DNA from: Tuwongella immobilis
GTDB taxonomy: Bacteria > Planctomycetota > Planctomycetia > Gemmatales > Gemmataceae
Length of the DNA stretch: 64,000 nucleotides
Assembly (NCBI RefSeq): GCF_901538355.1
Contig: NZ_LR593887.1
Span: forward strand, 868,001 to 932,000
Direction: 5' to 3'
The translations under genes and the position numbers were made by a program. Below the pieces are notes generated by a model. It searched no databases. It was not told the DNA's origin and saw only the letters and a program-made list of their open reading frames with translations. Within the stretch, counting starts at the first letter, position 1. Every line of letters starts with the position of its first letter. Positions 1 to 64,000 of this stretch are shown one piece after another.

Positions 1-149
1 CCGTTGGCCCCCAGCACCACCGCATAGCGCGGCCATTCCCAGATGCGCAGAATCGGGCCGAGTCGCTCCGTATGGACCGCTTCCAACAGCGCCTCATCCA
101 GGGCGAGGTTCTCGGAAAGCGTCGGGGCCGTGTAGTCCAGCCAATCCAT
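1..149 (-). CDS. lipoate-protein ligase A-like protein (N-terminal part, cut by window edge)
   Basis: The 49 codons visible read from an ATG at 149 toward the window start and continue beyond it. They begin MDWLDYTAPTLSENLALDEA and end with a run like LRIWEWPRYAVVLGANG. The pattern 'N-ALDEALLE ... LRIWEWP...VVLG' is typical of the N-terminus of the biotin/lipoate A/B protein ligase family, which transfers lipoyl or octanoyl groups to E2 subunits and glycine-cleavage H protein. Only the N-terminal strand-helix-strand is present, so ligase, octanoyltransferase or a paralogue cannot be told apart. The HEAT-protein gene ends 57 bp upstream on the same strand and may share a transcript. Confidence 0.6.
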   Translation of the reverse strand, partial: MDWLDYTAPTLSENLALDEALLEAVHTERLGPILRIWEWPRYAVVLGAN

Positions 150-206
150 GCGGAGCGTTCCTTCCAGCGATACCGGGGCGAGCGGGGCCAGGGCGAGCGA
201 GGCCGG

Positions 207-1859
207 TTATTCCGGGCTATTCTCGGCGGCGAGTCGTTGCGTGGCCAGCGTCGCTTCGTAGCGAACCAGCCGATCGCGGTGCGTCGCCCAGCGGGGGAGC
301 GCGGCCCGAACCGCCTCCGTGTGCAGCGCATGTCGCATCAACGCCCGCGCTGCATTATAGCGAATCGTCGCATCGGGGTCTGCCTGCACCCGCTCCAAAA
401 CGGCGGCGACCACCTCGGCATGCTCATAGTCTTCGGGCTGCAATTGCCGCAGAGCGTCCAGCCGGGCGAGACGGTCCAGACTTTGCGTCAGAATCCGCAC
501 GCAGTTGCCTGCACTGTCCGGGGCGGCCTTCTTGGTATTTTCAAACGTGTCGATGACAATCGGTGGCAGTTTGGGCAGCGGTATCGGCGTATCAATCGAT
601 GGCGCAGCGACTTCCGGCTTGGCTGCGGGAGCCGGTGTGTCGACGTCCATCGGTTCGGATTCGCGAGCGGGGGCCGGGGCCGGCGACGATGGCTTCAGAT
701 CGAGCGGCGGCAGTGGCGCGGGTTCCTCCGCACCACCGGGAATCGTCGGAATCGGGGCCACTTTCGGCAGTTGCGGCAGTTTCGGGCCTTCCGGTTCGGT
801 GGCTTCCACGACCGTTAATTTCGGCTTCGGAACCTCGACCGTGGCGGGATCGGGCAGCGGATCGTCCAATTTCGGAATCGACAACGGCGGAAGTTTGTCT
901 CCAATTGCCATCGGTGCGACGGGCATCGGCGCGACGGGCATCGGCGCAATGGGTGTTGTCGCAACCGGTGTTGGCGCAACTGGTGTTAGCGAAATTGGTT
1001 CGGGCAATTTCAGCGGCGGCAGTACGGGCACCGGCTCGCGCAGCTCCACGGGTTGAATCGTAGTCGGCGGAGTCACCGATTTCGACATCGGTGCAAGGGG
1101 TGGCGTGATTGCCGAGGCGGGTTGAATGCTCGGCGAAATGGGTGTGCGAGCGGTGCGGGTCGGAATGACCGTCGGGCTGGCGGAGGTGGGGACCGCGTTG
1201 GCCCGAGATGCCGCCGCCAATTCGCTGGGTGTCATGAGTCGGGCGGGCGGAATCGCTTGCGACAGCGGTTGCAGCAGCGTCGCCGTGCGCGGGGCGACTG
1301 GGGTGGCCAGCAGATTGGCCGCCGTTTGCGCTCGCGGGGCTTGGGTGTGAAGCGGCGTTGCCGTCGCGGGAGAGCGACCGGAAGTCAACCGCGCGGGCAC
1401 GGGTTGCACGGACGCGCCGGCGATCTTCGGTGCCATGCGATGCTCAATCTGCCGCATCGCGAGTGCGGATTGTTGGCGGACGCGATCGCTGCGTTCCTGC
1501 GGATAGCCATCGGCGGCGGTGCCCAGTGCGGAGACGCGCAGCACTTCTTGAATCGCTCGCGTGTCGCAGCAGCCTTTGCCGAGTGCGATGGCGGTTTCGA
1601 GTCGGACTTCCTCGCTGGGATCGGCGCGCAGGGCACGCATGAGTTGCCGCTCGGCATCCGGAAAATAGCGACAGTCGAGCGCGGCCAACGCTCGCACCGC
1701 TTCCACGCGTTTGCTGACATCCGCTTGCGATTGTTGGATTTCCGAGACAATCGATTCGATTCCCACCGTGCGAATCGGCTCTCGCTGAGCGCTCAGCGGT
1801 GTCAGCCAGGTGCCCACGCCGATGAGGGCCATGGTCCAAACGCGAATCCGATGTGGCAT
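207..1859 (-). CDS. secreted HEAT-repeat protein with proline-rich middle
   Basis: This 550-aa protein starts with a signal peptide (MPHRIRVWTMALIGVGTWLT, cleavage near LSA-Q). A HEAT-like segment follows (about residues 30-120: 'KRVEAVRALAALDCRYFPDAERQLMRAL'). The middle, about residues 150-430, is very Pro/Ala/Thr/Val-rich with short repeats such as APMPV and TPVA. A second HEAT-like segment lies at the C-terminus ('DATIRYNAARALMRHAL'). HEAT repeats are protein-protein scaffolds; the Pro-rich part probably spans the envelope. I chose the ATG at 1859 because a GGGGAG lies 7 nt upstream, although the open frame extends to 2249. No enzymatic motif is seen and the partner is unknown. Confidence 0.75.
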   Translation of the reverse strand: MPHRIRVWTMALIGVGTWLTPLSAQREPIRTVGIESIVSEIQQSQADVSKRVEAVRALAALDCRYFPDAERQLMRALRADPSEEVRLETAIALGKGCCDTRAIQEVLRVSALGTAADGYPQERSDRVRQQSALAMRQIEHRMAPKIAGASVQPVPARLTSGRSPATATPLHTQAPRAQTAANLLATPVAPRTATLLQPLSQAIPPARLMTPSELAAASRANAVPTSASPTVIPTRTARTPISPSIQPASAITPPLAPMSKSVTPPTTIQPVELREPVPVLPPLKLPEPISLTPVAPTPVATTPIAPMPVAPMPVAPMAIGDKLPPLSIPKLDDPLPDPATVEVPKPKLTVVEATEPEGPKLPQLPKVAPIPTIPGGAEEPAPLPPLDLKPSSPAPAPARESEPMDVDTPAPAAKPEVAAPSIDTPIPLPKLPPIVIDTFENTKKAAPDSAGNCVRILTQSLDRLARLDALRQLQPEDYEHAEVVAAVLERVQADPDATIRYNAARALMRHALHTEAVRAALPRWATHRDRLVRYEATLATQRLAAENSPE

Positions 1860-2671
1860 GCTCATTCTCCCCGCGAGTTGCGCGATGATTCCCCACCATC
1901 GCAGCCGATCCGATGCGATTGTCAATCGACCAACCTTCGCGCGGAACTTGAGGATTGCCCAAATTGAACCGGATGTGCGGATCATGCGGGGCGTCATTCG
2001 GGCTGCAACTGCGCTTCGCGGAATCATCGCATGGCATGGCCGGCCTCCCAAGTGTCCGATGTTTGTCACAGATCCGAAAAAAATTGCAGATTTTTTCCAG
2101 CAATACTTGTGCAGTGATTTTGGGTAATATGTCCATATACTCTCCGGGTCGCAGACCGATTCAGGAGTCCGCTGGCCGACAATATCAATGGTGCGATGAT
2201 GGTGATTTGGTTGGATCGTTCGGCGGAATCTGGTGGGATGATGGCACAAAATCGAGGGATAAGCCGAGGATGAAATCCAGATTTTTCGGAGAGCGAAATG
2301 ATGGCTGCCACTTTGGAATCTGGATAAATTGCCGAGTATCGATGCGATCCGAGGATTATGGAGTCATTGAATCATGGATGAATTTCGAATCGTTTGGGTG
2401 CAAATTTTTTAATCGAGAATGAAAAATTTGTGAGCCTGCTCATGATCTCTTCACACCCGGAATTCGATCGCCTATAAATGGGACGTTCACTGAACTCGCT
2501 CGACTCGACCTGCCTGAGCGAACTCTCCGCAGTGAATTGCTGCCAACGGTCGGAATGGTGTGCGGATTTGCCAACTCGCGGCAAGTTCTCCGAATTGCGC
2601 ACTCGATTCGGCCCGTTTGGAAGTGGCTCCTTGACTTTTCTTGATCATTCTTTGATTCTTGGAGCGATCCG
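1860..2671. other. long divergent intergenic region
   Basis: 812 bp lie between the divergent HEAT-protein and DUF1559 genes. AT-rich patches occur around 2060-2110 and 2370-2440. Open frames here are short and lack ribosome sites or family resemblance. The promoters of both flanking genes should lie here, but I could not single out a convincing -35/-10 pair. Confidence 0.4.
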
Positions 2672-3658
2672 ATGAAGATGGTTGTTCGTCGTCGAGCGTT
2701 TACGTTAATCGAATTGTTGGTCGTGATTGCAATTATTGCGATCTTGATTGGCCTGTTGCTGCCCGCAGTGCAGAAAGTCCGCGAGGCTGCCGCCCGCATG
2801 ACCTGCCAGAACAATATGAAGCAGCTTGGCATTGCCATGCACGCGTATGAATCTGCGAATGGCGCGTTCCCGGCGGGCACGGAAAACATCCAACACTGTG
2901 CGCTGGTGACGATGTTGCCGTACCTGGAACAAGAAAATCAGTTCCGGAACTTCGGTCAAAATCCGTCGTTTTTCTACTATGCTGGCGCGCAAAACAACAT
3001 TCCGCCCACGCCGTATGTCGATCTCGGCCGCCCGTATGGTGCCGAAGGGAACTTCAAGGTGTTCACCTGCCCGTCGGCGATCCCGGCTCAGGGACAAGTG
3101 GCGGTGGCTCAGTTGCGGGTGTTCGGTGTCGCGGGGACGGATTACCACTCCGCATTCGGTGCCACGCAAACGACGTATCACTACACGCTGTCGAACGGTC
3201 TGACCGAACAAGTCAACCGCATTGGTCGCACCAATTATCTGCTGATGGTGGGCTATCTGGCGACGTTCCGTGATTATGAAGGGATCTTCCAGCACACCCG
3301 CCCGACCAAGATTACTTCGATCACCGACGGCACCAGCAACACGATTGCCATGCTCGAAACGGCGGGTGGCTATTTCACCTCGCTGAACGGCTGGTCCGGG
3401 ATGGGCTGGATGCATGCGATTGTCCCCTCGAACTTCGGCATGTGCCCCGATGCGACGAATCCGAACTGCGCCACTGCCTCGGTGCCGCAAGCCCGGAACA
3501 TGGGTGGCACGGGCATCCCCAGCAGCTTCCATGGCAGCAACCGAATCAATACGCTGTTCGGTGATGGCTCGGTGCGGTCGATCAATTCGTCGTTGGATTT
3601 CACAACGTATGTCTATCTGACCGGCAAGTCGGATGGCACCGTGGTCAATCTGGATTGA
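2672..3658 (+). CDS. DUF1559 prepilin-like secreted protein
   Basis: 328 aa. The N-terminus is a type IV pilin/pseudopilin-like signal: a short Arg-rich leader, then [20 protein letters not shown] with the conserved Glu five residues into the hydrophobic helix. [14 protein letters not shown] and the '[13 protein letters not shown]' motif follow. The C-terminus has the family motif H-x(n)-DGSV ([20 protein letters not shown]). This is the planctomycete-expanded DUF1559 (SBP_bac_10-like) family, thought to be processed by prepilin peptidase and surface-located; function is unknown. Start at 2672 is supported by GGAG 7 nt upstream. A small lipoprotein gene follows 26 bp downstream, a pairing also seen at 13-15 kb and twice at 58-61 kb. 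Confidence 0.93.
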
Positions 3659-3684
3659 GTTGCGATTCTTTCGGAAGTGAGATA

Positions 3685-3870
3685 ATGATGACGCGAACGA
3701 TGCTGGTGCGTGGATTGTGTCTGGTGGCGGCGATGATGGTGCTGCCGTTGGTGGGATGCTCGGGCGAAAAAGATCCGACCTTGCCGACGAATGTGAAGCA
3801 AGACTCGCGGCTCCAACGCACGGGCGAAAATACCGGCAACGCCGGCGCCATGCCCGATAAGAAGAAATAA
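3685..3870 (+). CDS. small lipoprotein downstream of DUF1559
   Basis: 61 aa. The hydrophobic leader (MMTRTMLVRGLCLVAAMMVL) ends in the lipobox LVGC, so the mature protein should be lipid-anchored at the Cys. The mature part, about 35 residues, is hydrophilic (GEKDPTLPTNVKQDSRLQRT) and ends in KKK. GGAAG lies 7 nt before the ATG at 3685. The gene follows a DUF1559 gene at 26 bp, so co-transcription is likely. It has no recognisable domain, unlike the longer lipoproteins after the other DUF1559 genes. Confidence 0.75.
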   Translation: MMTRTMLVRGLCLVAAMMVLPLVGCSGEKDPTLPTNVKQDSRLQRTGENTGNAGAMPDKKK

Positions 3871-4000
3871 TTCGGCGGATCATTCGCTGAACCAATTGCC
3901 CGATGCTGATCCGCTCTTGGATTGGCATCGGGCAATTTCGTTGACTGGCATTCACTCACCCATCGCCGGTCGAAACCATCGCGAATGGAACCGGGCACCG

Positions 4001-4345
4001 TTACGAAATTTCGTAAGCGGCCCGCTTCGATGAATCCCATGGGAATTTACGAAATTTCGTAAGTGGCCCGATTCGATGGATACCGTGGAGATTTACGAGA
4101 TTTCGTAAACGACTTGCTGTGGGAGTGTGCCCTGCGGATGGACGAATTTTCGGAAGCAGCGAAGCGATGTTACGACTGCAAAAGCAGTTACAGAAATTTG
4201 GTATCGGTGATGGAGGGATCTGGGACTCCGGTCGATGGACGAGATTTCGGTAATACTGGGGAATGATGAGACGGGGTAGATTTACGAAATTTCGTAAATC
4301 GTGCAGCCACGGATGGAGTGCGAGTCGATTTACGAAATTTCGTAA
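4001..4345. repeat. tandem array of eight palindromic 16-bp sites, period 45-49 bp
   Basis: The perfect palindrome TTACGAAATTTCGTAA occurs at 4001-4016, 4047-4062, 4282-4297 and 4330-4345. A one-mismatch copy is at 4093-4108. Degenerate copies fall in phase near 4140, 4188 and 4237. The last two perfect copies extend to 22-bp palindromes (4279-4300 and 4327-4348). Spacings are 46, 46, 47, 48, 49, 45 and 48 bp. Spacer sequence is partly conserved in the first units (GGCCCG-TTCGATG-). The array fills the gap between a small lipoprotein and a convergent DUF1559 gene. A dimeric DNA-binding protein could occupy each site. It is not CRISPR: the sites are self-palindromic, spacers are related and no cas genes are present. 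Confidence 0.9.
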
Positions 4346-4382
4346 ATCGTGGAGTGATGATCGGATCGATGGGAAAACAACA

Positions 4383-4424
4383 CCGCCGTCGAAGAGGCTG
4401 GAGCGTCTTCGACGGCGGGATGTT
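4383..4424 (-). terminator. bidirectional intrinsic terminator
   Basis: A perfect 13-bp inverted repeat (CCGCCGTCGAAGA at 4383-4395, TCTTCGACGGCGG at 4406-4418) has a 10-nt loop. On the plus strand it is followed by TTTTT. On the minus strand it is followed by TGTTGTTTTCC. It sits 25 bp after the stop of the minus-strand DUF1559 gene and next to the palindrome array. Confidence 0.8.
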
Positions 4425-4442
4425 TTTCAGATGTGCTGACGA

Positions 4443-5354
4443 TCAATAGTCGCCAGGAATGTCGCCGTAGTCACGGGTCATCAGGGCGGCGAAGGTCGCG
4501 GCCGAGATGGTCGAGCGGACGAAGCGGACCGAGCCATCGGCAAACGCGACGTTCACGCCGCCGGTGTGGAAGCTATACGGTTCGCTGTAGTTGTTGCAAT
4601 TCATGATGCAGGTGGCCCCAGCCGAGGCGGTGATGCTTCCACCGTTGATTGCGCCGGTGGTGGGGTGGGTGCCGTCCATACTGCCGGAGACGCCGTCCGG
4701 ATCAGCCCAGCCACGGCCTTCGGGCAGGGTGGTGCCGGTATCGCGGCCCAGAATGTAGCTGTTGGGCTGAGCGGAGTCTTCGATAATCATCATCGTGTTC
4801 GAAGTACCGTCGGTGATGGCCAACAGCGGCGTTTCGAAGTCGATGTGCAGCGCGCCGTTGAGGTCGGCAGCCGGGGCAACCAAGTTGTTGGCAGCGTAGA
4901 ACCGCGGACGCAGGCGATGGAACACGACATAGTCGATGGGTCCAAGCGCGGGGGCCACCACCGGCCGACGGGTGTCCGGAGCCGACGGGCAGAGGAAGAC
5001 TTTGATCTTCGTTTGGGCAATGGCGAGGTTCGTCGCCGAATCCCAACGCTGGGTGTTATCCCATTGACGAGCCACGTTATCTTGTTCGACGTAGGCCAGC
5101 ACGATCGGCGTCCAAGCGCGGAACTTGCTGGATGGCACGTTGACGCGGGTCGCTGGCAGTTTGCTATCGTTGTTGGTGGCATAGTTGTGGAATGCCAGAC
5201 CCATTTGCTTCAGATTGTTTTGGCATTGCATCCGGGCCGCCGCTTCGCGGACCTTTTGCACGGCAGGCAACAACAATCCGATGAGAATTGCAATGATCGC
5301 AATCACGACCAGCAATTCAATCAACGTAAACGCCGAACGCTTCGAACGAGCCAT
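4443..5354 (-). CDS. DUF1559 prepilin-like secreted protein
   Basis: 303 aa, starting [15 protein letters not shown] with the pilin-like helix and [19 protein letters not shown]. The C-terminus contains [19 protein letters not shown], the H-x9-DGSV motif of the family. The ATG at 5354 is preceded by GGAGAAGG at 6 nt spacing; the open frame runs further upstream but without the characteristic start. The protein should be exported, cleaved before the Phe and anchored by its helix. Unlike the other copies it has no lipoprotein partner next to it. A strong terminator follows. Confidence 0.93.
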
Positions 5355-5537
5355 CAGAAGCCTTCTCCGAATTGTGAAATCAAGACCATCGGTTGGGACG
5401 GCCAACCGTGCGAGTGTGAAGAATCTGTATCCGCCCATTCGTGAAATGAAAGGCACCTTATGGATTCTTCATCACAACATCACCGTTCCTTCACAATTCT
5501 CGGCGATTGGTTCTGAATAGCGGAATCCAAACGCAAA

Positions 5538-5574
5538 CCGCTCCCGAGTTCCGGTTGAGGGAACTCGAGAGCGG
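5538..5574 (-). terminator. intrinsic terminator of the Tyr-rich secreted protein gene
   Basis: A 15-bp stem (5538-5552 with 5560-5574) has a 7-nt loop. The single imperfect position becomes a G-U pair on the minus-strand RNA, so it favours minus-strand use. TTTGCGTTT follows on that strand. It lies 33 bp past the stop at 5607. Confidence 0.7.
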
Positions 5575-5606
5575 CGGTGTGTCTACGCAGTTGGGATTGT
5601 CGTCAA

Positions 5607-6581
5607 TCAGCGACTCACGACCGTCACCAGTCGATCGTCTTGCGGGTTGACATGCACGGCGCTATGGAACACCGGCTTGCCATCTTGCCCGCTAACATAC
5701 AACCACCAGTCGCCCGGCGGCAGGCTGGTTTGGAATCGACCCATGGGGTCGGTGGTGATTTGCTGCCGATTGTCCAGATTGGTTCGGCTCACAAACACCA
5801 CCGTCGCATTGGCTTTCGGCGTGAAGCGATCTTCGTACACCAGTTGCCCAGCCAGGCGACCACTGCCACTGGCCAGTCGATTCATCTGCATCGGAGCCTT
5901 GGGTGTGGGGGCTGGTTGTTTGTACGAACCAGGCACACTTTGCGGCCCGAGCAGACCGTTGCCATTGCCCGGAGTCTCCGTGACCCCCGGCGAAGGGGAA
6001 GCGGGCAGCGGATTGGCCGCAGGCGGTTGCTCGGTGACATTCGGCTGCGGTTGCCCCGGCGTGCAGGTCGGGCACGGCGGCGGACAAGTCGGGCAGGCCG
6101 GAGCCGAGTACGTGACCACCGGTTCCGAATAATACGAAATCCGATAGCTGGTCACCGGCACCATGGCACACCGTTGCACATAGCTTTGCACCGCATTGCA
6201 TTGCGAGCGCAGCCGATAACTCGTCACCGGAGTCGCCACTTGCTTGCAGCAACCCGTGCAGGGGTCGTAGTACGAACTATAACGCACACTGGTTACCGGT
6301 TCGTAATAGTACGACGTTCGATAGGTCGTCACGGGTTCGTATCGGGTTTCCATCTTGTAGGTGGTCACCGGTTGATAATACGAACGCTGGACATAACTGA
6401 TTTGCGGACACGCGGTCGGCGGCGGTGGAGCCGGCGCGAAGAAGCTGCTGGACTGTTGCGAGCGACAGCCATGGCAGCACACTTGAAACACGTTGTTCCA
6501 GGCGGCACTCGCCTGACCGGCACCCAGGCCAAGCCAGCCGAGCAGGACAAATGCCCCCGCCCATCCGGTCCAGGGTTTCAT
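5607..6581 (-). CDS. secreted Tyr/Cys-rich repeat protein with C-terminal carboxypeptidase-regulatory-like domain
   Basis: 324 aa. A signal peptide (MKPWTGWAGAFVLLGWLGLG, cleavage near ASA-A) is followed by about 150 residues with repeated 'YxxPVTTY/PVTSY' motifs and paired Cys. A Pro-rich spacer (PACPTCPPPCPTC and following) comes next. The last about 85 residues (GRLAGQLVYEDR... GRFQTSLPPGDWWLYV) look like a transthyretin-fold carboxypeptidase regulatory-like domain. The Tyr-Val-rich style resembles the YTV-repeat gene at 55.5 kb and suggests a cell-surface structural role, which is inference. The ATG at 6581 has AAGGAGA about 8 nt upstream. Confidence 0.8.
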   Translation of the reverse strand: MKPWTGWAGAFVLLGWLGLGAGQASAAWNNVFQVCCHGCRSQQSSSFFAPAPPPPTACPQISYVQRSYYQPVTTYKMETRYEPVTTYRTSYYYEPVTSVRYSSYYDPCTGCCKQVATPVTSYRLRSQCNAVQSYVQRCAMVPVTSYRISYYSEPVVTYSAPACPTCPPPCPTCTPGQPQPNVTEQPPAANPLPASPSPGVTETPGNGNGLLGPQSVPGSYKQPAPTPKAPMQMNRLASGSGRLAGQLVYEDRFTPKANATVVFVSRTNLDNRQQITTDPMGRFQTSLPPGDWWLYVSGQDGKPVFHSAVHVNPQDDRLVTVVSR

Positions 6582-6950
6582 TTCGAGGGTCTCCTTCTGT
6601 CCATCGCACAAGCCACCGATTGACGATTCGCCCGATCGGTCGCCTTGTCCAATGGAACGGATGCATATTCCGCCAGAAGCCCCGGCAGAATTCGTTCAAC
6701 TTCTTTAGCGTAATCTTCTGATTTTTGAAAACCAACGCCCCGGTGCGGATTGCAGGATCGGTTTTTCAGGGTTCACTCGTCACAGTCGCCAAAGCCGGTA
6801 CCACTCACAGAGATTGCCTGGCTTGACAACTGCTTCCGATGATTTTTCGATTGTGGATATTTAACAATTGCGAAGTTTATTGCGGTTGATTAGTCTGAAA
6901 ATGGATTATTGGTGAGATAGGGGGGTGTTGAAGTTCATCAAGGAGTTCCG
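6582..6950. other. divergent intergenic region
   Basis: 369 bp between the divergent Tyr-rich protein and patatin genes. The part from 6830 to 6930 is AT-rich and probably holds the patatin promoter. I see no repeat, RNA gene or further reading frame. Confidence 0.4.
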
Positions 6951-8705
6951 ATGGCCGACGATGTCAAGACATTTGAGCTGGGATTAGTCTTGGGCGGAGC
7001 GGTTTCTGCGGGAGCGTACACGGCTGGTGTCCTCGACTTTTTGATTCAGGCATTGGAAGAATGGGAGAAAGCCAAGGCCCAACCCGGCTATCAAGGGCCC
7101 AATCATCGCGTGAAAATCAAAGTCATTACCGGAGCGTCAGCCGGGGGGATGCTCGGGGCAATGGCGGCGATGGTGCTCCCCGAGGATTTTCACCCCGTGA
7201 CCCGGAAAACCACCGGCCGAGACGATCCGCTTGGCAAGCAGAATAAACTGTTCGATGCCTGGGTGAATCAGATCGATGTTTCGAGGTTGCTGGAATGCCA
7301 AGATCTTCAGGAACAAACCGATATCTGGTCATTGCTCGATTCGACGGTGCTGCATGAAATCGCCGATGTCACCTTTCAGCCGACTGCCAATCGTTCTACC
7401 TATCCTGCCTATCTTTGCGACGATCTGGAAGTGATTTTGACGGTTTCCAATCTCAAGGGGGTGCCATATCGCACCCGAGATGTCGGGGAACAGAATCCGC
7501 AGGGGAAATCGACGGATTTGACGATGTTGCACCATGCGGATCATTGCCGCTTTCAAATTACCCCGACCGCTCAGGAGCAATCGCATTGTCTGCCCGCAAA
7601 CGATCGAACCGATCCTCGTTGGGAGCAACTGAAACACGCGGCGGTTGCAACGGGGGCGTTTCCAATTGGCCTCGCGGCGCAAAAAGTTTCGCAAACCGTC
7701 GATGCGTATGGGCGACGCACTTGGCCGGTGCATAATCTCGTTGCGGATCGCGAGCCGGGCTCGTGTCCGGTGGAAGTGCGGATTCGCCCGAGTTGGGATC
7801 TCCAAGATGACGCTACGTTTGAGTTTTACGCCGTGGACGGCGGAGCCATGGATAATGAGCCGACGGTGCTCGCCCGGCGGGCGTTATTCAACCGGAATAT
7901 CCCCGCGGAAACGCACCCCGAACATGCCCAGGCGGCGTTGATCCTCATCGATCCGTTTCCCAATTATGTGAATTACGATTCCTCGCCACCCAAGCAGCGG
8001 CCATCGATTTTTGATGTGGCCAAACAGTTGGTTTCCGCATGGATCGAACAAGCGCGATTCAAGCCGGAAGATCTGTTGCGATCGCGCAATCCCCGATATT
8101 TGGATCAATTCCTGATCGCGCCGGTGCGAAAGCCAATCCAAGCATCGAATTCCGGGAATGAAAAGGAATGGATCGAAACATCGCCGCCGTTGCCCAATCC
8201 GCTTGCTTCGGGGGCATGTGGGGCATTCTCCGGATTTTTGAATCGCGAGTTCCGAGAGCATGATTTCCATCTCGGGCGATTGAATTGTCAACGGTTCCTG
8301 CAGAAGCATTTCGGTTTATCGGTGCACGATCAGAATCAGCAGGTCATTCCGTTGTTCCGAGATAGTCCTCTTCCGCGAGGTGAAATCCATCAGGAAATGG
8401 AGCCTGGCAAGTACCCGCTGATTCCGTTGTATGGCGAAGCCAGCAAACGGATTGTACCGCAGATGTTTCCACAGATCAGGGTTGGTGATGTCGCCTCATT
8501 CAAGCCGTTGATCGGGCAGCGAATCGGCGAATTGCTGAGCGTCTTTATCGATCAGTATTTCAGGAGTTGGTCTTCGCGGCGTGTGGGGCACATTCTTGCA
8601 TACTGGATGCGATCGCAGATGGAAGATTGGGTGCTTCAAGCGATTGAGAGTTCACTTGCTGGGGCGGGCTTACTTTCCGATCGCAAGGAATCCGATGGGG
8701 CGTAA
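6951..8705 (+). CDS. patatin-like phospholipase
   Basis: 584 aa. The N-terminus has the oxyanion-hole loop GLVLGGAVSAGAYTAGVL. The nucleophile elbow GASAG follows (residues 61-65, Ser63), and the dyad Asp lies in AVDGGAMDNEP near residue 295. Together these give the Ser-Asp dyad of patatin acyl hydrolases, which cleave acyl esters of phospholipids. No signal peptide is seen, so it is probably cytoplasmic. The protein is larger than the patatin core (about 300 aa); the 250-residue C-terminal extension has no motif I recognise. The start has AAGGAG 7 nt upstream. It stands alone in the plus direction, with no cyclase or sensor gene beside it that would mark a CBASS system. Confidence 0.9.
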   Translation: MADDVKTFELGLVLGGAVSAGAYTAGVLDFLIQALEEWEKAKAQPGYQGPNHRVKIKVITGASAGGMLGAMAAMVLPEDFHPVTRKTTGRDDPLGKQNKLFDAWVNQIDVSRLLECQDLQEQTDIWSLLDSTVLHEIADVTFQPTANRSTYPAYLCDDLEVILTVSNLKGVPYRTRDVGEQNPQGKSTDLTMLHHADHCRFQITPTAQEQSHCLPANDRTDPRWEQLKHAAVATGAFPIGLAAQKVSQTVDAYGRRTWPVHNLVADREPGSCPVEVRIRPSWDLQDDATFEFYAVDGGAMDNEPTVLARRALFNRNIPAETHPEHAQAALILIDPFPNYVNYDSSPPKQRPSIFDVAKQLVSAWIEQARFKPEDLLRSRNPRYLDQFLIAPVRKPIQASNSGNEKEWIETSPPLPNPLASGACGAFSGFLNREFREHDFHLGRLNCQRFLQKHFGLSVHDQNQQVIPLFRDSPLPRGEIHQEMEPGKYPLIPLYGEASKRIVPQMFPQIRVGDVASFKPLIGQRIGELLSVFIDQYFRSWSSRRVGHILAYWMRSQMEDWVLQAIESSLAGAGLLSDRKESDGA

Positions 8706-8772
8706 GTGGCGATTGGGGCAAACGTCGAGATTTTCTTTCGTCCGGGCGACATCTGGTTTCGTCATACCATAG

Positions 8773-11319
8773 ATGGCGGGATTTCGGACTGGGGTGGGGA
8801 AACTGGGCATGGGCGTGCGATCATTGCTGCGATTGGATTGCCTGGAAGAGCGATGCACGCCGGCGTTTCCGGTGGCGGTGGCGGATATCGTCACGTTCGC
8901 CAGTGCCACCGTCGATTTCGATGTGCGACTCAATGATCCATTCGGCGGAATGTCGCGGGTGGTGAATTTCTCGCCGCCCGCGACCGGCAGCCTCACACAA
9001 ACCGGCGATGGCAGTTTTCGCTACATCGCCCCGCCGGGATTCCTCTCGACGACATTTGAGACCACCCTGGGAGCGCAAGTTGCCGATCTGGCAATTACCG
9101 ATTCCACGCCGCAAGTCGGCAGTCGGCTTGGGAATGCGGTGGCGATCGCGGCGGATGGCAATCTGCTGATTGTCGGCGCGTTTAGCAGCGATGGCGCATC
9201 GGGGAATGTTCGCATTTATCAGCGTGGATTTTCGGGTTGGGAACTGCGGCAAACACTGACTGCGCCAGAGAATGCGGCCACGTCGGGCTTTGGCACTTCG
9301 CTGGGACTCAGTGCGGATGGCAGCATTTTGGCCATTGGCGCGCCCGGATCGGATCGCGGCGGAATTGTCAATGCCGGGCAGGTGTTCCTCTTCCGACGCG
9401 GTGGCGATGGCCAATTCCAATTCGCACAGACACTGACGGCGGCGGATGGCCAGGCCGATGATGCCTTCGGATTCAATCTGGCACTCTCGGCAGATGGTTC
9501 GACGCTCGTGGTCGGGACATTCAGTGCCGATCCGGGTGGGGTGGCCGATGCCGGGCGGGTGATCGTCTATCGGCAGTCGGGGACATCGTTTGGGCAGATT
9601 GCCAATTTGACGGCGGCAACTCCGCAAGCCGGGGCACGATTCGGCAATTCCGTCGCGGTGTCGGCCGATGGCGCGGTGATTGCGGTGGGAGCATTCCGCG
9701 CCACGGTCAGCGGCAACGCCAATGCGGGCCGCGTCGATCTGTTTACCCGCAACGGCGATACCGTCACTCCACTCACCAGCGTCAATAGTTCCATGGTCGC
9801 GGCAGGCGATCAATTCGGCAATGCCGTCTCGCTATCCGGCGATGGCACGCGGTTGGCCGTCGGGGCCGATCAAGCTGGCGCCAACGATCGTGGCCAAGTC
9901 GAACTATTCCAGCGGTCGGGCAATACCTTTGCATTCGTGCAGATGCTCACCGCTCCCGATGCCGCCGATTCCGACCGATTCGGCACCAGCGTCAGCCTGT
10001 CTACCGATGGAAGTACCCTGCTCATCGGGGCATCGGGGGCGGATGTCGGCTCGTTCAACGGCGCAGGGAAAGCCTATTCCGCGGAGCGGACCGGCAACGG
10101 ATTCGGGGCATTGACGCTGCTGATTGCCTCGAATGCGTCCAGTGGGGCCGGTTACGGCGTGGCGGTGACTGCCGGGAGTGATGGCCGATCGCTGGTGATT
10201 GGCGCACGCGAAGCCACGGTCAACGGCGTCGCCAATGCCGGGAGCGTGTCGGTGCGGGATCGCGGGACGGCGACCACGACGGTTACGCTGACCCGTGGCA
10301 TCGACCCCACCGCAACGCGCTTGCTGGTCTCCGGCCCACCCGGACAATTGCAGCAATATCGCTACGATGCCGATGGCAATGCCACCCTGGAAACCAACAC
10401 CCTGCCATTGGAACCGTTCAACGGCCCGATTCGGGCGGCGGCGGCGGACATCGACGGCGACGGCGTGGCCGACCAGGTGATTGGCACCGGCCCCGTGGGT
10501 GGCTCGCGAATCCGCATCATCAGCGGAGCGACGGGGGCGGACATTGTCCCGAGTTTTTCCGTATTTGAATCGAGTTTCACCGGCGGAATTTTCCTGGCCG
10601 CGGCGGATCTGGACAATGATGGCCGTGCCGAGATCATCGTCACCCCCGATGTCGGCGGCGGGGGGCGCGTCGTCATTCTGTCGATTCTCAATGGTGCCGT
10701 GCAGCAGCGGGATAATTTCTTTGGCATCGACGATCCGGATTTTCGCGGCGGTGCCCGAGTCGCGGTCGGCGATATCAACGGCGATGGTCGCCCCGATGTG
10801 GTGATTGGTGCCGGCTTCGGCGGCGGCCCGCGAATCGCAGTGTTCGACGGCAACGCCTTGCTGCAAGGGGCCGGTTCGCCTCAAAAACTAATCAGCGACT
10901 TTTTCGCATTTCCCGGCGAAGATACCGTCACCCTGCGGAACGGTGTCTATGTCGCGGTCGGCGATTTGGATGGCGATTCGCGCGGCGACTTCATCTTCGG
11001 CGGTGGCCCCGGCGGCGGCCCGCGGGTGTTCGTGCTGAGCGGGGAGCGCGTGCTGGCCGATGTCGCCGACGCGCAGAATCGGCCCATCGCCAACTTCTTT
11101 GTCAACAACGACACCACCACTCGCGGCGGAATTCGCGTCGCAGCCAAACGCATCGACAGCGACAACCGCGATGACCTGGTCGTCGGCTCCGGCGAAGTGC
11201 TACCCACGCAGATTCGCACCTATCTGGCCCGCGATTTCACGCCGCCCGGCAGCGAACCGCCTGCCCGCAGCATCGACCCGTTCGGCGGCGTTTCCAGCAA
11301 TGGCGTTTTCGTCGGCTGA
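8773..11319 (+). CDS. FG-GAP/VCBS-repeat surface protein with planctomycete 'LEER' N-terminus
   Basis: 848 aa. The N-terminus contains RSLLRLDCLEERCTPAFPV, the LEPR/LEER-type motif that opens many planctomycete extracellular proteins. A short Ig/cadherin-like stretch follows. At least six FG-GAP-like repeats (residues about 110-490: 'GSRLGNAVAIAADGNLLIVGA') should form a beta-propeller. About four VCBS/FG-GAP repeats with DxDxDG calcium loops (DIDGDGVAD, DINGDGRPD, DLDGDSRGD) form a second propeller. It is probably a large secreted adhesin or matrix protein. An in-frame ATG at 8809, just before the LEER motif, is an equally plausible start. Between its stop and the convergent kinase gene a short hairpin (11402-11419) lacks a T-run. 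Confidence 0.85.
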   Translation: MAGFRTGVGKLGMGVRSLLRLDCLEERCTPAFPVAVADIVTFASATVDFDVRLNDPFGGMSRVVNFSPPATGSLTQTGDGSFRYIAPPGFLSTTFETTLGAQVADLAITDSTPQVGSRLGNAVAIAADGNLLIVGAFSSDGASGNVRIYQRGFSGWELRQTLTAPENAATSGFGTSLGLSADGSILAIGAPGSDRGGIVNAGQVFLFRRGGDGQFQFAQTLTAADGQADDAFGFNLALSADGSTLVVGTFSADPGGVADAGRVIVYRQSGTSFGQIANLTAATPQAGARFGNSVAVSADGAVIAVGAFRATVSGNANAGRVDLFTRNGDTVTPLTSVNSSMVAAGDQFGNAVSLSGDGTRLAVGADQAGANDRGQVELFQRSGNTFAFVQMLTAPDAADSDRFGTSVSLSTDGSTLLIGASGADVGSFNGAGKAYSAERTGNGFGALTLLIASNASSGAGYGVAVTAGSDGRSLVIGAREATVNGVANAGSVSVRDRGTATTTVTLTRGIDPTATRLLVSGPPGQLQQYRYDADGNATLETNTLPLEPFNGPIRAAAADIDGDGVADQVIGTGPVGGSRIRIISGATGADIVPSFSVFESSFTGGIFLAAADLDNDGRAEIIVTPDVGGGGRVVILSILNGAVQQRDNFFGIDDPDFRGGARVAVGDINGDGRPDVVIGAGFGGGPRIAVFDGNALLQGAGSPQKLISDFFAFPGEDTVTLRNGVYVAVGDLDGDSRGDFIFGGGPGGGPRVFVLSGERVLADVADAQNRPIANFFVNNDTTTRGGIRVAAKRIDSDNRDDLVVGSGEVLPTQIRTYLARDFTPPGSEPPARSIDPFGGVSSNGVFVG

Positions 11320-11454
11320 AATTGGATTCGCTCGATATCGAAACGGGAGGCGATGGCGAGAGGGCATCCACCTGCCGAGCGATCGAGCCAAGCGCGGCGG
11401 ACTCCCCCAGTGGGGGGAGGGGAGTGCGGTTCCGGTTGCCGGAAGGCGCGGCGG

Positions 11455-12924
11455 TTATTCCGAGGAATCGGAGTCGGCGTCGGCGTTCGGTTCCGGAAGT
11501 GGCAGCACTTCCAGCAGTTTGGCCTTGAGTTGCTTCAAGGTCATCGGGCGGACCAGCGTGGCGACGTTGGGACGATCGGGGATGAGCAGCGCGAGTTCGG
11601 TTTGGTCCTCATTGAGGAGGATGACCGAGCCGCAGTGTAACTCGAGCTGATCGGCTTGATTGAGAACAGCGTCCACGGATTTGATGCCATCTTCAAAGAC
11701 TGTCCCGGCATCGACGATGAGCGCGTGGAACGGGTTGAGTTGGTAGGTGGCGGCGGCGCGAGCGGGATCGGTGGCGATCAGCACGCGGTAGCCCATGGCT
11801 TTGAATTTATCGCGGAAGACGTCTTGGAGTTTGGGGCTTTTTTCCAGGATGAACAGCGTGGGGGGGCCAGCCGGGAGCCGGAGTTCGCCCGGAGCGCGGC
11901 CAATGAGTTCGGTTTGGATTTTGCGAACGGTTTCGACCAGTGCGGACGAGGTCTGGAAGCGGCCGCCAGGTTCCAACGCGGTCATGCGTTCGACGAGTCG
12001 CAGAATCTGCGGGGGAAAATCGGCGAGGTCGGCGCGGACCTTGGCGGCGACATCGAATCGCCGAGCGGCCATGCGGGAGGTGGAGCTGCGGGTTGTTTCC
12101 AACAGCGGGCGTCCCGTGATTAATTCGAAAAAGACGCAGCCCAGGAAGTAAATATCGCTGCGGAGATCACCCTGCTTGACATTGGTGGCCCGTTCCAGAC
12201 CGGCATAATCGACTGTGCGGGCGACCGTGGTATCATCTTCGAGTTCGCCGCCGGTGATTTCGGCCAAGCCAAAATCGACGAGTTTCGCCTGGCCTTGGCT
12301 GGAAATCAGAATGTTGGTGAGCTTGATATCGCGGTGGGTCAGTCCGCGGGTGGCGGCGTAGGCGAGTCCGCTGGCGGTTTCTTCCAGAATCCGGAGCGCT
12401 TCGGGCAGTTCCAGTTTCTTGCGAATGGACATGAAGTTTTTGAGATTTCCGCCTTCGATAAACTCCATGACAATGAAGTATTGACCGGTGGCGGGGTCGC
12501 GATTCACGGCGAGAATTTCGACAATCCCCGGATGCTTGAGCGTCAGCCCGACCTTGCCTTCCCGCTCAAACAGCTCAATTTTATCGGGTTTGTCCATCCA
12601 GCGGTTGCGAAGGACTTTAATCGCGACGATCGACCCGGATCGGGGATCATCTGCGCGAAAGACGCGGCCAAAACTACCCGAGGCAATGCGGTACAAAATC
12701 CGATAGCCACCCAGAAAGTAGCCATCCGGATCGCCCTTGAGCAGCTTGCCGCCCTGGTACGAAGTCAGATAGCCCTTGCGTTCCAGCGCCCGGACGATGG
12801 ATTCTTTGGAGGGGGTGGTTCCCTGATGCTCCAACTCGTCCAAACATTCATCGAGTTGATGGGGTTGAACAAGATTGAGCCGCACGGCGAGTTGGCCGAT
12901 TCCCGTAACATCACGCTTGGACAT
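11455..12924 (-). CDS. serine/threonine protein kinase with C-terminal receiver-like domain
   Basis: 489 aa. About 60 residues of helical N-terminal domain precede a complete Hanks-type kinase. Visible motifs are the glycine loop GSFGRV (83-88), VAIK with Lys103, catalytic HRDIKLTN (197-204) and DFG (217-219). After residue 354 a response-regulator-like fold follows (TLFILEKSPKLQDVFRDKF), with Asp405 in ALIVDAG at the phospho-acceptor place and a Thr/Lys-side match near TLVRP. No transmembrane helix is seen, so it is cytosolic. The kinase-receiver order suggests cross-talk between Ser/Thr and His-Asp signalling. The ATG at 12924 has GGGA at suitable spacing. Confidence 0.9.
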   Translation of the reverse strand: MSKRDVTGIGQLAVRLNLVQPHQLDECLDELEHQGTTPSKESIVRALERKGYLTSYQGGKLLKGDPDGYFLGGYRILYRIASGSFGRVFRADDPRSGSIVAIKVLRNRWMDKPDKIELFEREGKVGLTLKHPGIVEILAVNRDPATGQYFIVMEFIEGGNLKNFMSIRKKLELPEALRILEETASGLAYAATRGLTHRDIKLTNILISSQGQAKLVDFGLAEITGGELEDDTTVARTVDYAGLERATNVKQGDLRSDIYFLGCVFFELITGRPLLETTRSSTSRMAARRFDVAAKVRADLADFPPQILRLVERMTALEPGGRFQTSSALVETVRKIQTELIGRAPGELRLPAGPPTLFILEKSPKLQDVFRDKFKAMGYRVLIATDPARAAATYQLNPFHALIVDAGTVFEDGIKSVDAVLNQADQLELHCGSVILLNEDQTELALLIPDRPNVATLVRPMTLKQLKAKLLEVLPLPEPNADADSDSSE

Positions 12925-13187
12925 ACTCGATCCCGTCCGACGGTCTGGGATTCGCCCGCATCGGCAGCACGAATCATGGAGAGTAGTAGCGACAGTTCCA
13001 ACGATACGCCCGAGTGGACGGGGGCAGCCGATCATTCGCCCAACATCTTCCGGTCCTGTTCAGTATATCCCAGTTGAGGACTTCCTGCAACGGCCTGCCT
13101 GAGATCGATTGCGCTTTCCCATTTCGTCAGCAGCCTGCACGCGGGGTCGCCATGCGATGCCGGGAGTTCAAATATGAAAAAATCTTC

Positions 13188-13216
13188 TTGACTGCTGCAC
13201 TGATTGTCCGATACAT
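13188..13216 (+). promoter_or_regulatory. putative sigma-70-type promoter of DUF1559 gene
   Basis: TTGACT (13188-13193), a 17-bp spacer and ATACAT (13211-13216) lie about 90 bp before the DUF1559 ATG, in the 382-bp divergent gap (12925-13306) next to the kinase gene. The same -35 and 17-bp spacing recur before the DUF1559 copies at 57.8 and 59.8 kb. Nothing else is recognisable in this gap. Confidence 0.4.
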
Positions 13217-13306
13217 ATAGCGAAATCCAAATCTATCCCGAAAGATTCTATCATTCGGAAAAGTATGGCGATTCGTTCTGATTCTTTCTCTCCTGGAGTC
13301 AGGTTC

Positions 13307-14263
13307 ATGTCTCATTGCAAAACCGGGCGATCCCGGTCGGCGTTTACGCTGATTGAACTGTTGGTTGTCATCGCGATTATCGCAATTCTCATCGGCTTGC
13401 TTCTGCCCGCGGTTCAGAAAGTGCGCGAAGCTGCCGCTCGCATGAAGTGCCAAAACAACCTCAAACAGATCGGGCTCGGTTTCCACAATTTCCACGACCA
13501 ATTCGGTTCGTTCCCGCAAGGCCGATTCGGGTGCGATGGATCTGGCCCCGGCGAATGTGGCACCCTCCCTGCAAATGACGTCAAACGCGGCGGGCAAACC
13601 GCATTCATGATGATTCTGCCGTTCCTGGAACAGGATAATCTCTTCCGGACCGTCGGGACGACGATCAGCGATGTCCCCTGGCCGACCGTGGACAATGCGA
13701 CTTGGCGGGTGGTCAACAAAGCGGCCGTCGAGGCCCGCCTCAGCGTTTACATCTGCCCATCGGATACCGCGCAAGCCTTCGTCTCCAACACGGGGTCCGG
13801 ACCGCAAATCAACGCGGCCATCGGCAGTTATGCGCTTGTCTCGGGGACAGTTGGCCCGAGTGGTGGGATTGGCAACTCGGTCAAATACACCAATACGGGG
13901 CTGTTCGTGTATCGCTATACGCGGCGGTTCGGGGACATCACCGATGGCACCAGCAATACCCTGGCCGCCGGTGAGGTCTATGATGGTCATTTGGCCAACA
14001 ATACGAACATTTGGAGCGTTGGTTCGCGGCATACGCACGCCTTGCGAACGACCCAGAACCCGATTAACACTCCGCCCGGAACTGGCATCACGCACAACGA
14101 CGGCGGTGCGCTGAAAAACGGAGCCTTCATGAGCCGCCACACGCAAGGGGCGAACTTCGTGTTGGCCGATGGCAGCGTGAAGTTCATCTCTCAGAATATC
14201 GACATCAACATTTACCGTGCCGCATCCACCTATAGCGGTGGCGAAGTTGGCAACTTGCCCTGA
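13307..14263 (+). CDS. DUF1559 prepilin-like secreted protein
   Basis: 318 aa, beginning [19 protein letters not shown], then [19 protein letters not shown]. The C-terminal part has [19 protein letters not shown], matching the family H-x9-DGSV motif. GGAG lies about 10 nt upstream of the ATG at 13307. The pilin-like signal predicts export with the helix as membrane anchor. A regulatory-domain lipoprotein gene follows after 107 bp containing a hairpin, so the two are likely one unit. Confidence 0.93.
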
Positions 14264-14285
14264 TTTCGCTCTGGTTTCGTGCGCG

Positions 14286-14330
14286 TTCCCGGATGAGAAT
14301 GCCCCCTCAAAGGGCGTACCCATCCGGGAA
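14286..14330 (+). other. hairpin between DUF1559 and lipoprotein genes
   Basis: TTCCCGGATG (14286-14295) pairs perfectly with CATCCGGGAA (14321-14330). An inner GCCC/GGGC pairing lies within the 25-nt loop. No T-run follows. It could be an mRNA-processing or partial-attenuation structure that lowers expression of the downstream lipoprotein; this is inference. Confidence 0.45.
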
Positions 14331-14370
14331 TTTGCGCGAAATGATCTCACTCATTTGCAGGATCTCTCCC

Positions 14371-14847
14371 ATGATTGGCATTTATTCTGGACATGGCCGC
14401 ATTGGCCTGTTCGCGGTAATGACGATGGTGCTGCTCACCGCTTCGGGGTGTGGCGACAGCGGGCCGAAGGTCGTTCCCGTCTCGGGGACCGTTACCATCG
14501 ATGGCAAGCCGCTCGCCTATGGGCATATCCAAGTGTTGCCCAGCGGCTGGCGGCCCGCTTCCAGCCCCATCGACAGCAACGGTCGATTCTCCCTGACCAC
14601 CACCGATCCAAAAGACGGTTGTATTCTCGGGACTCACCCCGTTGTCGTTTTGGCATCGGAATCGATCAACCCCACCACCACGAAATGGCATGCCCCCAAG
14701 AAATACACCGACACGAAAACTTCGAATCTGACGGTGAATATCACCGGTCCGACCGAGGATCTGAAAATCGAGCTGACATGGGGCGGTGGAAAACCGTTTA
14801 CCGAGAAGTTCGATAAAGAAGGTGGGTCGGAATTCCTGGATAAATAA
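14371..14847 (+). CDS. lipoprotein with carboxypeptidase regulatory-like domain
   Basis: 158 aa. The leader MIGIYSGHGRIGLFAVMTMV ends in LLTASGC, a lipobox-like site. The mature protein starts GDSGPKVVPVSGTVTIDGKP, the typical opening of planctomycete 'carboxypeptidase regulatory-like' lipoproteins that follow DUF1559 genes. It continues with PLAYGHIQVLP and a beta-rich body. The protein should be a lipid-anchored transthyretin-fold domain in the periplasm or on the surface. An AGGA lies at suitable distance from the ATG at 14371. It pairs with the DUF1559 gene upstream. Confidence 0.85.
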   Translation: MIGIYSGHGRIGLFAVMTMVLLTASGCGDSGPKVVPVSGTVTIDGKPLAYGHIQVLPSGWRPASSPIDSNGRFSLTTTDPKDGCILGTHPVVVLASESINPTTTKWHAPKKYTDTKTSNLTVNITGPTEDLKIELTWGGGKPFTEKFDKEGGSEFLDK

Positions 14848-15412
14848 TCGCGATCATCGCTGTCCGAGCGGCTCCTGCGGTTGGCAACCAGACACCCCAG
14901 TTGACGCTCTTCCCCCCCCTGACAGCGACACATTTCAGTCGTTCACGCCGCCTCTTTTTTTCCGCGGTGATGCTGTCCCGATGATGCTCCGGACTCGGTT
15001 GCGAACCGTTTGACAGTCGCAAGCGTCATTCCGGAGCGAGCGATTCCGGTCGCCCAGCATCTCGAACAACCGTTTGTCGGCCGCTCATCGCCTCAATTGC
15101 TTTCCAAGCCGTTCGACCGGCTTCACCTACGCGCTGTCCGCTGGCAGTTGATCCCGTTCCCAGGTGCGAGTCATCCACCAGCGCGGTCCCGCACGCAGTT
15201 GCTCTTGGAATGCCCGCAATGCTCAGGCGGACAATCAGCACTGGTGGCCGCGAAGCCGCATCATCGGTGAGCCACAGAATCCGCGTCGAGGCGTTCCACT
15301 CCCGTGTCGGGCAATCGCATCTGGATTATGATCTCGCTATCAATATAGCATACAATCCAATTTGACGAGAATCGTTCCAGGCAATTGGTTTGTTTTTCAG
15401 AAGGTACATGTC
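14848..15412. other. intergenic region, possible gene remnant
   Basis: 565 bp without a convincing gene. The part from about 15000 to 15290 stays GC-rich with coding-like composition on the minus strand, but all frames are interrupted and I recognise no family. It may be a decayed gene. The stretch from 15310 to 15400 is AT-rich and may carry the promoter of the next gene. Confidence 0.35.
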
Positions 15413-15922
15413 ATGCCAATGAAAAAGACGCGTCTCCTGCTTGGTATGGGCTGTTCACGATTTGCGATGTGCCTCTATTGGGTTGTTGGGGTTTATGATT
15501 CGACCCGAGCAATTCAGATTTCTGGTGAATTTAATTTCTTGCATTTTGTGTGTGTGGGCTACGAAGGAGATGGAAAGGTCAGACCTGTCTGTCTCTATCG
15601 AACTGGACTGTTCGGCTGGTATGAGCCTGTGCCCACCGGATACGGACCGCACGACGCCGCTTATATTCCAGAAATGAAGACAATTCTGTACCGGATTCAT
15701 CGGTCCGAGACACCCAATTGTGTGATCGTCATGCTTCCGGATCGCTCTCTGGTTTTGATTCCGATCGACTTCGTTCGCAAGACAAGTACGTTCACGGAGT
15801 ATCGGGCACTCCCTTCCGAGAAACGCCCAATTGTGTTGGAGGATATCCTCCATGATGAGACAAATGGCTTTCAAATTGATTTTCTGATCAATGAAAGAAT
15901 CCGAGGACTGCACGGCGATTAG
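15413..15922 (+). CDS. hypothetical protein with N-terminal hydrophobic segment
   Basis: 169 aa from the ATG at 15413 (AAGG 10 nt upstream; a second ATG six bases later is equally possible). The first 30 residues (MPMKKTRLLLGMGCSRF and on) could be a signal or anchor. The rest is a mixed alpha/beta chain with 'YRTGLFGWYEPVPTGYGPHD' and 'VIVMLPDRSLVLIPIDF'. I do not recognise the family. Its lower GC content and position at the start of a run of unrelated small genes (15-22 kb) suggest acquired accessory DNA. Confidence 0.6.
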   Translation: MPMKKTRLLLGMGCSRFAMCLYWVVGVYDSTRAIQISGEFNFLHFVCVGYEGDGKVRPVCLYRTGLFGWYEPVPTGYGPHDAAYIPEMKTILYRIHRSETPNCVIVMLPDRSLVLIPIDFVRKTSTFTEYRALPSEKRPIVLEDILHDETNGFQIDFLINERIRGLHGD

Positions 15923-15961
15923 TCTCGTTGATCCGTCCAATTCAATGCATGAATCGAAGCG

Positions 15962-16004
15962 CGTGACGGCTTTGCTCGCTGATTCCGGCATTGTCGTCGA
16001 ACGC
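15962..16004. repeat. 43-bp direct repeat, copy 1
   Basis: This 43-bp sequence recurs at 16613-16655 with two mismatches. The copy here lies in a 250-bp gap without an intact gene; the other lies near the 5' end of a minus-strand hypothetical gene. Copy 1 therefore looks like a remnant of a partial duplication. Confidence 0.75.
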
Positions 16005-16174
16005 GATGCCGATGGTGCCGATGGTGCCGTGATCGTCCCATTGATCCGAGTTCGGCTGGGGCGATTGATGGCAAGGGCATACCTGAAACGGGTGTCGATG
16101 GTTCCGATATTCGGTACAACCGGGTTCGATAAAACGTCATATTGAAACTTAAATCATTAGATGAGAAATGAGAA

Positions 16175-16366
16175 ATGAACGACACAACCTGGTATTGTCC
16201 CTTGTACGCAAAACAGATCTCTGAAGGGCTCTGTCTTGACATCAACTACGAGCGGCTGGGCTACTTCAAAGGGGCCACCATCGCTGAAGTGACTGAGGAA
16301 ACACACAGACGAGAACCTGAGATTAGTCAAACCTGCGAGAGCTGTCCGAATCAGCCACTTCGATAA
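16175..16366 (+). CDS. small Cys-containing hypothetical protein
   Basis: 63 aa, beginning MNDTTWYCPLYAKQISEGLC. Cys residues are spaced as YCPLY, GLCLDIN and, near the end, TCESCPNQ. This recalls a widespread small family with the opening 'WYCPLYxKxIDEGxCxDIN', of unknown function, possibly metal-binding. An in-frame ATG and strong conservation style argue that it is real despite its size. It sits between two copies of a 43-bp repeat in the accessory stretch. Confidence 0.65.
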   Translation: MNDTTWYCPLYAKQISEGLCLDINYERLGYFKGATIAEVTEETHRREPEISQTCESCPNQPLR

Positions 16367-16375
16367 AATAATTGA

Positions 16376-16675
16376 TCAGTTTATTGACTTTGGGGCTTCG
16401 AGTCGGCGAACTTCCTCCGCTTTGAGTGTGTCAACACATTCCATACCAAGCTCATTCGAGATGTTCACGGCCACAAACCACACTTGGGAGGAATCGGTCG
16501 CGATGATGATCCAGATGGCGGACGACTTGATATGAATCGAGAAATCCTGCACCATCCAGCGATGACAACGGTAGTCTGGATCCGCGTCTGTGATCCAAGG
16601 CAGCAACTGAAACGTGACCGCTTTGCTCGATGATTCCGGCATTGTCGTCGAACGCCACGAACGGTCGCCGACCAT
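16376..16675 (-). CDS. hypothetical protein
   Basis: 99 aa from ATG 16675 (the frame is open to a TTG at 16714). The C-terminal two thirds look protein-like: 'WMVQDFSIHIKSSAIWIIIA' followed by 'SQVWFVAVNISNELGMECVD' and a charged helix ending EEVRRLEAPKSIN. I do not recognise the family. The N-terminal coding part contains copy 2 of the 43-bp repeat. It is convergent with the small gene at 16175, 9 bp away. It may be a fragment of a longer protein. Confidence 0.4.
   Translation of the reverse strand: MVGDRSWRSTTMPESSSKAVTFQLLPWITDADPDYRCHRWMVQDFSIHIKSSAIWIIIATDSSQVWFVAVNISNELGMECVDTLKAEEVRRLEAPKSIN
16613..16655. repeat. 43-bp direct repeat, copy 2
   Basis: Matches 15962-16004 in 41 of 43 positions. 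See copy 1. Confidence 0.75.
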
Positions 16676-16788
16676 CAACGAATCGCTAATGCGGTTGGTG
16701 GGAAGGTGTTTCAAGTCAAGATTCCCATCAACTCCGACGTAAGCGAAATCGTTTATCGAGACATCATTGTTTCGTTAGGGTCAATTGC

Positions 16789-17286
16789 ATGCCATTCCGC
16801 TATACGACAAACGATATGGGGAAAACCCAGTTGGTTCTCGAGGGGGAGCCTGATTATGTGGTCGCTCTCGCAAGTTCGCCATCGGGTTTAGAAGATGAGT
16901 TAAAGCAGTCTAAGTGGATCGTGGTTTGTATGGCCGAATGGAGTATCCATGATCTGAAAGCGGGCCATCGAACGATTAAACTTGTCGCGCCATACTCTGA
17001 CAGGGTTAAGCTTGGTCTTCGGCTGTATGACTACCCCCAGGAACATACCACTTGGGTGCCTGATCCTGTAACCGTCCTGACCGGCGATCAGGCCGATATC
17101 GTTGCTTCTGAGCAGAACGGCATCCGCGAGGTCACAATCACAGGGCGAGCGGACGCCAGCCCGTTGTGGGTGACCTTCTCAGGCGGTCATGTCGTGAGCA
17201 TTCGTCACGGTCAGTTGTCTGACACCGAAATGGAAGGGCTGATCGACCAGCTGCTTGAGGAGGTTGGTAACGGGAGTCGCCGGTGA
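16789..17286 (+). CDS. hypothetical protein
   Basis: 165 aa, MPFRYTTNDMGKTQLVLEGE onward. It is soluble, alpha/beta, with 'WSIHDLKAGHRTIKLVAPYS' and a C-terminal acidic helix (DTEMEGLIDQLLEEV). AGGG is 9 nt before the ATG. No family recognised. Together with the gene 65 bp downstream it could form a small operon. The accessory context would fit an orphan immunity or effector-associated protein, but nothing in the sequence proves this. Confidence 0.6.
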   Translation: MPFRYTTNDMGKTQLVLEGEPDYVVALASSPSGLEDELKQSKWIVVCMAEWSIHDLKAGHRTIKLVAPYSDRVKLGLRLYDYPQEHTTWVPDPVTVLTGDQADIVASEQNGIREVTITGRADASPLWVTFSGGHVVSIRHGQLSDTEMEGLIDQLLEEVGNGSRR

Positions 17287-17351
17287 TCATCGTGCCTGGT
17301 AAGTCGTTATTTTTCAGACCGCGAATTGGCCAGAAATTCGGAGAATGATCC

Positions 17352-17720
17352 TTGAACGTGCGTGAGGTGCTTTCGGGAGCAAATCGACTAACTGGGACGG
17401 TTCAGAGCGTTCAAGGCGTTCTGATGGCGAACAACCAGCGTCCATTCCTTGGTGATTCTTTAGATGATTGGGTGGCTGGCCAATGCATTTACCTGAGACA
17501 TGATGGACTATTGGACTTGTTGCTCGAAACCCTCTTGCCGTACGTCATTGGGGGCGGGCGAACCCTGTTCCTTTATCCGGCGGTGGCGATTGGCCGGATC
17601 GAATGGGATCATGCGAATGGGGACTGCTCGATTTCTGACATCCGTTCGATCACTGTCGATGTGCATGGCGAACAGTTTATCTTGAACCTCGCGTCACCTC
17701 ACTCATCATTTGAGAGTTGA
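17352..17720 (+). CDS. hypothetical protein (TTG start)
   Basis: 122 aa if it begins at the TTG at 17352; an internal ATG at 17424 (MANNQRPF) would give 98 aa. The N-terminus reads MNVREVLSGANRLTGTVQSV, with 'GVLMANNQRPFLGDSLDDWV' after it. The remainder is beta-rich and hydrophobic ('GGGRTLFLYPAVAIGRIEWD'). No family recognised. It follows the previous hypothetical gene by 65 bp on the same strand. Confidence 0.55.
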   Translation: MNVREVLSGANRLTGTVQSVQGVLMANNQRPFLGDSLDDWVAGQCIYLRHDGLLDLLLETLLPYVIGGGRTLFLYPAVAIGRIEWDHANGDCSISDIRSITVDVHGEQFILNLASPHSSFES

Positions 17721-18065
17721 GTTCATGAGAGTAACTTGGAAACGGCTGCCCAATCCTGCTTGATCGCGGACGGTCACTCGTACCCTTCAAGCCAATGAGG
17801 TGGCCGGAACAGCAGACCGGCTGCGTGGTGGGAGCGATTCGCAACAGATCGGAATCGTGATGCCCCGCCTGAGTTTCGAAAGGGACCAGCTCATGATCAG
17901 AACCGAGGATCGGCTCGGTTGATGAGCGGTCATGGTTGCAGTTGGTGAGCGCTGAATCCCAGCTGTGCCATGTTGAGGAATCTCGCTGGTGAATCGCACC
18001 CGAACCGACCGGGCCACCACTTGGACAAGGCCGGGGATCGTCCCCAATTTTGTCGCGGCGAGTGG
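17721..18065. other. intergenic region
   Basis: 345 bp between a plus-strand hypothetical gene and the convergent membrane glycosyltransferase gene. Reading frames present have no ribosome site or recognisable product. I see no hairpin with a T-run and nothing else. Confidence 0.4.
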
Positions 18066-19463
18066 CTACCGGGCTTGCTCGGCGGCAATGTCGATCATGG
18101 ATTGCGGGAAAATTCGCCCGCGTTCGCGTTGCAGGTGATAGCTGATGCCGTATTCTCCCGCGACGGGGCGGGGGAGTTGGTGAATCCACAGGAGAAACGT
18201 GGTGCTCAGCGTCAATTGGGCGATCACCAGCGTGGCCAGGGCGATGCGGCCGAGTTTCGGTTGGACCAACCAGCGGGTGAGACGGCCTGTGGTCAGCGGC
18301 AGGCTTCCGGGTGGTGGAATGGTCCCCAATGCGCTGATGAACAAGAATGTCAGCGGGAATAAACCATTGAGGTAGTGGCGATGGATGGGCACCATCAGCA
18401 GCGTGATGGTGACACCGGCCAGCAGCCCCGCGAGCAGTCCCGCCAGCGTCCACGATTGGCGGTCGATGGGCACCCCGGCCGCGCGATTTCCCCAAATCAT
18501 CCCGGCAATCCGAACCGCACGAATCGCCAGGAATCCCCCGGCGAGAATCGCCATCATCCAGGCCACAGCGGTCAGATGCGTCGGTACTCCCCCGAGCATT
18601 GGCCCCTGCAAATAGCTGTTGAAATCGCGGCCCAACAGATATCCCCATCCCAACCCCAGCGGTTCGACGCAATAGCGCAGGAAGAATTTGAATTCGAACA
18701 GATGGTGCCAGTGGATGGTGCCGGTTTGCTGTTTCTGGGCGACATAGGATTGGAACCACTCGGCCAAGTGCGTGGTCGGCGGTTCGGTCGGCGGATTCAG
18801 CAACACCCACAGCCAGGGAAGGGCGGGTAAACTGCCGATGAGACTGCCGAGGAACCACGCTCGCCAGGCAATGGGCGTTTGTCGGCGTAAGATCCAAGCC
18901 GCGAGCAAGAATCCGACTGCGAAGATCGCCGATCCCAGATGCAACTGCGCGAGTAACGCCGTCAACATGCCCCAGGTGAACGCACCCAGCGGCAGATCAC
19001 GCCGACAGAAGCCCACCAGCATCAGCAGCGACAGTGGCGGCATGGTGCTAATCGGCCAGATTTTCCGCTGAATAATCATCGCCAACGGATTGACCGCCGC
19101 CAACGCCAACGCCCAAAACCAAATCTCCCGTTCCCCCGCAGGCACGATTCGCCAGACGATCCCGGCGAACAGAATCAATCCCAACACGTTGATGACTTGC
19201 ACCGCCTGAGCGAGGGCGACCGGATCGCGCAAATCGAACAGCCACGCCAGCCCGAGAAACTGCCAAATGCTCAGCCCCGGATTCGGCATCCCCGTACTGG
19301 AGGGCATGCCAGTCCAGGGAAACGGATCGACGGTGCCAACGCGCTGGGTCATTTCAAACGACCAGGCTTCATCTTGCTTGTATTCCATCTCGGCGGGCCA
19401 CACCAGGCGGAGCATGGCCCCCAGCAGCACCACCAGCCCCAGCGCCCAGATTTGCGGCTTCAT
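18066..19463 (-). CDS. integral-membrane GT-C type glycosyltransferase (family 39/ArnT-like)
   Basis: 465 aa with roughly ten hydrophobic segments, starting MKPQIWALGLVVLLGAMLRL. The first extracytoplasmic loop holds the acidic pair in 'MEYKQDEAWSFEMTQRVG', the hallmark of GT-C enzymes that use polyprenyl-phosphate sugars. A loop 'YLLGRDFNSYLQGPMLGG' lies later. The likely role is transfer of a sugar to a protein or lipid on the outer face of the cytoplasmic membrane. The start at 19463 fits the first hydrophobic helix; the open frame extends 52 codons upstream without membrane character. No other glycan gene lies next to it. Confidence 0.8.
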   Translation of the reverse strand: MKPQIWALGLVVLLGAMLRLVWPAEMEYKQDEAWSFEMTQRVGTVDPFPWTGMPSSTGMPNPGLSIWQFLGLAWLFDLRDPVALAQAVQVINVLGLILFAGIVWRIVPAGEREIWFWALALAAVNPLAMIIQRKIWPISTMPPLSLLMLVGFCRRDLPLGAFTWGMLTALLAQLHLGSAIFAVGFLLAAWILRRQTPIAWRAWFLGSLIGSLPALPWLWVLLNPPTEPPTTHLAEWFQSYVAQKQQTGTIHWHHLFEFKFFLRYCVEPLGLGWGYLLGRDFNSYLQGPMLGGVPTHLTAVAWMMAILAGGFLAIRAVRIAGMIWGNRAAGVPIDRQSWTLAGLLAGLLAGVTITLLMVPIHRHYLNGLFPLTFLFISALGTIPPPGSLPLTTGRLTRWLVQPKLGRIALATLVIAQLTLSTTFLLWIHQLPRPVAGEYGISYHLQRERGRIFPQSMIDIAAEQAR

Positions 19464-19703
19464 GCCTTGCCCTTTCCGCAGCTCGAAACTGGCTCCCTCG
19501 TCGGCAGCCCTATACCGTCTCCCGCCGTCGGGCATCAAGTGCGAAGCCAACGGGCGAAAATCCGTCGATTGGGTCCCATCAGCAATCTGGAGAAATCCGG
19601 CACCGATTCGGTGTTTCACGCAGAAGCGGATGCTATCATGGATTGGGCATCGAGTGATGGTCGTGAAACAATTCGAGATGAGGGATTGTCCCGGAGAGAG
19701 AAT

Positions 19704-20168
19704 ATGGAAGATCGATTGGATCGCGTGATCTGCTTCGGTTACGATTCAACCTCATTCCCGAAATTTTATTATCTGCCGGACTACATCAATGACGCACCCA
19801 TTTATCCAGATGTGGCCCAAATTCTTCAGTATATGAGGACCGTACCTGGCGTCTGTGCGACTTCTGATTTTGCATTTCCACCGCAGTATTGCCCACTTTG
19901 TGGGGTGCAGATGCAAAACATCGCAGCGCAATATACGGACTCTGAATGGTGGTGGTTTGGAACGGTGTTTCATTATGTGGAGTTTCACCACGCCCGACTT
20001 CCCGAACCGTTTGTGATGCACATTCGGAAGCTGAATTATCAGCCGCAACCATCATTGGAGCAGGTCCGTGAACAATGGACGCGACGGCGACAGGAACTTG
20101 AAGAAGAGATGCGACGGCAACGCGAGAACTCCCAGTCGGATCGGGGTGATCGAACGGAAACGCCGTGA
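19704..20168 (+). CDS. hypothetical protein with CxxC motif
   Basis: 154 aa from the ATG at 19704, which has GGAG about 8 nt upstream (an ATG at 19638 is in frame but lacks this). The middle has FPPQYCPLCGVQMQNIAAQY, a single CxxC that could bind metal or be redox-active. The C-terminus is a long charged helix (EQWTRRRQELEEEMRRQREN). The family is not recognised. A 58-aa gene follows 92 bp downstream. Confidence 0.6.
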   Translation: MEDRLDRVICFGYDSTSFPKFYYLPDYINDAPIYPDVAQILQYMRTVPGVCATSDFAFPPQYCPLCGVQMQNIAAQYTDSEWWWFGTVFHYVEFHHARLPEPFVMHIRKLNYQPQPSLEQVREQWTRRRQELEEEMRRQRENSQSDRGDRTETP

Positions 20169-20260
20169 GCTGGAATTCACGGAGGTGAAAGTGCCAAGAC
20201 AGGCCAAGCGAGTTGGTCGCGGGTGATTGGCTGTTGGACGCGAGCTGAAGAAACGAGGTC

Positions 20261-20437
20261 ATGGACTTGTATTGTGATGGCGACTGGGAGTGGCCAGCAT
20301 ACCTTGCATATTATGTACAGACCGATCATATCACACTGCCGGAAGATTTTGTTGAGCATATGATGGTGAGAAAGTGGGCCGTATCTGAGGAATACACAAA
20401 CTCGACTCTTCAGGATAAGTCAATACGGTTTCTTTGA
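20261..20437 (+). CDS. small acidic hypothetical protein (58 aa)
   Basis: A short frame with a clean start: GAGG lies 5 nt before the ATG. It encodes MDLYCDGDWEWPAYLAYYVQ, then TDHITLPEDFVEHMMVRKWA, and ends DKSIRFL. The composition is acidic and aromatic and looks like a folded small protein. It resembles the truncated ends of SMI1/immunity-type proteins only in general style. Its 3' end lies 98 bp before copy 1 of a 444-bp duplication. Confidence 0.5.
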   Translation: MDLYCDGDWEWPAYLAYYVQTDHITLPEDFVEHMMVRKWAVSEEYTNSTLQDKSIRFL

Positions 20438-20534
20438 TATCACGCACGTCTGCGTGAACGCAGTCCGATTTGAGCCAATTCTGGAGGATCCGTGACGATC
20501 CGACTCTCACAGCGACTGGACCACTTTTTGGAGG

Positions 20535-20978
20535 TGTGGTCCCTGTGAGGGGGATTTTTCGAGGCGGGAGTTGTCGCCGACAAAGCATGTCTCGAAAAAT
20601 GATCGGAGCGAAGTCGGGGTTCGCCAAGGGGCTCCCAGTCCCTTGGCTGGGGGCTACCGGCAGAGCCCCTGACACCACCGGCAGCGTCCCACACCCTTTA
20701 CACCACGTTCCGCAGCACGATCGCGCGTCACCCAGTCGCCCGTGGGGTTATTTGAGCGGGCGAGAGAATTGGGATTCGGGGGTTTGGTAGGTGAGGGTCT
20801 TCTTCGCGGGGTCGATGCTGAGTGCGACGGCGGGAGTGGGAGTCGGATTCAGGAGCACTCCGCAGAGTCGGCCGGTGGGGTCGAAGACGTGAACTCCTTC
20901 CTTGGCGGCGATGAAGACTCGTCCCACGGGATCGATCGCTGCGGCGGTGGCGTCGCTGCGCTCCATGCCAGGCCGCAC
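20535..20978. repeat. 444-bp segmental duplication, copy 1
   Basis: This segment matches 22206-22650 at roughly 95 percent identity by eye. It contains a noncoding part (20535-20747) and the 3' end of the beta-propeller gene at 22420. Identity stops abruptly at the shared GGCCGCAC (20978 / 22650). The noncoding part also has a degenerate third copy at 32177. Confidence 0.92.
20748..20978 (-). pseudogene. duplicated 3' fragment of the beta-propeller gene
   Basis: The 76 codons here reproduce the C-terminal end of the protein encoded at 22420-23064 (RPGMERSDATAAAIDPVGRV, ending SQFSRPLK), with a few substitutions such as VYIAAK to VFIAAK and ALIID to ALSID. The rest of the gene, its start and its signal peptide are missing, so this is a pseudogene fragment left by the 444-bp duplication. 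Confidence 0.85.
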
Positions 20979-21146
20979 ACGGAAGCCGGAGTTGCTGAAG
21001 TGAATGGAACCGCCTCGATTGGTAGATACGTTGTTCAGGATTGTTCGATTTGCGACCGGGACGAGGAATTGAGACCATAAGCAATATCAATAACGCGGAT
21101 GTGTTGGGTGGAGAACGATCGTTATTCGCAATCATGTGATTGATCG

Positions 21147-21911
21147 ATGTTTACTTCCGATTGTTTGTATCGTAGACATGAGATTGTTGACCCCAGCATG
21201 GAACACGCTGGAGCTTGTGAATCTTGCGCGTTGTTGAATTCCTCGGTCATCCGAGTTATTGTTGAGCACGCTCGACTCGCGATTCCAATCTCGCGAGACA
21301 GAATCGAGGTATGGATTCAACGGAAATTGGGGACTCTCAATTCCAGCCATTGGAACGATGAAAGGCCAGCTTGGTTGTTCATTTCCGTTGGTGAATCGCA
21401 AGAATATCGTTGTTTTGGACCTGCCACAATTGTCTCGCACGCAATTTTGGACGAGTATGATTCGATTGGCCTTCATCTCGCGGAGCCCCTATCGTCTCAA
21501 GGGTGGAAATTGCTTACACATGGAGACGACTATATTGTGCAAATCAACGATAAACCAGCGGCGTTCGCTTCCGCGGTCGATATCGTTCAAGCAATTGCTT
21601 CGGATCTCTTGGGTGATGTGCCCGTCGTAGCCATTTCCATCATGGGCAGTGGTGGCGATCAACTTTGGTTGTGCGTGAATGGGCGAATTGGAGCGCTTTA
21701 TTTCACTCCCGCAGGAAAACATGATGCATTCGGATTAAGCAGTCCAAAAAATCGTGAACAATCGGAATCGATAACGTTGATAGAGCCGGGTGTTGGGACA
21801 ATCGATGTTGCAAAACGACACGTCCTACCTTCCAACAGCATCGCTCGAGCATTTCTGGAACTCGTCTCCAATCATCTTTGCCCGTTAGCCCATCATGATT
21901 TTGTGAGATGA
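21147..21911 (+). CDS. hypothetical protein, weak Imm1-like C-terminal half
   Basis: 254 aa from ATG 21147, or 237 aa from ATG 21198 (MEHAGACESC). No strong ribosome site decides between them. The C-terminal half has 'GSGGDQLWLCVNGRIGALYF' and a closing segment 'VLPSNSIARAFLELVSN', which weakly recalls Imm1-type immunity proteins (strand-rich core with an aliphatic closing helix). The N-terminal half is unrecognised. The gene lies between the two copies of the 444-bp duplication, within the accessory stretch, and is lower in GC than its neighbours. Confidence 0.6.
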   Translation: MFTSDCLYRRHEIVDPSMEHAGACESCALLNSSVIRVIVEHARLAIPISRDRIEVWIQRKLGTLNSSHWNDERPAWLFISVGESQEYRCFGPATIVSHAILDEYDSIGLHLAEPLSSQGWKLLTHGDDYIVQINDKPAAFASAVDIVQAIASDLLGDVPVVAISIMGSGGDQLWLCVNGRIGALYFTPAGKHDAFGLSSPKNREQSESITLIEPGVGTIDVAKRHVLPSNSIARAFLELVSNHLCPLAHHDFVR

Positions 21912-22205
21912 TCGATTGTGATGCCCCCCAAATGGGACTCCTTTTGGGGGCATGTCAGGAGAGTACCGATTGACTCAATTCCGGAGTCCGATGGATGAGC
22001 TGGAGGTGATTTCCCGATGCCCAGCGGCTCGCAATTTCGGATGGATCGATCGCGGAGCATGAGTGTCATTCTCGCCGACATTCACGTCCAGGGGGATCGT
22101 TCGCAAGGAGCGACCATCCTGATTGATCTTGCTCCATGATTTCCGAAATGACCCTTGAGCAATTGCCAATCTGCTTAACCGCCCGATTCTGGGTGAATCA
22201 GTCAA
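21912..22205. other. intergenic region with only very short frames
   Basis: About 290 bp. Just after the gene, AATGGGACTCCTTTTGGGGG-type sequence forms a weak hairpin. A 40-codon frame (22017-22139, MPSGSQFRMDRSRSMSVILA onward) has no supporting ribosome site. I regard it as remnant sequence. Confidence 0.35.
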
Positions 22206-22650
22206 TGTGGCCCCTGTGAGGGGGATTTTTCGAGGCGGGAGTTGTCGCCGACAAAGCATGTCTCGAAAAATGATCGGAGCGAAGTCGGGGTTCGTCAAGG
22301 GGCTCCCAGTCCCTTGGCTGTGGGCCACCGGCAGAGCCTCTGACACCACCGGCAGCGTCCCACACCCCTTTACACCACGTTCCGCAGCACGACAGCGCAT
22401 CACCCAGTCGCCCGTGGGGTTATTTGAGCGGGCGAGAGAATTGGGATTCGGGGGTTTGGTAGGTGAGGGTCTTCTTCGCGGGGTCGATGATGAGTGCGAC
22501 GGCGGGAGTGGGAGTCGGATTCAGGAGCACTCCGCAGAGTCGGCCAGTGGGGTCGAAGACGTGAACTCCTTCCTTGGCGGCGATGTAGACTCGTCCCACG
22601 GGATCGATCGCGGCGGCGGTGGCGTCGCTGCGCTCCATGCCAGGCCGCAC
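22206..22650. repeat. 444-bp segmental duplication, copy 2 (source copy)
   Basis: This copy overlaps the intact 3' end of the beta-propeller gene, so it is likely the parent of 20535-20978. Its noncoding part (22206-22419) carries the string CGAAAAATGATCGGAGCGAA and CCCTTGG, also found in diverged form at 32177. Confidence 0.92.
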
Positions 22651-23064
22651 TCGCAGGCGATAGTAACGATCGCCGGCGGTCAGTTGCCCATCGGCTTCGA
22701 TGCGAAAGGCGTAGGCGTACTTATTGCCCGCATCGGCCACGACCAAGGTGCCATCGTCGCTCCACGCCACCACGCCCGCGGGTTCAATCAGCGGAACGGG
22801 AATCTTCTTGGGCGGCTGATTCGGCTTCAGCAGATAGACGGCTGGCTCACCGGCGACGGTCGCATAGGTCCACGGTTTCGATTTCAGCGTCGCGGAAAAG
22901 CGAATCGGCTTCAGACCGCTGGGCGATTGGGGGGATTCCCACTTGGCGGCGGTGGGTTTGCCCCAGGTGCTCGATTCGGGGATAATCTGCGACAGCGGCA
23001 TATCTTGCGCCAGCAGCGTGCTGGGCGTGCCGATGACGATCAGCGCCAACAGAAGCAATCGCAT
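22420..23064 (-). CDS. secreted SMP-30/gluconolactonase-like beta-propeller protein
   Basis: 214 aa: signal peptide [20 protein letters not shown], then beta-propeller strands such as 'EPAGVVAWSDDGTLVVADAG' and 'AAIDPVGRVYIAAKEGVHVF'. This matches SMP-30/gluconolactonase/NHL-type propellers but is shorter than a full six-bladed protein. Its ATG overlaps the stop of the esterase gene upstream (ATGA at 23061-23064), and AAAGGAG sits 9-10 nt before it, so translation is coupled. The pair probably acts on the same carbohydrate or ester substrate in the periplasm (inference). Confidence 0.8.
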   Translation of the reverse strand: MRLLLLALIVIGTPSTLLAQDMPLSQIIPESSTWGKPTAAKWESPQSPSGLKPIRFSATLKSKPWTYATVAGEPAVYLLKPNQPPKKIPVPLIEPAGVVAWSDDGTLVVADAGNKYAYAFRIEADGQLTAGDRYYRLRVRPGMERSDATAAAIDPVGRVYIAAKEGVHVFDPTGRLCGVLLNPTPTPAVALIIDPAKKTLTYQTPESQFSRPLK

Positions 23065-23984
23065 CACTTGGCGGCTCCTTTCGCAGCATCGGTGGGTTGC
23101 ACGCGTGGGCCGACCTCTTTCCACAGCCAACGGAGCGAATCCGGCAGAATCGCGCCGCCGTGAATGCCGTTGTGGCCACCTTCGCCATAGACGAACTGGT
23201 AATCGTATTTCATGAACTTCAGCGCGGCGGCCATTTGCTGATTGGCCAGCGGCCACGAGCCATGCAAGTTATCCAAGTCGTTCGAGCCATCTTGCAGGAA
23301 TACTTTGATCGGCTTGCGTTCGGTTTTGCGGATCATTCCGGGGTAGACATCGCCGCCGCGAATGTTCGTGAAACTCCCAACGTGGCTGAGCACCCGACTG
23401 AAGCGATCCGGCCGTTCCCAGGCGGCAGTAAAGGCGCAGATTCCGCCGGAGGAGATGCCGCCGATGGCTCGCCCTTCGGCATCCTGGCGGAACTTCACCT
23501 GTTTGCTCACTTCCGGCAGGATTTCTTCTTCCAGAAATGTCACGTATTGTGGGCTGGGGGTGTCGTATTCGAAGCTGCGGTTGGCGCGCGGCTTCTTGCT
23601 GGGATCGCTGGCGGGGATGATACCCGGATTGATGAACACGCCCACGGTGAGCGGCATTTCCCCCTTGGCGATGAGATTATCAAAGACGATGGGCACCCGA
23701 AACTGCCCTTTGGGATTCATGTAATTGGCACCGTCTTGGAACACCATCACACAGGGGAGCGGGCCACCCGGCTTCACCTGAGCGGGCACATACACCCAAT
23801 AATCCCGCTCGGCACCGGGGTAGATTTTGCTGATGTGGTGATATTTCGTGATGCTGCCCTTGGGAACGCCGGGCTGTTCTTCCGAATCAGGCCCGAGTTT
23901 GTATGGCTCGGCGGCGTACCCCGGCAGAACCACCCCCAGCAGCGTGCCCAACACGGCGGCTGCCATCCAGCGATGATGCGTCAT
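23064..23984 (-). CDS. secreted esterase, enterochelin/feruloyl esterase (esterase D) family
   Basis: 306 aa with a signal peptide ([20 protein letters not shown], cleavage near YAA-E). The alpha/beta-hydrolase body shows nucleophile elbow GISSG (176-180, Ser178), a probable acid Asp in QDGSNDLDN (231-239) and His271 in GGHNGIHGG. '[10 protein letters not shown]' and '[11 protein letters not shown]' are typical of the family (PF00756), which hydrolyses esters such as feruloylated sugars or ferric enterobactin. The ATG at 23984 has GAGGGATC 8 nt upstream. Coupled by an ATGA overlap to the propeller gene. Confidence 0.88.
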
Positions 23985-24118
23985 GATGCAGATCCCTCGA
24001 TCGGAGAGTCCGAAGCGAGTTGCGAATGCAATTCCGCATCCTCGCGTTCGTGGCTGCCTGACGGTATCACGCCGATCCTCGACTCGCAAGGGGTGAGCGC
24101 ATCGGCAGATGGATCTGC

Positions 24119-25249
24119 TTACGGTTTCCAGTCGGAATCGCCGATGGATTCGGGGGCGGGCTTCGGTTTGCCCAGCGTGGCCAGCGGCGGCCTCGGCTGG
24201 CGAGGCGGCGGCGCGGCTTGTGGCGGCGGCACCGTCGGCTGCTCGGTATGAGGAACTGGGGCGGCGGGCGGCGGCAGCGCTTCATGCGACACCCCACGCG
24301 GAATCATCCGCGATGCAGAATTCGCGCTGGGCGGATTCGCCGGTTTGGGCAGCGAAATCCCTCGTTCGGCATCCTCGGTAATCGGCTCGAATTCCACGGG
24401 CGAACGCAGCGGATCATCTGATTCCGCACTCCGATCCGGCTTGGCCTTGTGCGAGCCATTCGGCGGATCGGGGCAGGGGACTGGCTCACTGCCTGCGGGA
24501 TGTTTTTTCTTCCCCAGCCAACCTTCGGCGAAGCGTTTGGAAGGGACGAAAATGCGGTCGCCCGGCTGCACCTGATAGTTGGTGGCGGTGTCCCCCAACT
24601 GCACGATCGCGGGGTAGAGCACCGGCAACACCGTGCGCGGCATTCCGGGGCGGGTAGGGCGGCTGAGGCTGATATTCTCCAGCGACGCACGATCAGTCAC
24701 GCCGCCCGCCACCAGCAGCGCATCCAACACTGTCTCACGCCCAACAATCGGGAAGCTTCCCGGCGTGTTGACTTCGCCCAGCACGTAGTAAACTTTGCTA
24801 ACGCGGCTGACGATCCGCACATCGATGAAGCCAGGGTCAATTTTGGTGGCGTTCTTTTCGCTCATCCGCACGGCTTGTTGAATCGCCAACTCGATTTCGG
24901 TGATAGGCCGACCGGCGACGAATAGTCGACCATATTTCCCCAAATCGATGCTGCCATCGGGTTGCACGATTTGATCGTTTGGCAAGCGCACGGGGGATTC
25001 CAAATCGACGGGCTGAATCAGCAGTGCATCGCCGGGTTCCACCACATAGGTGGAATGGGTCGTGAGTTCCAATTCGCGGGGTGCCTGGATGGGGGCTTTG
25101 TCACGTAGTTTTTCGACGGGTTCGTATTGCCGATTGTTGTCTGGCGACAGATCCCGTCCGCCCATGGAACAGCCCGCAAGCATGCTCACGATCATCCCCA
25201 GGGCGATCGAGCAGCGACGCATTCGCGGATCAACGACGGAATTCCTCAT
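24119..25249 (-). CDS. polysaccharide export lipoprotein (Wza-like, Poly_export plus SLBB)
   Basis: 376 aa. The leader ends in the lipobox MLAGC (Cys27 or nearby). A Poly_export domain follows, about residues 65-165: '[20 protein letters not shown]' and '[20 protein letters not shown]'. An SLBB domain runs about 170-225 ([20 protein letters not shown]), and the linker [16 protein letters not shown] comes next. The C-terminal 130 residues are Pro-rich. Such proteins form the outer-membrane channel for capsule or exopolysaccharide export. No Wzc or Wzx partner is in the window; an AsmA-like gene lies 134 bp upstream on the same strand and may be co-expressed. ATG at 25249, with GGGG about 6 nt before. 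Confidence 0.88.
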
Positions 25250-25383
25250 ACCTCACCCCATCCTTGACGGCGAGTCCGCAGTCAGTTGACGCGGCCAATG
25301 GCTAGCATCGGCAGCAGGACCGTCCCATCTCGCCCTTGTCGGATGTTGACTTCGTGGAGAATCGCTTCGGCAACCAGCACAAC

Positions 25384-27405
25384 TCACCGAATCCCGATAT
25401 CCCCTTGATCCAAAAAGAACCGCACCGCTTCTTCGGTCAGCATTTCCAGCGGATGGAACACCACTCGCGGGGCTTGCACGGTGCCCGTGATTTCCGCTTG
25501 CAGCGTATGCTGGGCGATGATTCGACTGAGTTGAATCACCACCGCCGCCGAGATGGGGTTGATCGACAGCGGGATCGATAACCCCAGCGCGGGCCCAATG
25601 GCCGATCGCAGATGCTTGCGGCCCGAACTGCCGGTCAGCCCCAGCCGAATGCGGCCATCCATCGCCAGCGTGCCATCGACATACAATTGCACGGTTTCTG
25701 CCGCACAGCTAAAGCGTTGCAGCCGCACAAATCCATTGGCCACCACCGCCCGCAATTCCAATTGATCGATCGCAGTTTGCGGCGAGGCATTCGGCCCAAT
25801 CCGTCGCCCCAACTCGCGGAATACTGGCGCTTGAAACAGATACAATCGCTCCGCTCGCAACTTCACGATCCCCGAAAGATCATTCAGCGACTGCATCGGC
25901 TCCGCGCTGAATTCAATCCGCCCCGAGATCGGCCCACCCGCCGATGGCCCCGTGCCCGACAGCACCCGAATGATCGAGTTGCCATGCACATTCAGCAGCG
26001 ATACCCAGCCGCTTAGCTTGGAATCGCCGCCCAACGAGTGTCGATAGAGCAATCGCCCTTCGATGCGTCCTTGCGCGATAATCGCATCGAAATCGGGAAT
26101 TTCGATCAGCCCGCGCCGATTGGTCGGCGTAATCGACCAGCGAATCGGACAACGCAAATCATGCACCGTCAGCCGGAAGAGTTTGCCTCGCGGCATGGTC
26201 AAACTCGCACTCCCCCGCAAATGCGTTCCCAGCGTCGTATCCACATGCACATCCATGGGCAAATCGCTGGCGCCCGCCAATTCGCTTGAAATCGGGGCCA
26301 AAAGCTGATCCAACGGCATGCGATAGAGTTGCAGTTGCAGCCGGGAGCGTTCGGGGTTGTACCAATCGATTTTGGCATGCAGCAACCCGCCGTGCCCCAG
26401 CCCGAGTTTGAGCTGATTCAGCGTCAGCACGCGATTTTCGAGCTGGATCAGACAGCCCAAACTGGAAGTGAGTACCCGACTCCGCCAGCGCAACGAGCTA
26501 ATTTGCAGATGCCCCTCACCCACAGCCCGAAGCTGTTCCCCCTGATGGCGATAGACCAAATCGCCAGAGAGCAGCCCGAACCAATTCCCGGCCATGGCAT
26601 TCCAGCCGAGCAGCCGCCAAATCCGGTCCATTTCGATGTGATCGACTTCAATTTGACAGTCGCCTGGCTCGCCCCCCGCAGAAATGCTATTGGGCGTGGG
26701 ATAATAGCCACGCGCGGAGACCTTGCCACCCAGTGTATCCGCAGAAAGATCGTAGCGAAGTCCTTTGTCATGCGGTTCCAAGACAATTTTCGGAGCACCA
26801 ATCGTCCAAGGGCCGTAGCGCAACGTCTGGCCTTCGACGGTGAGCCGCACATGATCGAGCGTCGGCGGTGTGCCCATCGGCCACGACATTTGCAGCAGCC
26901 CCTTGGCGTGCCCCTGAAGCCCTGTTAATTGCGGAAACGCAAGTTGTTCCGCAATGTAGCCCGCTCGCAATTCCTCGAAATGTAGCGTGGTATTCACGAG
27001 CGTGGCCGGGGAAATGCCAACGCTGACATCGCCACGCACCCGCCCACCTGCGGGCAGCCGCGCGGACAATTGCCGCAAAATCAATGATCCGCCCCGCACC
27101 AACACCGCCGCCTGCACATCCGCCAAGGTGAAATCATTCAGCCGCAATTCAGGAACGCTGACCGTGCCTCGCACTTCCGCCTGTCGCCAATCCGGATTCA
27201 GCCCAACGGGAATTTTCGCCGACCCACGAAAGGTCGCCTCACCGGTCACACAGACCGGAGTGTCGATTTGCAGCCGTTCCAGAAAGGCTTCCAGGTCGAT
27301 TGTCTGTTCAATGGTGGAAATGGGCAGAAAGATCGGCTGCGCCCGCCCCATGGGGAGCATCATCAGCAGCCACCAGCCCAGAATGATCGGCATCCGAGTT
27401 GCCAT
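25384..27405 (-). CDS. AsmA/TamB-like envelope protein
   Basis: 673 aa. Signal peptide or anchor (MATRMPIILGWWLLMMLPMG, then RAQ). The body is long, beta-rich and repetitive: 'ADVQAAVLVRGGSLILRQLS', 'GRVRGDVSVGISPATLVNTT', 'SGIVKLRAERLYLFQAPVF', and a C-terminal part with 'QLELRAVVANGFVRLQRFS' and 'AEITGTVQAPRVVFHPLE'. This is the style of AsmA-C/DUF3971 proteins that bridge the envelope and move lipids. GGAGG lies 9 nt before the ATG at 27405. It stands directly before the Wza-like export gene, suggesting a joint envelope function. Confidence 0.75.
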   Translation of the reverse strand: MATRMPIILGWWLLMMLPMGRAQPIFLPISTIEQTIDLEAFLERLQIDTPVCVTGEATFRGSAKIPVGLNPDWRQAEVRGTVSVPELRLNDFTLADVQAAVLVRGGSLILRQLSARLPAGGRVRGDVSVGISPATLVNTTLHFEELRAGYIAEQLAFPQLTGLQGHAKGLLQMSWPMGTPPTLDHVRLTVEGQTLRYGPWTIGAPKIVLEPHDKGLRYDLSADTLGGKVSARGYYPTPNSISAGGEPGDCQIEVDHIEMDRIWRLLGWNAMAGNWFGLLSGDLVYRHQGEQLRAVGEGHLQISSLRWRSRVLTSSLGCLIQLENRVLTLNQLKLGLGHGGLLHAKIDWYNPERSRLQLQLYRMPLDQLLAPISSELAGASDLPMDVHVDTTLGTHLRGSASLTMPRGKLFRLTVHDLRCPIRWSITPTNRRGLIEIPDFDAIIAQGRIEGRLLYRHSLGGDSKLSGWVSLLNVHGNSIIRVLSGTGPSAGGPISGRIEFSAEPMQSLNDLSGIVKLRAERLYLFQAPVFRELGRRIGPNASPQTAIDQLELRAVVANGFVRLQRFSCAAETVQLYVDGTLAMDGRIRLGLTGSSGRKHLRSAIGPALGLSIPLSINPISAAVVIQLSRIIAQHTLQAEITGTVQAPRVVFHPLEMLTEEAVRFFLDQGDIGIR

Positions 27406-28285
27406 GCGGACGATCCTCCTATCAGGAACAATCGTCTCGCCTGCCATTCCATCGAGCAAATTTCGCCCCGAATCCACCGAATCCCGCCCTCGATTTGTGC
27501 AGTCGCAAGGATTCTCCGGATTATGCCAGGGTGCCCACTCGGCGTCACTCTCCACCGCCTCCCGACTGCAGCGATGCCCTGCAGCGATGGAGCAAATTCC
27601 CAAACCTGTGAATTCGCATCGCTTGTGGACTGTTAATCGGGGGAGTTTCCCTTCATGCCCCATCCACAAAACACGGGAATGCCAAAGGAATCGGCGCATC
27701 CCAAATGCGAGCAGCAGATTCGGAATCAATCACAATCACAATCACAATCACAATCACAATCACAATCACAATCACAATCACAATCACAATCACAATCACA
27801 ATCACAATCACATCCGACGACGAGTCCCAGCATTTGAGTGCCGTGAATGTTGTTAACACAACGGAATAACCTCGAATCACGAATGATATCCCGATATGGC
27901 CCGACTCCAAGTTCGAGAATTTCGTTAGAAATGGATTGGTTGATAATTGCAACAGGCATGCCCCGCGACCTCATTGCATGGCTTGTTCCTTGATTTTGGT
28001 GCAATCCGAGGTAAAAGTACATGAAAATCCGCATGGTTGGCAAAGTGCGTGGATTCGGATCGATCCTGAATCGCCCATCGATTCCCGTCCGAGGTCCGAG
28101 ATTCTGATACCAGACCAACCACTGTTCGGAGAGCGGGCCAGTTTCAGCCGTACCGCCACGGCAAACGCTTGGTAGCGAGAATCGAAACCATCACCTCACT
28201 TCTGGGCGACGTGGTTTCGGGATCTTGCCCGACAAACCGCAATTGTGTTAATCTGTGATTCCAATCATCGAGGAATACCGATACC
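27406..28285. other. intergenic region containing a microsatellite
   Basis: 880 bp between the divergent AsmA-like gene and a hypothetical gene. The only clear structure is the (AATCAC)14 tract. Frames through that tract encode artefactual SQ, NH, VI or CD dipeptide repeats. The rest (27812-28285) has no supported gene; 28240-28285 is AT-richer and probably holds the promoter of the next gene. Confidence 0.45.
27728..27811. repeat. (AATCAC)14 hexanucleotide microsatellite
   Basis: 84 bp consist of 14 uninterrupted, identical AATCAC units. Such perfect tracts are prone to slipped-strand length change. It lies about 320 bp upstream of the AsmA-like start and 475 bp upstream of the plus-strand hypothetical gene, in no supported coding frame. 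Confidence 0.97.
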
Positions 28286-28834
28286 ATGAGCAATCAATTT
28301 TATTGGGACGAGAACATTAGTAGCCACGAATTATATCATTGTGTGAGCGAGGCTTTGACTTGGGACGAACTGAAACCTGCTTTGGCTGCAAGCTGGGTTC
28401 GATTTTTTGAACTGTCAATGGCCTCACGAACCGAGAAAGATTTCGGATCGATTCGCCTCAGTTTCTTCGGTAGCTCGGGCCGAGTAACGCTTGAGCGAGT
28501 CATTCCTGAGATCGAAGAATCCGAAATTCCCGAAGATTTTCCAACAATCGGTCCACCAATGATCATGTGCCACTGCTCCTGGATTGAGCAGCAATGGCTT
28601 GATTTGGAGGAAAAAGAAACGACCGTTCTGGATCGGATGTTAGGTGAGTTGGGTACCAATTTTGCGAAAACAACACTTCAAGTCGTTTCGATGGATATTG
28701 TATTGAAAGCGATCTCCGACCATCAAGTTCCAGATGGTATTGTCGTTGGGCAAGGAGTTACTCAGAGTCCAGCTGCTTTCGAAACGACACTCGATCAACT
28801 ACAAATGGGAATTCTTCCAAAAATCGTGCCCTGA
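28286..28834 (+). CDS. hypothetical protein beside the toxin cassettes
   Basis: 182 aa, soluble, starting MSNQFYWDENISSHELYHCV with an AGGA before the ATG. Aromatic and acidic residues are frequent ('DFPTIGPPMIMCHCSWIEQQ'). I do not recognise the family. Its size, low GC and position directly before three polymorphic-toxin cassettes would suit an orphan immunity protein; this is inference from context only. Confidence 0.6.
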   Translation: MSNQFYWDENISSHELYHCVSEALTWDELKPALAASWVRFFELSMASRTEKDFGSIRLSFFGSSGRVTLERVIPEIEESEIPEDFPTIGPPMIMCHCSWIEQQWLDLEEKETTVLDRMLGELGTNFAKTTLQVVSMDIVLKAISDHQVPDGIVVGQGVTQSPAAFETTLDQLQMGILPKIVP

Positions 28835-28947
28835 AGCTGTCGCGTTGTGATATCAAGATTAGCCCAGCCATTTTGAAACTTTGTATTTCTGATTGTTAAC
28901 AGTATGCGTTAGAAGTGGATCCGTTTAACATCGTGCGTTAGAAGTGA

Positions 28948-29631
28948 ATTCGTTTTTGTCCCATTGTTTTTACCCGCCTGCTGCACCTCACCGTCGCTGG
29001 CGAGACGATCCGCACCAACGGCGAGCATCCCTTCTGGAGCGACCGCAGCGAACGCGGCCTCGGCTGGGCCAAAGCGAGCGAACTCGTCGCCGGCGATCGA
29101 CTGCTCGCAGCAAGCGGCGAATGGCTCACCATCGACGCTGCCGAGGAAACCGCCGATGATGAGGTCGTCTACAACTGCCGAGTCGCGGAATGGCACACCT
29201 ACTTCGTCGGCGATGACGCCTGGGGCTGGGCCGCCTGGGCGCATCATGCGTATATTGTGCTGCCAAGTGGTACTCGAATCGGTACACACAACGAGCTGAA
29301 TAATGCTGGAATCATTGACAGTCATCACATTATACAGAACGCTGCTGTAAGAGATTTGCCAAATTACAATAGAGGCCAAGCTCCAGCAATCGAACTGGCG
29401 GGCCCCTCGACACTAATTGGTAGCCCTCACTACCTCGCCACGCGCGAGCAAGATCTGCCGGGTGGTGGTACATATGCTGCTGAGCGGATAGTAGCTGAAA
29501 GAGCACTGGCAGCTGCCGGTATTAATGCAGCGGAAATCGCAGTCGCGCTTCAGCGAGCCGATGAATACTTCATCATCACACTCGGGATCACAATGGACAC
29601 GGTGACACGAATTCCTGGCAACAGACGCTGA
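28948..29631 (+). pseudogene. 5'-truncated toxin cassette 1: HINT remnant plus Tox-SHH-type HNH nuclease
   Basis: The frame is open from 28948 to 29631 but has no ATG, GTG or TTG before a GTG at 29257. Residues begin in the middle of a HINT domain (LLHLTVAGETIRTNGEHPFW), continue to its end (WHTYFVGDDAWGWAAWAHH) and pass into a toxin domain. The toxin has 'GIIDSHHIIQNAAVRDLPNY' and 'GSPHYLATREQ', the SHH signature of HNH/endonuclease VII-type toxins. The HINT part is near-identical to cassette 2. As it stands it is a silent C-terminal tip that could only be expressed after recombination onto a full toxin gene. An immunity gene follows 26 bp on. Confidence 0.8.
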
Positions 29632-29657
29632 CGAATACAGCAAGAAAGAGGACAAGC

Positions 29658-30005
29658 GTGTCAATTCCACTCGAAGCGGTTTTGAAGCTGCATGATACCA
29701 TCAGAGTCCTTGTTCGAGAAGATTTCGAACTATTGGAGGCTGACGGGCGGGCGGGGCGGCTGACAGCAAGCCAGTTGCGTGAAGCAATCCACAGGTATGG
29801 AAGACATTTGGTTGATGTGCCGATAGAGGAAATCATCAAGTCTCATTTCTATCTACTTGAGGGAGTAAAACAAAAATCCTGGATAATTGAAGTTGATCTT
29901 TGGACTACAGAGGAGGGAAAAAGTGATCTAACCCTCAGTGTCTTGGTTACTATGTCGAGCATTAATGATATCCAATTAGAGATTACAGATCTACATGTTT
30001 TGTGA
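29658..30005 (+). CDS. probable immunity protein of cassette 1
   Basis: 115 aa from a GTG at 29658 with GAGG 6 nt upstream. The N-terminal helical part contains 'EDFELLEADGRAGRLTASQL', a pattern I associate with a small DUF7668-like family found beside toxins; the C-terminal part is beta-rich. It directly follows the SHH nuclease module, the standard order of toxin then immunity, so it likely binds and blocks that nuclease. It keeps an intact frame although the toxin module has lost its start. Confidence 0.7.
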   Translation: MSIPLEAVLKLHDTIRVLVREDFELLEADGRAGRLTASQLREAIHRYGRHLVDVPIEEIIKSHFYLLEGVKQKSWIIEVDLWTTEEGKSDLTLSVLVTMSSINDIQLEITDLHVL

Positions 30006-30039
30006 TGCTGCTATGGTCTCGATATGACAGAGTTACTCG

Positions 30040-30210
30040 TGGACCAACAACGTCGAATTGCGGGGTACAGCGAACTAATTTTCAGGCTCGAGCAGAAGAG
30101 TAGCCCTTCAAATCGACATCGTTGATCCACTAGGACGTTGCACGATGAAGTCAAGAAGAAGACGGGCACCAACGCATTGACAACACTCCGGACGCTGCAA
30201 ATTGCGTTGC
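30040..30210. repeat. cassette-boundary repeat, copy 1
   Basis: From about 30040 the sequence (ACAACGTCGAATTGCGGGGT, then AGCAGAAGAGTAGCCC and TTGCACGATGAAGTCAAGAA) matches 31692-31870. It precedes the HINT domain in both cassettes and begins just after each preceding immunity gene, marking the left end of a recombining module. Confidence 0.85.
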
Positions 30211-31202
30211 AGAATGCCCTGGAGAAGGTGCGTGACAACATCATTAACCATCACGCCTGCAGCGTCTTCGGTGTGGGCTGCTTCGCCGCTGGCACCAAGC
30301 TCTGGACGCCCGATGGCTACCGCACCGTCGAAACGCTGCAGCCCGGCGACTTGGTTTACTCGCGCGATGAACACGATCCGCACGCCCCGATCGAAGCCCG
30401 CGTCATCGAGGAGATCTTCACGCGCTACACCCGCGTGCTGCATCTCACCGTCGCCGGCGAGACGATCCGCACCACTGGTGAGCACCCCTTCTGGAGCGAC
30501 CGCAGCGAACGCGGTCTGGGCTGGGCGAAGGCGAGCGAACTCGTCGCCGGTGATCGACTGTTCGCAGCAAGTGGCGAATGGCTCACCATCGACGCTGCCG
30601 AGGAAACCGCCGATGATGAGGTCGTCTACAACTGCCGCGTCGCAGAGTGGCACACATACTTCGTCGGCGATGACGGCTGGGGCTGGGCCGTCTGGGCGCA
30701 TAATGTTATTTGTGGATTTCGAGAAACAGTCGAAGCTCAGAATGCGTCCTATAATCGCTCAGCCGATGAACCTACAGTCACGGATCCAGCAGATATATTG
30801 CTCAAAAAAGAATGGGATAGAAGAACTATGCCACTCGCTGGTAGCTCAAGTGACAAATCGACATTAGCGTATATTCAAATAGAAGGCGAATCGTATGATC
30901 CAATTTTCGCATCGAACAGCGAACCGCTTTACTATTCATTCCCGACAGTTACTTCTGGTGATGTACCTCCGGGGCAAGGAGTAAATAATGCAGCTCGATA
31001 TCATGCGGAAATCAAGACTCTTATCAAGGCGTTAAATGACGGGATCAGTTTGAACGGGAAGTCGCTTGTGATATTCACAGATCGAGACCCATGCAGTTAT
31101 TGTGACAAGGGTCGTGGTATTGAAAATGCTGCACGCATCCTAGGGGCTGTAAGCATCACGATTTGGTGTCCGAGCGGCAAAATTGGACCGATTACTCTGT
31201 AG
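30138..31202 (+). CDS. toxin cassette 2: HINT domain fused to a deaminase-fold toxin
   Basis: 354 aa from a TTG at 30138. Residues 1-47 are a helical pre-HINT segment. Residues 48-189 form a complete HINT/intein-like domain: Cys48 in GVGCFAAGTKLWTPDGYRT, TGEHPFW near 115, and terminal His188-Asn189, which allows autoproteolytic release. The C-terminal 165 residues carry HAE (289-291) and DPCSYCDKG with PCxxC (318-322), the zinc-binding and catalytic signature of the cytidine-deaminase superfamily, as in DddA/MafB19/YwqJ-type toxins. There is no signal peptide or delivery domain, so it is an orphan tip. Its Imm1-like immunity gene follows at 31292. Confidence 0.85.
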   Translation: MHDEVKKKTGTNALTTLRTLQIALQNALEKVRDNIINHHACSVFGVGCFAAGTKLWTPDGYRTVETLQPGDLVYSRDEHDPHAPIEARVIEEIFTRYTRVLHLTVAGETIRTTGEHPFWSDRSERGLGWAKASELVAGDRLFAASGEWLTIDAAEETADDEVVYNCRVAEWHTYFVGDDGWGWAVWAHNVICGFRETVEAQNASYNRSADEPTVTDPADILLKKEWDRRTMPLAGSSSDKSTLAYIQIEGESYDPIFASNSEPLYYSFPTVTSGDVPPGQGVNNAARYHAEIKTLIKALNDGISLNGKSLVIFTDRDPCSYCDKGRGIENAARILGAVSITIWCPSGKIGPITL

Positions 31203-31291
31203 AATCGCAGGAAAAACTCACCCTTGTTCCGAAATAGTTCCGACTGAGTTCGAATTCCTCCACTTTTAGCTAATAAATTTTGGAATTAAAT

Positions 31292-31687
31292 ATGTCAAAG
31301 CTACAAGCAGTTTCGATCTCAAGTATGCAACCAAATGGTCTGAAAAGAGAAGAGTCTCTCAAAATAAGAACCTTAGAAGACCTACACGAACAGTTCGATC
31401 TGCTTGATGGAGGCCCTACCACTCGACTGACACTCGTGGCCCAAGACGAGCGGATTCTTACTATTGAGGGACATCGAAATCGTTACTATGTGTCAGCGTT
31501 TGGCCCAAGATTCGGGCCATTTGATCTGAGTACCCTAAGCAAAGATGATGAGATGGACATCATTGTCCTCCAAGGGATTGAGACCCATCTTCCTAGCCGT
31601 TTTATTGTTGATGTGGTAAAGGCTAAGCTCGCCATAGATTATTTTTATAATCATGGAGACATTCATCCGGATCTTTTTTGGGAGTAA
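31292..31687 (+). CDS. Imm1-like immunity protein of the deaminase cassette
   Basis: 131 aa from the ATG at 31292. The pattern 'TTRLTLVAQDERILTIEGHR' and 'YYVSAFGPRFGPFDL', with an ending 'AIDYFYNHGDIHPDLFWE', matches the general layout of Imm1 proteins (strand-rich core, closing helix, terminal W-E). Imm1 proteins are known partners of deaminase toxins. It lies 89 bp after the deaminase gene on the same strand. It should be cytosolic and protect against DNA or RNA deamination by the cognate toxin. Confidence 0.75.
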   Translation: MSKLQAVSISSMQPNGLKREESLKIRTLEDLHEQFDLLDGGPTTRLTLVAQDERILTIEGHRNRYYVSAFGPRFGPFDLSTLSKDDEMDIIVLQGIETHLPSRFIVDVVKAKLAIDYFYNHGDIHPDLFWE

Positions 31688-31691
31688 ATTA

Positions 31692-31870
31692 GTGGGCCGA
31701 CAACGTCGAATTGCGGGGTATAGCAAAGTCATTTTCAGGCTATAGCAGAAGAGTAGCCCTGCAAATCGACATCGTTGATCCACCATGACGTTGCACGATG
31801 AAGTCAAGAAGAAGACGGCCAGTCAACGCATCCTCTCTGACAACACTCCGGACGCTGCAAATTGCGTTGC
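31692..31870. repeat. cassette-boundary repeat, copy 2
   Basis: Matches 30040-30210 with scattered substitutions and a net +7-base difference at 31820-31850, which shifts the downstream frame relative to cassette 2. Confidence 0.85.
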
Positions 31871-32283
31871 AGAATGCCCTGGAGAAGGTGCGTGACAACA
31901 TCATCAACCATCACGCCTGCAGCGTCTTCGGTGTGGGCTGTTTCGCCGCTGGCACCAAGCTCTGGACGCCGGATGGCTACCGTGCAGTCGAAACGCTGCA
32001 GCCCGGCGACTTGGTTTACTCGCGCGATGAGCACGATCCGCACGCCCCGATCGAAGCCCGCGTCATTAAGCAGATCTTCACGCTCTCCACCCAAGTGCTG
32101 CACCTCACCGTCGCTGGCGATCGACTGCTGACGGCCGCCGGCGGATGTCTGACGATTGACGCAGTCAGCCGATTGCATCGGAAAATGATTGGAGTGAAGA
32201 TAAGGTTTGCCAAGGGGACTATGTTCCCTTGGCCGTGGGCCAACGTCAGAGGCCCGTCACCAACGTCAGGGGCCCGCCACTAA
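31798..32283 (+). pseudogene. toxin cassette 3: decayed HINT remnant without toxin
   Basis: The pre-HINT and first half of HINT (VFGVGCFAAGTKLWTPDGYR) are almost the same as cassette 2. About 34 residues, from ETIRTTGEHPFW to ELVAG, are deleted between short CGTCGC(T/C)GGCGA-like direct repeats, so VAG joins directly to DRLLTAAGG. HINT homology stops near 32165 and the frame runs into the dispersed repeat. The deletion removes the HINT core and any toxin. The +7 difference upstream also breaks the frame used in cassette 2. Confidence 0.85.
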
Positions 32284-32408
32284 CCAGAGGCCTGCCAACA
32301 ACGGCAGAGGCCTGCCAACAACGGCAGGGCCCCTGGCACCAAATGGTCAGCGTCCTCCAACCCATCCTCAACCCATCTCCTCCCGCCTCCACTCACGTTT
32401 TCCAGGGG
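32166..32408. repeat. third diverged copy of the dispersed noncoding repeat plus a 20-bp tandem
   Basis: From 32177 to about 32365 the sequence follows the noncoding part of the 444-bp duplication (GAAAATGATTGGAGTGAAG, then GCCAAGGGG and TCCCTTGG). Within it the 20-bp unit GAGGCCTGCCAACAACGGCA is repeated at 32288-32307 and 32308-32327. Like the copy at 22206, it ends just past the stop of a minus-strand gene. Confidence 0.7.
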
Positions 32409-34655
32409 TTATTGGCGGACTTTGGCGAGTTCGGCGGGGGAGATTTTTTGGTCTTGGTTGGTATCGAGGCGTTGGAAGAGTTTGGCCATCGCTTCGGGGT
32501 TGTCTTTGAATTTGGGGAGTTGACGGACGAAGGAATCGAATTCCTCGCGGTTGATGCTGCCGTCTTGGTTGGCATCGACGCGTTTGAAGAGGACACCAGC
32601 ATCTGCATCGGCATCCGACGGTTTGAGTTTGGCGGCATCGGTGGTATCGACCGGCACGAGGAATTCGACGTAGCCAAGCATCATTTCATCGACGGTTTGC
32701 GGGCCCCAGAAGACGGTTTTGCCGGGGTCGGGGTTTGCGGGGTTCTTGGCGCTATTGTCGAACCAGCCGGTGGCTTTGACGGTGGTGCCGATGGATACGG
32801 CCATGGGCGAGGCGAGTCGGTAGTAGAGTTGCCAGTTGAAATCGTACCGCGGAATATCGAGCACGGTTTGGGGCGATTTTCCGGGCGGGATGATTTCGTA
32901 ACGGAAGGCTTTGCCACGCAGGTGCATGTGCGGCAAGAAGCCGGTGATGGTGGCGTTCATGGGGAAGTCGCGGCTGGCGATTTCCGGGTGATTGCCAGCA
33001 TTGGGCGGAATGCGGATGCCAGTATTCGAGACGCCGGCGACCATGACTTCGTATTCGGGCGTTTTGTCGGCGAAGATCAGGCCGATTTCGGTTCGGTCTT
33101 CGGTTGCGGTTCCGTTGGGGGTGTAGTGCATTTGGAACAGCAGGCGAGCGCCCTTCGGAATTTTCTTCGCTTGCCCATCGGGGTAGCTGAGCCGACTTTG
33201 ACCGGGGACGTAGATGGCGAAGTATCCGGAGCGTTCATCGGCGTCCAGACGTTTGCCAGGCGTGATGACAAACACCAGAACATGATGCACCACCTCTCGG
33301 GCAGAGGGGCGCACTTCCACGGCCTTCACCCAGCGATCTTCGGTCAGATTCGTATCCACGACGACATTCTGATACGGCATAAATCCGTTGGCTTGCACGG
33401 CAACCGGCTTGGCGAATTGATAGACGGCGTCGGGTTTGCCGATCATCCAACCGGTGTCGAACGATTTCGGTGCCGGGGCATCGGCGGGATTGCCTTGCGG
33501 ACGATTGCTGGCCAGCCAGTTGAGCAGGTCTTCTCGGTCGGCATCGGGCACACTGCGATCATTTGCCCAGCGGTGCGGCTCATCGTCCGGCAACGCGGTG
33601 GCAAACCATGGCGGCATCGTCCCATTCTTCAGCACCTTGCGAATCATCCCGGCATGCGAAACGACGTCTTCGTACCGATCCAATCGGAACGGGCCGACTC
33701 CGCCCGTGTGATGGCATTCGATGCAATGCGTTTGCATGATGCGGGAGATGCGATTGTGATACGTGACATTCGTGGCCCGAGGCAGGGGACCGGCGGTGTC
33801 CAGGTCGCAGCCCGGTGCCGTGGTCGCGGCCAATTCCAGCGGGCGATTCTTCTTCAGATCCGCGATGGCTTCCAGCAGATAATTCTGCTTGGCTTCATTG
33901 CGTGCGTAGCCCAACCCGTATTGGTCATCGACGGCACCACGATAGACGAGCGTGCGCTTGGCATCGAACAGGAAGACTTCGGCGGTGGTGCTGGCCGCGA
34001 GTTGTTTGGCCAGTTCACTCTTGGCATCGTGCAGATACGCCCCTTGCAGCGCGTGCTGTTTGCGGAACGCGGCCATTGCTTCAGGCGTTTCGTTCATTGT
34101 CGGATTGACATACACCACCGCATAGCCGGCATCGCGCAGTTTGGGTTCGAGCGTTTGCCAGGTGGGGCCGTACTTCTTGCAGATGGGGCAACTGGTGTTG
34201 GTGAATGCGATCACCAGACCGGCTTGGCCGAGCGAATCGTGCAACCGTACCGATTTGCCAGCGATATCGGCAAGCGCGACATCGGGCAGCATGCGACCGA
34301 TTCCGGCAGCGGCAGGGGGCACCGCGCGGGCGGCTTCCCAGATCGGCGATGGGGCGGCGGATTCGGGGGCGGCATCCGATTTGGCTTTCGCGGCATTGCG
34401 TTGGCGGGTTCGCAGGTGCGTGCGAACTTCGTCCAGTGAGATTTTTCCATCTTGATTGAAGTCAGACCCGCGAAGCAGCGAACGAATGAAGACGTTTTTC
34501 TTCAATTCGTCGTTGTCCAGGAAACCGTCTTGGTTGGCGTCCAATTCTCGGAATCGGTCGGCAACTTCGTCGCCGCGAGCCACCCAGGGGTGTCCGAGAA
34601 GGAACAACACAGGAATCGAGACGATCAGCAGAGCGATCCAACGATTGCGATTCAT
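32409..34655 (-). CDS. secreted EF-hand, redoxin, cytochrome c and copper-monooxygenase-like multidomain protein
   Basis: 748 aa. The signal peptide or anchor is followed by two EF-hands (LDANQDGFLDNDEL, SDFNQDGKISLDEV). Then comes a thioredoxin-like redoxin domain with CPIC (Cys156, Cys159) and a haem motif CIECH (311-315) in a small cytochrome-like region. A domain resembling the C-terminal half of copper type II ascorbate-dependent monooxygenases ('VVHHVLVFVI', 'LFQMHYTPNG', 'FLPHMHLRG') precedes two C-terminal EF-hands. Extracytoplasmic oxidation chemistry is implied; the substrate is unknown. ATG at 34655 with AAGG 8 nt upstream. Confidence 0.88.
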   Translation of the reverse strand: MNRNRWIALLIVSIPVLFLLGHPWVARGDEVADRFRELDANQDGFLDNDELKKNVFIRSLLRGSDFNQDGKISLDEVRTHLRTRQRNAAKAKSDAAPESAAPSPIWEAARAVPPAAAGIGRMLPDVALADIAGKSVRLHDSLGQAGLVIAFTNTSCPICKKYGPTWQTLEPKLRDAGYAVVYVNPTMNETPEAMAAFRKQHALQGAYLHDAKSELAKQLAASTTAEVFLFDAKRTLVYRGAVDDQYGLGYARNEAKQNYLLEAIADLKKNRPLELAATTAPGCDLDTAGPLPRATNVTYHNRISRIMQTHCIECHHTGGVGPFRLDRYEDVVSHAGMIRKVLKNGTMPPWFATALPDDEPHRWANDRSVPDADREDLLNWLASNRPQGNPADAPAPKSFDTGWMIGKPDAVYQFAKPVAVQANGFMPYQNVVVDTNLTEDRWVKAVEVRPSAREVVHHVLVFVITPGKRLDADERSGYFAIYVPGQSRLSYPDGQAKKIPKGARLLFQMHYTPNGTATEDRTEIGLIFADKTPEYEVMVAGVSNTGIRIPPNAGNHPEIASRDFPMNATITGFLPHMHLRGKAFRYEIIPPGKSPQTVLDIPRYDFNWQLYYRLASPMAVSIGTTVKATGWFDNSAKNPANPDPGKTVFWGPQTVDEMMLGYVEFLVPVDTTDAAKLKPSDADADAGVLFKRVDANQDGSINREEFDSFVRQLPKFKDNPEAMAKLFQRLDTNQDQKISPAELAKVRQ

Positions 34656-34897
34656 CCGCAGCACCTTGTGAATCGAGGTCGTTTGCAGTCGAGCGTGAGC
34701 ATACCGAAATCAACCCGAAGCTACGAGAAACATTACGTCTCGTCCAGCCGAAGGGTTTCAGCGTGTGGAAAACTTCCCGGGGAATTCTCAAGAATCGCGT
34801 TGGGAGTTGGCCGAGTGAGGTTCCATTGTCGCATCGCCAATTCCCCATAAGCTACCGTAGCCTTTCTCTCCCCGAAATATCGTGTGGTGACACTCCC

Positions 34898-35866
34898 ATG
34901 AATCGACTGTTTTGGCTGGGTTGGATCGCGGTGTTCGGTCTGTCGCTGGGCGATGGTTCCCGGGCGAATGCGCAGGTGGATGCCCGCAATCCGTTGTTTG
35001 CGTATTTGACCCAAGTCGATGCGCCGAAAATGATTACGTACACTCCGTCTGAACTCGATCCGCGTCAGCCAGCGAATCAAGGTCGGCTGGCGACCAGCTC
35101 CATTCGCAAAGATTTGACCGCGCTGCGGCCCGTGTTCGATGGTCTGGTGCTGTACGGGTATCACGAAGCCTGCACGCCGCGCGTGGTGGCGTTGGCCGCG
35201 GAGCTGAAATTCAAGGCGGTGATTCTGGCGATTTGGGATCCGAAATCGACCGCCGAGGTGGACGGTGTCGCGGATCTGGCCAAACAGTTTGCCGGGGAGC
35301 TGGCGATTGGCATTCTGGTGGGAAATGAAGGGATTACCTTCAAACGGTACGAAACCGATGATATTCGCATCGCGGCCAGCCGATTGCGATCGAAGCTGCC
35401 CAAGTCGATTCCGCTCTCCACGAGTGAGCCGCTGGTGGGGTATGGGAATGCGTTCATTGCGGAATTCGGGGATTTTCTCGCGCCGAATATCCACCCGGTG
35501 TTCGATCGGGAAGCATTTGCGGCGGCGGACGCGGCGAATTGGGCCCGTGAGGAAGCCACGAAGTTGGCCAAACGCACGAAGAAGCCCGTGCTGCTGAAGG
35601 AAACGGGGTTCCCCCATGGTGGGAAACCCGCGTATACCGCGCAATCGCAGGCGGAATTTTGGACCGCCTATTTGAAGCCAGGCCGATTCTCGCCCGGAAC
35701 CGATGGGGCGTGGGTGTTCACGGGCGTGGCCTTCGATTCGTTCGATATGCCATGGAAAACCCAAGAATCGGGCCTGCCAATCGAGCAATTCTGGGGACTA
35801 TTCTCCAAGAACCGCGAACCATTCCCCGCATTGACAAGCTGGAAATCGGCACCCGCTCGCCCGTGA
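34898..35866 (+). CDS. secreted glycoside hydrolase, GH17-like
   Basis: 322 aa. Signal peptide MNRLFWLGWIAVFGLSLGDG, cleavage near ANA-Q. The TIM-barrel style sequence includes 'LVLYGYHEACTPRVVALAAE', 'IGILVGNEGITF' (Asn-Glu as candidate acid/base) and 'KPVLLKETGFPHGG' (Glu as candidate nucleophile). The NE...E arrangement fits clan GH-A, and the order resembles GH17 beta-1,3-glucanase-like proteins. It probably trims an extracellular glucan. ATG at 34898 precedes the signal peptide; the upstream open frame is not coding-like. Divergent from the multidomain protein gene by 242 bp. Confidence 0.78.
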   Translation: MNRLFWLGWIAVFGLSLGDGSRANAQVDARNPLFAYLTQVDAPKMITYTPSELDPRQPANQGRLATSSIRKDLTALRPVFDGLVLYGYHEACTPRVVALAAELKFKAVILAIWDPKSTAEVDGVADLAKQFAGELAIGILVGNEGITFKRYETDDIRIAASRLRSKLPKSIPLSTSEPLVGYGNAFIAEFGDFLAPNIHPVFDREAFAAADAANWAREEATKLAKRTKKPVLLKETGFPHGGKPAYTAQSQAEFWTAYLKPGRFSPGTDGAWVFTGVAFDSFDMPWKTQESGLPIEQFWGLFSKNREPFPALTSWKSAPARP

Positions 35867-35891
35867 TGATCGGGGAATGATTCCGAACGGG

Positions 35892-36746
35892 TCATTTCTT
35901 GGCATTGAGCCGCTGCACATGCAAATGGGCAATGTCCCACATGTAATGACTAATGGGAATGCCGTCGGCTTTCGTGAGTTCGGCCTTGGCCTCTTCCGGC
36001 TTGCCGATGGCTTCCAGATACAGCCCCAAATACAAGTGCGTGTAGAACATCCGCTCTTGTTTGCCTTGCTCGGGGAGTTTGGGATCGCTGGCGACGGCGA
36101 TCACCTTTTCCGGGGTGCTTCGGCCTTGTAAGAGAGCGTAAATTTCCATCATCGGAATCCGCTCATCCGGCGTGACCTTCAGCAATCCTGCCCGCGCCTT
36201 TTCGACGCCATCCAACCGAGCCGTGCAGAGAAAGTGCCAGAAGACGTTCTCAACATCGTTCCCGTACACCACCTCGCCCGCCTTGAACTGCTTCGCACCC
36301 TCGGCGTACCGCCCAGCGTAATAATTGGCGATGCCATACCGCCAATGGCTGGAATACGAAGTGGGCCGCGCTTTGATGTATTTCTCAAAGTCGCTGATTG
36401 CTCCGTTCACGTCACCCGCTTTTAGCTTGGCATCGCCGCGATGATCGACTGCGATGATGAGCGTGGGTTCCAGTTCCAGAGCCTTCGTGTAATCGGCAAT
36501 CGATTCGGCATGTTTGCGGAGCAGCGCAAAGGCTTCCGCCCGGAGATAATGCGCCGGCCCACTCTTGGGATCCAGTTTCAGCGCTTCCTGAGCCGCCTTC
36601 ATGGCCCCATCCGCATCCTTCGATTTCACGGCTTCATACGCTTGCGTCAGTGCCGTTTCCAGCGGACTCACCTGCTTCGCGGTGACCTGGTTCGCGGCCA
36701 CCAGCATCCCGACCACCAGCGCCATCCGAGCATACCAACGCTTCAT
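35892..36746 (-). CDS. secreted TPR protein
   Basis: 284 aa: signal peptide MKRWYARMALVVGMLVAANQ (VTA-K), then about four TPR-like repeats, e.g. 'DGAMKAAQEALKLDPKSGPA', 'AESIADYTKALELEPTLIIA' and 'GAISDFEKYIKARPTSYSSH', then a C-terminal helical part 'HLYLGLYLEAIGKPEEAKAE'. It resembles NlpI-like periplasmic TPR scaffolds. It is convergent with the GH17-like gene, with 25 bp between stops. A role in a protein complex is inferred from the fold only. Confidence 0.85.
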   Translation of the reverse strand: MKRWYARMALVVGMLVAANQVTAKQVSPLETALTQAYEAVKSKDADGAMKAAQEALKLDPKSGPAHYLRAEAFALLRKHAESIADYTKALELEPTLIIAVDHRGDAKLKAGDVNGAISDFEKYIKARPTSYSSHWRYGIANYYAGRYAEGAKQFKAGEVVYGNDVENVFWHFLCTARLDGVEKARAGLLKVTPDERIPMMEIYALLQGRSTPEKVIAVASDPKLPEQGKQERMFYTHLYLGLYLEAIGKPEEAKAELTKADGIPISHYMWDIAHLHVQRLNAKK

Positions 36747-37006
36747 GCGATCTTCCTTTGGTTGACCATCAGGGGATTCCTACCCTGCCGATGATACCCG
36801 AATCCCCATGAATTTCCCGCACGAAAAATGCCAACTCCCCCCACGCACCCGCCAAATCCGGAGCGAGGAAATCAGTCAGCCAATGTCGAGCAATCGCACG
36901 TCGATCTTGAAAAGGACGCGATTCGCAAGAATAATAGTACATGGATGAGGGGTGAAGTGTCGGATTCGGAGTCGCATATCGGTTTGATTGATGATTAGGA
37001 TTGCCT

Positions 37007-37810
37007 GTGAATGAACTCGAATGCGACATTTTGATTTTCTTCGCCACGACCACCGAAAAAGAGCAATTGGAGCATGTGGCCAGCGAGCTCGGTATCCCGT
37101 TTCAGAAAAAGAAAGACAGCCGTCTGGGACGGTACTACCACATGGGAGTCATTGGCTCGAATCGAGTTCGAGCAGTGCAAACCAAAATGGGATCGTTTTT
37201 CCACCAGGCTTCGGCTTCCCAAGCGATCCGTTTTCTCAATGCGACCTCGGCGAAATCGATTATTCAAGTGGGCATGGCTTTCGGGATCGATCGGAGTATT
37301 CAAAACTACGGAGATGTGCTCGTTTCCGAATGGATTTTCCCCTACGATTATCGCATCGTTGAACATTGTGCAGGGAATGAACATCAGCCAGAGTCGTATC
37401 GGAATGTTTACCAGAAGGCCAACCGGTTTGTGGCGAAGGAACAACTGGTGACGATGCTGACAAATGCGTCGCTCAAAGACGAATCGCTCCGGGTGCATTC
37501 TGGCGGTTTGTTGTCGGGAGGAGCTCGGATTCGCAGTCAGCGATTTTTGCGGGATCTCTTGGAGGATGTGACCGACAACAACCCGCCCGGCGGTTATATT
37601 GGCGGTGAGATGGAAGGGGTCGGATTGCTCGCGGCTTGTGATTCCAACGATCCGATCTGGGTGGTGGTGAAGGGAATCTCAGATTTTGCCGATGACTCGC
37701 AGCAAGCCAACGTAAAGCAGTATCGGGAAACCGCTTGTCGAAATGCGGCGATGTTGGTGTTGCGTGCGATTCAAGGCTTGGAACAGTCCGCTGATGAGAT
37801 GGAGACGTGA
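37007..37810 (+). CDS. nucleoside phosphorylase/nucleosidase-fold protein
   Basis: 267 aa from the GTG at 37007 (AGGA 8 nt upstream; the TTG at 37001 is too close). The PNP_UDP-type fold shows 'DILIFFATTTEKEQLEHVAS' at the start, 'IIQVGMAFGI', the substrate-binding 'GGEMEGVGLL' and the catalytic-acid loop 'VVKGISDFAD'. Enzymes of this fold cleave nucleosides or MTA/SAH. Stand-alone versions of this domain also serve as effectors in bacterial conflict systems. The next gene starts 1 bp after its stop, giving a tight two-gene operon with an unknown protein. No housekeeping purine genes lie nearby. Confidence 0.85.
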   Translation: MNELECDILIFFATTTEKEQLEHVASELGIPFQKKKDSRLGRYYHMGVIGSNRVRAVQTKMGSFFHQASASQAIRFLNATSAKSIIQVGMAFGIDRSIQNYGDVLVSEWIFPYDYRIVEHCAGNEHQPESYRNVYQKANRFVAKEQLVTMLTNASLKDESLRVHSGGLLSGGARIRSQRFLRDLLEDVTDNNPPGGYIGGEMEGVGLLAACDSNDPIWVVVKGISDFADDSQQANVKQYRETACRNAAMLVLRAIQGLEQSADEMET

Positions 37811-37811
37811 C

Positions 37812-38450
37812 ATGTCGGAACTCGAACCATTTTTCAGCACGAGCACGTCCACTCCCCGGAGTCATCCGATCGTTCGAATGTTGCACAAGTATCAGTCGAA
37901 GCCTGATTTTGCGAATGCCTTCGTGAAAATCTCGGTCGGACCTGTGAGGTTAGGGAGTCCGCAAACGCGGTTCGTATTGGGGTATCTCAATTCTCAAAAT
38001 CAGACCATTGAACAGAAACTCCAGCTATGGGATGCAACGGCTGATCGTTCGCTGTTGCAAGAGCGGGTACGGGCTCTCGATGAAGAGAACGAAATTCGGC
38101 GGTTCGGTCTGGGGCTGCGTGCTGCATTTCAGCAGATTGAACGCCAACACAGTGATGGGTTCTTCAATTCGGTGCTGATCGACTTTGTGGATCACAGTCC
38201 ATTTGCGAAGGCGGAGCCGATTCAACAGTTGCGACACTCGATTACGGTGCGGCCGATTCCCAACCAGCGGCACCGAGTTGAGGATTGCCGGGCGATGATT
38301 CAAACGGTCCTCCGGGATCGATGGCAAGAATTGCTCCATTTGGAATATGATTCCGAAACCGCAGAACGAATCCTTGTGGGGGCACTCGCTTACTATTTGG
38401 ATCAGCGGTTTAGCATCTCCATTCGACGCAAACTCGGCTGGTCCTCGTAA
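37812..38450 (+). CDS. unknown partner protein of the phosphorylase-fold gene
   Basis: 212 aa, cytosolic. It starts MSELEPFFSTSTSTPRSHPI with GGAG 7 nt before the ATG, inside the end of the upstream gene. The middle is helical and charged (LLQERVRALDEENEIRRFGL), and the C-terminus is rich in Arg and aromatic residues. No known domain recognised. The 1-bp gap to the phosphorylase-fold gene implies stoichiometric co-production; it may be a sensor or regulatory subunit (inference). Confidence 0.75.
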   Translation: MSELEPFFSTSTSTPRSHPIVRMLHKYQSKPDFANAFVKISVGPVRLGSPQTRFVLGYLNSQNQTIEQKLQLWDATADRSLLQERVRALDEENEIRRFGLGLRAAFQQIERQHSDGFFNSVLIDFVDHSPFAKAEPIQQLRHSITVRPIPNQRHRVEDCRAMIQTVLRDRWQELLHLEYDSETAERILVGALAYYLDQRFSISIRRKLGWSS

Positions 38451-38502
38451 CTAGGACTTTCGTCAAGCGACGATCGCAAGTCCATTTCAATCGATGGAAA
38501 AC

Positions 38503-38544
38503 GCTCATGCCAGACGGCGATTGCGGTCGGCATGAGCATTTTTT
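38503..38544 (+). terminator. intrinsic terminator of the phosphorylase/partner operon
   Basis: GCTCATGCC (38503-38511) pairs with GGCATGAGC (38529-38537), extended by GAC/GTC beyond a one-base bulge, and is followed by ATTTTTTTC. It lies 53 bp past the partner gene stop. The remaining gap (38545-38781) has no gene I can support. Confidence 0.88.
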
Positions 38545-38781
38545 TCGTCGTCTTTTCGCAAATCGAGTCGCGAACCGCTTAGTCAATCGTTCTGGAAGAG
38601 TCTCGTGACCACCGAAATGCTCGATCGGGGTGGCATAATCGGCATGCGCGGAGCAATTGGCGTGCGGATGAGGGGGGCTTCGTGGATTCTCGGCGGGTTT
38701 CCGAATTGGGCGGTTGCATGCAATCCGATGAACATGGCAGTCTTGCCAAACACTCGCTCTCGGTAGAAAGGAATCGACCAC

Positions 38782-39255
38782 ATGCGAATGATCTGCTTCC
38801 GCTTGGCGGCGATCGCTTTGCTGGCCCTGTTCGGTGCCGCGAATTCCGCCTCCGCTCAACAAGTTCCCGTCGCCCCGGCTGCACCCGCTCCCGTGATGCA
38901 AGCTCCCGTGATGCAAGCTCCCGTGATGCACGCTCCGCACATGGAAGGTGGCGCATGCGAAACCTGCGGCCAAGTGGCGGCTCCGGCGAAGAAAGGCCTG
39001 TTCGCGGGCGTGTTCAGCCGCAAGTCCAGCTCGGCGGCGGCTCCCGCTTGCGGATGCAAAGACGTGCAGCCCAACGGCCAATGCACCACGGGCTGCGAAC
39101 CGTTCCAAAATGAAGGTTGCAGCACGTTCCATAAAGAAATGCGATTCCTCTTTGGCGGCTGCCGCAGCTTCTTTGGCTGCCCGCAATCGCCCTATGGCAA
39201 CGCCCCTCGCCCGGTGACCACGCCCTGCGAGTACGGCACCTTCCATCGCTGGTGA
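38782..39255 (+). CDS. small secreted Cys-rich protein
   Basis: 157 aa. Signal peptide MRMICFRLAAIALLALFGAA, cleavage near ASA-Q. A Pro/Ala segment contains three near-identical APVM(Q/H) repeats. The remainder has about 11 Cys, in pairs such as CETCG, CGCKD and CEPFQNEGC, and ends with CEYGTFHRW. It looks like an extracellular disulfide-stabilised or wall-linked protein; Cys-rich secreted proteins are common in planctomycete surfaces. AAGGA is 10 nt before the ATG. Function unknown. Confidence 0.78.
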   Translation: MRMICFRLAAIALLALFGAANSASAQQVPVAPAAPAPVMQAPVMQAPVMHAPHMEGGACETCGQVAAPAKKGLFAGVFSRKSSSAAAPACGCKDVQPNGQCTTGCEPFQNEGCSTFHKEMRFLFGGCRSFFGCPQSPYGNAPRPVTTPCEYGTFHRW

Positions 39256-39468
39256 TCCAATCCTGGTCGAATTCGGGTTCTCCCCCCCGTACCCCCAGGA
39301 ATCCGAAAACGATCACGGATTGATCCCACGCGACATTCGACCGGCAGTCGGCAAACGCACTCCCTCCGCGTTTGCTGGCTGGCCGGTTTGTTCATTTGCC
39401 ATACGCTGATCCGCATTCGGTGCGGTTGACCCCGCTCGATTCTCCGGCGGTTTCCCAGGGGCAATCCA

Positions 39469-40323
39469 ATGAGCGATACCTGGCGGTGGCGCTGGGCGAT
39501 GCTGCCGGCGGCGGGCTTGTTGATCGGCGGAGTGCTGCTGCCAATCCTGCTCACCATCCGCATCAGCGTTGCGCAAACGGAAGCAGGAACTTGGGATACG
39601 CCCAGCGGATGGACCATGCGCTACCACGCGGAACTGCTCTCGGAATCGAGCGGACGAGCCTTGATTCTCGGCACGCTGCTGCGCGGAATTGGCATCGCGA
39701 TTGGCACCTTGCTGGTGGCGTTGCCGGTGGCGCTCTGGCTGGCGGAACAGTCGCCACGCGTTCGCGGAATCGCCGTGCTGGTGATTTTGCTGCCGAAATT
39801 GGTCAGCGCGCTGGTGCTGGTGATCGGCCTGATGTGGCTGTTGGGGCCAGGCGGGCCGCTGAATTCCGGGCTGATGCTGCTGGGAGTGATCGCCGATCCG
39901 CTGCCGCTGACCAATGGGCCGGCGGGGGCGATGCTGGTCGAAATGCTGCTGCTGTTTCCCTATGCCGCGCTGATGCTGACGTTGGGACGCAGTCGGATTG
40001 ATCCGCTAGGCATTCAGGCCGCTCGCAGTCTAGGGGCAACTCCACGGCAGGTGTTGTGGCGGGTGATTCTGCCGCAGATGGGGCCAATGATTCGCATCAC
40101 CAGCGTTCTAATGCTCATTTGGGCGACCGGAGCGATTCTGGGGCCGTGGTTCTTTGGTCGGCCAACCGATTGGGGGCTGGCCGTGGAAGTGCAGCGGCAA
40201 CTCTTTGAGCGGCTGCAACTTCCGCGAGCGGCGGCGGCGGCGGTCTGGATGCTGATTCTCGTGGGCACGGCCGCACTGGGACTTTGGCAGCGACCCGTGC
40301 GGCGTTCCATGCCCCGAAATTGA
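39469..40323 (+). CDS. ABC transporter permease (inner membrane, binding-protein-dependent type)
   Basis: 284 aa with about six hydrophobic helices. The cytoplasmic EAA loop 'QAARSLGATPRQVLWRVILP' is the contact site for the ATPase and places it in the BPD_transp_1 family, closest in style to PotB/CysT-like permeases. GGGG lies 8 nt upstream of ATG 39469. No ATPase, binding protein or second permease gene lies beside it: the next gene is convergent, 7 bp away. It is either an orphan subunit or its partners are elsewhere. Confidence 0.88.
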   Translation: MSDTWRWRWAMLPAAGLLIGGVLLPILLTIRISVAQTEAGTWDTPSGWTMRYHAELLSESSGRALILGTLLRGIGIAIGTLLVALPVALWLAEQSPRVRGIAVLVILLPKLVSALVLVIGLMWLLGPGGPLNSGLMLLGVIADPLPLTNGPAGAMLVEMLLLFPYAALMLTLGRSRIDPLGIQAARSLGATPRQVLWRVILPQMGPMIRITSVLMLIWATGAILGPWFFGRPTDWGLAVEVQRQLFERLQLPRAAAAAVWMLILVGTAALGLWQRPVRRSMPRN

Positions 40324-40330
40324 CCCCCGA

Positions 40331-41608
40331 TCAGAATGCGAGTCGTCGGCCGAAGCGATCCCGCAACACGCTCCAGCCGGGGGTGCCAATGCCGTTGTCG
40401 CTGAGCCATAACCGCAATAGACGATTGAGGTAGGGCGAATTGGCAATCGCCTGCGCTCCGGGAAAGCCCAACCGATTGACGGTGAGGTTGAGTTCCCGCA
40501 GCCCGGCGAGCGTCGGTTCGTTGGCGATCACCAGAGCGGCCTCGGGGGGCAACTCCAATTGCGATAGCTCCAATCGGCGCATCGGTCGCATCTGCCCGCT
40601 GCCGGTGAGCGCGGCGATCGATTCCGTGTCGAGCCGATGTCCCACCAGCGACAGGCTTTGCAGTTGGCCCAACACGCGGGATTGCGCCAGCGCGCGAATC
40701 CCCTCGGGGCCAATGTTGCTCCAGGCGATGCTGAGTTGCTGCAAATTCCGCATGCTTGGCGCGGCCAACAGGGCGGCCAATCCCGCATCGCCAATCGGGT
40801 CACGCACTTGCAGTTCGCGGATGCCAGTCAGAAACGGCGATGCCGCCAGCGCTGCGCAGCCGTCTTCCGAGAGGTTGCACGTCCACAATCGCAAGGCTCG
40901 CAGTTGTTCCAATTCGCGTCGCGTGGCGATGCTGGCGAGTCCGGAGTCGCCCAGCGGATTTTGCCGCAGTTCCAACGTGTGCAGGCGTTGAAAGATCGGC
41001 GATCGCATCAGTGTGAGAATGCCTTCGGTGCTCACGCGGGCATTGGCCAATCGCAACTCGGTCAATTGCGTCAGATGTGGCGATTCGCATAAGATCGTCA
41101 ATCCTTCGTCGGTCAACGGCAATCCCTGGAAGGAAAGTCGTTGCAGGCGTTGGAGTTCCGGCAATCGCACGAATTGCGACATCAGGCGCACCAGATCGCC
41201 CAAGAGAATCCCGCTGGTGCGACCGCTTAGGAAATCCTGCCGACTGGTGCCGATCAATTCCAGGGCATGAATGGGGCCGATTTGCCAGATGGCCTTCGGA
41301 TCGGCGAAGAATTCGTCCAAATGCAGCGAGACTTCGCCGGGCAGCCCGCGCGTGTGGCGGATCTGCACGGAAATGGGCAGCGATGCCGGCCGACGCGCCG
41401 CTCCACCGCTGAGCAGATCGTGCTGACGGTCTTCCAAATCCGCTCGATTTGGGGCATCAATATCCAACCCCTCTAGCGCAATTTGCACGCGAATCAGCTC
41501 GGCCCGGTCGTATTGGTCGTGTTCTTCCAACCAATCGGCGTACATCAGCCGGGGATAATCATCCTGCGGGGCGTTGAGAATGCTCTGTAGAAAGGTTGCT
41601 TCGTCCAT
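40331..41608 (-). CDS. leucine-rich repeat protein with TIGR02996-like leader (paralogue 1)
   Basis: 425 aa. Residues 1-45 (MDEATFLQSILNAPQDDYPR, then LMYADWLEEHDQYDRAELIR) match the short 'repeat-companion' TIGR02996 domain found before repeat proteins in Gemmata-type and myxobacterial genomes. Ten or so leucine-rich repeats follow ('LQRLSFQGLPLTDEGLTILC', 'LHTLELRQNPLGDSGLASIA'). No signal peptide, so cytosolic. It is probably a protein-interaction scaffold. It lies 114 bp downstream of a diverged paralogue on the same strand. Confidence 0.88.
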   Translation of the reverse strand: MDEATFLQSILNAPQDDYPRLMYADWLEEHDQYDRAELIRVQIALEGLDIDAPNRADLEDRQHDLLSGGAARRPASLPISVQIRHTRGLPGEVSLHLDEFFADPKAIWQIGPIHALELIGTSRQDFLSGRTSGILLGDLVRLMSQFVRLPELQRLQRLSFQGLPLTDEGLTILCESPHLTQLTELRLANARVSTEGILTLMRSPIFQRLHTLELRQNPLGDSGLASIATRRELEQLRALRLWTCNLSEDGCAALAASPFLTGIRELQVRDPIGDAGLAALLAAPSMRNLQQLSIAWSNIGPEGIRALAQSRVLGQLQSLSLVGHRLDTESIAALTGSGQMRPMRRLELSQLELPPEAALVIANEPTLAGLRELNLTVNRLGFPGAQAIANSPYLNRLLRLWLSDNGIGTPGWSVLRDRFGRRLAF

Positions 41609-41722
41609 CGTTCCGGTTCCCCGCTCCCTGCTTGGAGATTTGGGGTAGTGTATCATGCCCTGGCCCAATTGCGACCGCTCGTCTGCGTTGATGGATTCGG
41701 AGTCGGGAGCGTCGTCGCAGGT

Positions 41723-43027
41723 TCAGTCTGGATGAGGAAGCCCGGCGGGAATTCGGGCAGATTCCGCGAGTTTCTGTCGGGCATCGAACCATTCGCGGAC
41801 TTGTTGCGATTCCGCGCGGGAGAGGTGTAGCGTCGTCACCATCAAGCGGCAGTCGGGCGATAGCCGATTGCTTTCCGCCAAGTGACGCAACGTCTGCATC
41901 TGTAACGGGATGCGTTCGAGCCGCAATTCTCGCAAATTCGTCCAAGTGCCCGTTGACAGCATGGCAAGAATCGTCTCATCGCGGATGCCGGTGCGGGAGA
42001 GATCCAGCAACCGCAAGTGATCGGCGAATCGGGAGCGTGCCAAGGCTTGCCCGGCGGCTTCGGTGATGGGCGTGGCCCACAGCGACAGGCTTTGCAACTG
42101 CCGCAAGCGGGGCGATTCGGCGAGTTGGATCACGGCCGGATCATGAATGTCATTCCACGCCAGATCCAGATGCCGAAGTGCGGGCAGGCCATCGTGTTGC
42201 GTCCAACGGATCAGACAGCGGGAATCCAATCCCGGCCCCAGCGATAGCGATTCCAATTCCGTGGCATGCGGACTTTCGAGCATCGCCATCCAGGTGGAAT
42301 GGTCGATGTTTTGATCCGGAATATGGAACGCCCGTAGTTTCGCAAAACTGGGGCGAGTCAACAGTTGGCGAATGCCTTCCGGGGTGAGCGAATTCGATTC
42401 CAAGTCCAATTGTCGCAGTCGGGGGAGGCGAGGGGAGGCGAGCAGTTGATCGACAAAGCGACTATCCGCATGGTTGCGCAGCAGATTCAACGATTCCAGC
42501 GTGACCAATTCGGAGATTTCCAGCAGCGGCGCGAGACTGCGGCTGTTCATCCCGGCATTGAGCAGTTCCAGCGTGCGCAGCCGCGACCCTTGCAGCATGA
42601 CCGACAGGCGGCGGAGAATCTGCTCGACAATGGCGGGCATTTCCACCTGCGAACAATCGATGCTCAGTCGCTCCAACGGTGTTTGCTGAATGAGAATCGG
42701 CAGATCGGCGGGTAGCACCAGCGGATTGATGCGCACCGCAATCGGAAATCCCCGCTCGTGAATCAGTTGCGAACGGGTGGCATGCGATAGTTGCGGATAC
42801 CATTCTGCGGAATGGGCATGCAGACGCAGGGCCGCGCTCTGTTGAAATTGCCGCGCCTGCGGATCATATGGCGATGCCCCGGCGGCGGCGGCGCATTGTT
42901 CGCGGATGAATGCGGCCCGTTCGGGTTGCTGATGTTCTTCGCACCAATCGGCAAATGCCAAGCGGGGCAGAAGCTCATTCGGCGATTCCCGAATGGCCGC
43001 CAACAGGGCCGCCGCGGAATCGATCAT
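41723..43027 (-). CDS. leucine-rich repeat protein with TIGR02996-like leader (paralogue 2)
   Basis: 434 aa from ATG 43027. The leader 'LLAAIRESPNELLPRLAFAD' then 'WCEEHQQPERAAFIREQ' matches paralogue 1. Leucine-rich repeats follow through most of the protein ('LRQLDLESNSLTPEGIRQLL', 'LRLLDLSRTGIRDETILAML'). Its ATG overlaps the stop of the WD40 gene upstream (ATGA, 43024-43027), so translation is coupled to it. Residues diverge strongly from the neighbour, which argues for an old duplication. Confidence 0.88.
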   Translation of the reverse strand: MIDSAAALLAAIRESPNELLPRLAFADWCEEHQQPERAAFIREQCAAAAGASPYDPQARQFQQSAALRLHAHSAEWYPQLSHATRSQLIHERGFPIAVRINPLVLPADLPILIQQTPLERLSIDCSQVEMPAIVEQILRRLSVMLQGSRLRTLELLNAGMNSRSLAPLLEISELVTLESLNLLRNHADSRFVDQLLASPRLPRLRQLDLESNSLTPEGIRQLLTRPSFAKLRAFHIPDQNIDHSTWMAMLESPHATELESLSLGPGLDSRCLIRWTQHDGLPALRHLDLAWNDIHDPAVIQLAESPRLRQLQSLSLWATPITEAAGQALARSRFADHLRLLDLSRTGIRDETILAMLSTGTWTNLRELRLERIPLQMQTLRHLAESNRLSPDCRLMVTTLHLSRAESQQVREWFDARQKLAESARIPAGLPHPD

Positions 43028-45138
43028 CGTCCCAAAATCCTCACCATTCCGGGTTGATTCTTGCGTTTGGTCGTTTCGGCGAATTCCGCCAGCGATTGCG
43101 TTTGCATTCCGGTTTTCGTCCAACTTACGGCTACGAGTTCGGCTTCTCCCGTGGGATCGGCCCGATAGTAACCGTTCGCCTGCACTGCCGCTAACGTCTC
43201 GGCGGTGGTCAGCAGCGTGACGCGGGGGATGCCCGTGGCAGCGTCGAACAAGCGGATGACGCCATCTGGCGTGCCTTGGATCATCGTGCGGCCATCGGTG
43301 GTGAGTGCCGTCAAATGGGCCGGGCCGAGCGTCCGCAGCGCTGGCGAGGTTTTCCCGGTCCGCATCGATAGCGACATCGCCGTGAAATTCCCCCGTCCCA
43401 GGAAAATGGAATTGCTGTCAGTCGTCCAGGCCAAGCCCGTGACCGTCGGCGGACTGCCGATGGGCAGCGTGAATTCCTGAAGCGTCTTGCCGGTGGTCGG
43501 CTGCACAATCCGGATGACATTATCTTCCGCTCCCGCCGCCAGGAACTTTCCGCTGGGCGAAAAGGCCAGCGAGCGAATCGGCTTGCTGATGCTGATGCCA
43601 TGCGTCGGTTTGCCGGTGCTGCTGTTATACATGCGGAGATCGTAATTGATGTCGCCCGTCGCAATCAAGGCGTTATCGCGGGACCACGCCAGCGCGGCGA
43701 TGGTCTTTTGGTGGCCGGAGAGCGTCACCTGACTCATGTCGGATTTCGGCGACCAGATGCGCACCGGGTCGGTGTCGGTCCCAGCGGCAGCAAGTCGGCC
43801 ATCGCCCGCGAATGCAACCTGCGTGATGGGCGTGGAGTGGCCCTTGAGTTCGCGGAGGATTTTCCCCGAGGTGGCATCGCTGATGCGGACCATTTTGTCG
43901 ATGCCGCCGGTCGCAATCTGCTTGCCATCCGCCGAAAATGCAATCGCAGTGACGCCGCCGACATGTTCCGGTAACGTGCCCAACGATTTGCCGGTGTTGA
44001 CATCCCACAGCGACGGTTTTGCGTCGCCCAATCCCAACACCAACGGGCGGCCTGGTTGCCACATCGGACGCACGGTGCCGGTGGCGATAGCGAATCCCGC
44101 CTCCGGCTTGGTTTCCCCCACGCGGAATGGAACGACCTTGGTGAGTGCGAGTCCGAATCCGAGAGGTTCGCCGCTGGGAAATCGCAATTCCGTGGCGACC
44201 AGTGGAATCGCCTTGGTCGCTTTGAAATCGTCACCGGAATGCTGCGTCCAACTGTTATTCGCTGCCTTGATGAATAGCTCGCCCTTGGGAGCCTGTGCGA
44301 TTGCATAGCCAGGCATGGTGACTTTCACCGTGTCGAGTTTGCCATCGCGATAGCGTTGCACCGTTGTCGCGGAGCCAATCCAGGCTTCTTTCTCGCCGAT
44401 TCCACGTTCCAGAGCGAGAATCGTTGGCACTTCCGCCGCTTCTTCCGGAATCGGTTTACCGGTGCTCAGATCCAGCGACACGACCCCCGTGCTGGCCACC
44501 GCGACGAGCAATTGCGTGCCATCTCGGGTGTACATCAAACTGAGGATGCGGGTGCCCTGATCGCTGACGAATTTCTCCCGTCCGCTGGGCAGATCCCACC
44601 CGGTTACCGTGCCACTGGTGCCGCCGCCGCAGATCAGCGATTGCCCATCGGGTGCCCAGGCGAGCGTGGTGGTGTAGGTGCTGGCTTTGAGAATGCGAAG
44701 CGGATTGCCCGTTTTGCGATCCCACAATCGCACGGTGTTATCAAAGCTGCCCGCACTGGCGAGCGTTTGCCCATCGGGCGACCAGGCGACATCCAGCACA
44801 TAGTAATCGTGCCCAACCAGGCAATGCACGAGTTTGCCGGTTGTGGTGTCCCACACACGAACATTGGCATCATTTCCCGCCGTGGCGACCAGTTGCCCAT
44901 CGGGTGAGACGGCCATGGTCCGCACGCCGCCAGAATGCAGCCGACTTTCGATCGACCATGAGAGAATCCCCTTGATCGGGGTAGGTTGCTGAACGATTGC
45001 TCGCGGACTGAGCGGCTCACCTGGTTTGATGGAAATGCCCATTTGCGGAATGAGCACCTTCGCCGGGACACTGTCCTGTGCCACCAGACACGAACCCAAC
45101 CCGAGCATCGCCACGAACGCCAAAAATCGTCGCATCAT
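43024..45138 (-). CDS. secreted WD40-repeat protein
   Basis: 704 aa. Signal peptide MMRRFLAFVAMLGLGSCLVA. At least ten WD40 repeats such as 'VRTMAVSPDGQLVATAGNDA', 'DVAWSPDGQTLASAGSFDNT' and 'AIAFSADGKQIATGGIDKMV' suggest two beta-propellers. It may be anchored, as GSC before LVAQ is not a perfect lipobox. GGAG lies 9 nt before ATG 45138. The stop overlaps the next LRR gene by four bases, an unusual coupling of a secreted to a cytosolic protein. Confidence 0.88.
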   Translation of the reverse strand: MMRRFLAFVAMLGLGSCLVAQDSVPAKVLIPQMGISIKPGEPLSPRAIVQQPTPIKGILSWSIESRLHSGGVRTMAVSPDGQLVATAGNDANVRVWDTTTGKLVHCLVGHDYYVLDVAWSPDGQTLASAGSFDNTVRLWDRKTGNPLRILKASTYTTTLAWAPDGQSLICGGGTSGTVTGWDLPSGREKFVSDQGTRILSLMYTRDGTQLLVAVASTGVVSLDLSTGKPIPEEAAEVPTILALERGIGEKEAWIGSATTVQRYRDGKLDTVKVTMPGYAIAQAPKGELFIKAANNSWTQHSGDDFKATKAIPLVATELRFPSGEPLGFGLALTKVVPFRVGETKPEAGFAIATGTVRPMWQPGRPLVLGLGDAKPSLWDVNTGKSLGTLPEHVGGVTAIAFSADGKQIATGGIDKMVRISDATSGKILRELKGHSTPITQVAFAGDGRLAAAGTDTDPVRIWSPKSDMSQVTLSGHQKTIAALAWSRDNALIATGDINYDLRMYNSSTGKPTHGISISKPIRSLAFSPSGKFLAAGAEDNVIRIVQPTTGKTLQEFTLPIGSPPTVTGLAWTTDSNSIFLGRGNFTAMSLSMRTGKTSPALRTLGPAHLTALTTDGRTMIQGTPDGVIRLFDAATGIPRVTLLTTAETLAAVQANGYYRADPTGEAELVAVSWTKTGMQTQSLAEFAETTKRKNQPGMVRILGR

Positions 45139-45300
45139 GGGGCCACTCCAAGAAGATCGAATCGCCCCACGATACCATCCCCCGCCCCCAACGCGAAGCA
45201 ATTTCGCTGCATGGAATCACGCCACGGACGAGAAAATCAAAAATGTGGAAATTTTTCGCGGAGTCGATCATGCACTTCGCGATTTCAATCGAACTCCGCA

Positions 45301-46338
45301 TCAGTTTGATGAGTTTTCTGGAGTTCTCCATATTTTGAGAATCGTCTTGTTTCGGAAACCTGTCATCGCTGCGATTCGGGACCCATTTGGTGAGACACAG
45401 ACCCATCGCCCGCCGGATTCTGTCGATAATGAAAGCGAGAGAGGGGGATCGTTTGAATTGAGGTCGATGATGTTGATCGTCGATGGAAGGACATTGCCGC
45501 GGTTTGCCAGAATGACAATTCGATTGCGACCCGGAATCTCAGCGAGTGCCCGGATTACGCCATTCTGAAGTTTAATTGTCCTTTCGAGCTGGTCACCTGA
45601 AAAGAGCTGGATCTCGCCAAATCGTGCAAATACCCAGCGTTTTTTATCGGCAAGCATGAGGATTGCGTCGGCTCCAGATCCAGGTATTGGAGTGTTTGAT
45701 TGGTTTGCTCCATTCTCCGACACCCAGCACACCCCACCGTTATAGGCGATTGCAATCCGTTGACTGACGGGATCGATTCGGGTATCCGTGACACCGAAAA
45801 CGTAGTTGTTGTCGATTGTGAGACGGTTCGCGGTTGTAAGAGAAAAAAAAGGGGTGAATCTTTCACCCGCCTTTGAACGTCGCCAAAGTGTGCGATTTTC
45901 CGAGTGGATGCCTGCAATCAGGCCGCCTGCATCGTCGATCGCTATCGCCGACACAATAAATGGTAACTGAGAATTCGCCGTTACTTTCCAGTTTTTATGG
46001 TTCCATTCCAACTCGGTTAGCTCGTCTCCTGAGGAAATCACCATACGCCGACCATTTGGAGAAACGGCAACATGGTCAATCCGATGTGGATGGGAGTAGA
46101 TTCGCTGTTTCGTTGGCGGATCAAGCAGATCAATCTGATAAAGCTCTGGGCCAACGGGACAAATTAATCGGTTGTTGGATGTGAATATCAAGTTGCCTTC
46201 AGGATTTCCTGTGGTATTCCATTCCAACTCATATTCTGGATTATTTTCTGCGTGATGACTCATTCCGGTTCCAAGTGTCAACCCGACGGTAATCAAACTG
46301 AAGATGAGTCCGCACTTGAACCAATCATGTGTTGACAT
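45301..46338 (-). CDS. secreted beta-propeller (WD40-like) protein
   Basis: 345 aa. N-terminal hydrophobic segment (MSTHDWFKCGLIFSLITVGL), then propeller-like strands: 'RIDHVAVSPNGRRMVISSGD', 'VSAIAIDDAGGLIAGIHSEN', 'GGRWVCVSPNGSRIAAMTGF'. The repeats are weaker than in the neighbouring WD40 gene, and GC is lower, so it is not a recent copy of it. Start at ATG 46338; the ribosome site is weak. Function unknown. Confidence 0.75.
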   Translation of the reverse strand: MSTHDWFKCGLIFSLITVGLTLGTGMSHHAENNPEYELEWNTTGNPEGNLIFTSNNRLICPVGPELYQIDLLDPPTKQRIYSHPHRIDHVAVSPNGRRMVISSGDELTELEWNHKNWKVTANSQLPFIVSAIAIDDAGGLIAGIHSENRTLWRRSKAGERFTPFFSLTTANRLTIDNNYVFGVTDTRIDPVSQRIAIAYNGGVCWVSENGANQSNTPIPGSGADAILMLADKKRWVFARFGEIQLFSGDQLERTIKLQNGVIRALAEIPGRNRIVILANRGNVLPSTINIIDLNSNDPPLSLSLSTESGGRWVCVSPNGSRIAAMTGFRNKTILKIWRTPENSSN

Positions 46339-46575
46339 AATCTTTGTTAATCCCAACTGGAACTGACCTCAGTTTCCAGAAAATGGGATCCCTTTCTTCG
46401 ATTCGTGAAGTCGATCGTTGGCGTTGAGTTTTGAAGAGATAATCTCGATTCCTTAATTTTAGCGGAAGCAATGGTACGATGCGAACTGCTTCTTTCGAGC
46501 CCCTCAAGGGATGAGAAACATCTTCAGAAATCAGAATATGTCAAAACCGAGCGATCCATAAGAACATGAACGAGC

Positions 46576-47513
46576 TTATGGTTTGGGATCGAATCGCCCC
46601 CAATCACCTGTTCCGAAATTACCATCACTCAGTTCACCCGTATTGGCAATTACAGGATGGCCTGTTATATTCGCTAATGATTGCAATCCTGTTGGTGCCA
46701 GAGCACAATTGCAGCCAGCAAGGATGATCGGTGCTCCAGGAGCCAATCGTTGCTTGATCTCCTGAAGGGTAGCCGGGTCGAGTGTCTTCACAACTAAGCT
46801 ATTCTTTGCGTCGGCAGCCGCGACACCGCCATAGTCGCCATGGCCGCTGAGGATCAGGGCACCAATCGTGCCGACAGGTTCCTTCGCTAACTCCCATCTC
46901 ACTTGTGGCCACCCACCACCAACTTGATCGACTACGCGAATATCTGCTGGCCCCACCCGCTTGATATCCGCCGCATCTCCAGCAGCGGTTGAATCCGTGA
47001 CGATTGCAAGTGACTTTGGCGGATAGGAGAACCTCCCAGGACCAGAGATTTTTGTCGCGAATTTTGGCAGCGGTTCAACTGCTTTTTTGACCTTCTCTGG
47101 ATCAGTTGTTCCGGGTTTCTCATCTACCGAAATGAACCAAACCGTGTCGTTGTAATCCCAATCGCTGATTTCAGGAGTTGCAGCTAAATCTTCGAGTCGA
47201 ATCTCGAATCCTTGATTGGATTCAAGCAGCAAGAAAGGAGTTTGATCAGCGGGGTTGGTGGAGATGGTGTTCGGATTGAGCTCAATCGAATGTTCGCCCA
47301 CGATCAAACTGCCGCCAAGAGCGACCGATACTGCATCCGATGGGGAATTAGCAATAACTTCACCGGCAAGTTGTAATCCTCCGTCAGTTACCTGGAATGC
47401 ACTCTCGCCGTGAATGCCTGTTGTGGGGCTTTCGAGCGTGACAGTAAACCAAGTCGCGGGTACATCTCGAGATTCTAACCGAAAAAATTCAACTGAATGA
47501 TTTGTGGTCGCAT
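46576..47513 (-). pseudogene. frameshifted DUF4347-like (caspase-fold) surface protein
   Basis: The frame 46576-47481 codes for 'FRLESRDVPATWFTVTLESP', a middle beta region, and a C-terminal domain with 'IGALILSGHGDYGGVAAADA' and 'PIILAGCNCALAPTGLQSLA'. The His-Gly and Gly-Cys motifs are those of DUF4347/CHAT-like caspase-fold proteins. This frame has no start codon and meets a stop at 47524. A start in another frame (ATG 47513, MRPQIIQLNFF) would join it exactly at a run of six A/T at 47482-47487, giving a normal planctomycete 'LESRDVPA' N-terminus. This indicates a one-base indel: pseudogene, sequencing error or slippage. Confidence 0.7.
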
Positions 47514-47883
47514 CTTGATTTTCTCAGCCTGGTCTGAACAAGAATGGGTCAGAATTGCACATTTCATTGAAATGTTGGTACTCTGTCGATCGTCGAAAGC
47601 AAGATTGGAGTCGTTTGCGGAAATCGACATCAACACACCTAGTTTAATTCATCTGAGCATTCGATGTCAAAGTAAATTTTACCGGGAATCGAAGTTGATT
47701 TTCTCGCTGATGTTGAAGTGATTCATGCATCAGGAGGAGATGATTACGTATTTCATCGATTTTGAGCGGAGAAGCTTGTCGAAGCATTGCGTTGCGAAAA
47801 GGGAGAGCGGTCTTGTGCCTATGGTGATGAGCATTCGCCGCCCCCCCTTGTTTCGTGACTCTAAACAACGGTGCCCCAATTGC
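47514..47883. other. intergenic region
   Basis: 370 bp between two minus-strand genes. It is AT-richer than the flanks. An AGGAGG at about 47733-47738 is followed by ATG on the plus strand, but the resulting frame has no family resemblance and runs antisense into the PepSY gene. I see nothing else. Confidence 0.35.
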
Positions 47884-49023
47884 TTATCCGCCGGTCATGG
47901 CGTTGTGCATGCCGATGCCCAGGGCGGTGGCGGCGATGGCGCTGAGGATCAGAATCACCAGGCCGATTGTGCGGGTGGACTTGATCTGCCACCACATGAT
48001 GAGGCCCGTCACGCCCCAGAAACACATCGTAAATGCCATCACGTCCACAATCACTGCCCACAGCCAGCGGCTGTTGATTTCGCTGGGGTAAACGTGCGCG
48101 GTGTGCAGCCGTAAGAGGAATCGTCGCCAACTGAGTTCCGTCGCGGGTCGGTTCTCGCCGCTGCTGCCGGTGACGGTGCCGGTCAGCGGGTTGTATGTCG
48201 CCGTCCAGGTGCTGCCATCCGCTTCGATCGGAAACGTCACATCCGGAATCGACGTGATGGTCACTTCTCCAATGGGCAGCGCCAGGCGTTCCATCAGAAT
48301 CGGAATCGTCGCTTGAATGCGATCGCGGATGGAATCGGCCAATTGCAGGCTGTTGGGGGTCGATCGCGCTTCGCCGGAACGGGGACCGCGTTCTCCGCCA
48401 TTGGGTGCGCCACGCCCGCCCGCCGGACCACGACCGTTGCCGCCGCCGGGACCGTTGGGGCTACCGATCGCGAATGGTGCCGGTTTCGGAGGGGCGGGTT
48501 TCTCGGCGGCGGATGGGGTGGCTTGCCAGCGGACCGAACCCCCGCCGTTTTTCAGGTCAAACAACACGTTGATGGTGCGGTCGCTGGTTTTGACGGTGGC
48601 AAAGGCGAAATCGCGGCCGGTGAATTTCCCCGCGCCGGCGAGTGCGAACGGGGTCGCCGGTTGTTTGACCACGTTCAACTGCTGCACGACTTGCTCGGCG
48701 GTGGTTTCGGCCGATGGGGGAGTTGCCAGCGGGGTTTCGTGGAGCAATTCCGCGCCGAAAGCGGTGAGATTGCCGCCATCACTAAAGGCATTGGGATGGT
48801 TGAATAAGAAGGCCGTGACGCCATACAGCACGGCCCACGGGAACAGAAACAGCCCAAAATACAGGTGCCCCCGACGCAGCAGATGGACGAACCGTCGGAT
48901 GAGCGGTCGTTTGGCCGGCGCGGGTTTGGCACCCGTGCCAGGAGTGGAGATCGGGGGCGCGCCGGTGGGTGCTTCCGGCGACGCGGTGATGGAACCTGCG
49001 GGTGACAAAGTCGGTTCAAGCAT
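47884..49023 (-). CDS. PepSY-associated transmembrane protein
   Basis: 379 aa. A Pro-rich N-terminal cytosolic tail precedes 'HLLRRGHLYFGLFLFPWAVL', the first PepSY_TM helix. A periplasmic part holds a Gly/Arg/Pro-rich low-complexity insert (about 190-225, PNGPGGGNGRGPAGG). Two C-terminal segments follow: 'WLWAVIVDVMAFTMCFWGVT' and 'LVILILSAIAATALGIGM'. This is the layout of PepSY-associated TM proteins, some linked to iron or flavin reductase systems. The insert is unusual. No iron-uptake gene is adjacent. Confidence 0.82.
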   Translation of the reverse strand: MLEPTLSPAGSITASPEAPTGAPPISTPGTGAKPAPAKRPLIRRFVHLLRRGHLYFGLFLFPWAVLYGVTAFLFNHPNAFSDGGNLTAFGAELLHETPLATPPSAETTAEQVVQQLNVVKQPATPFALAGAGKFTGRDFAFATVKTSDRTINVLFDLKNGGGSVRWQATPSAAEKPAPPKPAPFAIGSPNGPGGGNGRGPAGGRGAPNGGERGPRSGEARSTPNSLQLADSIRDRIQATIPILMERLALPIGEVTITSIPDVTFPIEADGSTWTATYNPLTGTVTGSSGENRPATELSWRRFLLRLHTAHVYPSEINSRWLWAVIVDVMAFTMCFWGVTGLIMWWQIKSTRTIGLVILILSAIAATALGIGMHNAMTGG

Positions 49024-49071
49024 GGTGGCAATCTCGCCGAATGGGGAATACCCGACAATTATGGAGGATTT

Positions 49072-50124
49072 TTAATATTCGCCAAGGATCTGCCCATCGT
49101 CGCGGAGCAGCAAATTCAAGAATGTGTCCAGTCCGACGTTGTCGCTGAGCAATCGGGCGGAGCCATCGGCCATGCCAATCATCACGCCGCCGGTGTGGAA
49201 GCTGTACGGCTGGCCGCTATTGGTATGGTTGATGAATTGGTAAGTGCCCGGAGCGGAATCAATCGCGCATTCCCAGGCGGCGGGGCGGCTGGGATCGGTC
49301 GGACTGATCGGCGGAACCGGGCTGCCCGCGGTACCTCGGCCGCTATTGGTGGGACTGGTGGCGGCGGTTTCGTTGTCGGTGCGATAGGCGCGCATCTTCA
49401 CCCCATCCCCGGCACCGGCCCACGCCATGGAGACATTCCCAGTCGCTTGCCGACCCTTGATATACAAATTGGGCGAACCGGCACATTCGTAGAACAACAG
49501 CGTATTACTGTAGCCGTCGGTGATTGCCGCATAGGTGGCCCCACGTCGGCGGGGATCGGTCGAGCGCGAATCCGGCGGACTCATGGCCGTGTTGAAGTTC
49601 ATCTGCGGCTCGCCTTCCTGATACCACAGCGGATGCCCCAGCGGGCGAAGCGCCGGAATGCGCGGCGAAGTATAGTCGGTGGCTTGGGCGCTGATGGTTG
49701 CATTCACGGCAATCGTGCGGTCGCCGGGCGTGGCCGGGCATTGGAACACGGGCAAGCGGGTGTTGAAAGCGGATTGCAATGCGGGTGTCCACCCAGCATC
49801 GGTCAGTTGGCCGTTGAATCCATGCAACCCGTTGGAATGGACTGCGGATTCAAATTGCTGACTGAGTGTGACCTGCTCGACATACGGCAGAATTCGCCAC
49901 AGCGATCCAGTTCGGGAATACGGGAAATAGCCCACGGTGTGTTCGTATTGGGACATCCCCAGCACGATTTGCTTCATATTGTTCTGGCAACTCATGCGGG
50001 CGGCGGCGGCTCGCACTTTCTGCACGGCTGGCAGCAGCAGTCCAATCAAAATGGCGATAATGGCAATCACCACCAACAATTCAATCAGCGTGAACGCGGC
50101 GCGTCGAATCGGCGTCTGCCTCAT
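49072..50124 (-). CDS. DUF1559 prepilin-like secreted protein
   Basis: 350 aa from ATG 50124 (GGGAG 9 nt upstream). N-terminus [20 protein letters not shown] with the standard helix, then [20 protein letters not shown]-terminus '[20 protein letters not shown]' is the family motif. It is longer than the other copies owing to an insertion around residues 220-280 ([20 protein letters not shown]). No lipoprotein gene follows; the PepSY gene starts 48 bp downstream on the same strand. Confidence 0.93.
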
Positions 50125-50349
50125 CCGTCTTATCTCCCAAATCTTCCAGGCGGGTGCGAATGATCCGAGCAAGTCGGTGTTGGGAAGTGCCGCATACGGA
50201 AGTCGGTGGGCGACCAAACAGCGGGAGCAAGCAATTCCTGCGAATGAGATTCGATCTCATTAGTGAAGATGGTACTAGCCCGATACTGATTCGTCAATGG
50301 GAACCTTACCGTTTTGAAAGGATTCGGACGCTATCAATAGCATGTGTCG

Positions 50350-51210
50350 ATGATTGATCCGGCTCGCGGGTATCTGATTGACAGCATCCCGATCGTGGGG
50401 TATGAACCGCCAGAGATGGTTGCCGAAGGTGAAGGAGTGGACGGTATGCCGGATCAGACGCGGATTGTGCGACCGGGGCCCAGTGAACGCACGGTGCGGA
50501 CCGAACAAGGGGAAGTGCTGACGGTTCCGGAGGGGTGGTCGCTGTTGGAGCCGGGTGATCCGGGGCTGACGCGGCGGGTGAAGGCCGATGGGCCAAGCTG
50601 GACCGTGCAGGAAAAACGCGGTCGCAAAATCTTCACCCGAGGCGTATGGGCACCCACGGAAACGATCGAAACGATTCGCCAGGATTTGCAGGATGAGCGG
50701 GCCACGCCGCAATATGCTCGCAAACGGGCGGCGGATGTCGCACGGCGCGAGCGGGAACAGCAGGAATATGTCGGGGAATTTCGGGAGACGGTGCTGGCCT
50801 TTCTCGCGTTTCATCCGCAATATGCGGAGGTGGCCGGGCGGCTGGCCGATGCGGTGACTGCCCATGCCACCCCGGTGGGAAGTGGAACCGTGGCCCGAAC
50901 CGAGCGAATTCCGGTCGAGGAGCGTGCCGAGGCTGCGGTCATTGCCTGGATGCGGCATCAAACCACCGCGTATGATCGCATGAGCATTCCCCGTGTGAAG
51001 GGCATGCGGCGCGATGTGCGGCGGATGCTGGCTCAGCGATCCAAGACGCTGTTGGAATCGTATCGACGCGGGTTGCTGGTCGATCCGATGCTCTGCCCGT
51101 TGCAGCGTGCGCTGGCGAAGGGAAATTCGGCTGCCGCATCGGGATCGGCGAATTCGGCGAACGCGGCTCAGCCGACAGCGGAGCGGCCACCGATTGCGGA
51201 ATCGGCGTGA
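50350..51210 (+). CDS. DUF2293 domain protein
   Basis: 286 aa from ATG 50350 (a GTG at 50344 is in frame; neither has a strong ribosome site). The N-terminal part is beta-rich (VPEGWSLLEPGDPGLTRRVK). The C-terminal half holds the DUF2293 signature 'DRMSIPRVKGMRRDVRRMLA', followed by LLESYR. DUF2293 has no established function. The gene is followed 40 bp on by a phosphatase-SUI1 fusion gene and then DoxX, so the three may form an operon. A basic core would suit nucleic-acid binding, which is a guess. Confidence 0.8.
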   Translation: MIDPARGYLIDSIPIVGYEPPEMVAEGEGVDGMPDQTRIVRPGPSERTVRTEQGEVLTVPEGWSLLEPGDPGLTRRVKADGPSWTVQEKRGRKIFTRGVWAPTETIETIRQDLQDERATPQYARKRAADVARREREQQEYVGEFRETVLAFLAFHPQYAEVAGRLADAVTAHATPVGSGTVARTERIPVEERAEAAVIAWMRHQTTAYDRMSIPRVKGMRRDVRRMLAQRSKTLLESYRRGLLVDPMLCPLQRALAKGNSAAASGSANSANAAQPTAERPPIAESA

Positions 51211-51250
51211 TCGGTTGACGGAATCGACAAGGCAATCAGGAACGGGAATC

Positions 51251-51988
51251 ATGGCCAAGACACCGCCGAAGACGCTGCTGTTTCTGGGCACGGGAAATCA
51301 TCATCGCAGTCGATTGGCGGAGATTCTGTTCAATCAGATTGCGGGGAAATTCGGGCTGAATTGGCGGGCGATTTCCCGTGGGATTGCCCTGGATGCCGAG
51401 CCGGGCGTGAAGGGGCCGATGGCCGCAAAAGCCGTGGAAGCCCTGAAAAAAGCGGGCATTGTGGCAATGCTGGACACGGCCCGCGCTCCCATGACGGTGA
51501 CCGCCAGCGAATTAACCGCGGCGGATCATCGCATCCTGATTCACGCTCCCTCGCAAGCGACGCTGCTGCGCGAGCGATTTCCGGAATTCACCGGCGAAAT
51601 CGAATCGTGGTCGATCGAGGTGACGCCGGAGTTGCTGACACGGTTGGAAGCCGAAATCACCGGGTTGCTGACGCGGATGCTCAACGGCGGAGCCATGCCC
51701 GAGGCACCGCCCGAACCGCCGCCTGCCAAGCCCGCGAAGCCTGCGAAGAAGCATATCGTCAAAATTCGCCGGGAAACGGCCGGGCGACGTGGGAAGGGCG
51801 TGACGGTCATCCTCGATTTGCCGCTGAATGAGCATCAGATGGAACAATTGGCGACTCAATTGAAGAACCGCTGCGGCACTGGCGGCACCGTCAAAGATGG
51901 TACCATCGAAATTCAAGGCGACCAACGCGATAAGTTGACCATCGAGTTGGAAAAACTCGGCTACCAAGTCAAACGAGCGGGCGGATGA
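51251..51988 (+). CDS. catalytically degenerate LMW phosphatase domain fused to SUI1/YciH translation-factor domain
   Basis: 245 aa. Residues 8-150 follow the low-molecular-weight protein-tyrosine phosphatase fold: 'TLLFLGTGNHHRSRLAEILF' aligns with the P-loop V-C-x-G-N-x-C-R-S, but the catalytic Cys is Gly13 and the second Cys is His18. A Pro/Lys-rich linker (PPEPPPAKPAKPAKK) leads to residues 166-245, a complete eIF1/SUI1-like domain ('VKIRRETAGRRGKGVTVILD', 'CGTGGTVKDGTIEIQG'). SUI1/YciH proteins act at translation initiation. The dead P-loop may bind phosphate or a protein. AGGA is 9 nt before ATG 51251. Its stop overlaps the DoxX start. Confidence 0.87.
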   Translation: MAKTPPKTLLFLGTGNHHRSRLAEILFNQIAGKFGLNWRAISRGIALDAEPGVKGPMAAKAVEALKKAGIVAMLDTARAPMTVTASELTAADHRILIHAPSQATLLRERFPEFTGEIESWSIEVTPELLTRLEAEITGLLTRMLNGGAMPEAPPEPPPAKPAKPAKKHIVKIRRETAGRRGKGVTVILDLPLNEHQMEQLATQLKNRCGTGGTVKDGTIEIQGDQRDKLTIELEKLGYQVKRAGG

Positions 51989-52422
51989 TCCGCCAAACGG
52001 GGGCGATGCGGATGAGCACTGGAGCGAAAATTGGCCTGGGATTGATGGGGATTTTGTACACCCTGGCCGGGGTGAATCATCTGCTCAATCCGGATTTCTA
52101 CATGCGCATTATGCCGCCTTATCTGCCGTGGCATGCCGAACTGGTGTTCTGGAGCGGCATCGCGGAAATGCTACTGGGCGTGCTGGTGCTGCTGCCGGCG
52201 ACTCGACGATTGGCCGCGTGGGGGATCATCGCGCTGCTGATCGCCGTGTTTCCCGCCAATCTGCACATGGCGTTGCACACCGAGCAATATCCGCAAGTCC
52301 CCGCGTGGGCACTTTGGCTGCGACTGCCGATGCAGGGGCTATTCATCGCCTGGGCCTATCGTTACACCCGAGCGGATTCGGCGGCAGAATCGGCGGCTGG
52401 TCCCGGCACCGATGCGGCGTGA
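51985..52422 (+). CDS. DoxX-family membrane protein
   Basis: 145 aa with four predicted helices: 'IGLGLMGILYTLAGVNHLLN', 'ELVFWSGIAEMLLGVLVLLP', 'AAWGIIALLIAVFPANLHMA' and a C-terminal one. This is the DoxX/DUF4870-like small membrane family, often linked to redox homeostasis. The ATG overlaps the previous stop (ATGA, 51985-51988), so it is translationally coupled; ATG 52006 is an alternative. The Ala-rich C-terminal tail overlaps the end of the convergent glycosyltransferase gene by 61 bp. Confidence 0.83.
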   Translation: MIRQTGAMRMSTGAKIGLGLMGILYTLAGVNHLLNPDFYMRIMPPYLPWHAELVFWSGIAEMLLGVLVLLPATRRLAAWGIIALLIAVFPANLHMALHTEQYPQVPAWALWLRLPMQGLFIAWAYRYTRADSAAESAAGPGTDAA

Positions 52423-53921
52423 TCGGGAGCACTCCCGAGAGAATCCTGCATCGCGGAATCATCCACCGCCGCCGCCAGCAGCCAAAAATACACAGTGACC
52501 TGGAAGTAATTGATGGCCGCCTGGATGTTCCAAAAGCTGAACATCAGTATCACGCTGCCAATGAGGCCGGCGACTTGGAGCGGCGAGCGAATGCGGAGCC
52601 AACTCCGGGCGCACAACCAGCCCATGCAGAGGAGTTGGCAGACGAAATATCCCGAACGCGGGAAGGGAATTTCCAGCCGAGCGAACAAACTCGGCATGCC
52701 CAGAAACTGCGCTTGAATTGGCCGGTCGAGGTGCTTGCGGAGCATGCTGGTGAACATGCCATCCGCGTTCCACGCCAGGAATGGCCCGATGGTGACGACG
52801 GCGGCGATGGTGGTGCCGATGATTAACGGCCAGAACGGGAGTGCGACGAATAGCGGCAAAATCAGAAAGATGCCGTACTGTTTGCCCGTGAGTGCGAGTC
52901 CGATCAAGCCATATCCGATGCGGTAGCCCGATTCGATCAGCCACAATCCCCCCGTGAGCAGGGCGATAATCACCGGTTCGTACCAACAATTTTCGATGAG
53001 TACCGTGCAACGCGGCATCAGCCAGTATGCCGTGCTGATGAGAAACGCCATCTGCGGTGGTTGTCGGCGATACGCCAATACGGTGAGCATGAGCGCGGCA
53101 GCAATGTCGGCGATCACGAGCAGAACGCGATAGTCAATTCCTGCCGTAACCAACGGCACACCCAGCAGATACGGCAATGGTGGATACCCAGCAGGACGGT
53201 ACATTGGTGGATCACCCGTTGCCGCATCCGGCGATTTGGGATCGTAATAGATATTGGTCACGTCCAAATCATAAGGATCGTTCCCCTGAGCAATCGCCAG
53301 CGATGATTCGACGATGAGGTAATAGACATCGATCTCGGGCTTGGCAGTAATCAGCGGGGTGGCGATTCGGAGCCACACGCCCAGGGCGATGATGCCTGCG
53401 ATGGTCAGCCCGCGACGGCGAAGGATTCGGTCATCGCTCCAGGTGGCCCACAGAAACCAAAGCTGCCCGAGAATGGCGCTGACCTGAATGATGCCGTGGG
53501 CGCCTCGCATCCCGGGGTAGAAGAAAATCGACGTTTCGACAGAGAGAAGTAATCCGCTGGCAACCATACTGACCAGTATGGTGATGAGCGTGGGAGGCTG
53601 GATCAAGATTCGAAGAATTGTGACGCCATAGATGGATCGGGCGATCCAGCCGAGGGCGGGATCAGGACTCCAAAACGAGAGTCGGGGAAGATCATGCGAG
53701 AGTGCGGTAAAGACCGCGGTGGTGAGAATTCCGATTCGCAGAATGGAATGGGTGCGATTGCCCCATTCGGCACCCGTGTACCGCCCAAAGATCAGCATCC
53801 CAAAGGCGATCAGCATCAGTGCGAGTTGCCGCTCACGATCAAAGAACGAAATGCGCGGGGCGATGAGTAGCCACAGGATGCACGCCATTGCGGTGAACGC
53901 GCAGCTACGAATCGAAACCAT
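52362..53921 (-). CDS. multi-pass membrane glycosyltransferase-like protein (GT87/DUF2029 type)
   Basis: 519 aa with about a dozen hydrophobic segments. An external loop, 'EIDVYYLIVESSLAIAQGND', then DPYDLDV and 'YRPAGYPPLPYLLGVPLV', is the pattern of GT-C family 87/DUF2029 mannosyltransferase-like proteins that use polyprenyl-phosphate sugars. Later 'ALTGKQYGIFLILPLF' is also typical. Its stop lies inside the 3' end of the convergent DoxX gene; the last ten codons are Ala/Ser-rich like the overlapping tail. No other cell-wall gene adjoins it. Confidence 0.8.
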   Translation of the reverse strand: MVSIRSCAFTAMACILWLLIAPRISFFDRERQLALMLIAFGMLIFGRYTGAEWGNRTHSILRIGILTTAVFTALSHDLPRLSFWSPDPALGWIARSIYGVTILRILIQPPTLITILVSMVASGLLLSVETSIFFYPGMRGAHGIIQVSAILGQLWFLWATWSDDRILRRRGLTIAGIIALGVWLRIATPLITAKPEIDVYYLIVESSLAIAQGNDPYDLDVTNIYYDPKSPDAATGDPPMYRPAGYPPLPYLLGVPLVTAGIDYRVLLVIADIAAALMLTVLAYRRQPPQMAFLISTAYWLMPRCTVLIENCWYEPVIIALLTGGLWLIESGYRIGYGLIGLALTGKQYGIFLILPLFVALPFWPLIIGTTIAAVVTIGPFLAWNADGMFTSMLRKHLDRPIQAQFLGMPSLFARLEIPFPRSGYFVCQLLCMGWLCARSWLRIRSPLQVAGLIGSVILMFSFWNIQAAINYFQVTVYFWLLAAAVDDSAMQDSLGSAPDHAASVPGPAADSAAESARV

Positions 53922-53959
53922 GGTGCGTACTCAGAGCAGGGTGGATCGAGTGGGGGGGC

Positions 53960-54271
53960 TTAGTTCTCGCTGAAATGGAGTTTTGTGGTGGAATCGAGTC
54001 CGAGTGGGTCTTGCAGGAAGCGCTTTTGGCAGGCCGGGCAGAGCGCGTATTGCATCTTTTGATACGCGGGGAGCAGCAGATTCAAGTCGCTGTCGCTATC
54101 TGCTTCTTCTTGTTCGCAGATGAGTTCGTGCATGGCGTCGAGGTGGTCGCAGTCCGGATCGGCGGGCGGCAATTGGGCCAAATCGGGAGCGGGGTAGACC
54201 TCGATCTGAACGGTGAACCGGGTTTCGGATGTGAGAGCTTTTCCGCAGGCATCGCATGAAAAAGGCATCAT
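53960..54271 (-). CDS. small zinc-ribbon-like hypothetical protein
   Basis: 103 aa from ATG 54271 or 54268. N-terminus MMPFSCDACGKALTSETRFT has CDAC, and near the C-terminus 'YALCPACQKRFLQDPLG' has CPAC, so two CxxC knuckles could hold one zinc. Between them lies an acidic stretch (DCDHLDAMHELICEQEEADS). Cytosolic, function unknown. It lies 38 bp upstream of the glycosyltransferase gene on the same strand. Confidence 0.72.
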   Translation of the reverse strand: MMPFSCDACGKALTSETRFTVQIEVYPAPDLAQLPPADPDCDHLDAMHELICEQEEADSDSDLNLLLPAYQKMQYALCPACQKRFLQDPLGLDSTTKLHFSEN

Positions 54272-54681
54272 CGCGGCACGCTCACTCTCTTCGCTGAATC
54301 GGGGACTGCTTGTTGGTCTCGATGAAAGCAATTTCATCGCTGGTGAGAGAACCGAAACCCGAATCCCCTCTATCCATCCGTCGCAGTTTTGTGGGTTTCT
54401 GTCAAGTTGAATCTGGAATGAGTCGGGAAATGTTGCGAAGGTCGCATCAATGAATGGTGATGCCGACCAGCCTGGCGGAAATTACCGATTGACCAGGAAT
54501 TCTTTTCCGACCGGCGTGGTTCGAGTCCGCGGATGCACGCGAAAATGGAAGGAATCCGATTGCCGTAACCATTGCAATGAATTGAGTTTCAGGAAAATCT
54601 AGTCGAAAATCTTTTTCGCTGGCATCGTGGTTGCACATTGTTGGATCATCGGCAAAACCGGCCCGCTCAAGGAGGTTTGTA
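54272..54681. other. intergenic region
   Basis: 410 bp between a minus-strand zinc-ribbon gene and a plus-strand small gene. AT-rich stretches around 54400-54420 and 54560-54610 may hold promoters for either side. No supported frame, repeat or hairpin. Confidence 0.35.
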
Positions 54682-54888
54682 ATGACTGTGCGCGAACAAA
54701 ATTTGCAGTGGTTGGGCGATTTGCTGGAACATTTGCGAGAATGTCAACAACGGCTGACGTGGATGGAGAATCCCGAAGCACGCGCGATGTTGACGGAGGC
54801 GATGCAGCGGGATCTGGCGAGCTGCCAACGCATTTGCGATGCGCTGAACGCGGCTCCACGGACGCGCGTGCTGGCGAAGGTGGCCTGA
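54682..54888 (+). CDS. small helical hypothetical protein with strong ribosome site
   Basis: 68 aa, mostly helical: MTVREQNLQWLGDLLEHLRE, then CQQRLTWMENPEARAMLTEA, ending RTRVLAKVA. AAGGAGG is 6 nt before the ATG, an ideal Shine-Dalgarno, which argues for high translation. Heptad-like leucines suggest a helical hairpin or coiled coil. Family not recognised. Confidence 0.75.
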   Translation: MTVREQNLQWLGDLLEHLRECQQRLTWMENPEARAMLTEAMQRDLASCQRICDALNAAPRTRVLAKVA

Positions 54889-55495
54889 AATGGGGCGAAT
54901 CGCGGGCCGGTGACCGGCGTGTCGCCTGGCAGAACTCCGTGGGCGATGAACCAGCTGCCCCGATGCGTGCCAGCGCGGGGAGTGTGGTGGCAGCCGCTGG
55001 CGGAGTGGCGGTGGAGCGCAGTAGCGGCAGGACGCAGTGGTGGTGGTAGGGCAGCGGCGATGAGTCGGTTGGCCGCAGCGATCATGCGGGTTAGTGGTGG
55101 TATGCAGAGTTGGGACCGGTTGCAGGACCGGTCCTTTTTCATCTCTTTTGGAACTTTAATCTTTTTCCTCACAAATTGGCCTAGCGCAGATGGCGCTTTC
55201 GTTACTTTCGGTGCAACACGTCTAGGTGGTCTATGGGGGTCTCGGGAAACCGCGATCCCTGGGCTTTGCTGATAAACCGTGGAAACCGGCATGTCCGATA
55301 CTTGGGTTAGACAAGTCGGACGCTGAACGGAACGGTTCGGGATGCCAGACGAGTCACAAGGGAAACGAGCAAATAGGCCAGGCTGGGACATCGCGGGCGC
55401 AACCCAATTCGGTGCTGAGCGATTCCCCCCGTCGAACCGAGACGTTGCAGTGAAGCGACGAATCGGCCCAGTCTGCCGGTGAGGAGGCGATGATC
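54889..55495. other. intergenic region with terminator, upstream of the YTV gene
   Basis: 607 bp. Apart from the terminator at 55113 there is no supported gene. The stretch 55140-55270 is AT-richer and may carry the YTV promoter, leaving a 5' leader of 200 bases or more. The last bases contain AGGAGG, which sets the YTV start. Confidence 0.4.
55113..55139 (+). terminator. intrinsic terminator
   Basis: GGACCGGT (55113-55120) and ACCGGTCC (55127-55134) form an 8-bp GC-rich stem with a 6-nt loop, followed directly by TTTTT. It would end transcripts from the small gene at 54682, 225 bp upstream. Confidence 0.82.
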
Positions 55496-57478
55496 ATGAG
55501 GATGCGCTTGGCTGGACCGCTGGTCATGGCGGCGGCCGCTCTCATCGGGGCGGTTCCGGCTTATGCTGGCCCTCTGGGTGCTACCAAGTACTCCAGTGGA
55601 TGCGAACCTTGTTGTGATGCACAAAGCAGCTTTGCTGCCTGCCAACAACAAGCGACGCAAAGCTACAAGCTGGTGTACGACACCGTTCTCGAAAAGCGGT
55701 TCCATGTGACCCATAAAACGGTCAACGAAACTGTGATGAAGCCGGTCACGCGGACGGCGTACCGCAATGAGACCCGCACTGGCTACAAGTCGGTGCAAGA
55801 AGTGGCGTACAAGACGATTCAAGAAGTGGTGAACAAGCCGGTTTACCAAACCGTCATGAAGGATTGCCACTACACGGTGTGCAAGCCTGTGTACGAAACC
55901 CACATGAAGAAGGTCTGCGAAACCGTCTGCAAGCCGGTGTACGAGACCTGCTACAAAGACTGCAGCTACACCGTCTACAAGCAAGTCCAAGAGACCTGCT
56001 ACAAGGAATGCTGCTACACGGTCTGCAAGCCGGTGTACGAACAGCACTGCCGCAAGCACTGCTTCCAGGTGTGCAAGACCATCTGCGAAACCTGCTACAA
56101 AGACTGCAGCTACACGGTCTGCAAACCGGTCTGCGAAACGCACTACCGCGATTGCACCTACACGGTGTGCAAGCCGGTCTGCGAAACGGTGATGCAGAAC
56201 ATCTGCTGCACCGGGTACAAAGATGAATGCCGCACCTGCTACAAGGACTGCGTCCGCACCATCTGCGAACCCTGCACCACGATGAAGACTGTGCAGAAGT
56301 GCATCCCGGAAACGGTTTGCGAAACCTACTGCGTGCCGGGCAAGATGGTGAAGGTTGAACGCCCGACGTTCACCTGCTGCTTCGACCCCTGCACCTGCCA
56401 AACGGTGTCCAAGCCTGGCAAGCCGGAAGTCTGCTACGTCAAGAGCCCGGATGAAATCCGCACCCGCCAAGTGGTGAAGAACAAGATCGTCTGCGAACAA
56501 GTGCCGGTCACGACCTATGTCCGCAAGACCATCGTGGAAAAGGTGCCCTACACGGTCAACGTCAAGGTTCCTTACACCTACACCAAGCAAGTGCCGGTTC
56601 AAACGGTCCGCTACGTCAGCGAAACCATCAGCAAGAAGGTCCCCTACACGGTGACCAAGATGGTCAGCGAAACGGTTGTCAAGAAGGTTCCGTACACCGT
56701 GACCCGCACCCTGCAAGGTGCTTATGTCCCGGTCGACCAACTGAACAACCCGGCCGCCACGGGCATCGAACATCCGGCTCCTGGCCATGAGTTCAAGCCC
56801 GGTGCTCAAGTGGTGAAGGAATCCGTCTACACGACCGTGAAGCATGTTGCCGAAACCCGAGTGCAAAAGGTTCCCTACACGGTGACCCGCTGCATCCCGG
56901 AAACGGTGGTCAAGAAGGTTCCTTACACCGTCTGCAAGATGGTCCCGCAAACGATCGAGAAGCTGGTCCCCTACACGGTGTGCAAACTGGTGAAGGAAGA
57001 CCATGTCCGCCAAGTGCCGACCACGGTCTGCACGATGAAGCAAGAAGTGATCTGCAAGCAAGTGCCTTACACGGTCTGCAAGCAAGTGCCTTACACCTAC
57101 TGCGTGTCGGTTCCTTACTGCGTCACCGATATGGTTCCTTGCACGATCACCAAGACGGTTCCGGTCTGCGTGCCGGTTGATGTGTGTGTCCGCAAGCCTC
57201 GGTATGTGCCGGTTGATCCGTGCCCCGCACCGTGTGCTCCGGCCTGTGCCCCGGCTGCTCCTTGCGGCCCGGCCTGCACCCCGACCGCAGCCTGCCCGCC
57301 AGCTGCTTGCACCCCCGGCTGCGACGTGTGCCAAGTGAGCTGCGAAGCTCCCAAGGCCAAGAAGCTCGGCTTCTTCGCTCGCCTCTGCCGCAAGCAAATG
57401 GCTGTGGAACCGACCGCTTGCCCGGACCTGTGCGGCAACCCTTGCCCCCCGGCTCCTTGCGTGGACCCCTGCAAGTAA
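55496..57478 (+). CDS. YTV-repeat secreted cell-surface protein
   Basis: 660 aa. Signal peptide MRMRLAGPLVMAAAALIGAV (cleavage near AYA-G). The rest is a long series of about 10- to 20-residue repeats: 'YTVCKPVYET', 'CYKDCSYTVCKPVCET' and, in the second half, 'KVPYTVTKMVSETVVKKVPY'. These are the YTV repeats (PF07639), known from planctomycetes and reported among proteins of the Rhodopirellula cell wall. The first half is Cys-rich, the second Cys-poor, which suggests two structural blocks. ATG 55496 is chosen over 55490 because AGGAGG then has 8-nt spacing. A strong terminator follows. Confidence 0.92.
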   Translation: MRMRLAGPLVMAAAALIGAVPAYAGPLGATKYSSGCEPCCDAQSSFAACQQQATQSYKLVYDTVLEKRFHVTHKTVNETVMKPVTRTAYRNETRTGYKSVQEVAYKTIQEVVNKPVYQTVMKDCHYTVCKPVYETHMKKVCETVCKPVYETCYKDCSYTVYKQVQETCYKECCYTVCKPVYEQHCRKHCFQVCKTICETCYKDCSYTVCKPVCETHYRDCTYTVCKPVCETVMQNICCTGYKDECRTCYKDCVRTICEPCTTMKTVQKCIPETVCETYCVPGKMVKVERPTFTCCFDPCTCQTVSKPGKPEVCYVKSPDEIRTRQVVKNKIVCEQVPVTTYVRKTIVEKVPYTVNVKVPYTYTKQVPVQTVRYVSETISKKVPYTVTKMVSETVVKKVPYTVTRTLQGAYVPVDQLNNPAATGIEHPAPGHEFKPGAQVVKESVYTTVKHVAETRVQKVPYTVTRCIPETVVKKVPYTVCKMVPQTIEKLVPYTVCKLVKEDHVRQVPTTVCTMKQEVICKQVPYTVCKQVPYTYCVSVPYCVTDMVPCTITKTVPVCVPVDVCVRKPRYVPVDPCPAPCAPACAPAAPCGPACTPTAACPPAACTPGCDVCQVSCEAPKAKKLGFFARLCRKQMAVEPTACPDLCGNPCPPAPCVDPCK

Positions 57479-57533
57479 TGTCCCCCGCGATGATCTCTGA
57501 CTGATCCTCACCGATTATCGCACGCCTCCGAAG

Positions 57534-57565
57534 GGGCACTCAATCGCAAGGTTGAGTGCCCTTTT
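57534..57565 (+). terminator. intrinsic terminator of the YTV gene
   Basis: GGGCACTCAA (57534-57543) pairs with TTGAGTGCCC (57552-57561) across an 8-nt loop and is followed by TTTT. A duplicated, slightly damaged copy lies at 59459-59490. Confidence 0.85.
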
Positions 57566-57743
57566 CGCGTTTCATTTGTGGTGAAATGATCTGCACGCGA
57601 ACATTCGAAGTCCATTTCTGGATCACTGCCGGAGCATCCATCGGAAAATCGTTCGCCAGCAAACGGATTTTTAATTGTCAACAAGATTGTCATTCGGCTC
57701 GGAAGAATATTTCCAAAATGCTTGCAAAAATGCAGTCAGCGAA

Positions 57744-57772
57744 TTGACATCCGTTGTTGGATCCGGTAGGTT
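57744..57772 (+). promoter_or_regulatory. sigma-70-type promoter of DUF1559 copy 1
   Basis: TTGACA (57744-57749), 17-bp spacer, TAGGTT (57767-57772), about 72 bp before the ATG. The -35 and spacer are conserved in the second copy at 59667, where the -10 reads TAACTA. Confidence 0.55.
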
Positions 57773-57844
57773 TGAGCCACTCTCCAATTTTTTGTCCGAC
57801 TCGCATTGTTTCTTCACATTCGTCTTTCTTGCAGGGTCATTACC

Positions 57845-58771
57845 ATGTCCCCAGGTACCCGGCTGCACCGAGCGTTCACACTCATTGAACTGCTAGTGGT
57901 GATTGCAATCATTGCGATTTTGATTGGCTTGCTGCTTCCCGCCGTCCAAAAAGTGCGCGAAGCGGCTGCCCGAATGAAGTGCCAGAACAACCTCAAGCAA
58001 ATCGGCTTGGCGCTTCATAACTATCACGATGCCAGAAATGAATTTCCCGCCCCGCGTCCGCTCAACCCGACGAATCGTCAAGCGGGCGGCTACACCTCGT
58101 ATCGCTGGAATTTGCTCCCCGCCTCGACGGAATCGTTGGGCGGCTGGATGGTCCGAATTCTGCCGTATCTCGAGCAAGGCAACGTCGTGAATCCGTTCTC
58201 CGCGATTACCTCAACGGCTCAAATCGCGACCGCGTTTCAAACTGCAGAACGCACTCAGATCAGCATGTATCTGTGCCCATCGGATGGCCGATTGAGCCAA
58301 GTCACCAACAATGCATTCACCAGTTATGTCGGTGTGACCGGGAACGATGAAGTGGAAGGCAGCGATGCCGATAATGGCGCGTTTGCTCCGTATGTTTGGT
58401 CCAGCGGCCGAGTGACTCCGGGTGCGAAGATGGCCAAGTTCACCGACGGCCTGAGCAATTCGCTGATGGTTGGCGAACGTCCCCCTGCGTCGGACCTGAG
58501 CTGGGGCTGGTGGCCGTACACCGATTCGGATTCGCTGTTGGGCTACCCCAACCGAGAAACCTACACCATCGGCGGCTGCTCCGGCAACGAGTTGTTCCGG
58601 GCGGATGTCCCCTCGAATCCGACTGCAGCATGCCACTTCTGGAGTCTGCACACCGGCGGCGGCAACTGGCTGCTGGGCGATGGCTCGGTGCGCTTCTTCA
58701 CCTATTCTGCAGGTGCGACGACTCTAATCGATATGTCCAGCGCGGATCGTGGCGAAGTGGTTCGGGAATAA
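57845..58771 (+). CDS. DUF1559 prepilin-like secreted protein (tandem copy 1)
   Basis: 308 aa, starting [20 protein letters not shown], then [19 protein letters not shown]. The C-terminus has '[20 protein letters not shown]', matching the family motif. AGGG lies 10 nt before ATG 57845. About 93 percent identical by eye to the copy at 59768. The differences are mostly synonymous or conservative, so both are probably functional. Its lipoprotein partner follows 34 bp downstream. Confidence 0.94.
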   Translation: MSPGTRLHRAFTLIELLVVIAIIAILIGLLLPAVQKVREAAARMKCQNNLKQIGLALHNYHDARNEFPAPRPLNPTNRQAGGYTSYRWNLLPASTESLGGWMVRILPYLEQGNVVNPFSAITSTAQIATAFQTAERTQISMYLCPSDGRLSQVTNNAFTSYVGVTGNDEVEGSDADNGAFAPYVWSSGRVTPGAKMAKFTDGLSNSLMVGERPPASDLSWGWWPYTDSDSLLGYPNRETYTIGGCSGNELFRADVPSNPTAACHFWSLHTGGGNWLLGDGSVRFFTYSAGATTLIDMSSADRGEVVRE

Positions 58772-58805
58772 CCCAATCGAATCGAGCCAATCAAGGAATG
58801 CTCCG

Positions 58806-59231
58806 ATGCTGATGCGATATCGATGGTTGAGCGTGTTGGGTCTAATGCTGGTTGGAATGGTCGGCTGCGGTCCTGGCACGACGAGCGCGACCGGGAAAGT
58901 AACCTTCCAAGGCAAGCCATTGCCGGGCGGTTCGCTGACGCTGCTGGCCGAAGATGGCGTGGCCTACTCTTCGGCAATTAGTCCGGATGGTGGGTTCACA
59001 ATCGCGGTCATGCCGACGGGCACCGCGAAGGTGGGAGTGCTTCCGCCACGGGGTGGGAACACGGGTAAGCCGAAGTTGGCGGAACGGGGAGCTGGCGGGA
59101 AGGCGGATCGTCCGACACGCGGCGGTGGGGCAGAGGCCGTCGCGTTGCCGGAAAAGTTCGCCGATCCGAATGCCTCGGGTGTGACAGTCGTCATCTCATC
59201 GGCTGAGCCGGTCACCATTGATCTGAAGTGA
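58806..59231 (+). CDS. lipoprotein with regulatory-like domain (tandem copy 1)
   Basis: 141 aa: MLMRYRWLSVLGLMLVGMVG leads to the lipobox MVGC. The mature part opens GPGTTSATGKVTFQGKPLPG, a carboxypeptidase regulatory-like strand set, and continues with a Gly-rich stretch (PPRGGNTGKPKLAERGAGGK) near the middle. AAGGA is 8 nt before the ATG. It forms an operon with the DUF1559 gene and is nearly identical to 60740-61165. Confidence 0.88.
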   Translation: MLMRYRWLSVLGLMLVGMVGCGPGTTSATGKVTFQGKPLPGGSLTLLAEDGVAYSSAISPDGGFTIAVMPTGTAKVGVLPPRGGNTGKPKLAERGAGGKADRPTRGGGAEAVALPEKFADPNASGVTVVISSAEPVTIDLK

Positions 59232-59458
59232 TTCCAACCGTCGAAATCGATCCCTGAGTTTCGGTTCCTTCTTCGACGCGACCGATGCGACTGCGAAAGA
59301 CTCGAACATCCATGGATCGATTTCGATGAATGACAGATGTGCGACGTTGCAGCACCGCCGCCAGGCTCGTTTCGTCGTTCCTGGTGTGGTGACCTGCAAG
59401 GGATGCACCCCGCGATGATCCCTGACTGATCCTCACCAATGATCGCATCCCACCGAAG

Positions 59459-59490
59459 GGGCACTCAATCGCAAGGATGAGTGCTCTTTT
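59459..59490 (+). terminator. duplicated terminator, weakened
   Basis: GGGCACTCA (59459-59467) pairs with TGAGTGCTC (59478-59486) with one G-U pair, followed by TTTT. It is the copy of the YTV terminator and now lies after lipoprotein copy 1, so it likely serves the first DUF1559 operon. Confidence 0.7.
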
Positions 59491-59666
59491 CGCGTTTATT
59501 CGTAGCGAAATGATCCGCTTGCTAATATCTGGGGCATTTCTGAATCATTCTCAGATCATCGATTCGCCGATCGTTCGCCTGCGAACGGTTTTTCTGATTG
59601 TCAACAAAGTTGCCAATTGTTTGCGTCGAAATTTTCCGAAATACTTGCAAAAGTGCATTCAGTCAA

Positions 59667-59695
59667 TTGACATCTGTTGTTGGATCCGCTAACTA
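59667..59695 (+). promoter_or_regulatory. sigma-70-type promoter of DUF1559 copy 2
   Basis: TTGACA (59667-59672), 17-bp spacer, TAACTA (59690-59695), 72 bp before the ATG. Closer to consensus at -10 than copy 1, so copy 2 may be the better expressed. Confidence 0.55.
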
Positions 59696-59767
59696 TAGAC
59701 TACTCTCCAATTTTTTGTCGGACTCGCATTGTATCTACACATTTTGTTTTACTCGCAGGGTCATTTT

Positions 59768-60694
59768 ATGTCCCCCAGGACTCGTTTGCGCCAAGCGTTC
59801 ACACTTATTGAACTGCTCGTGGTGATTGCAATCATTGCGATTTTGATTGGCTTGCTGCTTCCCGCCGTCCAAAAAGTGCGCGAAGCGGCTGCCCGAATGA
59901 AATGCCAGAACAACCTCAAGCAAATCGGCTTGGCACTCCATGGCTATCATGATGCCATGAATGAGTTTCCTGCTCCGCGTCCGCTTAACCCGACGAATCG
60001 TCAAGCGGGCGGCTACACTGCGTATCAGTGGAATTTGCTCCCCGCCTCAACGGAATCGCTGGGCGGCTGGATGGTCCGAATTCTGCCGTATCTCGAGCAA
60101 GGCAACGTCGTGAATCCGTTCTCGTCGATTACCTCAACCGCTCAAATTACAACCGTTTTCCAAACCGCGGAACGAACGCAACTTAATATTTATCTGTGCC
60201 CGTCGGATGGCCGATTGAGCCAAGTCACCAACAATGCATTCACCAGTTATGTCGGTGTGACCGGGAACGATGAAGTGGAAGGCAGCGATGCCGATAATGG
60301 CGCGTTTGCTCCGTATGTTTGGTCCAGCGGCCGGGTGACTCCGGGTGCGAAGATGGCCAAGTTCACCGACGGCCTGAGCAATACGTTGATGGTTGGCGAA
60401 CGTCCCCCTGCGTCGGGCTTGGATTGGGGCTGGTGGCCGTACACCGATTCGGACACGCTGTTGGGCTACCCCAACCGCGAAACCTACACCATTGGCGGCT
60501 GCTCCGGCAACGAGTTGTTCCGGGCGGATGTTCCCTCGAATCCACGAGCGGCATGCCATTTTTGGAGTCTGCACACCGGCGGGGGCAACTGGTTGCTGGG
60601 CGATGGCTCGGTGCGCTTCTTCACCTATTCCGCAGGGGCGACGACTCTGATCGATATGTCCAGCGCGGATCGTGGCGAAGTGGTTCGGGAATAA
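59768..60694 (+). CDS. DUF1559 prepilin-like secreted protein (tandem copy 2)
   Basis: 308 aa, [20 protein letters not shown] onward, same motifs as copy 1, including '[20 protein letters not shown]'. Substitutions cluster at the leader and around residues 55-155 (e.g. [10 protein letters not shown] for HNYHDARNEF). The intact frame and retained motifs argue for continued function. Lipoprotein copy 2 follows 45 bp downstream. Confidence 0.94.
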
Positions 60695-60739
60695 CTCCAC
60701 CAGATTCCTCTGGGAACGAGCCAATCAAGGGATGCTCCG

Positions 60740-61165
60740 ATGCTGATGCGATATCGATGGTTGAGCGTGTTGGGTCTAATGCTGGTTGGAATGGTCGGCT
60801 GCGGTCCCGGTACGACAAGCGCGACCGGGAAGGTAACCTTCCAAGGCAAGCCGTTGCCGGGCGGTTCGCTGACGCTGCTGGCGGAAGATGGCGTCGCCTA
60901 TTCCTCGGCAATTAGCCCCGAGGGTGTGTTCACAATCGCGGTCATGCCGACGGGAACTGCGAAAGTCGGAGTGCTTCCGCCACGGGGTGGGAACTCGGGT
61001 AAGCCGAAGTTGGCGGAACGGGGAGCAGGCGGGAAGGCGGATCGTCCGACACGCGGTGGTGGGGCGGATGCCGTCGCATTGCCGGAAAAGTTCGCCGATC
61101 CGAATACCTCGGGTGTGACAGTCGTCATCTCATCGGCAGAGCCGGTCACCATTGATCTGAAGTGA
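60740..61165 (+). CDS. lipoprotein with regulatory-like domain (tandem copy 2)
   Basis: 141 aa, nearly identical to the product of 58806-59231 (differences such as PDGG to PEGV and NTGK to NSGK). Same lipobox MVGC and same opening GPGTTSATGKVTFQGKPLPG. The spacer before it differs from copy 1 by an 11-bp insertion (CACCAGATTCC region). Confidence 0.88.
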   Translation: MLMRYRWLSVLGLMLVGMVGCGPGTTSATGKVTFQGKPLPGGSLTLLAEDGVAYSSAISPEGVFTIAVMPTGTAKVGVLPPRGGNSGKPKLAERGAGGKADRPTRGGGADAVALPEKFADPNTSGVTVVISSAEPVTIDLK

Positions 61166-61288
61166 TTCCATTCCGCGAAATTGACGCCTCGGTTCGGGAT
61201 GCCAACGGGCAGATCTCGGGCCGAGGCGATTGCTTTCTGATCGGTTTTTGCTTCTCGAATGCGGGGCGGTCGGATTACAATGCCTCGT

Positions 61289-62038
61289 ATGAACACATCA
61301 ATCTTCCGAGCCGTTTGGCTCACCGTACTCACATCCGTCGGTATGCTCTCGGGATTGGCCGCCCAGCCCGCTCCCGTGCCCGCCGACGAGGGCGAACGCG
61401 CCCCCACGCCACCCCCCACCTTGCCGGCCGACGTGAAGCTCACCCCGCTGAACCCCGGCAAGACGCTGTTTCTGGAGAAAATGGCCAACGGCAAACGCCG
61501 CGTTTGGGTGCAGGCGGTGGTCTGCCTCCGCGAAGGGCCGCTCGAAGTGTTCCTGTGCAAGAAGAATACCAAGGAACACGAAGCGATTCTCTCCGCAGAT
61601 ATCGATGCCCGAGATTTGCACATGGCGTTGATTGTCTGCGGTGCCAAGCCAGGCTCGCCCGTGCAATTCGTCCCGACCTATCAGCCAGCGAATGGATCGA
61701 AGGTCGATGTATCGATTGCGATGAACGACAAAGATGGGAAGCTGAAGCAGCTTTCCGCACGGGAGTGGATTCGGAACATCCGCACCAAAAAGGACATGGA
61801 TCAATTGTGGGTATTTGCCGGGAGCCGCTTTCTGAAGAATCCCGACGATCCGAAGATGCCCCCGTATTACACCGCGAATAACGGTGAGATTATCAGTTTG
61901 TCGAATTTTGTCGATTCGATGCTGGATCTGCCGGTGAAGTCGTCTCGCGAGACCGCCGATCTGTTGTTCGAGGCCCAAACCGAGAAGATTCCTCCTTTGG
62001 CCACAACGGTTTACGTCATTTTGGAGCCGAAGGAATAA
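61289..62038 (+). CDS. secreted protein, YdjY-like domain
   Basis: 249 aa. Signal peptide MNTSIFRAVWLTVLTSVGML (cleavage near LAA-Q), Pro-rich linker, then a domain with 'RVWVQAVVCLREGPLEVFLC', 'KEHEAILSADIDARDLHMAL' and 'PYYTANNGEIISLSNFVDSM', which matches the pattern of YdjY-domain proteins of planctomycetes. Function unknown; periplasmic or surface. ATG 61280 is an alternative start. It separates the duplicated DUF1559 units from the sulfur genes. Confidence 0.75.
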   Translation: MNTSIFRAVWLTVLTSVGMLSGLAAQPAPVPADEGERAPTPPPTLPADVKLTPLNPGKTLFLEKMANGKRRVWVQAVVCLREGPLEVFLCKKNTKEHEAILSADIDARDLHMALIVCGAKPGSPVQFVPTYQPANGSKVDVSIAMNDKDGKLKQLSAREWIRNIRTKKDMDQLWVFAGSRFLKNPDDPKMPPYYTANNGEIISLSNFVDSMLDLPVKSSRETADLLFEAQTEKIPPLATTVYVILEPKE

Positions 62039-62196
62039 CCGCTTCTTGCAGATCCGGAACCGCTCACTGGAACGATTCTGCACCCACGCCGAGCCGTTGC
62101 AACCCTGCGATGGCCCGGCGTGCGCTCTTGCCGGAATCCTGATAATGCCGATAAAGAAGCTGTGAGGTTGCAGCTGCCCCTGGATCCGAGGATCTC

Positions 62197-62922
62197 ATGA
62201 GCGTTTCCGTGATGTCCGCTGAGGCCATTGCTCAGGCCAACGCCGCCCTGGAAGGTAAGTCCCCGCAACAAATCCTCCGCTGGGCTGTCGCCGAGTTCCA
62301 TCCGCATTTGATGATGGCGACTGCATTCGGGGCTGAAGGCTGTTGTTTGATGCACATGTTGGCCGAAATTGAACCCAACGTGCGAATCATCAACCTCGAC
62401 ACGGGGTATCAATTCCAAGAAACGCTCGAATTGCGGGAACGAATCAAAGATCGTTACGGGATCGCCGTCGAGATGGTCCGACCCGAACTGAGCGTCGAAG
62501 AATACGAACGCGAACACGGCGGGCCGCTCTACACCCATCGCCCCGATCAATGCTGCCATGATCGCAAGATTATTCCCTTGCGAAAGTCGATTGGCGATGC
62601 CCGGGCGTGGATCAGCGCGATTCGCAAAGACCAAACCAATCATCGTGGTGCCGCCGAAATTGTCATGTGGGACAAGAAATTCAACCTCGTGAAGGTCAAT
62701 CCGCTGCTGGGTTGGGGCCGGAGCGAAGTGTGGAAATTTATTGTGGACCATAATGTCCCGTATAACCCGCTGCACGATCAGAACTATCCCAGCATTGGTT
62801 GCTGGCCGTGTACCGCGCCGGTCGGGGAAGGCCAGGATGAGCGGGCCGGACGATGGGCGGGGACGGCGAAAAAAGAATGTGGCCTGCATGTGATCGAACA
62901 CAAAGACGGCAGCGGGATCTAA
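62197..62922 (+). CDS. cysH: adenylyl-sulfate (APS) reductase, [4Fe-4S]-type
   Basis: 241 aa. The PAPS-reductase fold shows 'MMATAFGAEGCCLMHMLAEI' and INLDTGYQFQET. The cluster ligands Cys119-Cys120 and Cys202-xx-Cys205 mark the iron-sulfur branch that reduces APS directly to sulfite rather than PAPS. The catalytic Cys228 is in KKECGLH near the C-terminus. It acts in assimilatory sulfate reduction with thioredoxin as electron donor. An Rrf2 regulator and ATP sulfurylase follow on the same strand, completing an APS pathway module. GAGGATC precedes ATG 62197 at suitable distance. Confidence 0.93.
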   Translation: MSVSVMSAEAIAQANAALEGKSPQQILRWAVAEFHPHLMMATAFGAEGCCLMHMLAEIEPNVRIINLDTGYQFQETLELRERIKDRYGIAVEMVRPELSVEEYEREHGGPLYTHRPDQCCHDRKIIPLRKSIGDARAWISAIRKDQTNHRGAAEIVMWDKKFNLVKVNPLLGWGRSEVWKFIVDHNVPYNPLHDQNYPSIGCWPCTAPVGEGQDERAGRWAGTAKKECGLHVIEHKDGSGI

Positions 62923-62990
62923 GCCGAGCCAGGCCACCCCTCGCCAAGAATGGGCGTTCCGGGTGGCCATCCTTCAGGTGAGTCGCGGCG

Positions 62991-63422
62991 ATGTTGTTTT
63001 CCAAAAAAGCCGAGTATGCCTGTGTGGCCATGTTGGATCTGGCGGTGCGGCACCAAAGCCCGCAGCCGGTTCGACTCAAAGCCATTGCCGATGCCAACGA
63101 AATTCCCGACCGCTTCCTGGTGCAGATCATGCTGCAACTCAAGGGGGCAGGGCTGGTGCTGAGCACCCGTGGGGCATCCGGTGGCTATCTGCTGGCGACC
63201 CCGCCGGACAAAATTTCCCTGGCGTCGATTATCGACGTGATTGACCGCACCGACCCACCGCCACCGGAAACCGTCAGCCCCACGGCGTCGATTCTGGTGC
63301 GGACGATCCGCGAGGCTTGGGGGGACATCCTGCAAGCCCAACGGCGGATCTTAGAGACAACGACGCTGGCGGATCTGGTCCGTCGCTCGGAAACGGTCAA
63401 TGATTTTGCGTATCAGATTTGA
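62991..63422 (+). CDS. Rrf2-family transcriptional regulator
   Basis: 143 aa. The N-terminal winged helix reads MLFSKKAEYACVAMLDLAVR, then 'LKAIADANEIPDRFLVQIML' and 'LVLSTRGASGGYLLATPPDK', the Rrf2 signature. It lacks the three-Cys cluster motif of IscR/NsrR (only one Cys), like the CymR subtype that senses cysteine supply through a partner. Its place between cysH and sat suggests control of sulfate assimilation (inference). Start at 62991. Confidence 0.92.
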   Translation: MLFSKKAEYACVAMLDLAVRHQSPQPVRLKAIADANEIPDRFLVQIMLQLKGAGLVLSTRGASGGYLLATPPDKISLASIIDVIDRTDPPPPETVSPTASILVRTIREAWGDILQAQRRILETTTLADLVRRSETVNDFAYQI

Positions 63423-63461
63423 TCGTTTGATGGTTCGTTTCCCTCTAGTTTGAGAGATGAC

Positions 63462-64000
63462 ATGGCCGATTTGATTGCCCCGCATGGTGGGCTGAGCGCG
63501 TTGGTGAATCGCACGGTTCCGGCTGCTGAAATCGCCGATTTCACCGCCAAGGCGGCCACGCTGCCCAAGTTGACGGTCAGCGACGCCGATCTGTCCAGCC
63601 TGTATCGCATGGCCGACGGCGGCCTGTCTCCGCTGACCGGCCCGATGACCCGCGAAGTCTTTGACCGCGTGCTCCAAGAAGAAGTCATCCTCAGCGAAGG
63701 CGGCAAGTACGCTTGGACGATCCCCATTGCGTTCCCGGTCGATGCCGAACAAGCCAAGACTCTGAAGGTGGGCGAAACCATCGCCCTGGTCAACAGCAAG
63801 GATGAAATCGTCGGCACGCTGGATCTGCAAGACGTATACCCTTGGGACAAAGTGGCTTACAACACGAGCGTCTACGCCACGCCGCGCATGGATCACCCCG
63901 GCGCTCGCATCGCGCTGAGCGATCCCCGCGAATATCTGGTCGGTGGCACGGTTCGCGTGTTGCCCCAACCGAAGAACCCCAGCTATGGCGATCTGGTGCT
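63462..64000 (+). CDS. sat: sulfate adenylyltransferase (ATP sulfurylase), 5' part
   Basis: About 179 codons are present before the window ends. MADLIAPHGGLSALVNRTVP is followed by 'LPKLTVSDADLSSLYRMADG' and GLSPLTGPMT, the N-terminal PUA-like domain of dimeric Sat/ATP-sulfurylase. The sequence then reads NTSVYATPRMDHPG, with the start of the catalytic part. The enzyme makes APS from ATP and sulfate, the substrate of the CysH encoded 540 bp upstream. The ATG at 63462 lies 39 bp after the Rrf2 stop; GAGAGA is nearby. Confidence 0.92.
   Translation, partial: MADLIAPHGGLSALVNRTVPAAEIADFTAKAATLPKLTVSDADLSSLYRMADGGLSPLTGPMTREVFDRVLQEEVILSEGGKYAWTIPIAFPVDAEQAKTLKVGETIALVNSKDEIVGTLDLQDVYPWDKVAYNTSVYATPRMDHPGARIALSDPREYLVGGTVRVLPQPKNPSYGDLV

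Follow-up and report, generated by a model that had tools for sequence, protein, structure and literature searches.

Sigma-54 activators act from a distance, and activators of this class with palindromic upstream activating sequences (UAS) are already known. Among described systems, the FhlA type has a palindromic UAS of approximately 16 bp (CATTTCGTACGAAATG, PMC4987338) built from TTTCGTA/TACGAAA half-sites; the sites of Tuwongella immobilis share this design, but their half-sites stand in the opposite order. Also common to both systems are an HTH_8 tail, an AAA+ sigma-54 activator and, at the promoter-linked cluster of T. immobilis, a sigma-54 promoter downstream of the sites. The T. immobilis system differs from FhlA-type UAS in that its clusters hold up to five to eight sites and in that most of them, including the array described below, have no recognisable promoter. 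The RclR/RcrR oxidant regulons (PMC9600549) are comparable in that the corresponding operon of the relatives of T. immobilis encodes DUF417 and CMD proteins; however, the regulator here is a sigma-54 activator, and neither CMD nor DUF417 genes were located in T. immobilis among the matches listed. DNA sponges or decoy sites also combine many good sites with the lack of promoter output (PMC7686491), but synthetic sponges have spacers of 10–30 bp compared to approximately 29–33 bp in the array, and the decoy action considered here is one that we infer. The new feature is the presence of multi-copy arrays of near-ideal sites that lack a promoter. A literature search, carried out mostly without subscription journals, returned no paper on the activator, its site or its operon, and no match to the exact 16-mer.

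The window analysed is a stretch of 64,000 nucleotides from the T. immobilis genome (6.69 Mb, one contig). It harbors an array of eight copies of TTACGAAATTTCGTAA, five intact and three decayed, which follow each other at steps of 45–49 bp and carry no strand assignment. Units 1 (4001–4016), 2 (4047–4062), 7 (4282–4297) and 8 (4330–4345) are exact copies, the last two each extending into the longer palindrome GATTTACGAAATTTCGTAAATC. Unit 3 (4093–4108, TTACGAGATTTCGTAA) has a single mismatch, which falls in the variable centre and makes its sequence the same as that of the pair at the promoter-linked cluster near genome coordinate 2912k. The degenerate copies are unit 4 (4140–4155, GGACGAATTTTCGGAA, four mismatches), the badly decayed but in-phase unit 5 (4189–4204, TACAGAAATTTGGTAT, five mismatches) and unit 6 (4237–4252, GGACGAGATTTCGGTA, five mismatches). 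At least five matches with three or fewer mismatches were obtained in 0 of 100 shuffles. When the middle of the array was Markov-shuffled, none of 20,000 versions scored equally well for in-phase placing; the phase of the three degenerate copies is not due to chance. The four perfect, one near-perfect and three degenerate copies listed in a first-pass annotation of this DNA were all recovered at their eight positions, and the steps that it gave (46, 46, 47, 48, 49, 45 and 48 bp) are close to those we measured (46, 46, 47, 49, 48, 45 and 48 bp).

The same annotation had proposed that the array grew by unit duplication. This applies to units 1 and 2 only, whose spacers are 77% identical against a shuffled mean of 44%, whereas the remaining spacers are at or near background identity. 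Since the intact cores are nevertheless identical at 15–16 of 16 positions, the palindrome has been kept and the spacers have not, and the simplest reading would be selection on the core rather than duplication alone.

The array is placed between convergent genes that are both directed at it, and no gene starts outward from it. On the plus strand, a small lipoprotein-like gene (3655–3870), located downstream of a DUF1559-type gene (2672–3658), ends just before the array. On the minus strand, a DUF1559-type pseudopilin-like gene (4443–5354), typed by close resemblance to a Pfam-identified DUF1559 protein and given a chosen start codon position, converges on it. A terminator-like stem-loop on both strands (4383–4418) closes the array, with a 13-bp perfect stem (4383–4395/4406–4418), a loop of 10 nt, an A-run before and a T-run after, which fits the strong bidirectional terminator previously noted at this border. 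It was not found by a consensus terminator scan, the loop limit of which is 8 nt. A sigma-70 promoter scan at the array found no promoter.

A whole-genome search for exact TTACGA-N4-TCGTAA gave 16 sites in seven places: 659k (one site), 872k, which is the array in the window (five), 2129k (two), 2912k (two), 5388k (four), 5810k (one) and 6044k (one), with additional near-sites at 5388k and 5810k. The reversed control pattern matched once in the genome, and the sites are thus not scattered at random; random scatter would have argued against a genuine array. Of the seven places, only 659k is not intergenic: its site, at 659,444, is the sole exact copy within a gene and falls in the coding sequence of a 3-keto-disaccharide hydrolase. 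Five of the seven clusters stand 85–230 bp upstream of start codons. The pair at 2,129,775 makes up an inverted repeat, GGATTTACGATTTTTCGTAA-AAAG-TTACGAAAAATCGTAAATCC, which is near-perfect over 44 bp and separates a DDE_5 transposase gene from a DUF1559 gene. The sign of the GC skew switches near coordinate 0 and near 3.4–3.6 Mb, from which a likely replication origin was placed. Clusters 659k/6044k and 872k/5810k are mirror-symmetric about this origin, within 13 and 8 kb (P of approximately 0.0014 for seven random loci, calculated post hoc). In the family, one or two exact sites are present in four of 94 other Gemmataceae genomes and none in the other 90. Strict pattern searches across the phylum, and degenerate ones in 11 genomes, revealed few sites elsewhere above the reversed control, because the working sites of the relatives are imperfect.

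In a scan of 84,980 species, two TTACGA-N4-TCGTAA sites were found 2–32 bp apart at 39 loci, which do not represent one system. Some of these pairs are upstream of XRE genes. In Lokiarchaea and Bathyarchaeota, palindrome pairs 19–44 bp apart adjoin DtxR-type regulators or metal-transport genes (eight loci), and in chlamydiae and proteobacteria AAA_14-DUF4143-type genes are preceded by two sites exactly 32 bp apart (seven loci), a use of the palindrome that is apparently unrelated to that of the array. As the same half-site occurs beside XRE, DtxR-type and AAA_14-DUF4143 genes, the palindrome by itself does not name its binder. An XRE repressor was the binder first suggested by this public scan, and it was rejected, the HTH_3 loci found in T. 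immobilis all being devoid of the site. Four Bacteroidota pairs adjoin sigma-54 enhancer-binding proteins with a similar HTH tail (GKVSGxGGAAELLGMxPTTLxSR). T. immobilis encodes 13 sigma-54 activators, and the tail of one of them resembles this sequence.

This candidate binder, encoded at 2,898,006–2,899,667 on the minus strand, 2.0 Mb from the array, is a protein of 553 aa with a GAF domain, an AAA+ Sigma54_activat domain and an HTH_8-type tail. When the 61-aa tail was searched in 392 genomes of planctomycetes and in 95 of Gemmataceae, it was found in only one protein of this genome, and the activator proved to be present in scattered planctomycetes. The T. immobilis protein aligns full-length to the activators of relatives (51–63% identity), and rpoN is present in the same genome. 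In the relatives, two to three sites stand just upstream of the GAF/sigma-54-activator/HTH_8 gene at 15 loci, ten of them in Gemmataceae and five in other planctomycetes. Typical positions are −65, −47 and −26 relative to the activator start, with spacings of 18 and 20–22 bp; at one locus (L230) the central site can barely be made out. The 18-bp spacing is common to the relatives and to the T. immobilis 2912k and 5388k clusters. Unlike in the relatives, no site was found upstream of the T. immobilis activator gene, which is also separated from its operon. The suggestion to look for a repressor carrying the site in its own promoter was therefore borne out in the relatives, although for an activator, and not in T. 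immobilis itself.

To score the sites, a matrix was built from 45 sites at 15 loci of other genomes, with nothing from T. immobilis. The training sites were selected within each promoter for their similarity to TTACGA/TCGTAA in the spacing observed, and the matrix hence leans to the consensus; the test contributes the location of the sites, at activator promoters, and the comparison with background. The scans covered the 64,000 positions of the window, 400 kb of genome samples and the fetched loci. The five intact units took ranks 1–5 in the window: units 7 and 8 jointly first (29.9 each), unit 2 third (29.1), unit 3 fourth (25.6) and unit 1 fifth (23.4), compared to a background maximum of 16.0 over 400,000 positions of the T. 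immobilis genome. Two of the decayed units, 6 (14.0) and 4 (11.7), ranked seventh and ninth. The other six clusters scored 18–29, and several of the other promoterless clusters are near-ideal as well. The site sequence of the array thus equals that found upstream of the orthologous activator genes, and the cognate activator and rpoN are encoded in the same genome. Collectively, these comparisons strongly suggest that the palindrome is the predicted site of a GAF-AAA+-HTH_8 sigma-54 enhancer-binding protein, a putative binder named by the matrix, the site spacing and the operon and not by the palindrome sequence.

The first-pass annotation was right in reading the array as binding sites of a dimeric regulator, for which we propose the HTH_8 sigma-54 activator, while its further suggestions of a chromosome-organising protein or a relic of a replication or partition locus found no support, the same sites in relatives being a promoter-linked enhancer. 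Operators of an XRE- or DtxR-type regulator, or a partition or chromosome-organising site, are indeed very unlikely: the palindrome is also carried by XRE and DtxR genes in other organisms, but the site is missing at the HTH_3 loci mentioned above, and in the relatives it is tied to the sigma-54 activator and belongs to one promoter region, with 0–2 exact copies in 94 Gemmataceae genomes. A ParB gene is present at 54 kb. More improbable still is that the palindromes serve as hairpins in a transcript. The strand does fold better than shuffled sequences (z = −5.1), but such folding would result from any group of perfect DNA palindromes, no Rfam match was obtained, and the matrix derived from activator promoters accounts for the sequence.

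In the relatives, the sites face a divergent operon, with a sigma-54-type promoter, mostly TGGCAC-N6-TGA, on the far side. Among the ten loci of Gemmataceae, its distance is 132–134 bp in eight and 107 bp in one, and it was not found in the tenth; in the five other planctomycete loci it is 86–136 bp. The −12 element of these promoters is mostly TGA rather than the usual TGC. The operon encodes, with variations, CMD, DUF417, DUF1348 and alpha/beta hydrolase proteins. In T. immobilis, the 2912k pair (2,912,372–2,912,405, 18 bp apart) precedes a DUF1348/alpha-beta-hydrolase operon, the products of which are 70–73% identical to their counterparts in relatives, and a sigma-54-type promoter, TTGGCACCGGAAATGAAT, lies approximately 70 bp after the sites. 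On a matrix from the relatives this promoter scores 20.8, and only 5 of approximately 800,000 background positions reach at least 14. The same clade-specific matrix supports the 2912k promoter only, with no match near the array in the window or at any of the five remaining clusters. Scans with the general sigma-54 consensus around the clusters did no better than background. As no clade-type promoter accompanies the array, we class it as activator sites and not as a working enhancer.

From the computed sites, binder family, promoter, operon and orphan layout, we infer a circuit of binding, looping, titration and a chemical signal. The array would be a cluster of UAS for one sigma-54 enhancer-binding protein, with one HTH dimer per 16-bp palindrome, and neighbouring dimers may aid each other. 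Activator bound at the 2912k pair would loop to TTGGCACCGGAAATGAAT and thereby switch on the DUF1348/alpha-beta-hydrolase operon. The CMD and DUF417 (RclC-like) genes of the related operons hint at a function in oxidant or electrophile defence. RclC and RcrB, which serve E. coli in defence against hypochlorite, belong to the DUF417 family (PMC9600549), and Burkholderia CMD genes respond to hypochlorite (PMC2830190). The GAF domain of the activator contains a cysteine-rich stretch in common with planctomycete relatives (C-x2-C-x5-C-x5-C in T. immobilis), and an oxidant or electrophile is a plausible signal of the circuit. The array in the window, for its part, would bind and hold the activator with no local transcription, and so set the amount of free activator available to the real promoter.

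Such a sponge is, in our tentative view, the most likely of the roles considered for the array. We place it first because the activator gene here lacks upstream sites and direct feedback seems to have been lost; the role itself is drawn only from the missing promoter, and it leaves unexplained the position of other clusters 85–230 bp upstream of genes. That position would suit local control, in which each cluster would act on an adjacent gene or antisense RNA, either through a sigma-54 or other promoter missed by the matrix or by blocking transcription. Weak sigma-54-like sequences are indeed present around clusters 5388k and 5810k, but these matches are at background level in unrestricted scans, and the array in the window faces no start codon, nor did the sigma-70 scan detect a promoter there, which leaves local control unlikely. 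We consider it similarly doubtful that the array is a remote enhancer looping to a sigma-54 promoter some kb away. Its near-ideal, well-kept sites would be expected of one, but the best clade-type promoter score from 7 kb to the left to 12 kb to the right is 11.2, equal to background, and the neighbouring genes are directed at the array. An eroding relic, left by a promoter-linked enhancer whose operon was lost through rearrangement, or a neutral expansion, would agree with the decay of the three middle units and with the splitting of the activator gene itself from its operon in T. immobilis. Near-identical cores between diverged spacers are, however, unlike neutral decay of a whole unit, and several other orphan clusters are near-ideal as well, so that an origin of this kind also appears improbable.

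With the sponge as the preferred reading, the promoterless, near-ideal arrays of T. immobilis may, somewhat speculatively, constitute a chromosomal sponge that replaces the direct feedback likely to operate in the relatives. Taken together, our analysis leads from an anonymous palindrome array to a testable circuit comprising an activator, its site, a promoter and a target operon, and the promoterless array provides a natural setting in which to ask whether bacteria tune enhancer-dependent activators with decoy sites.
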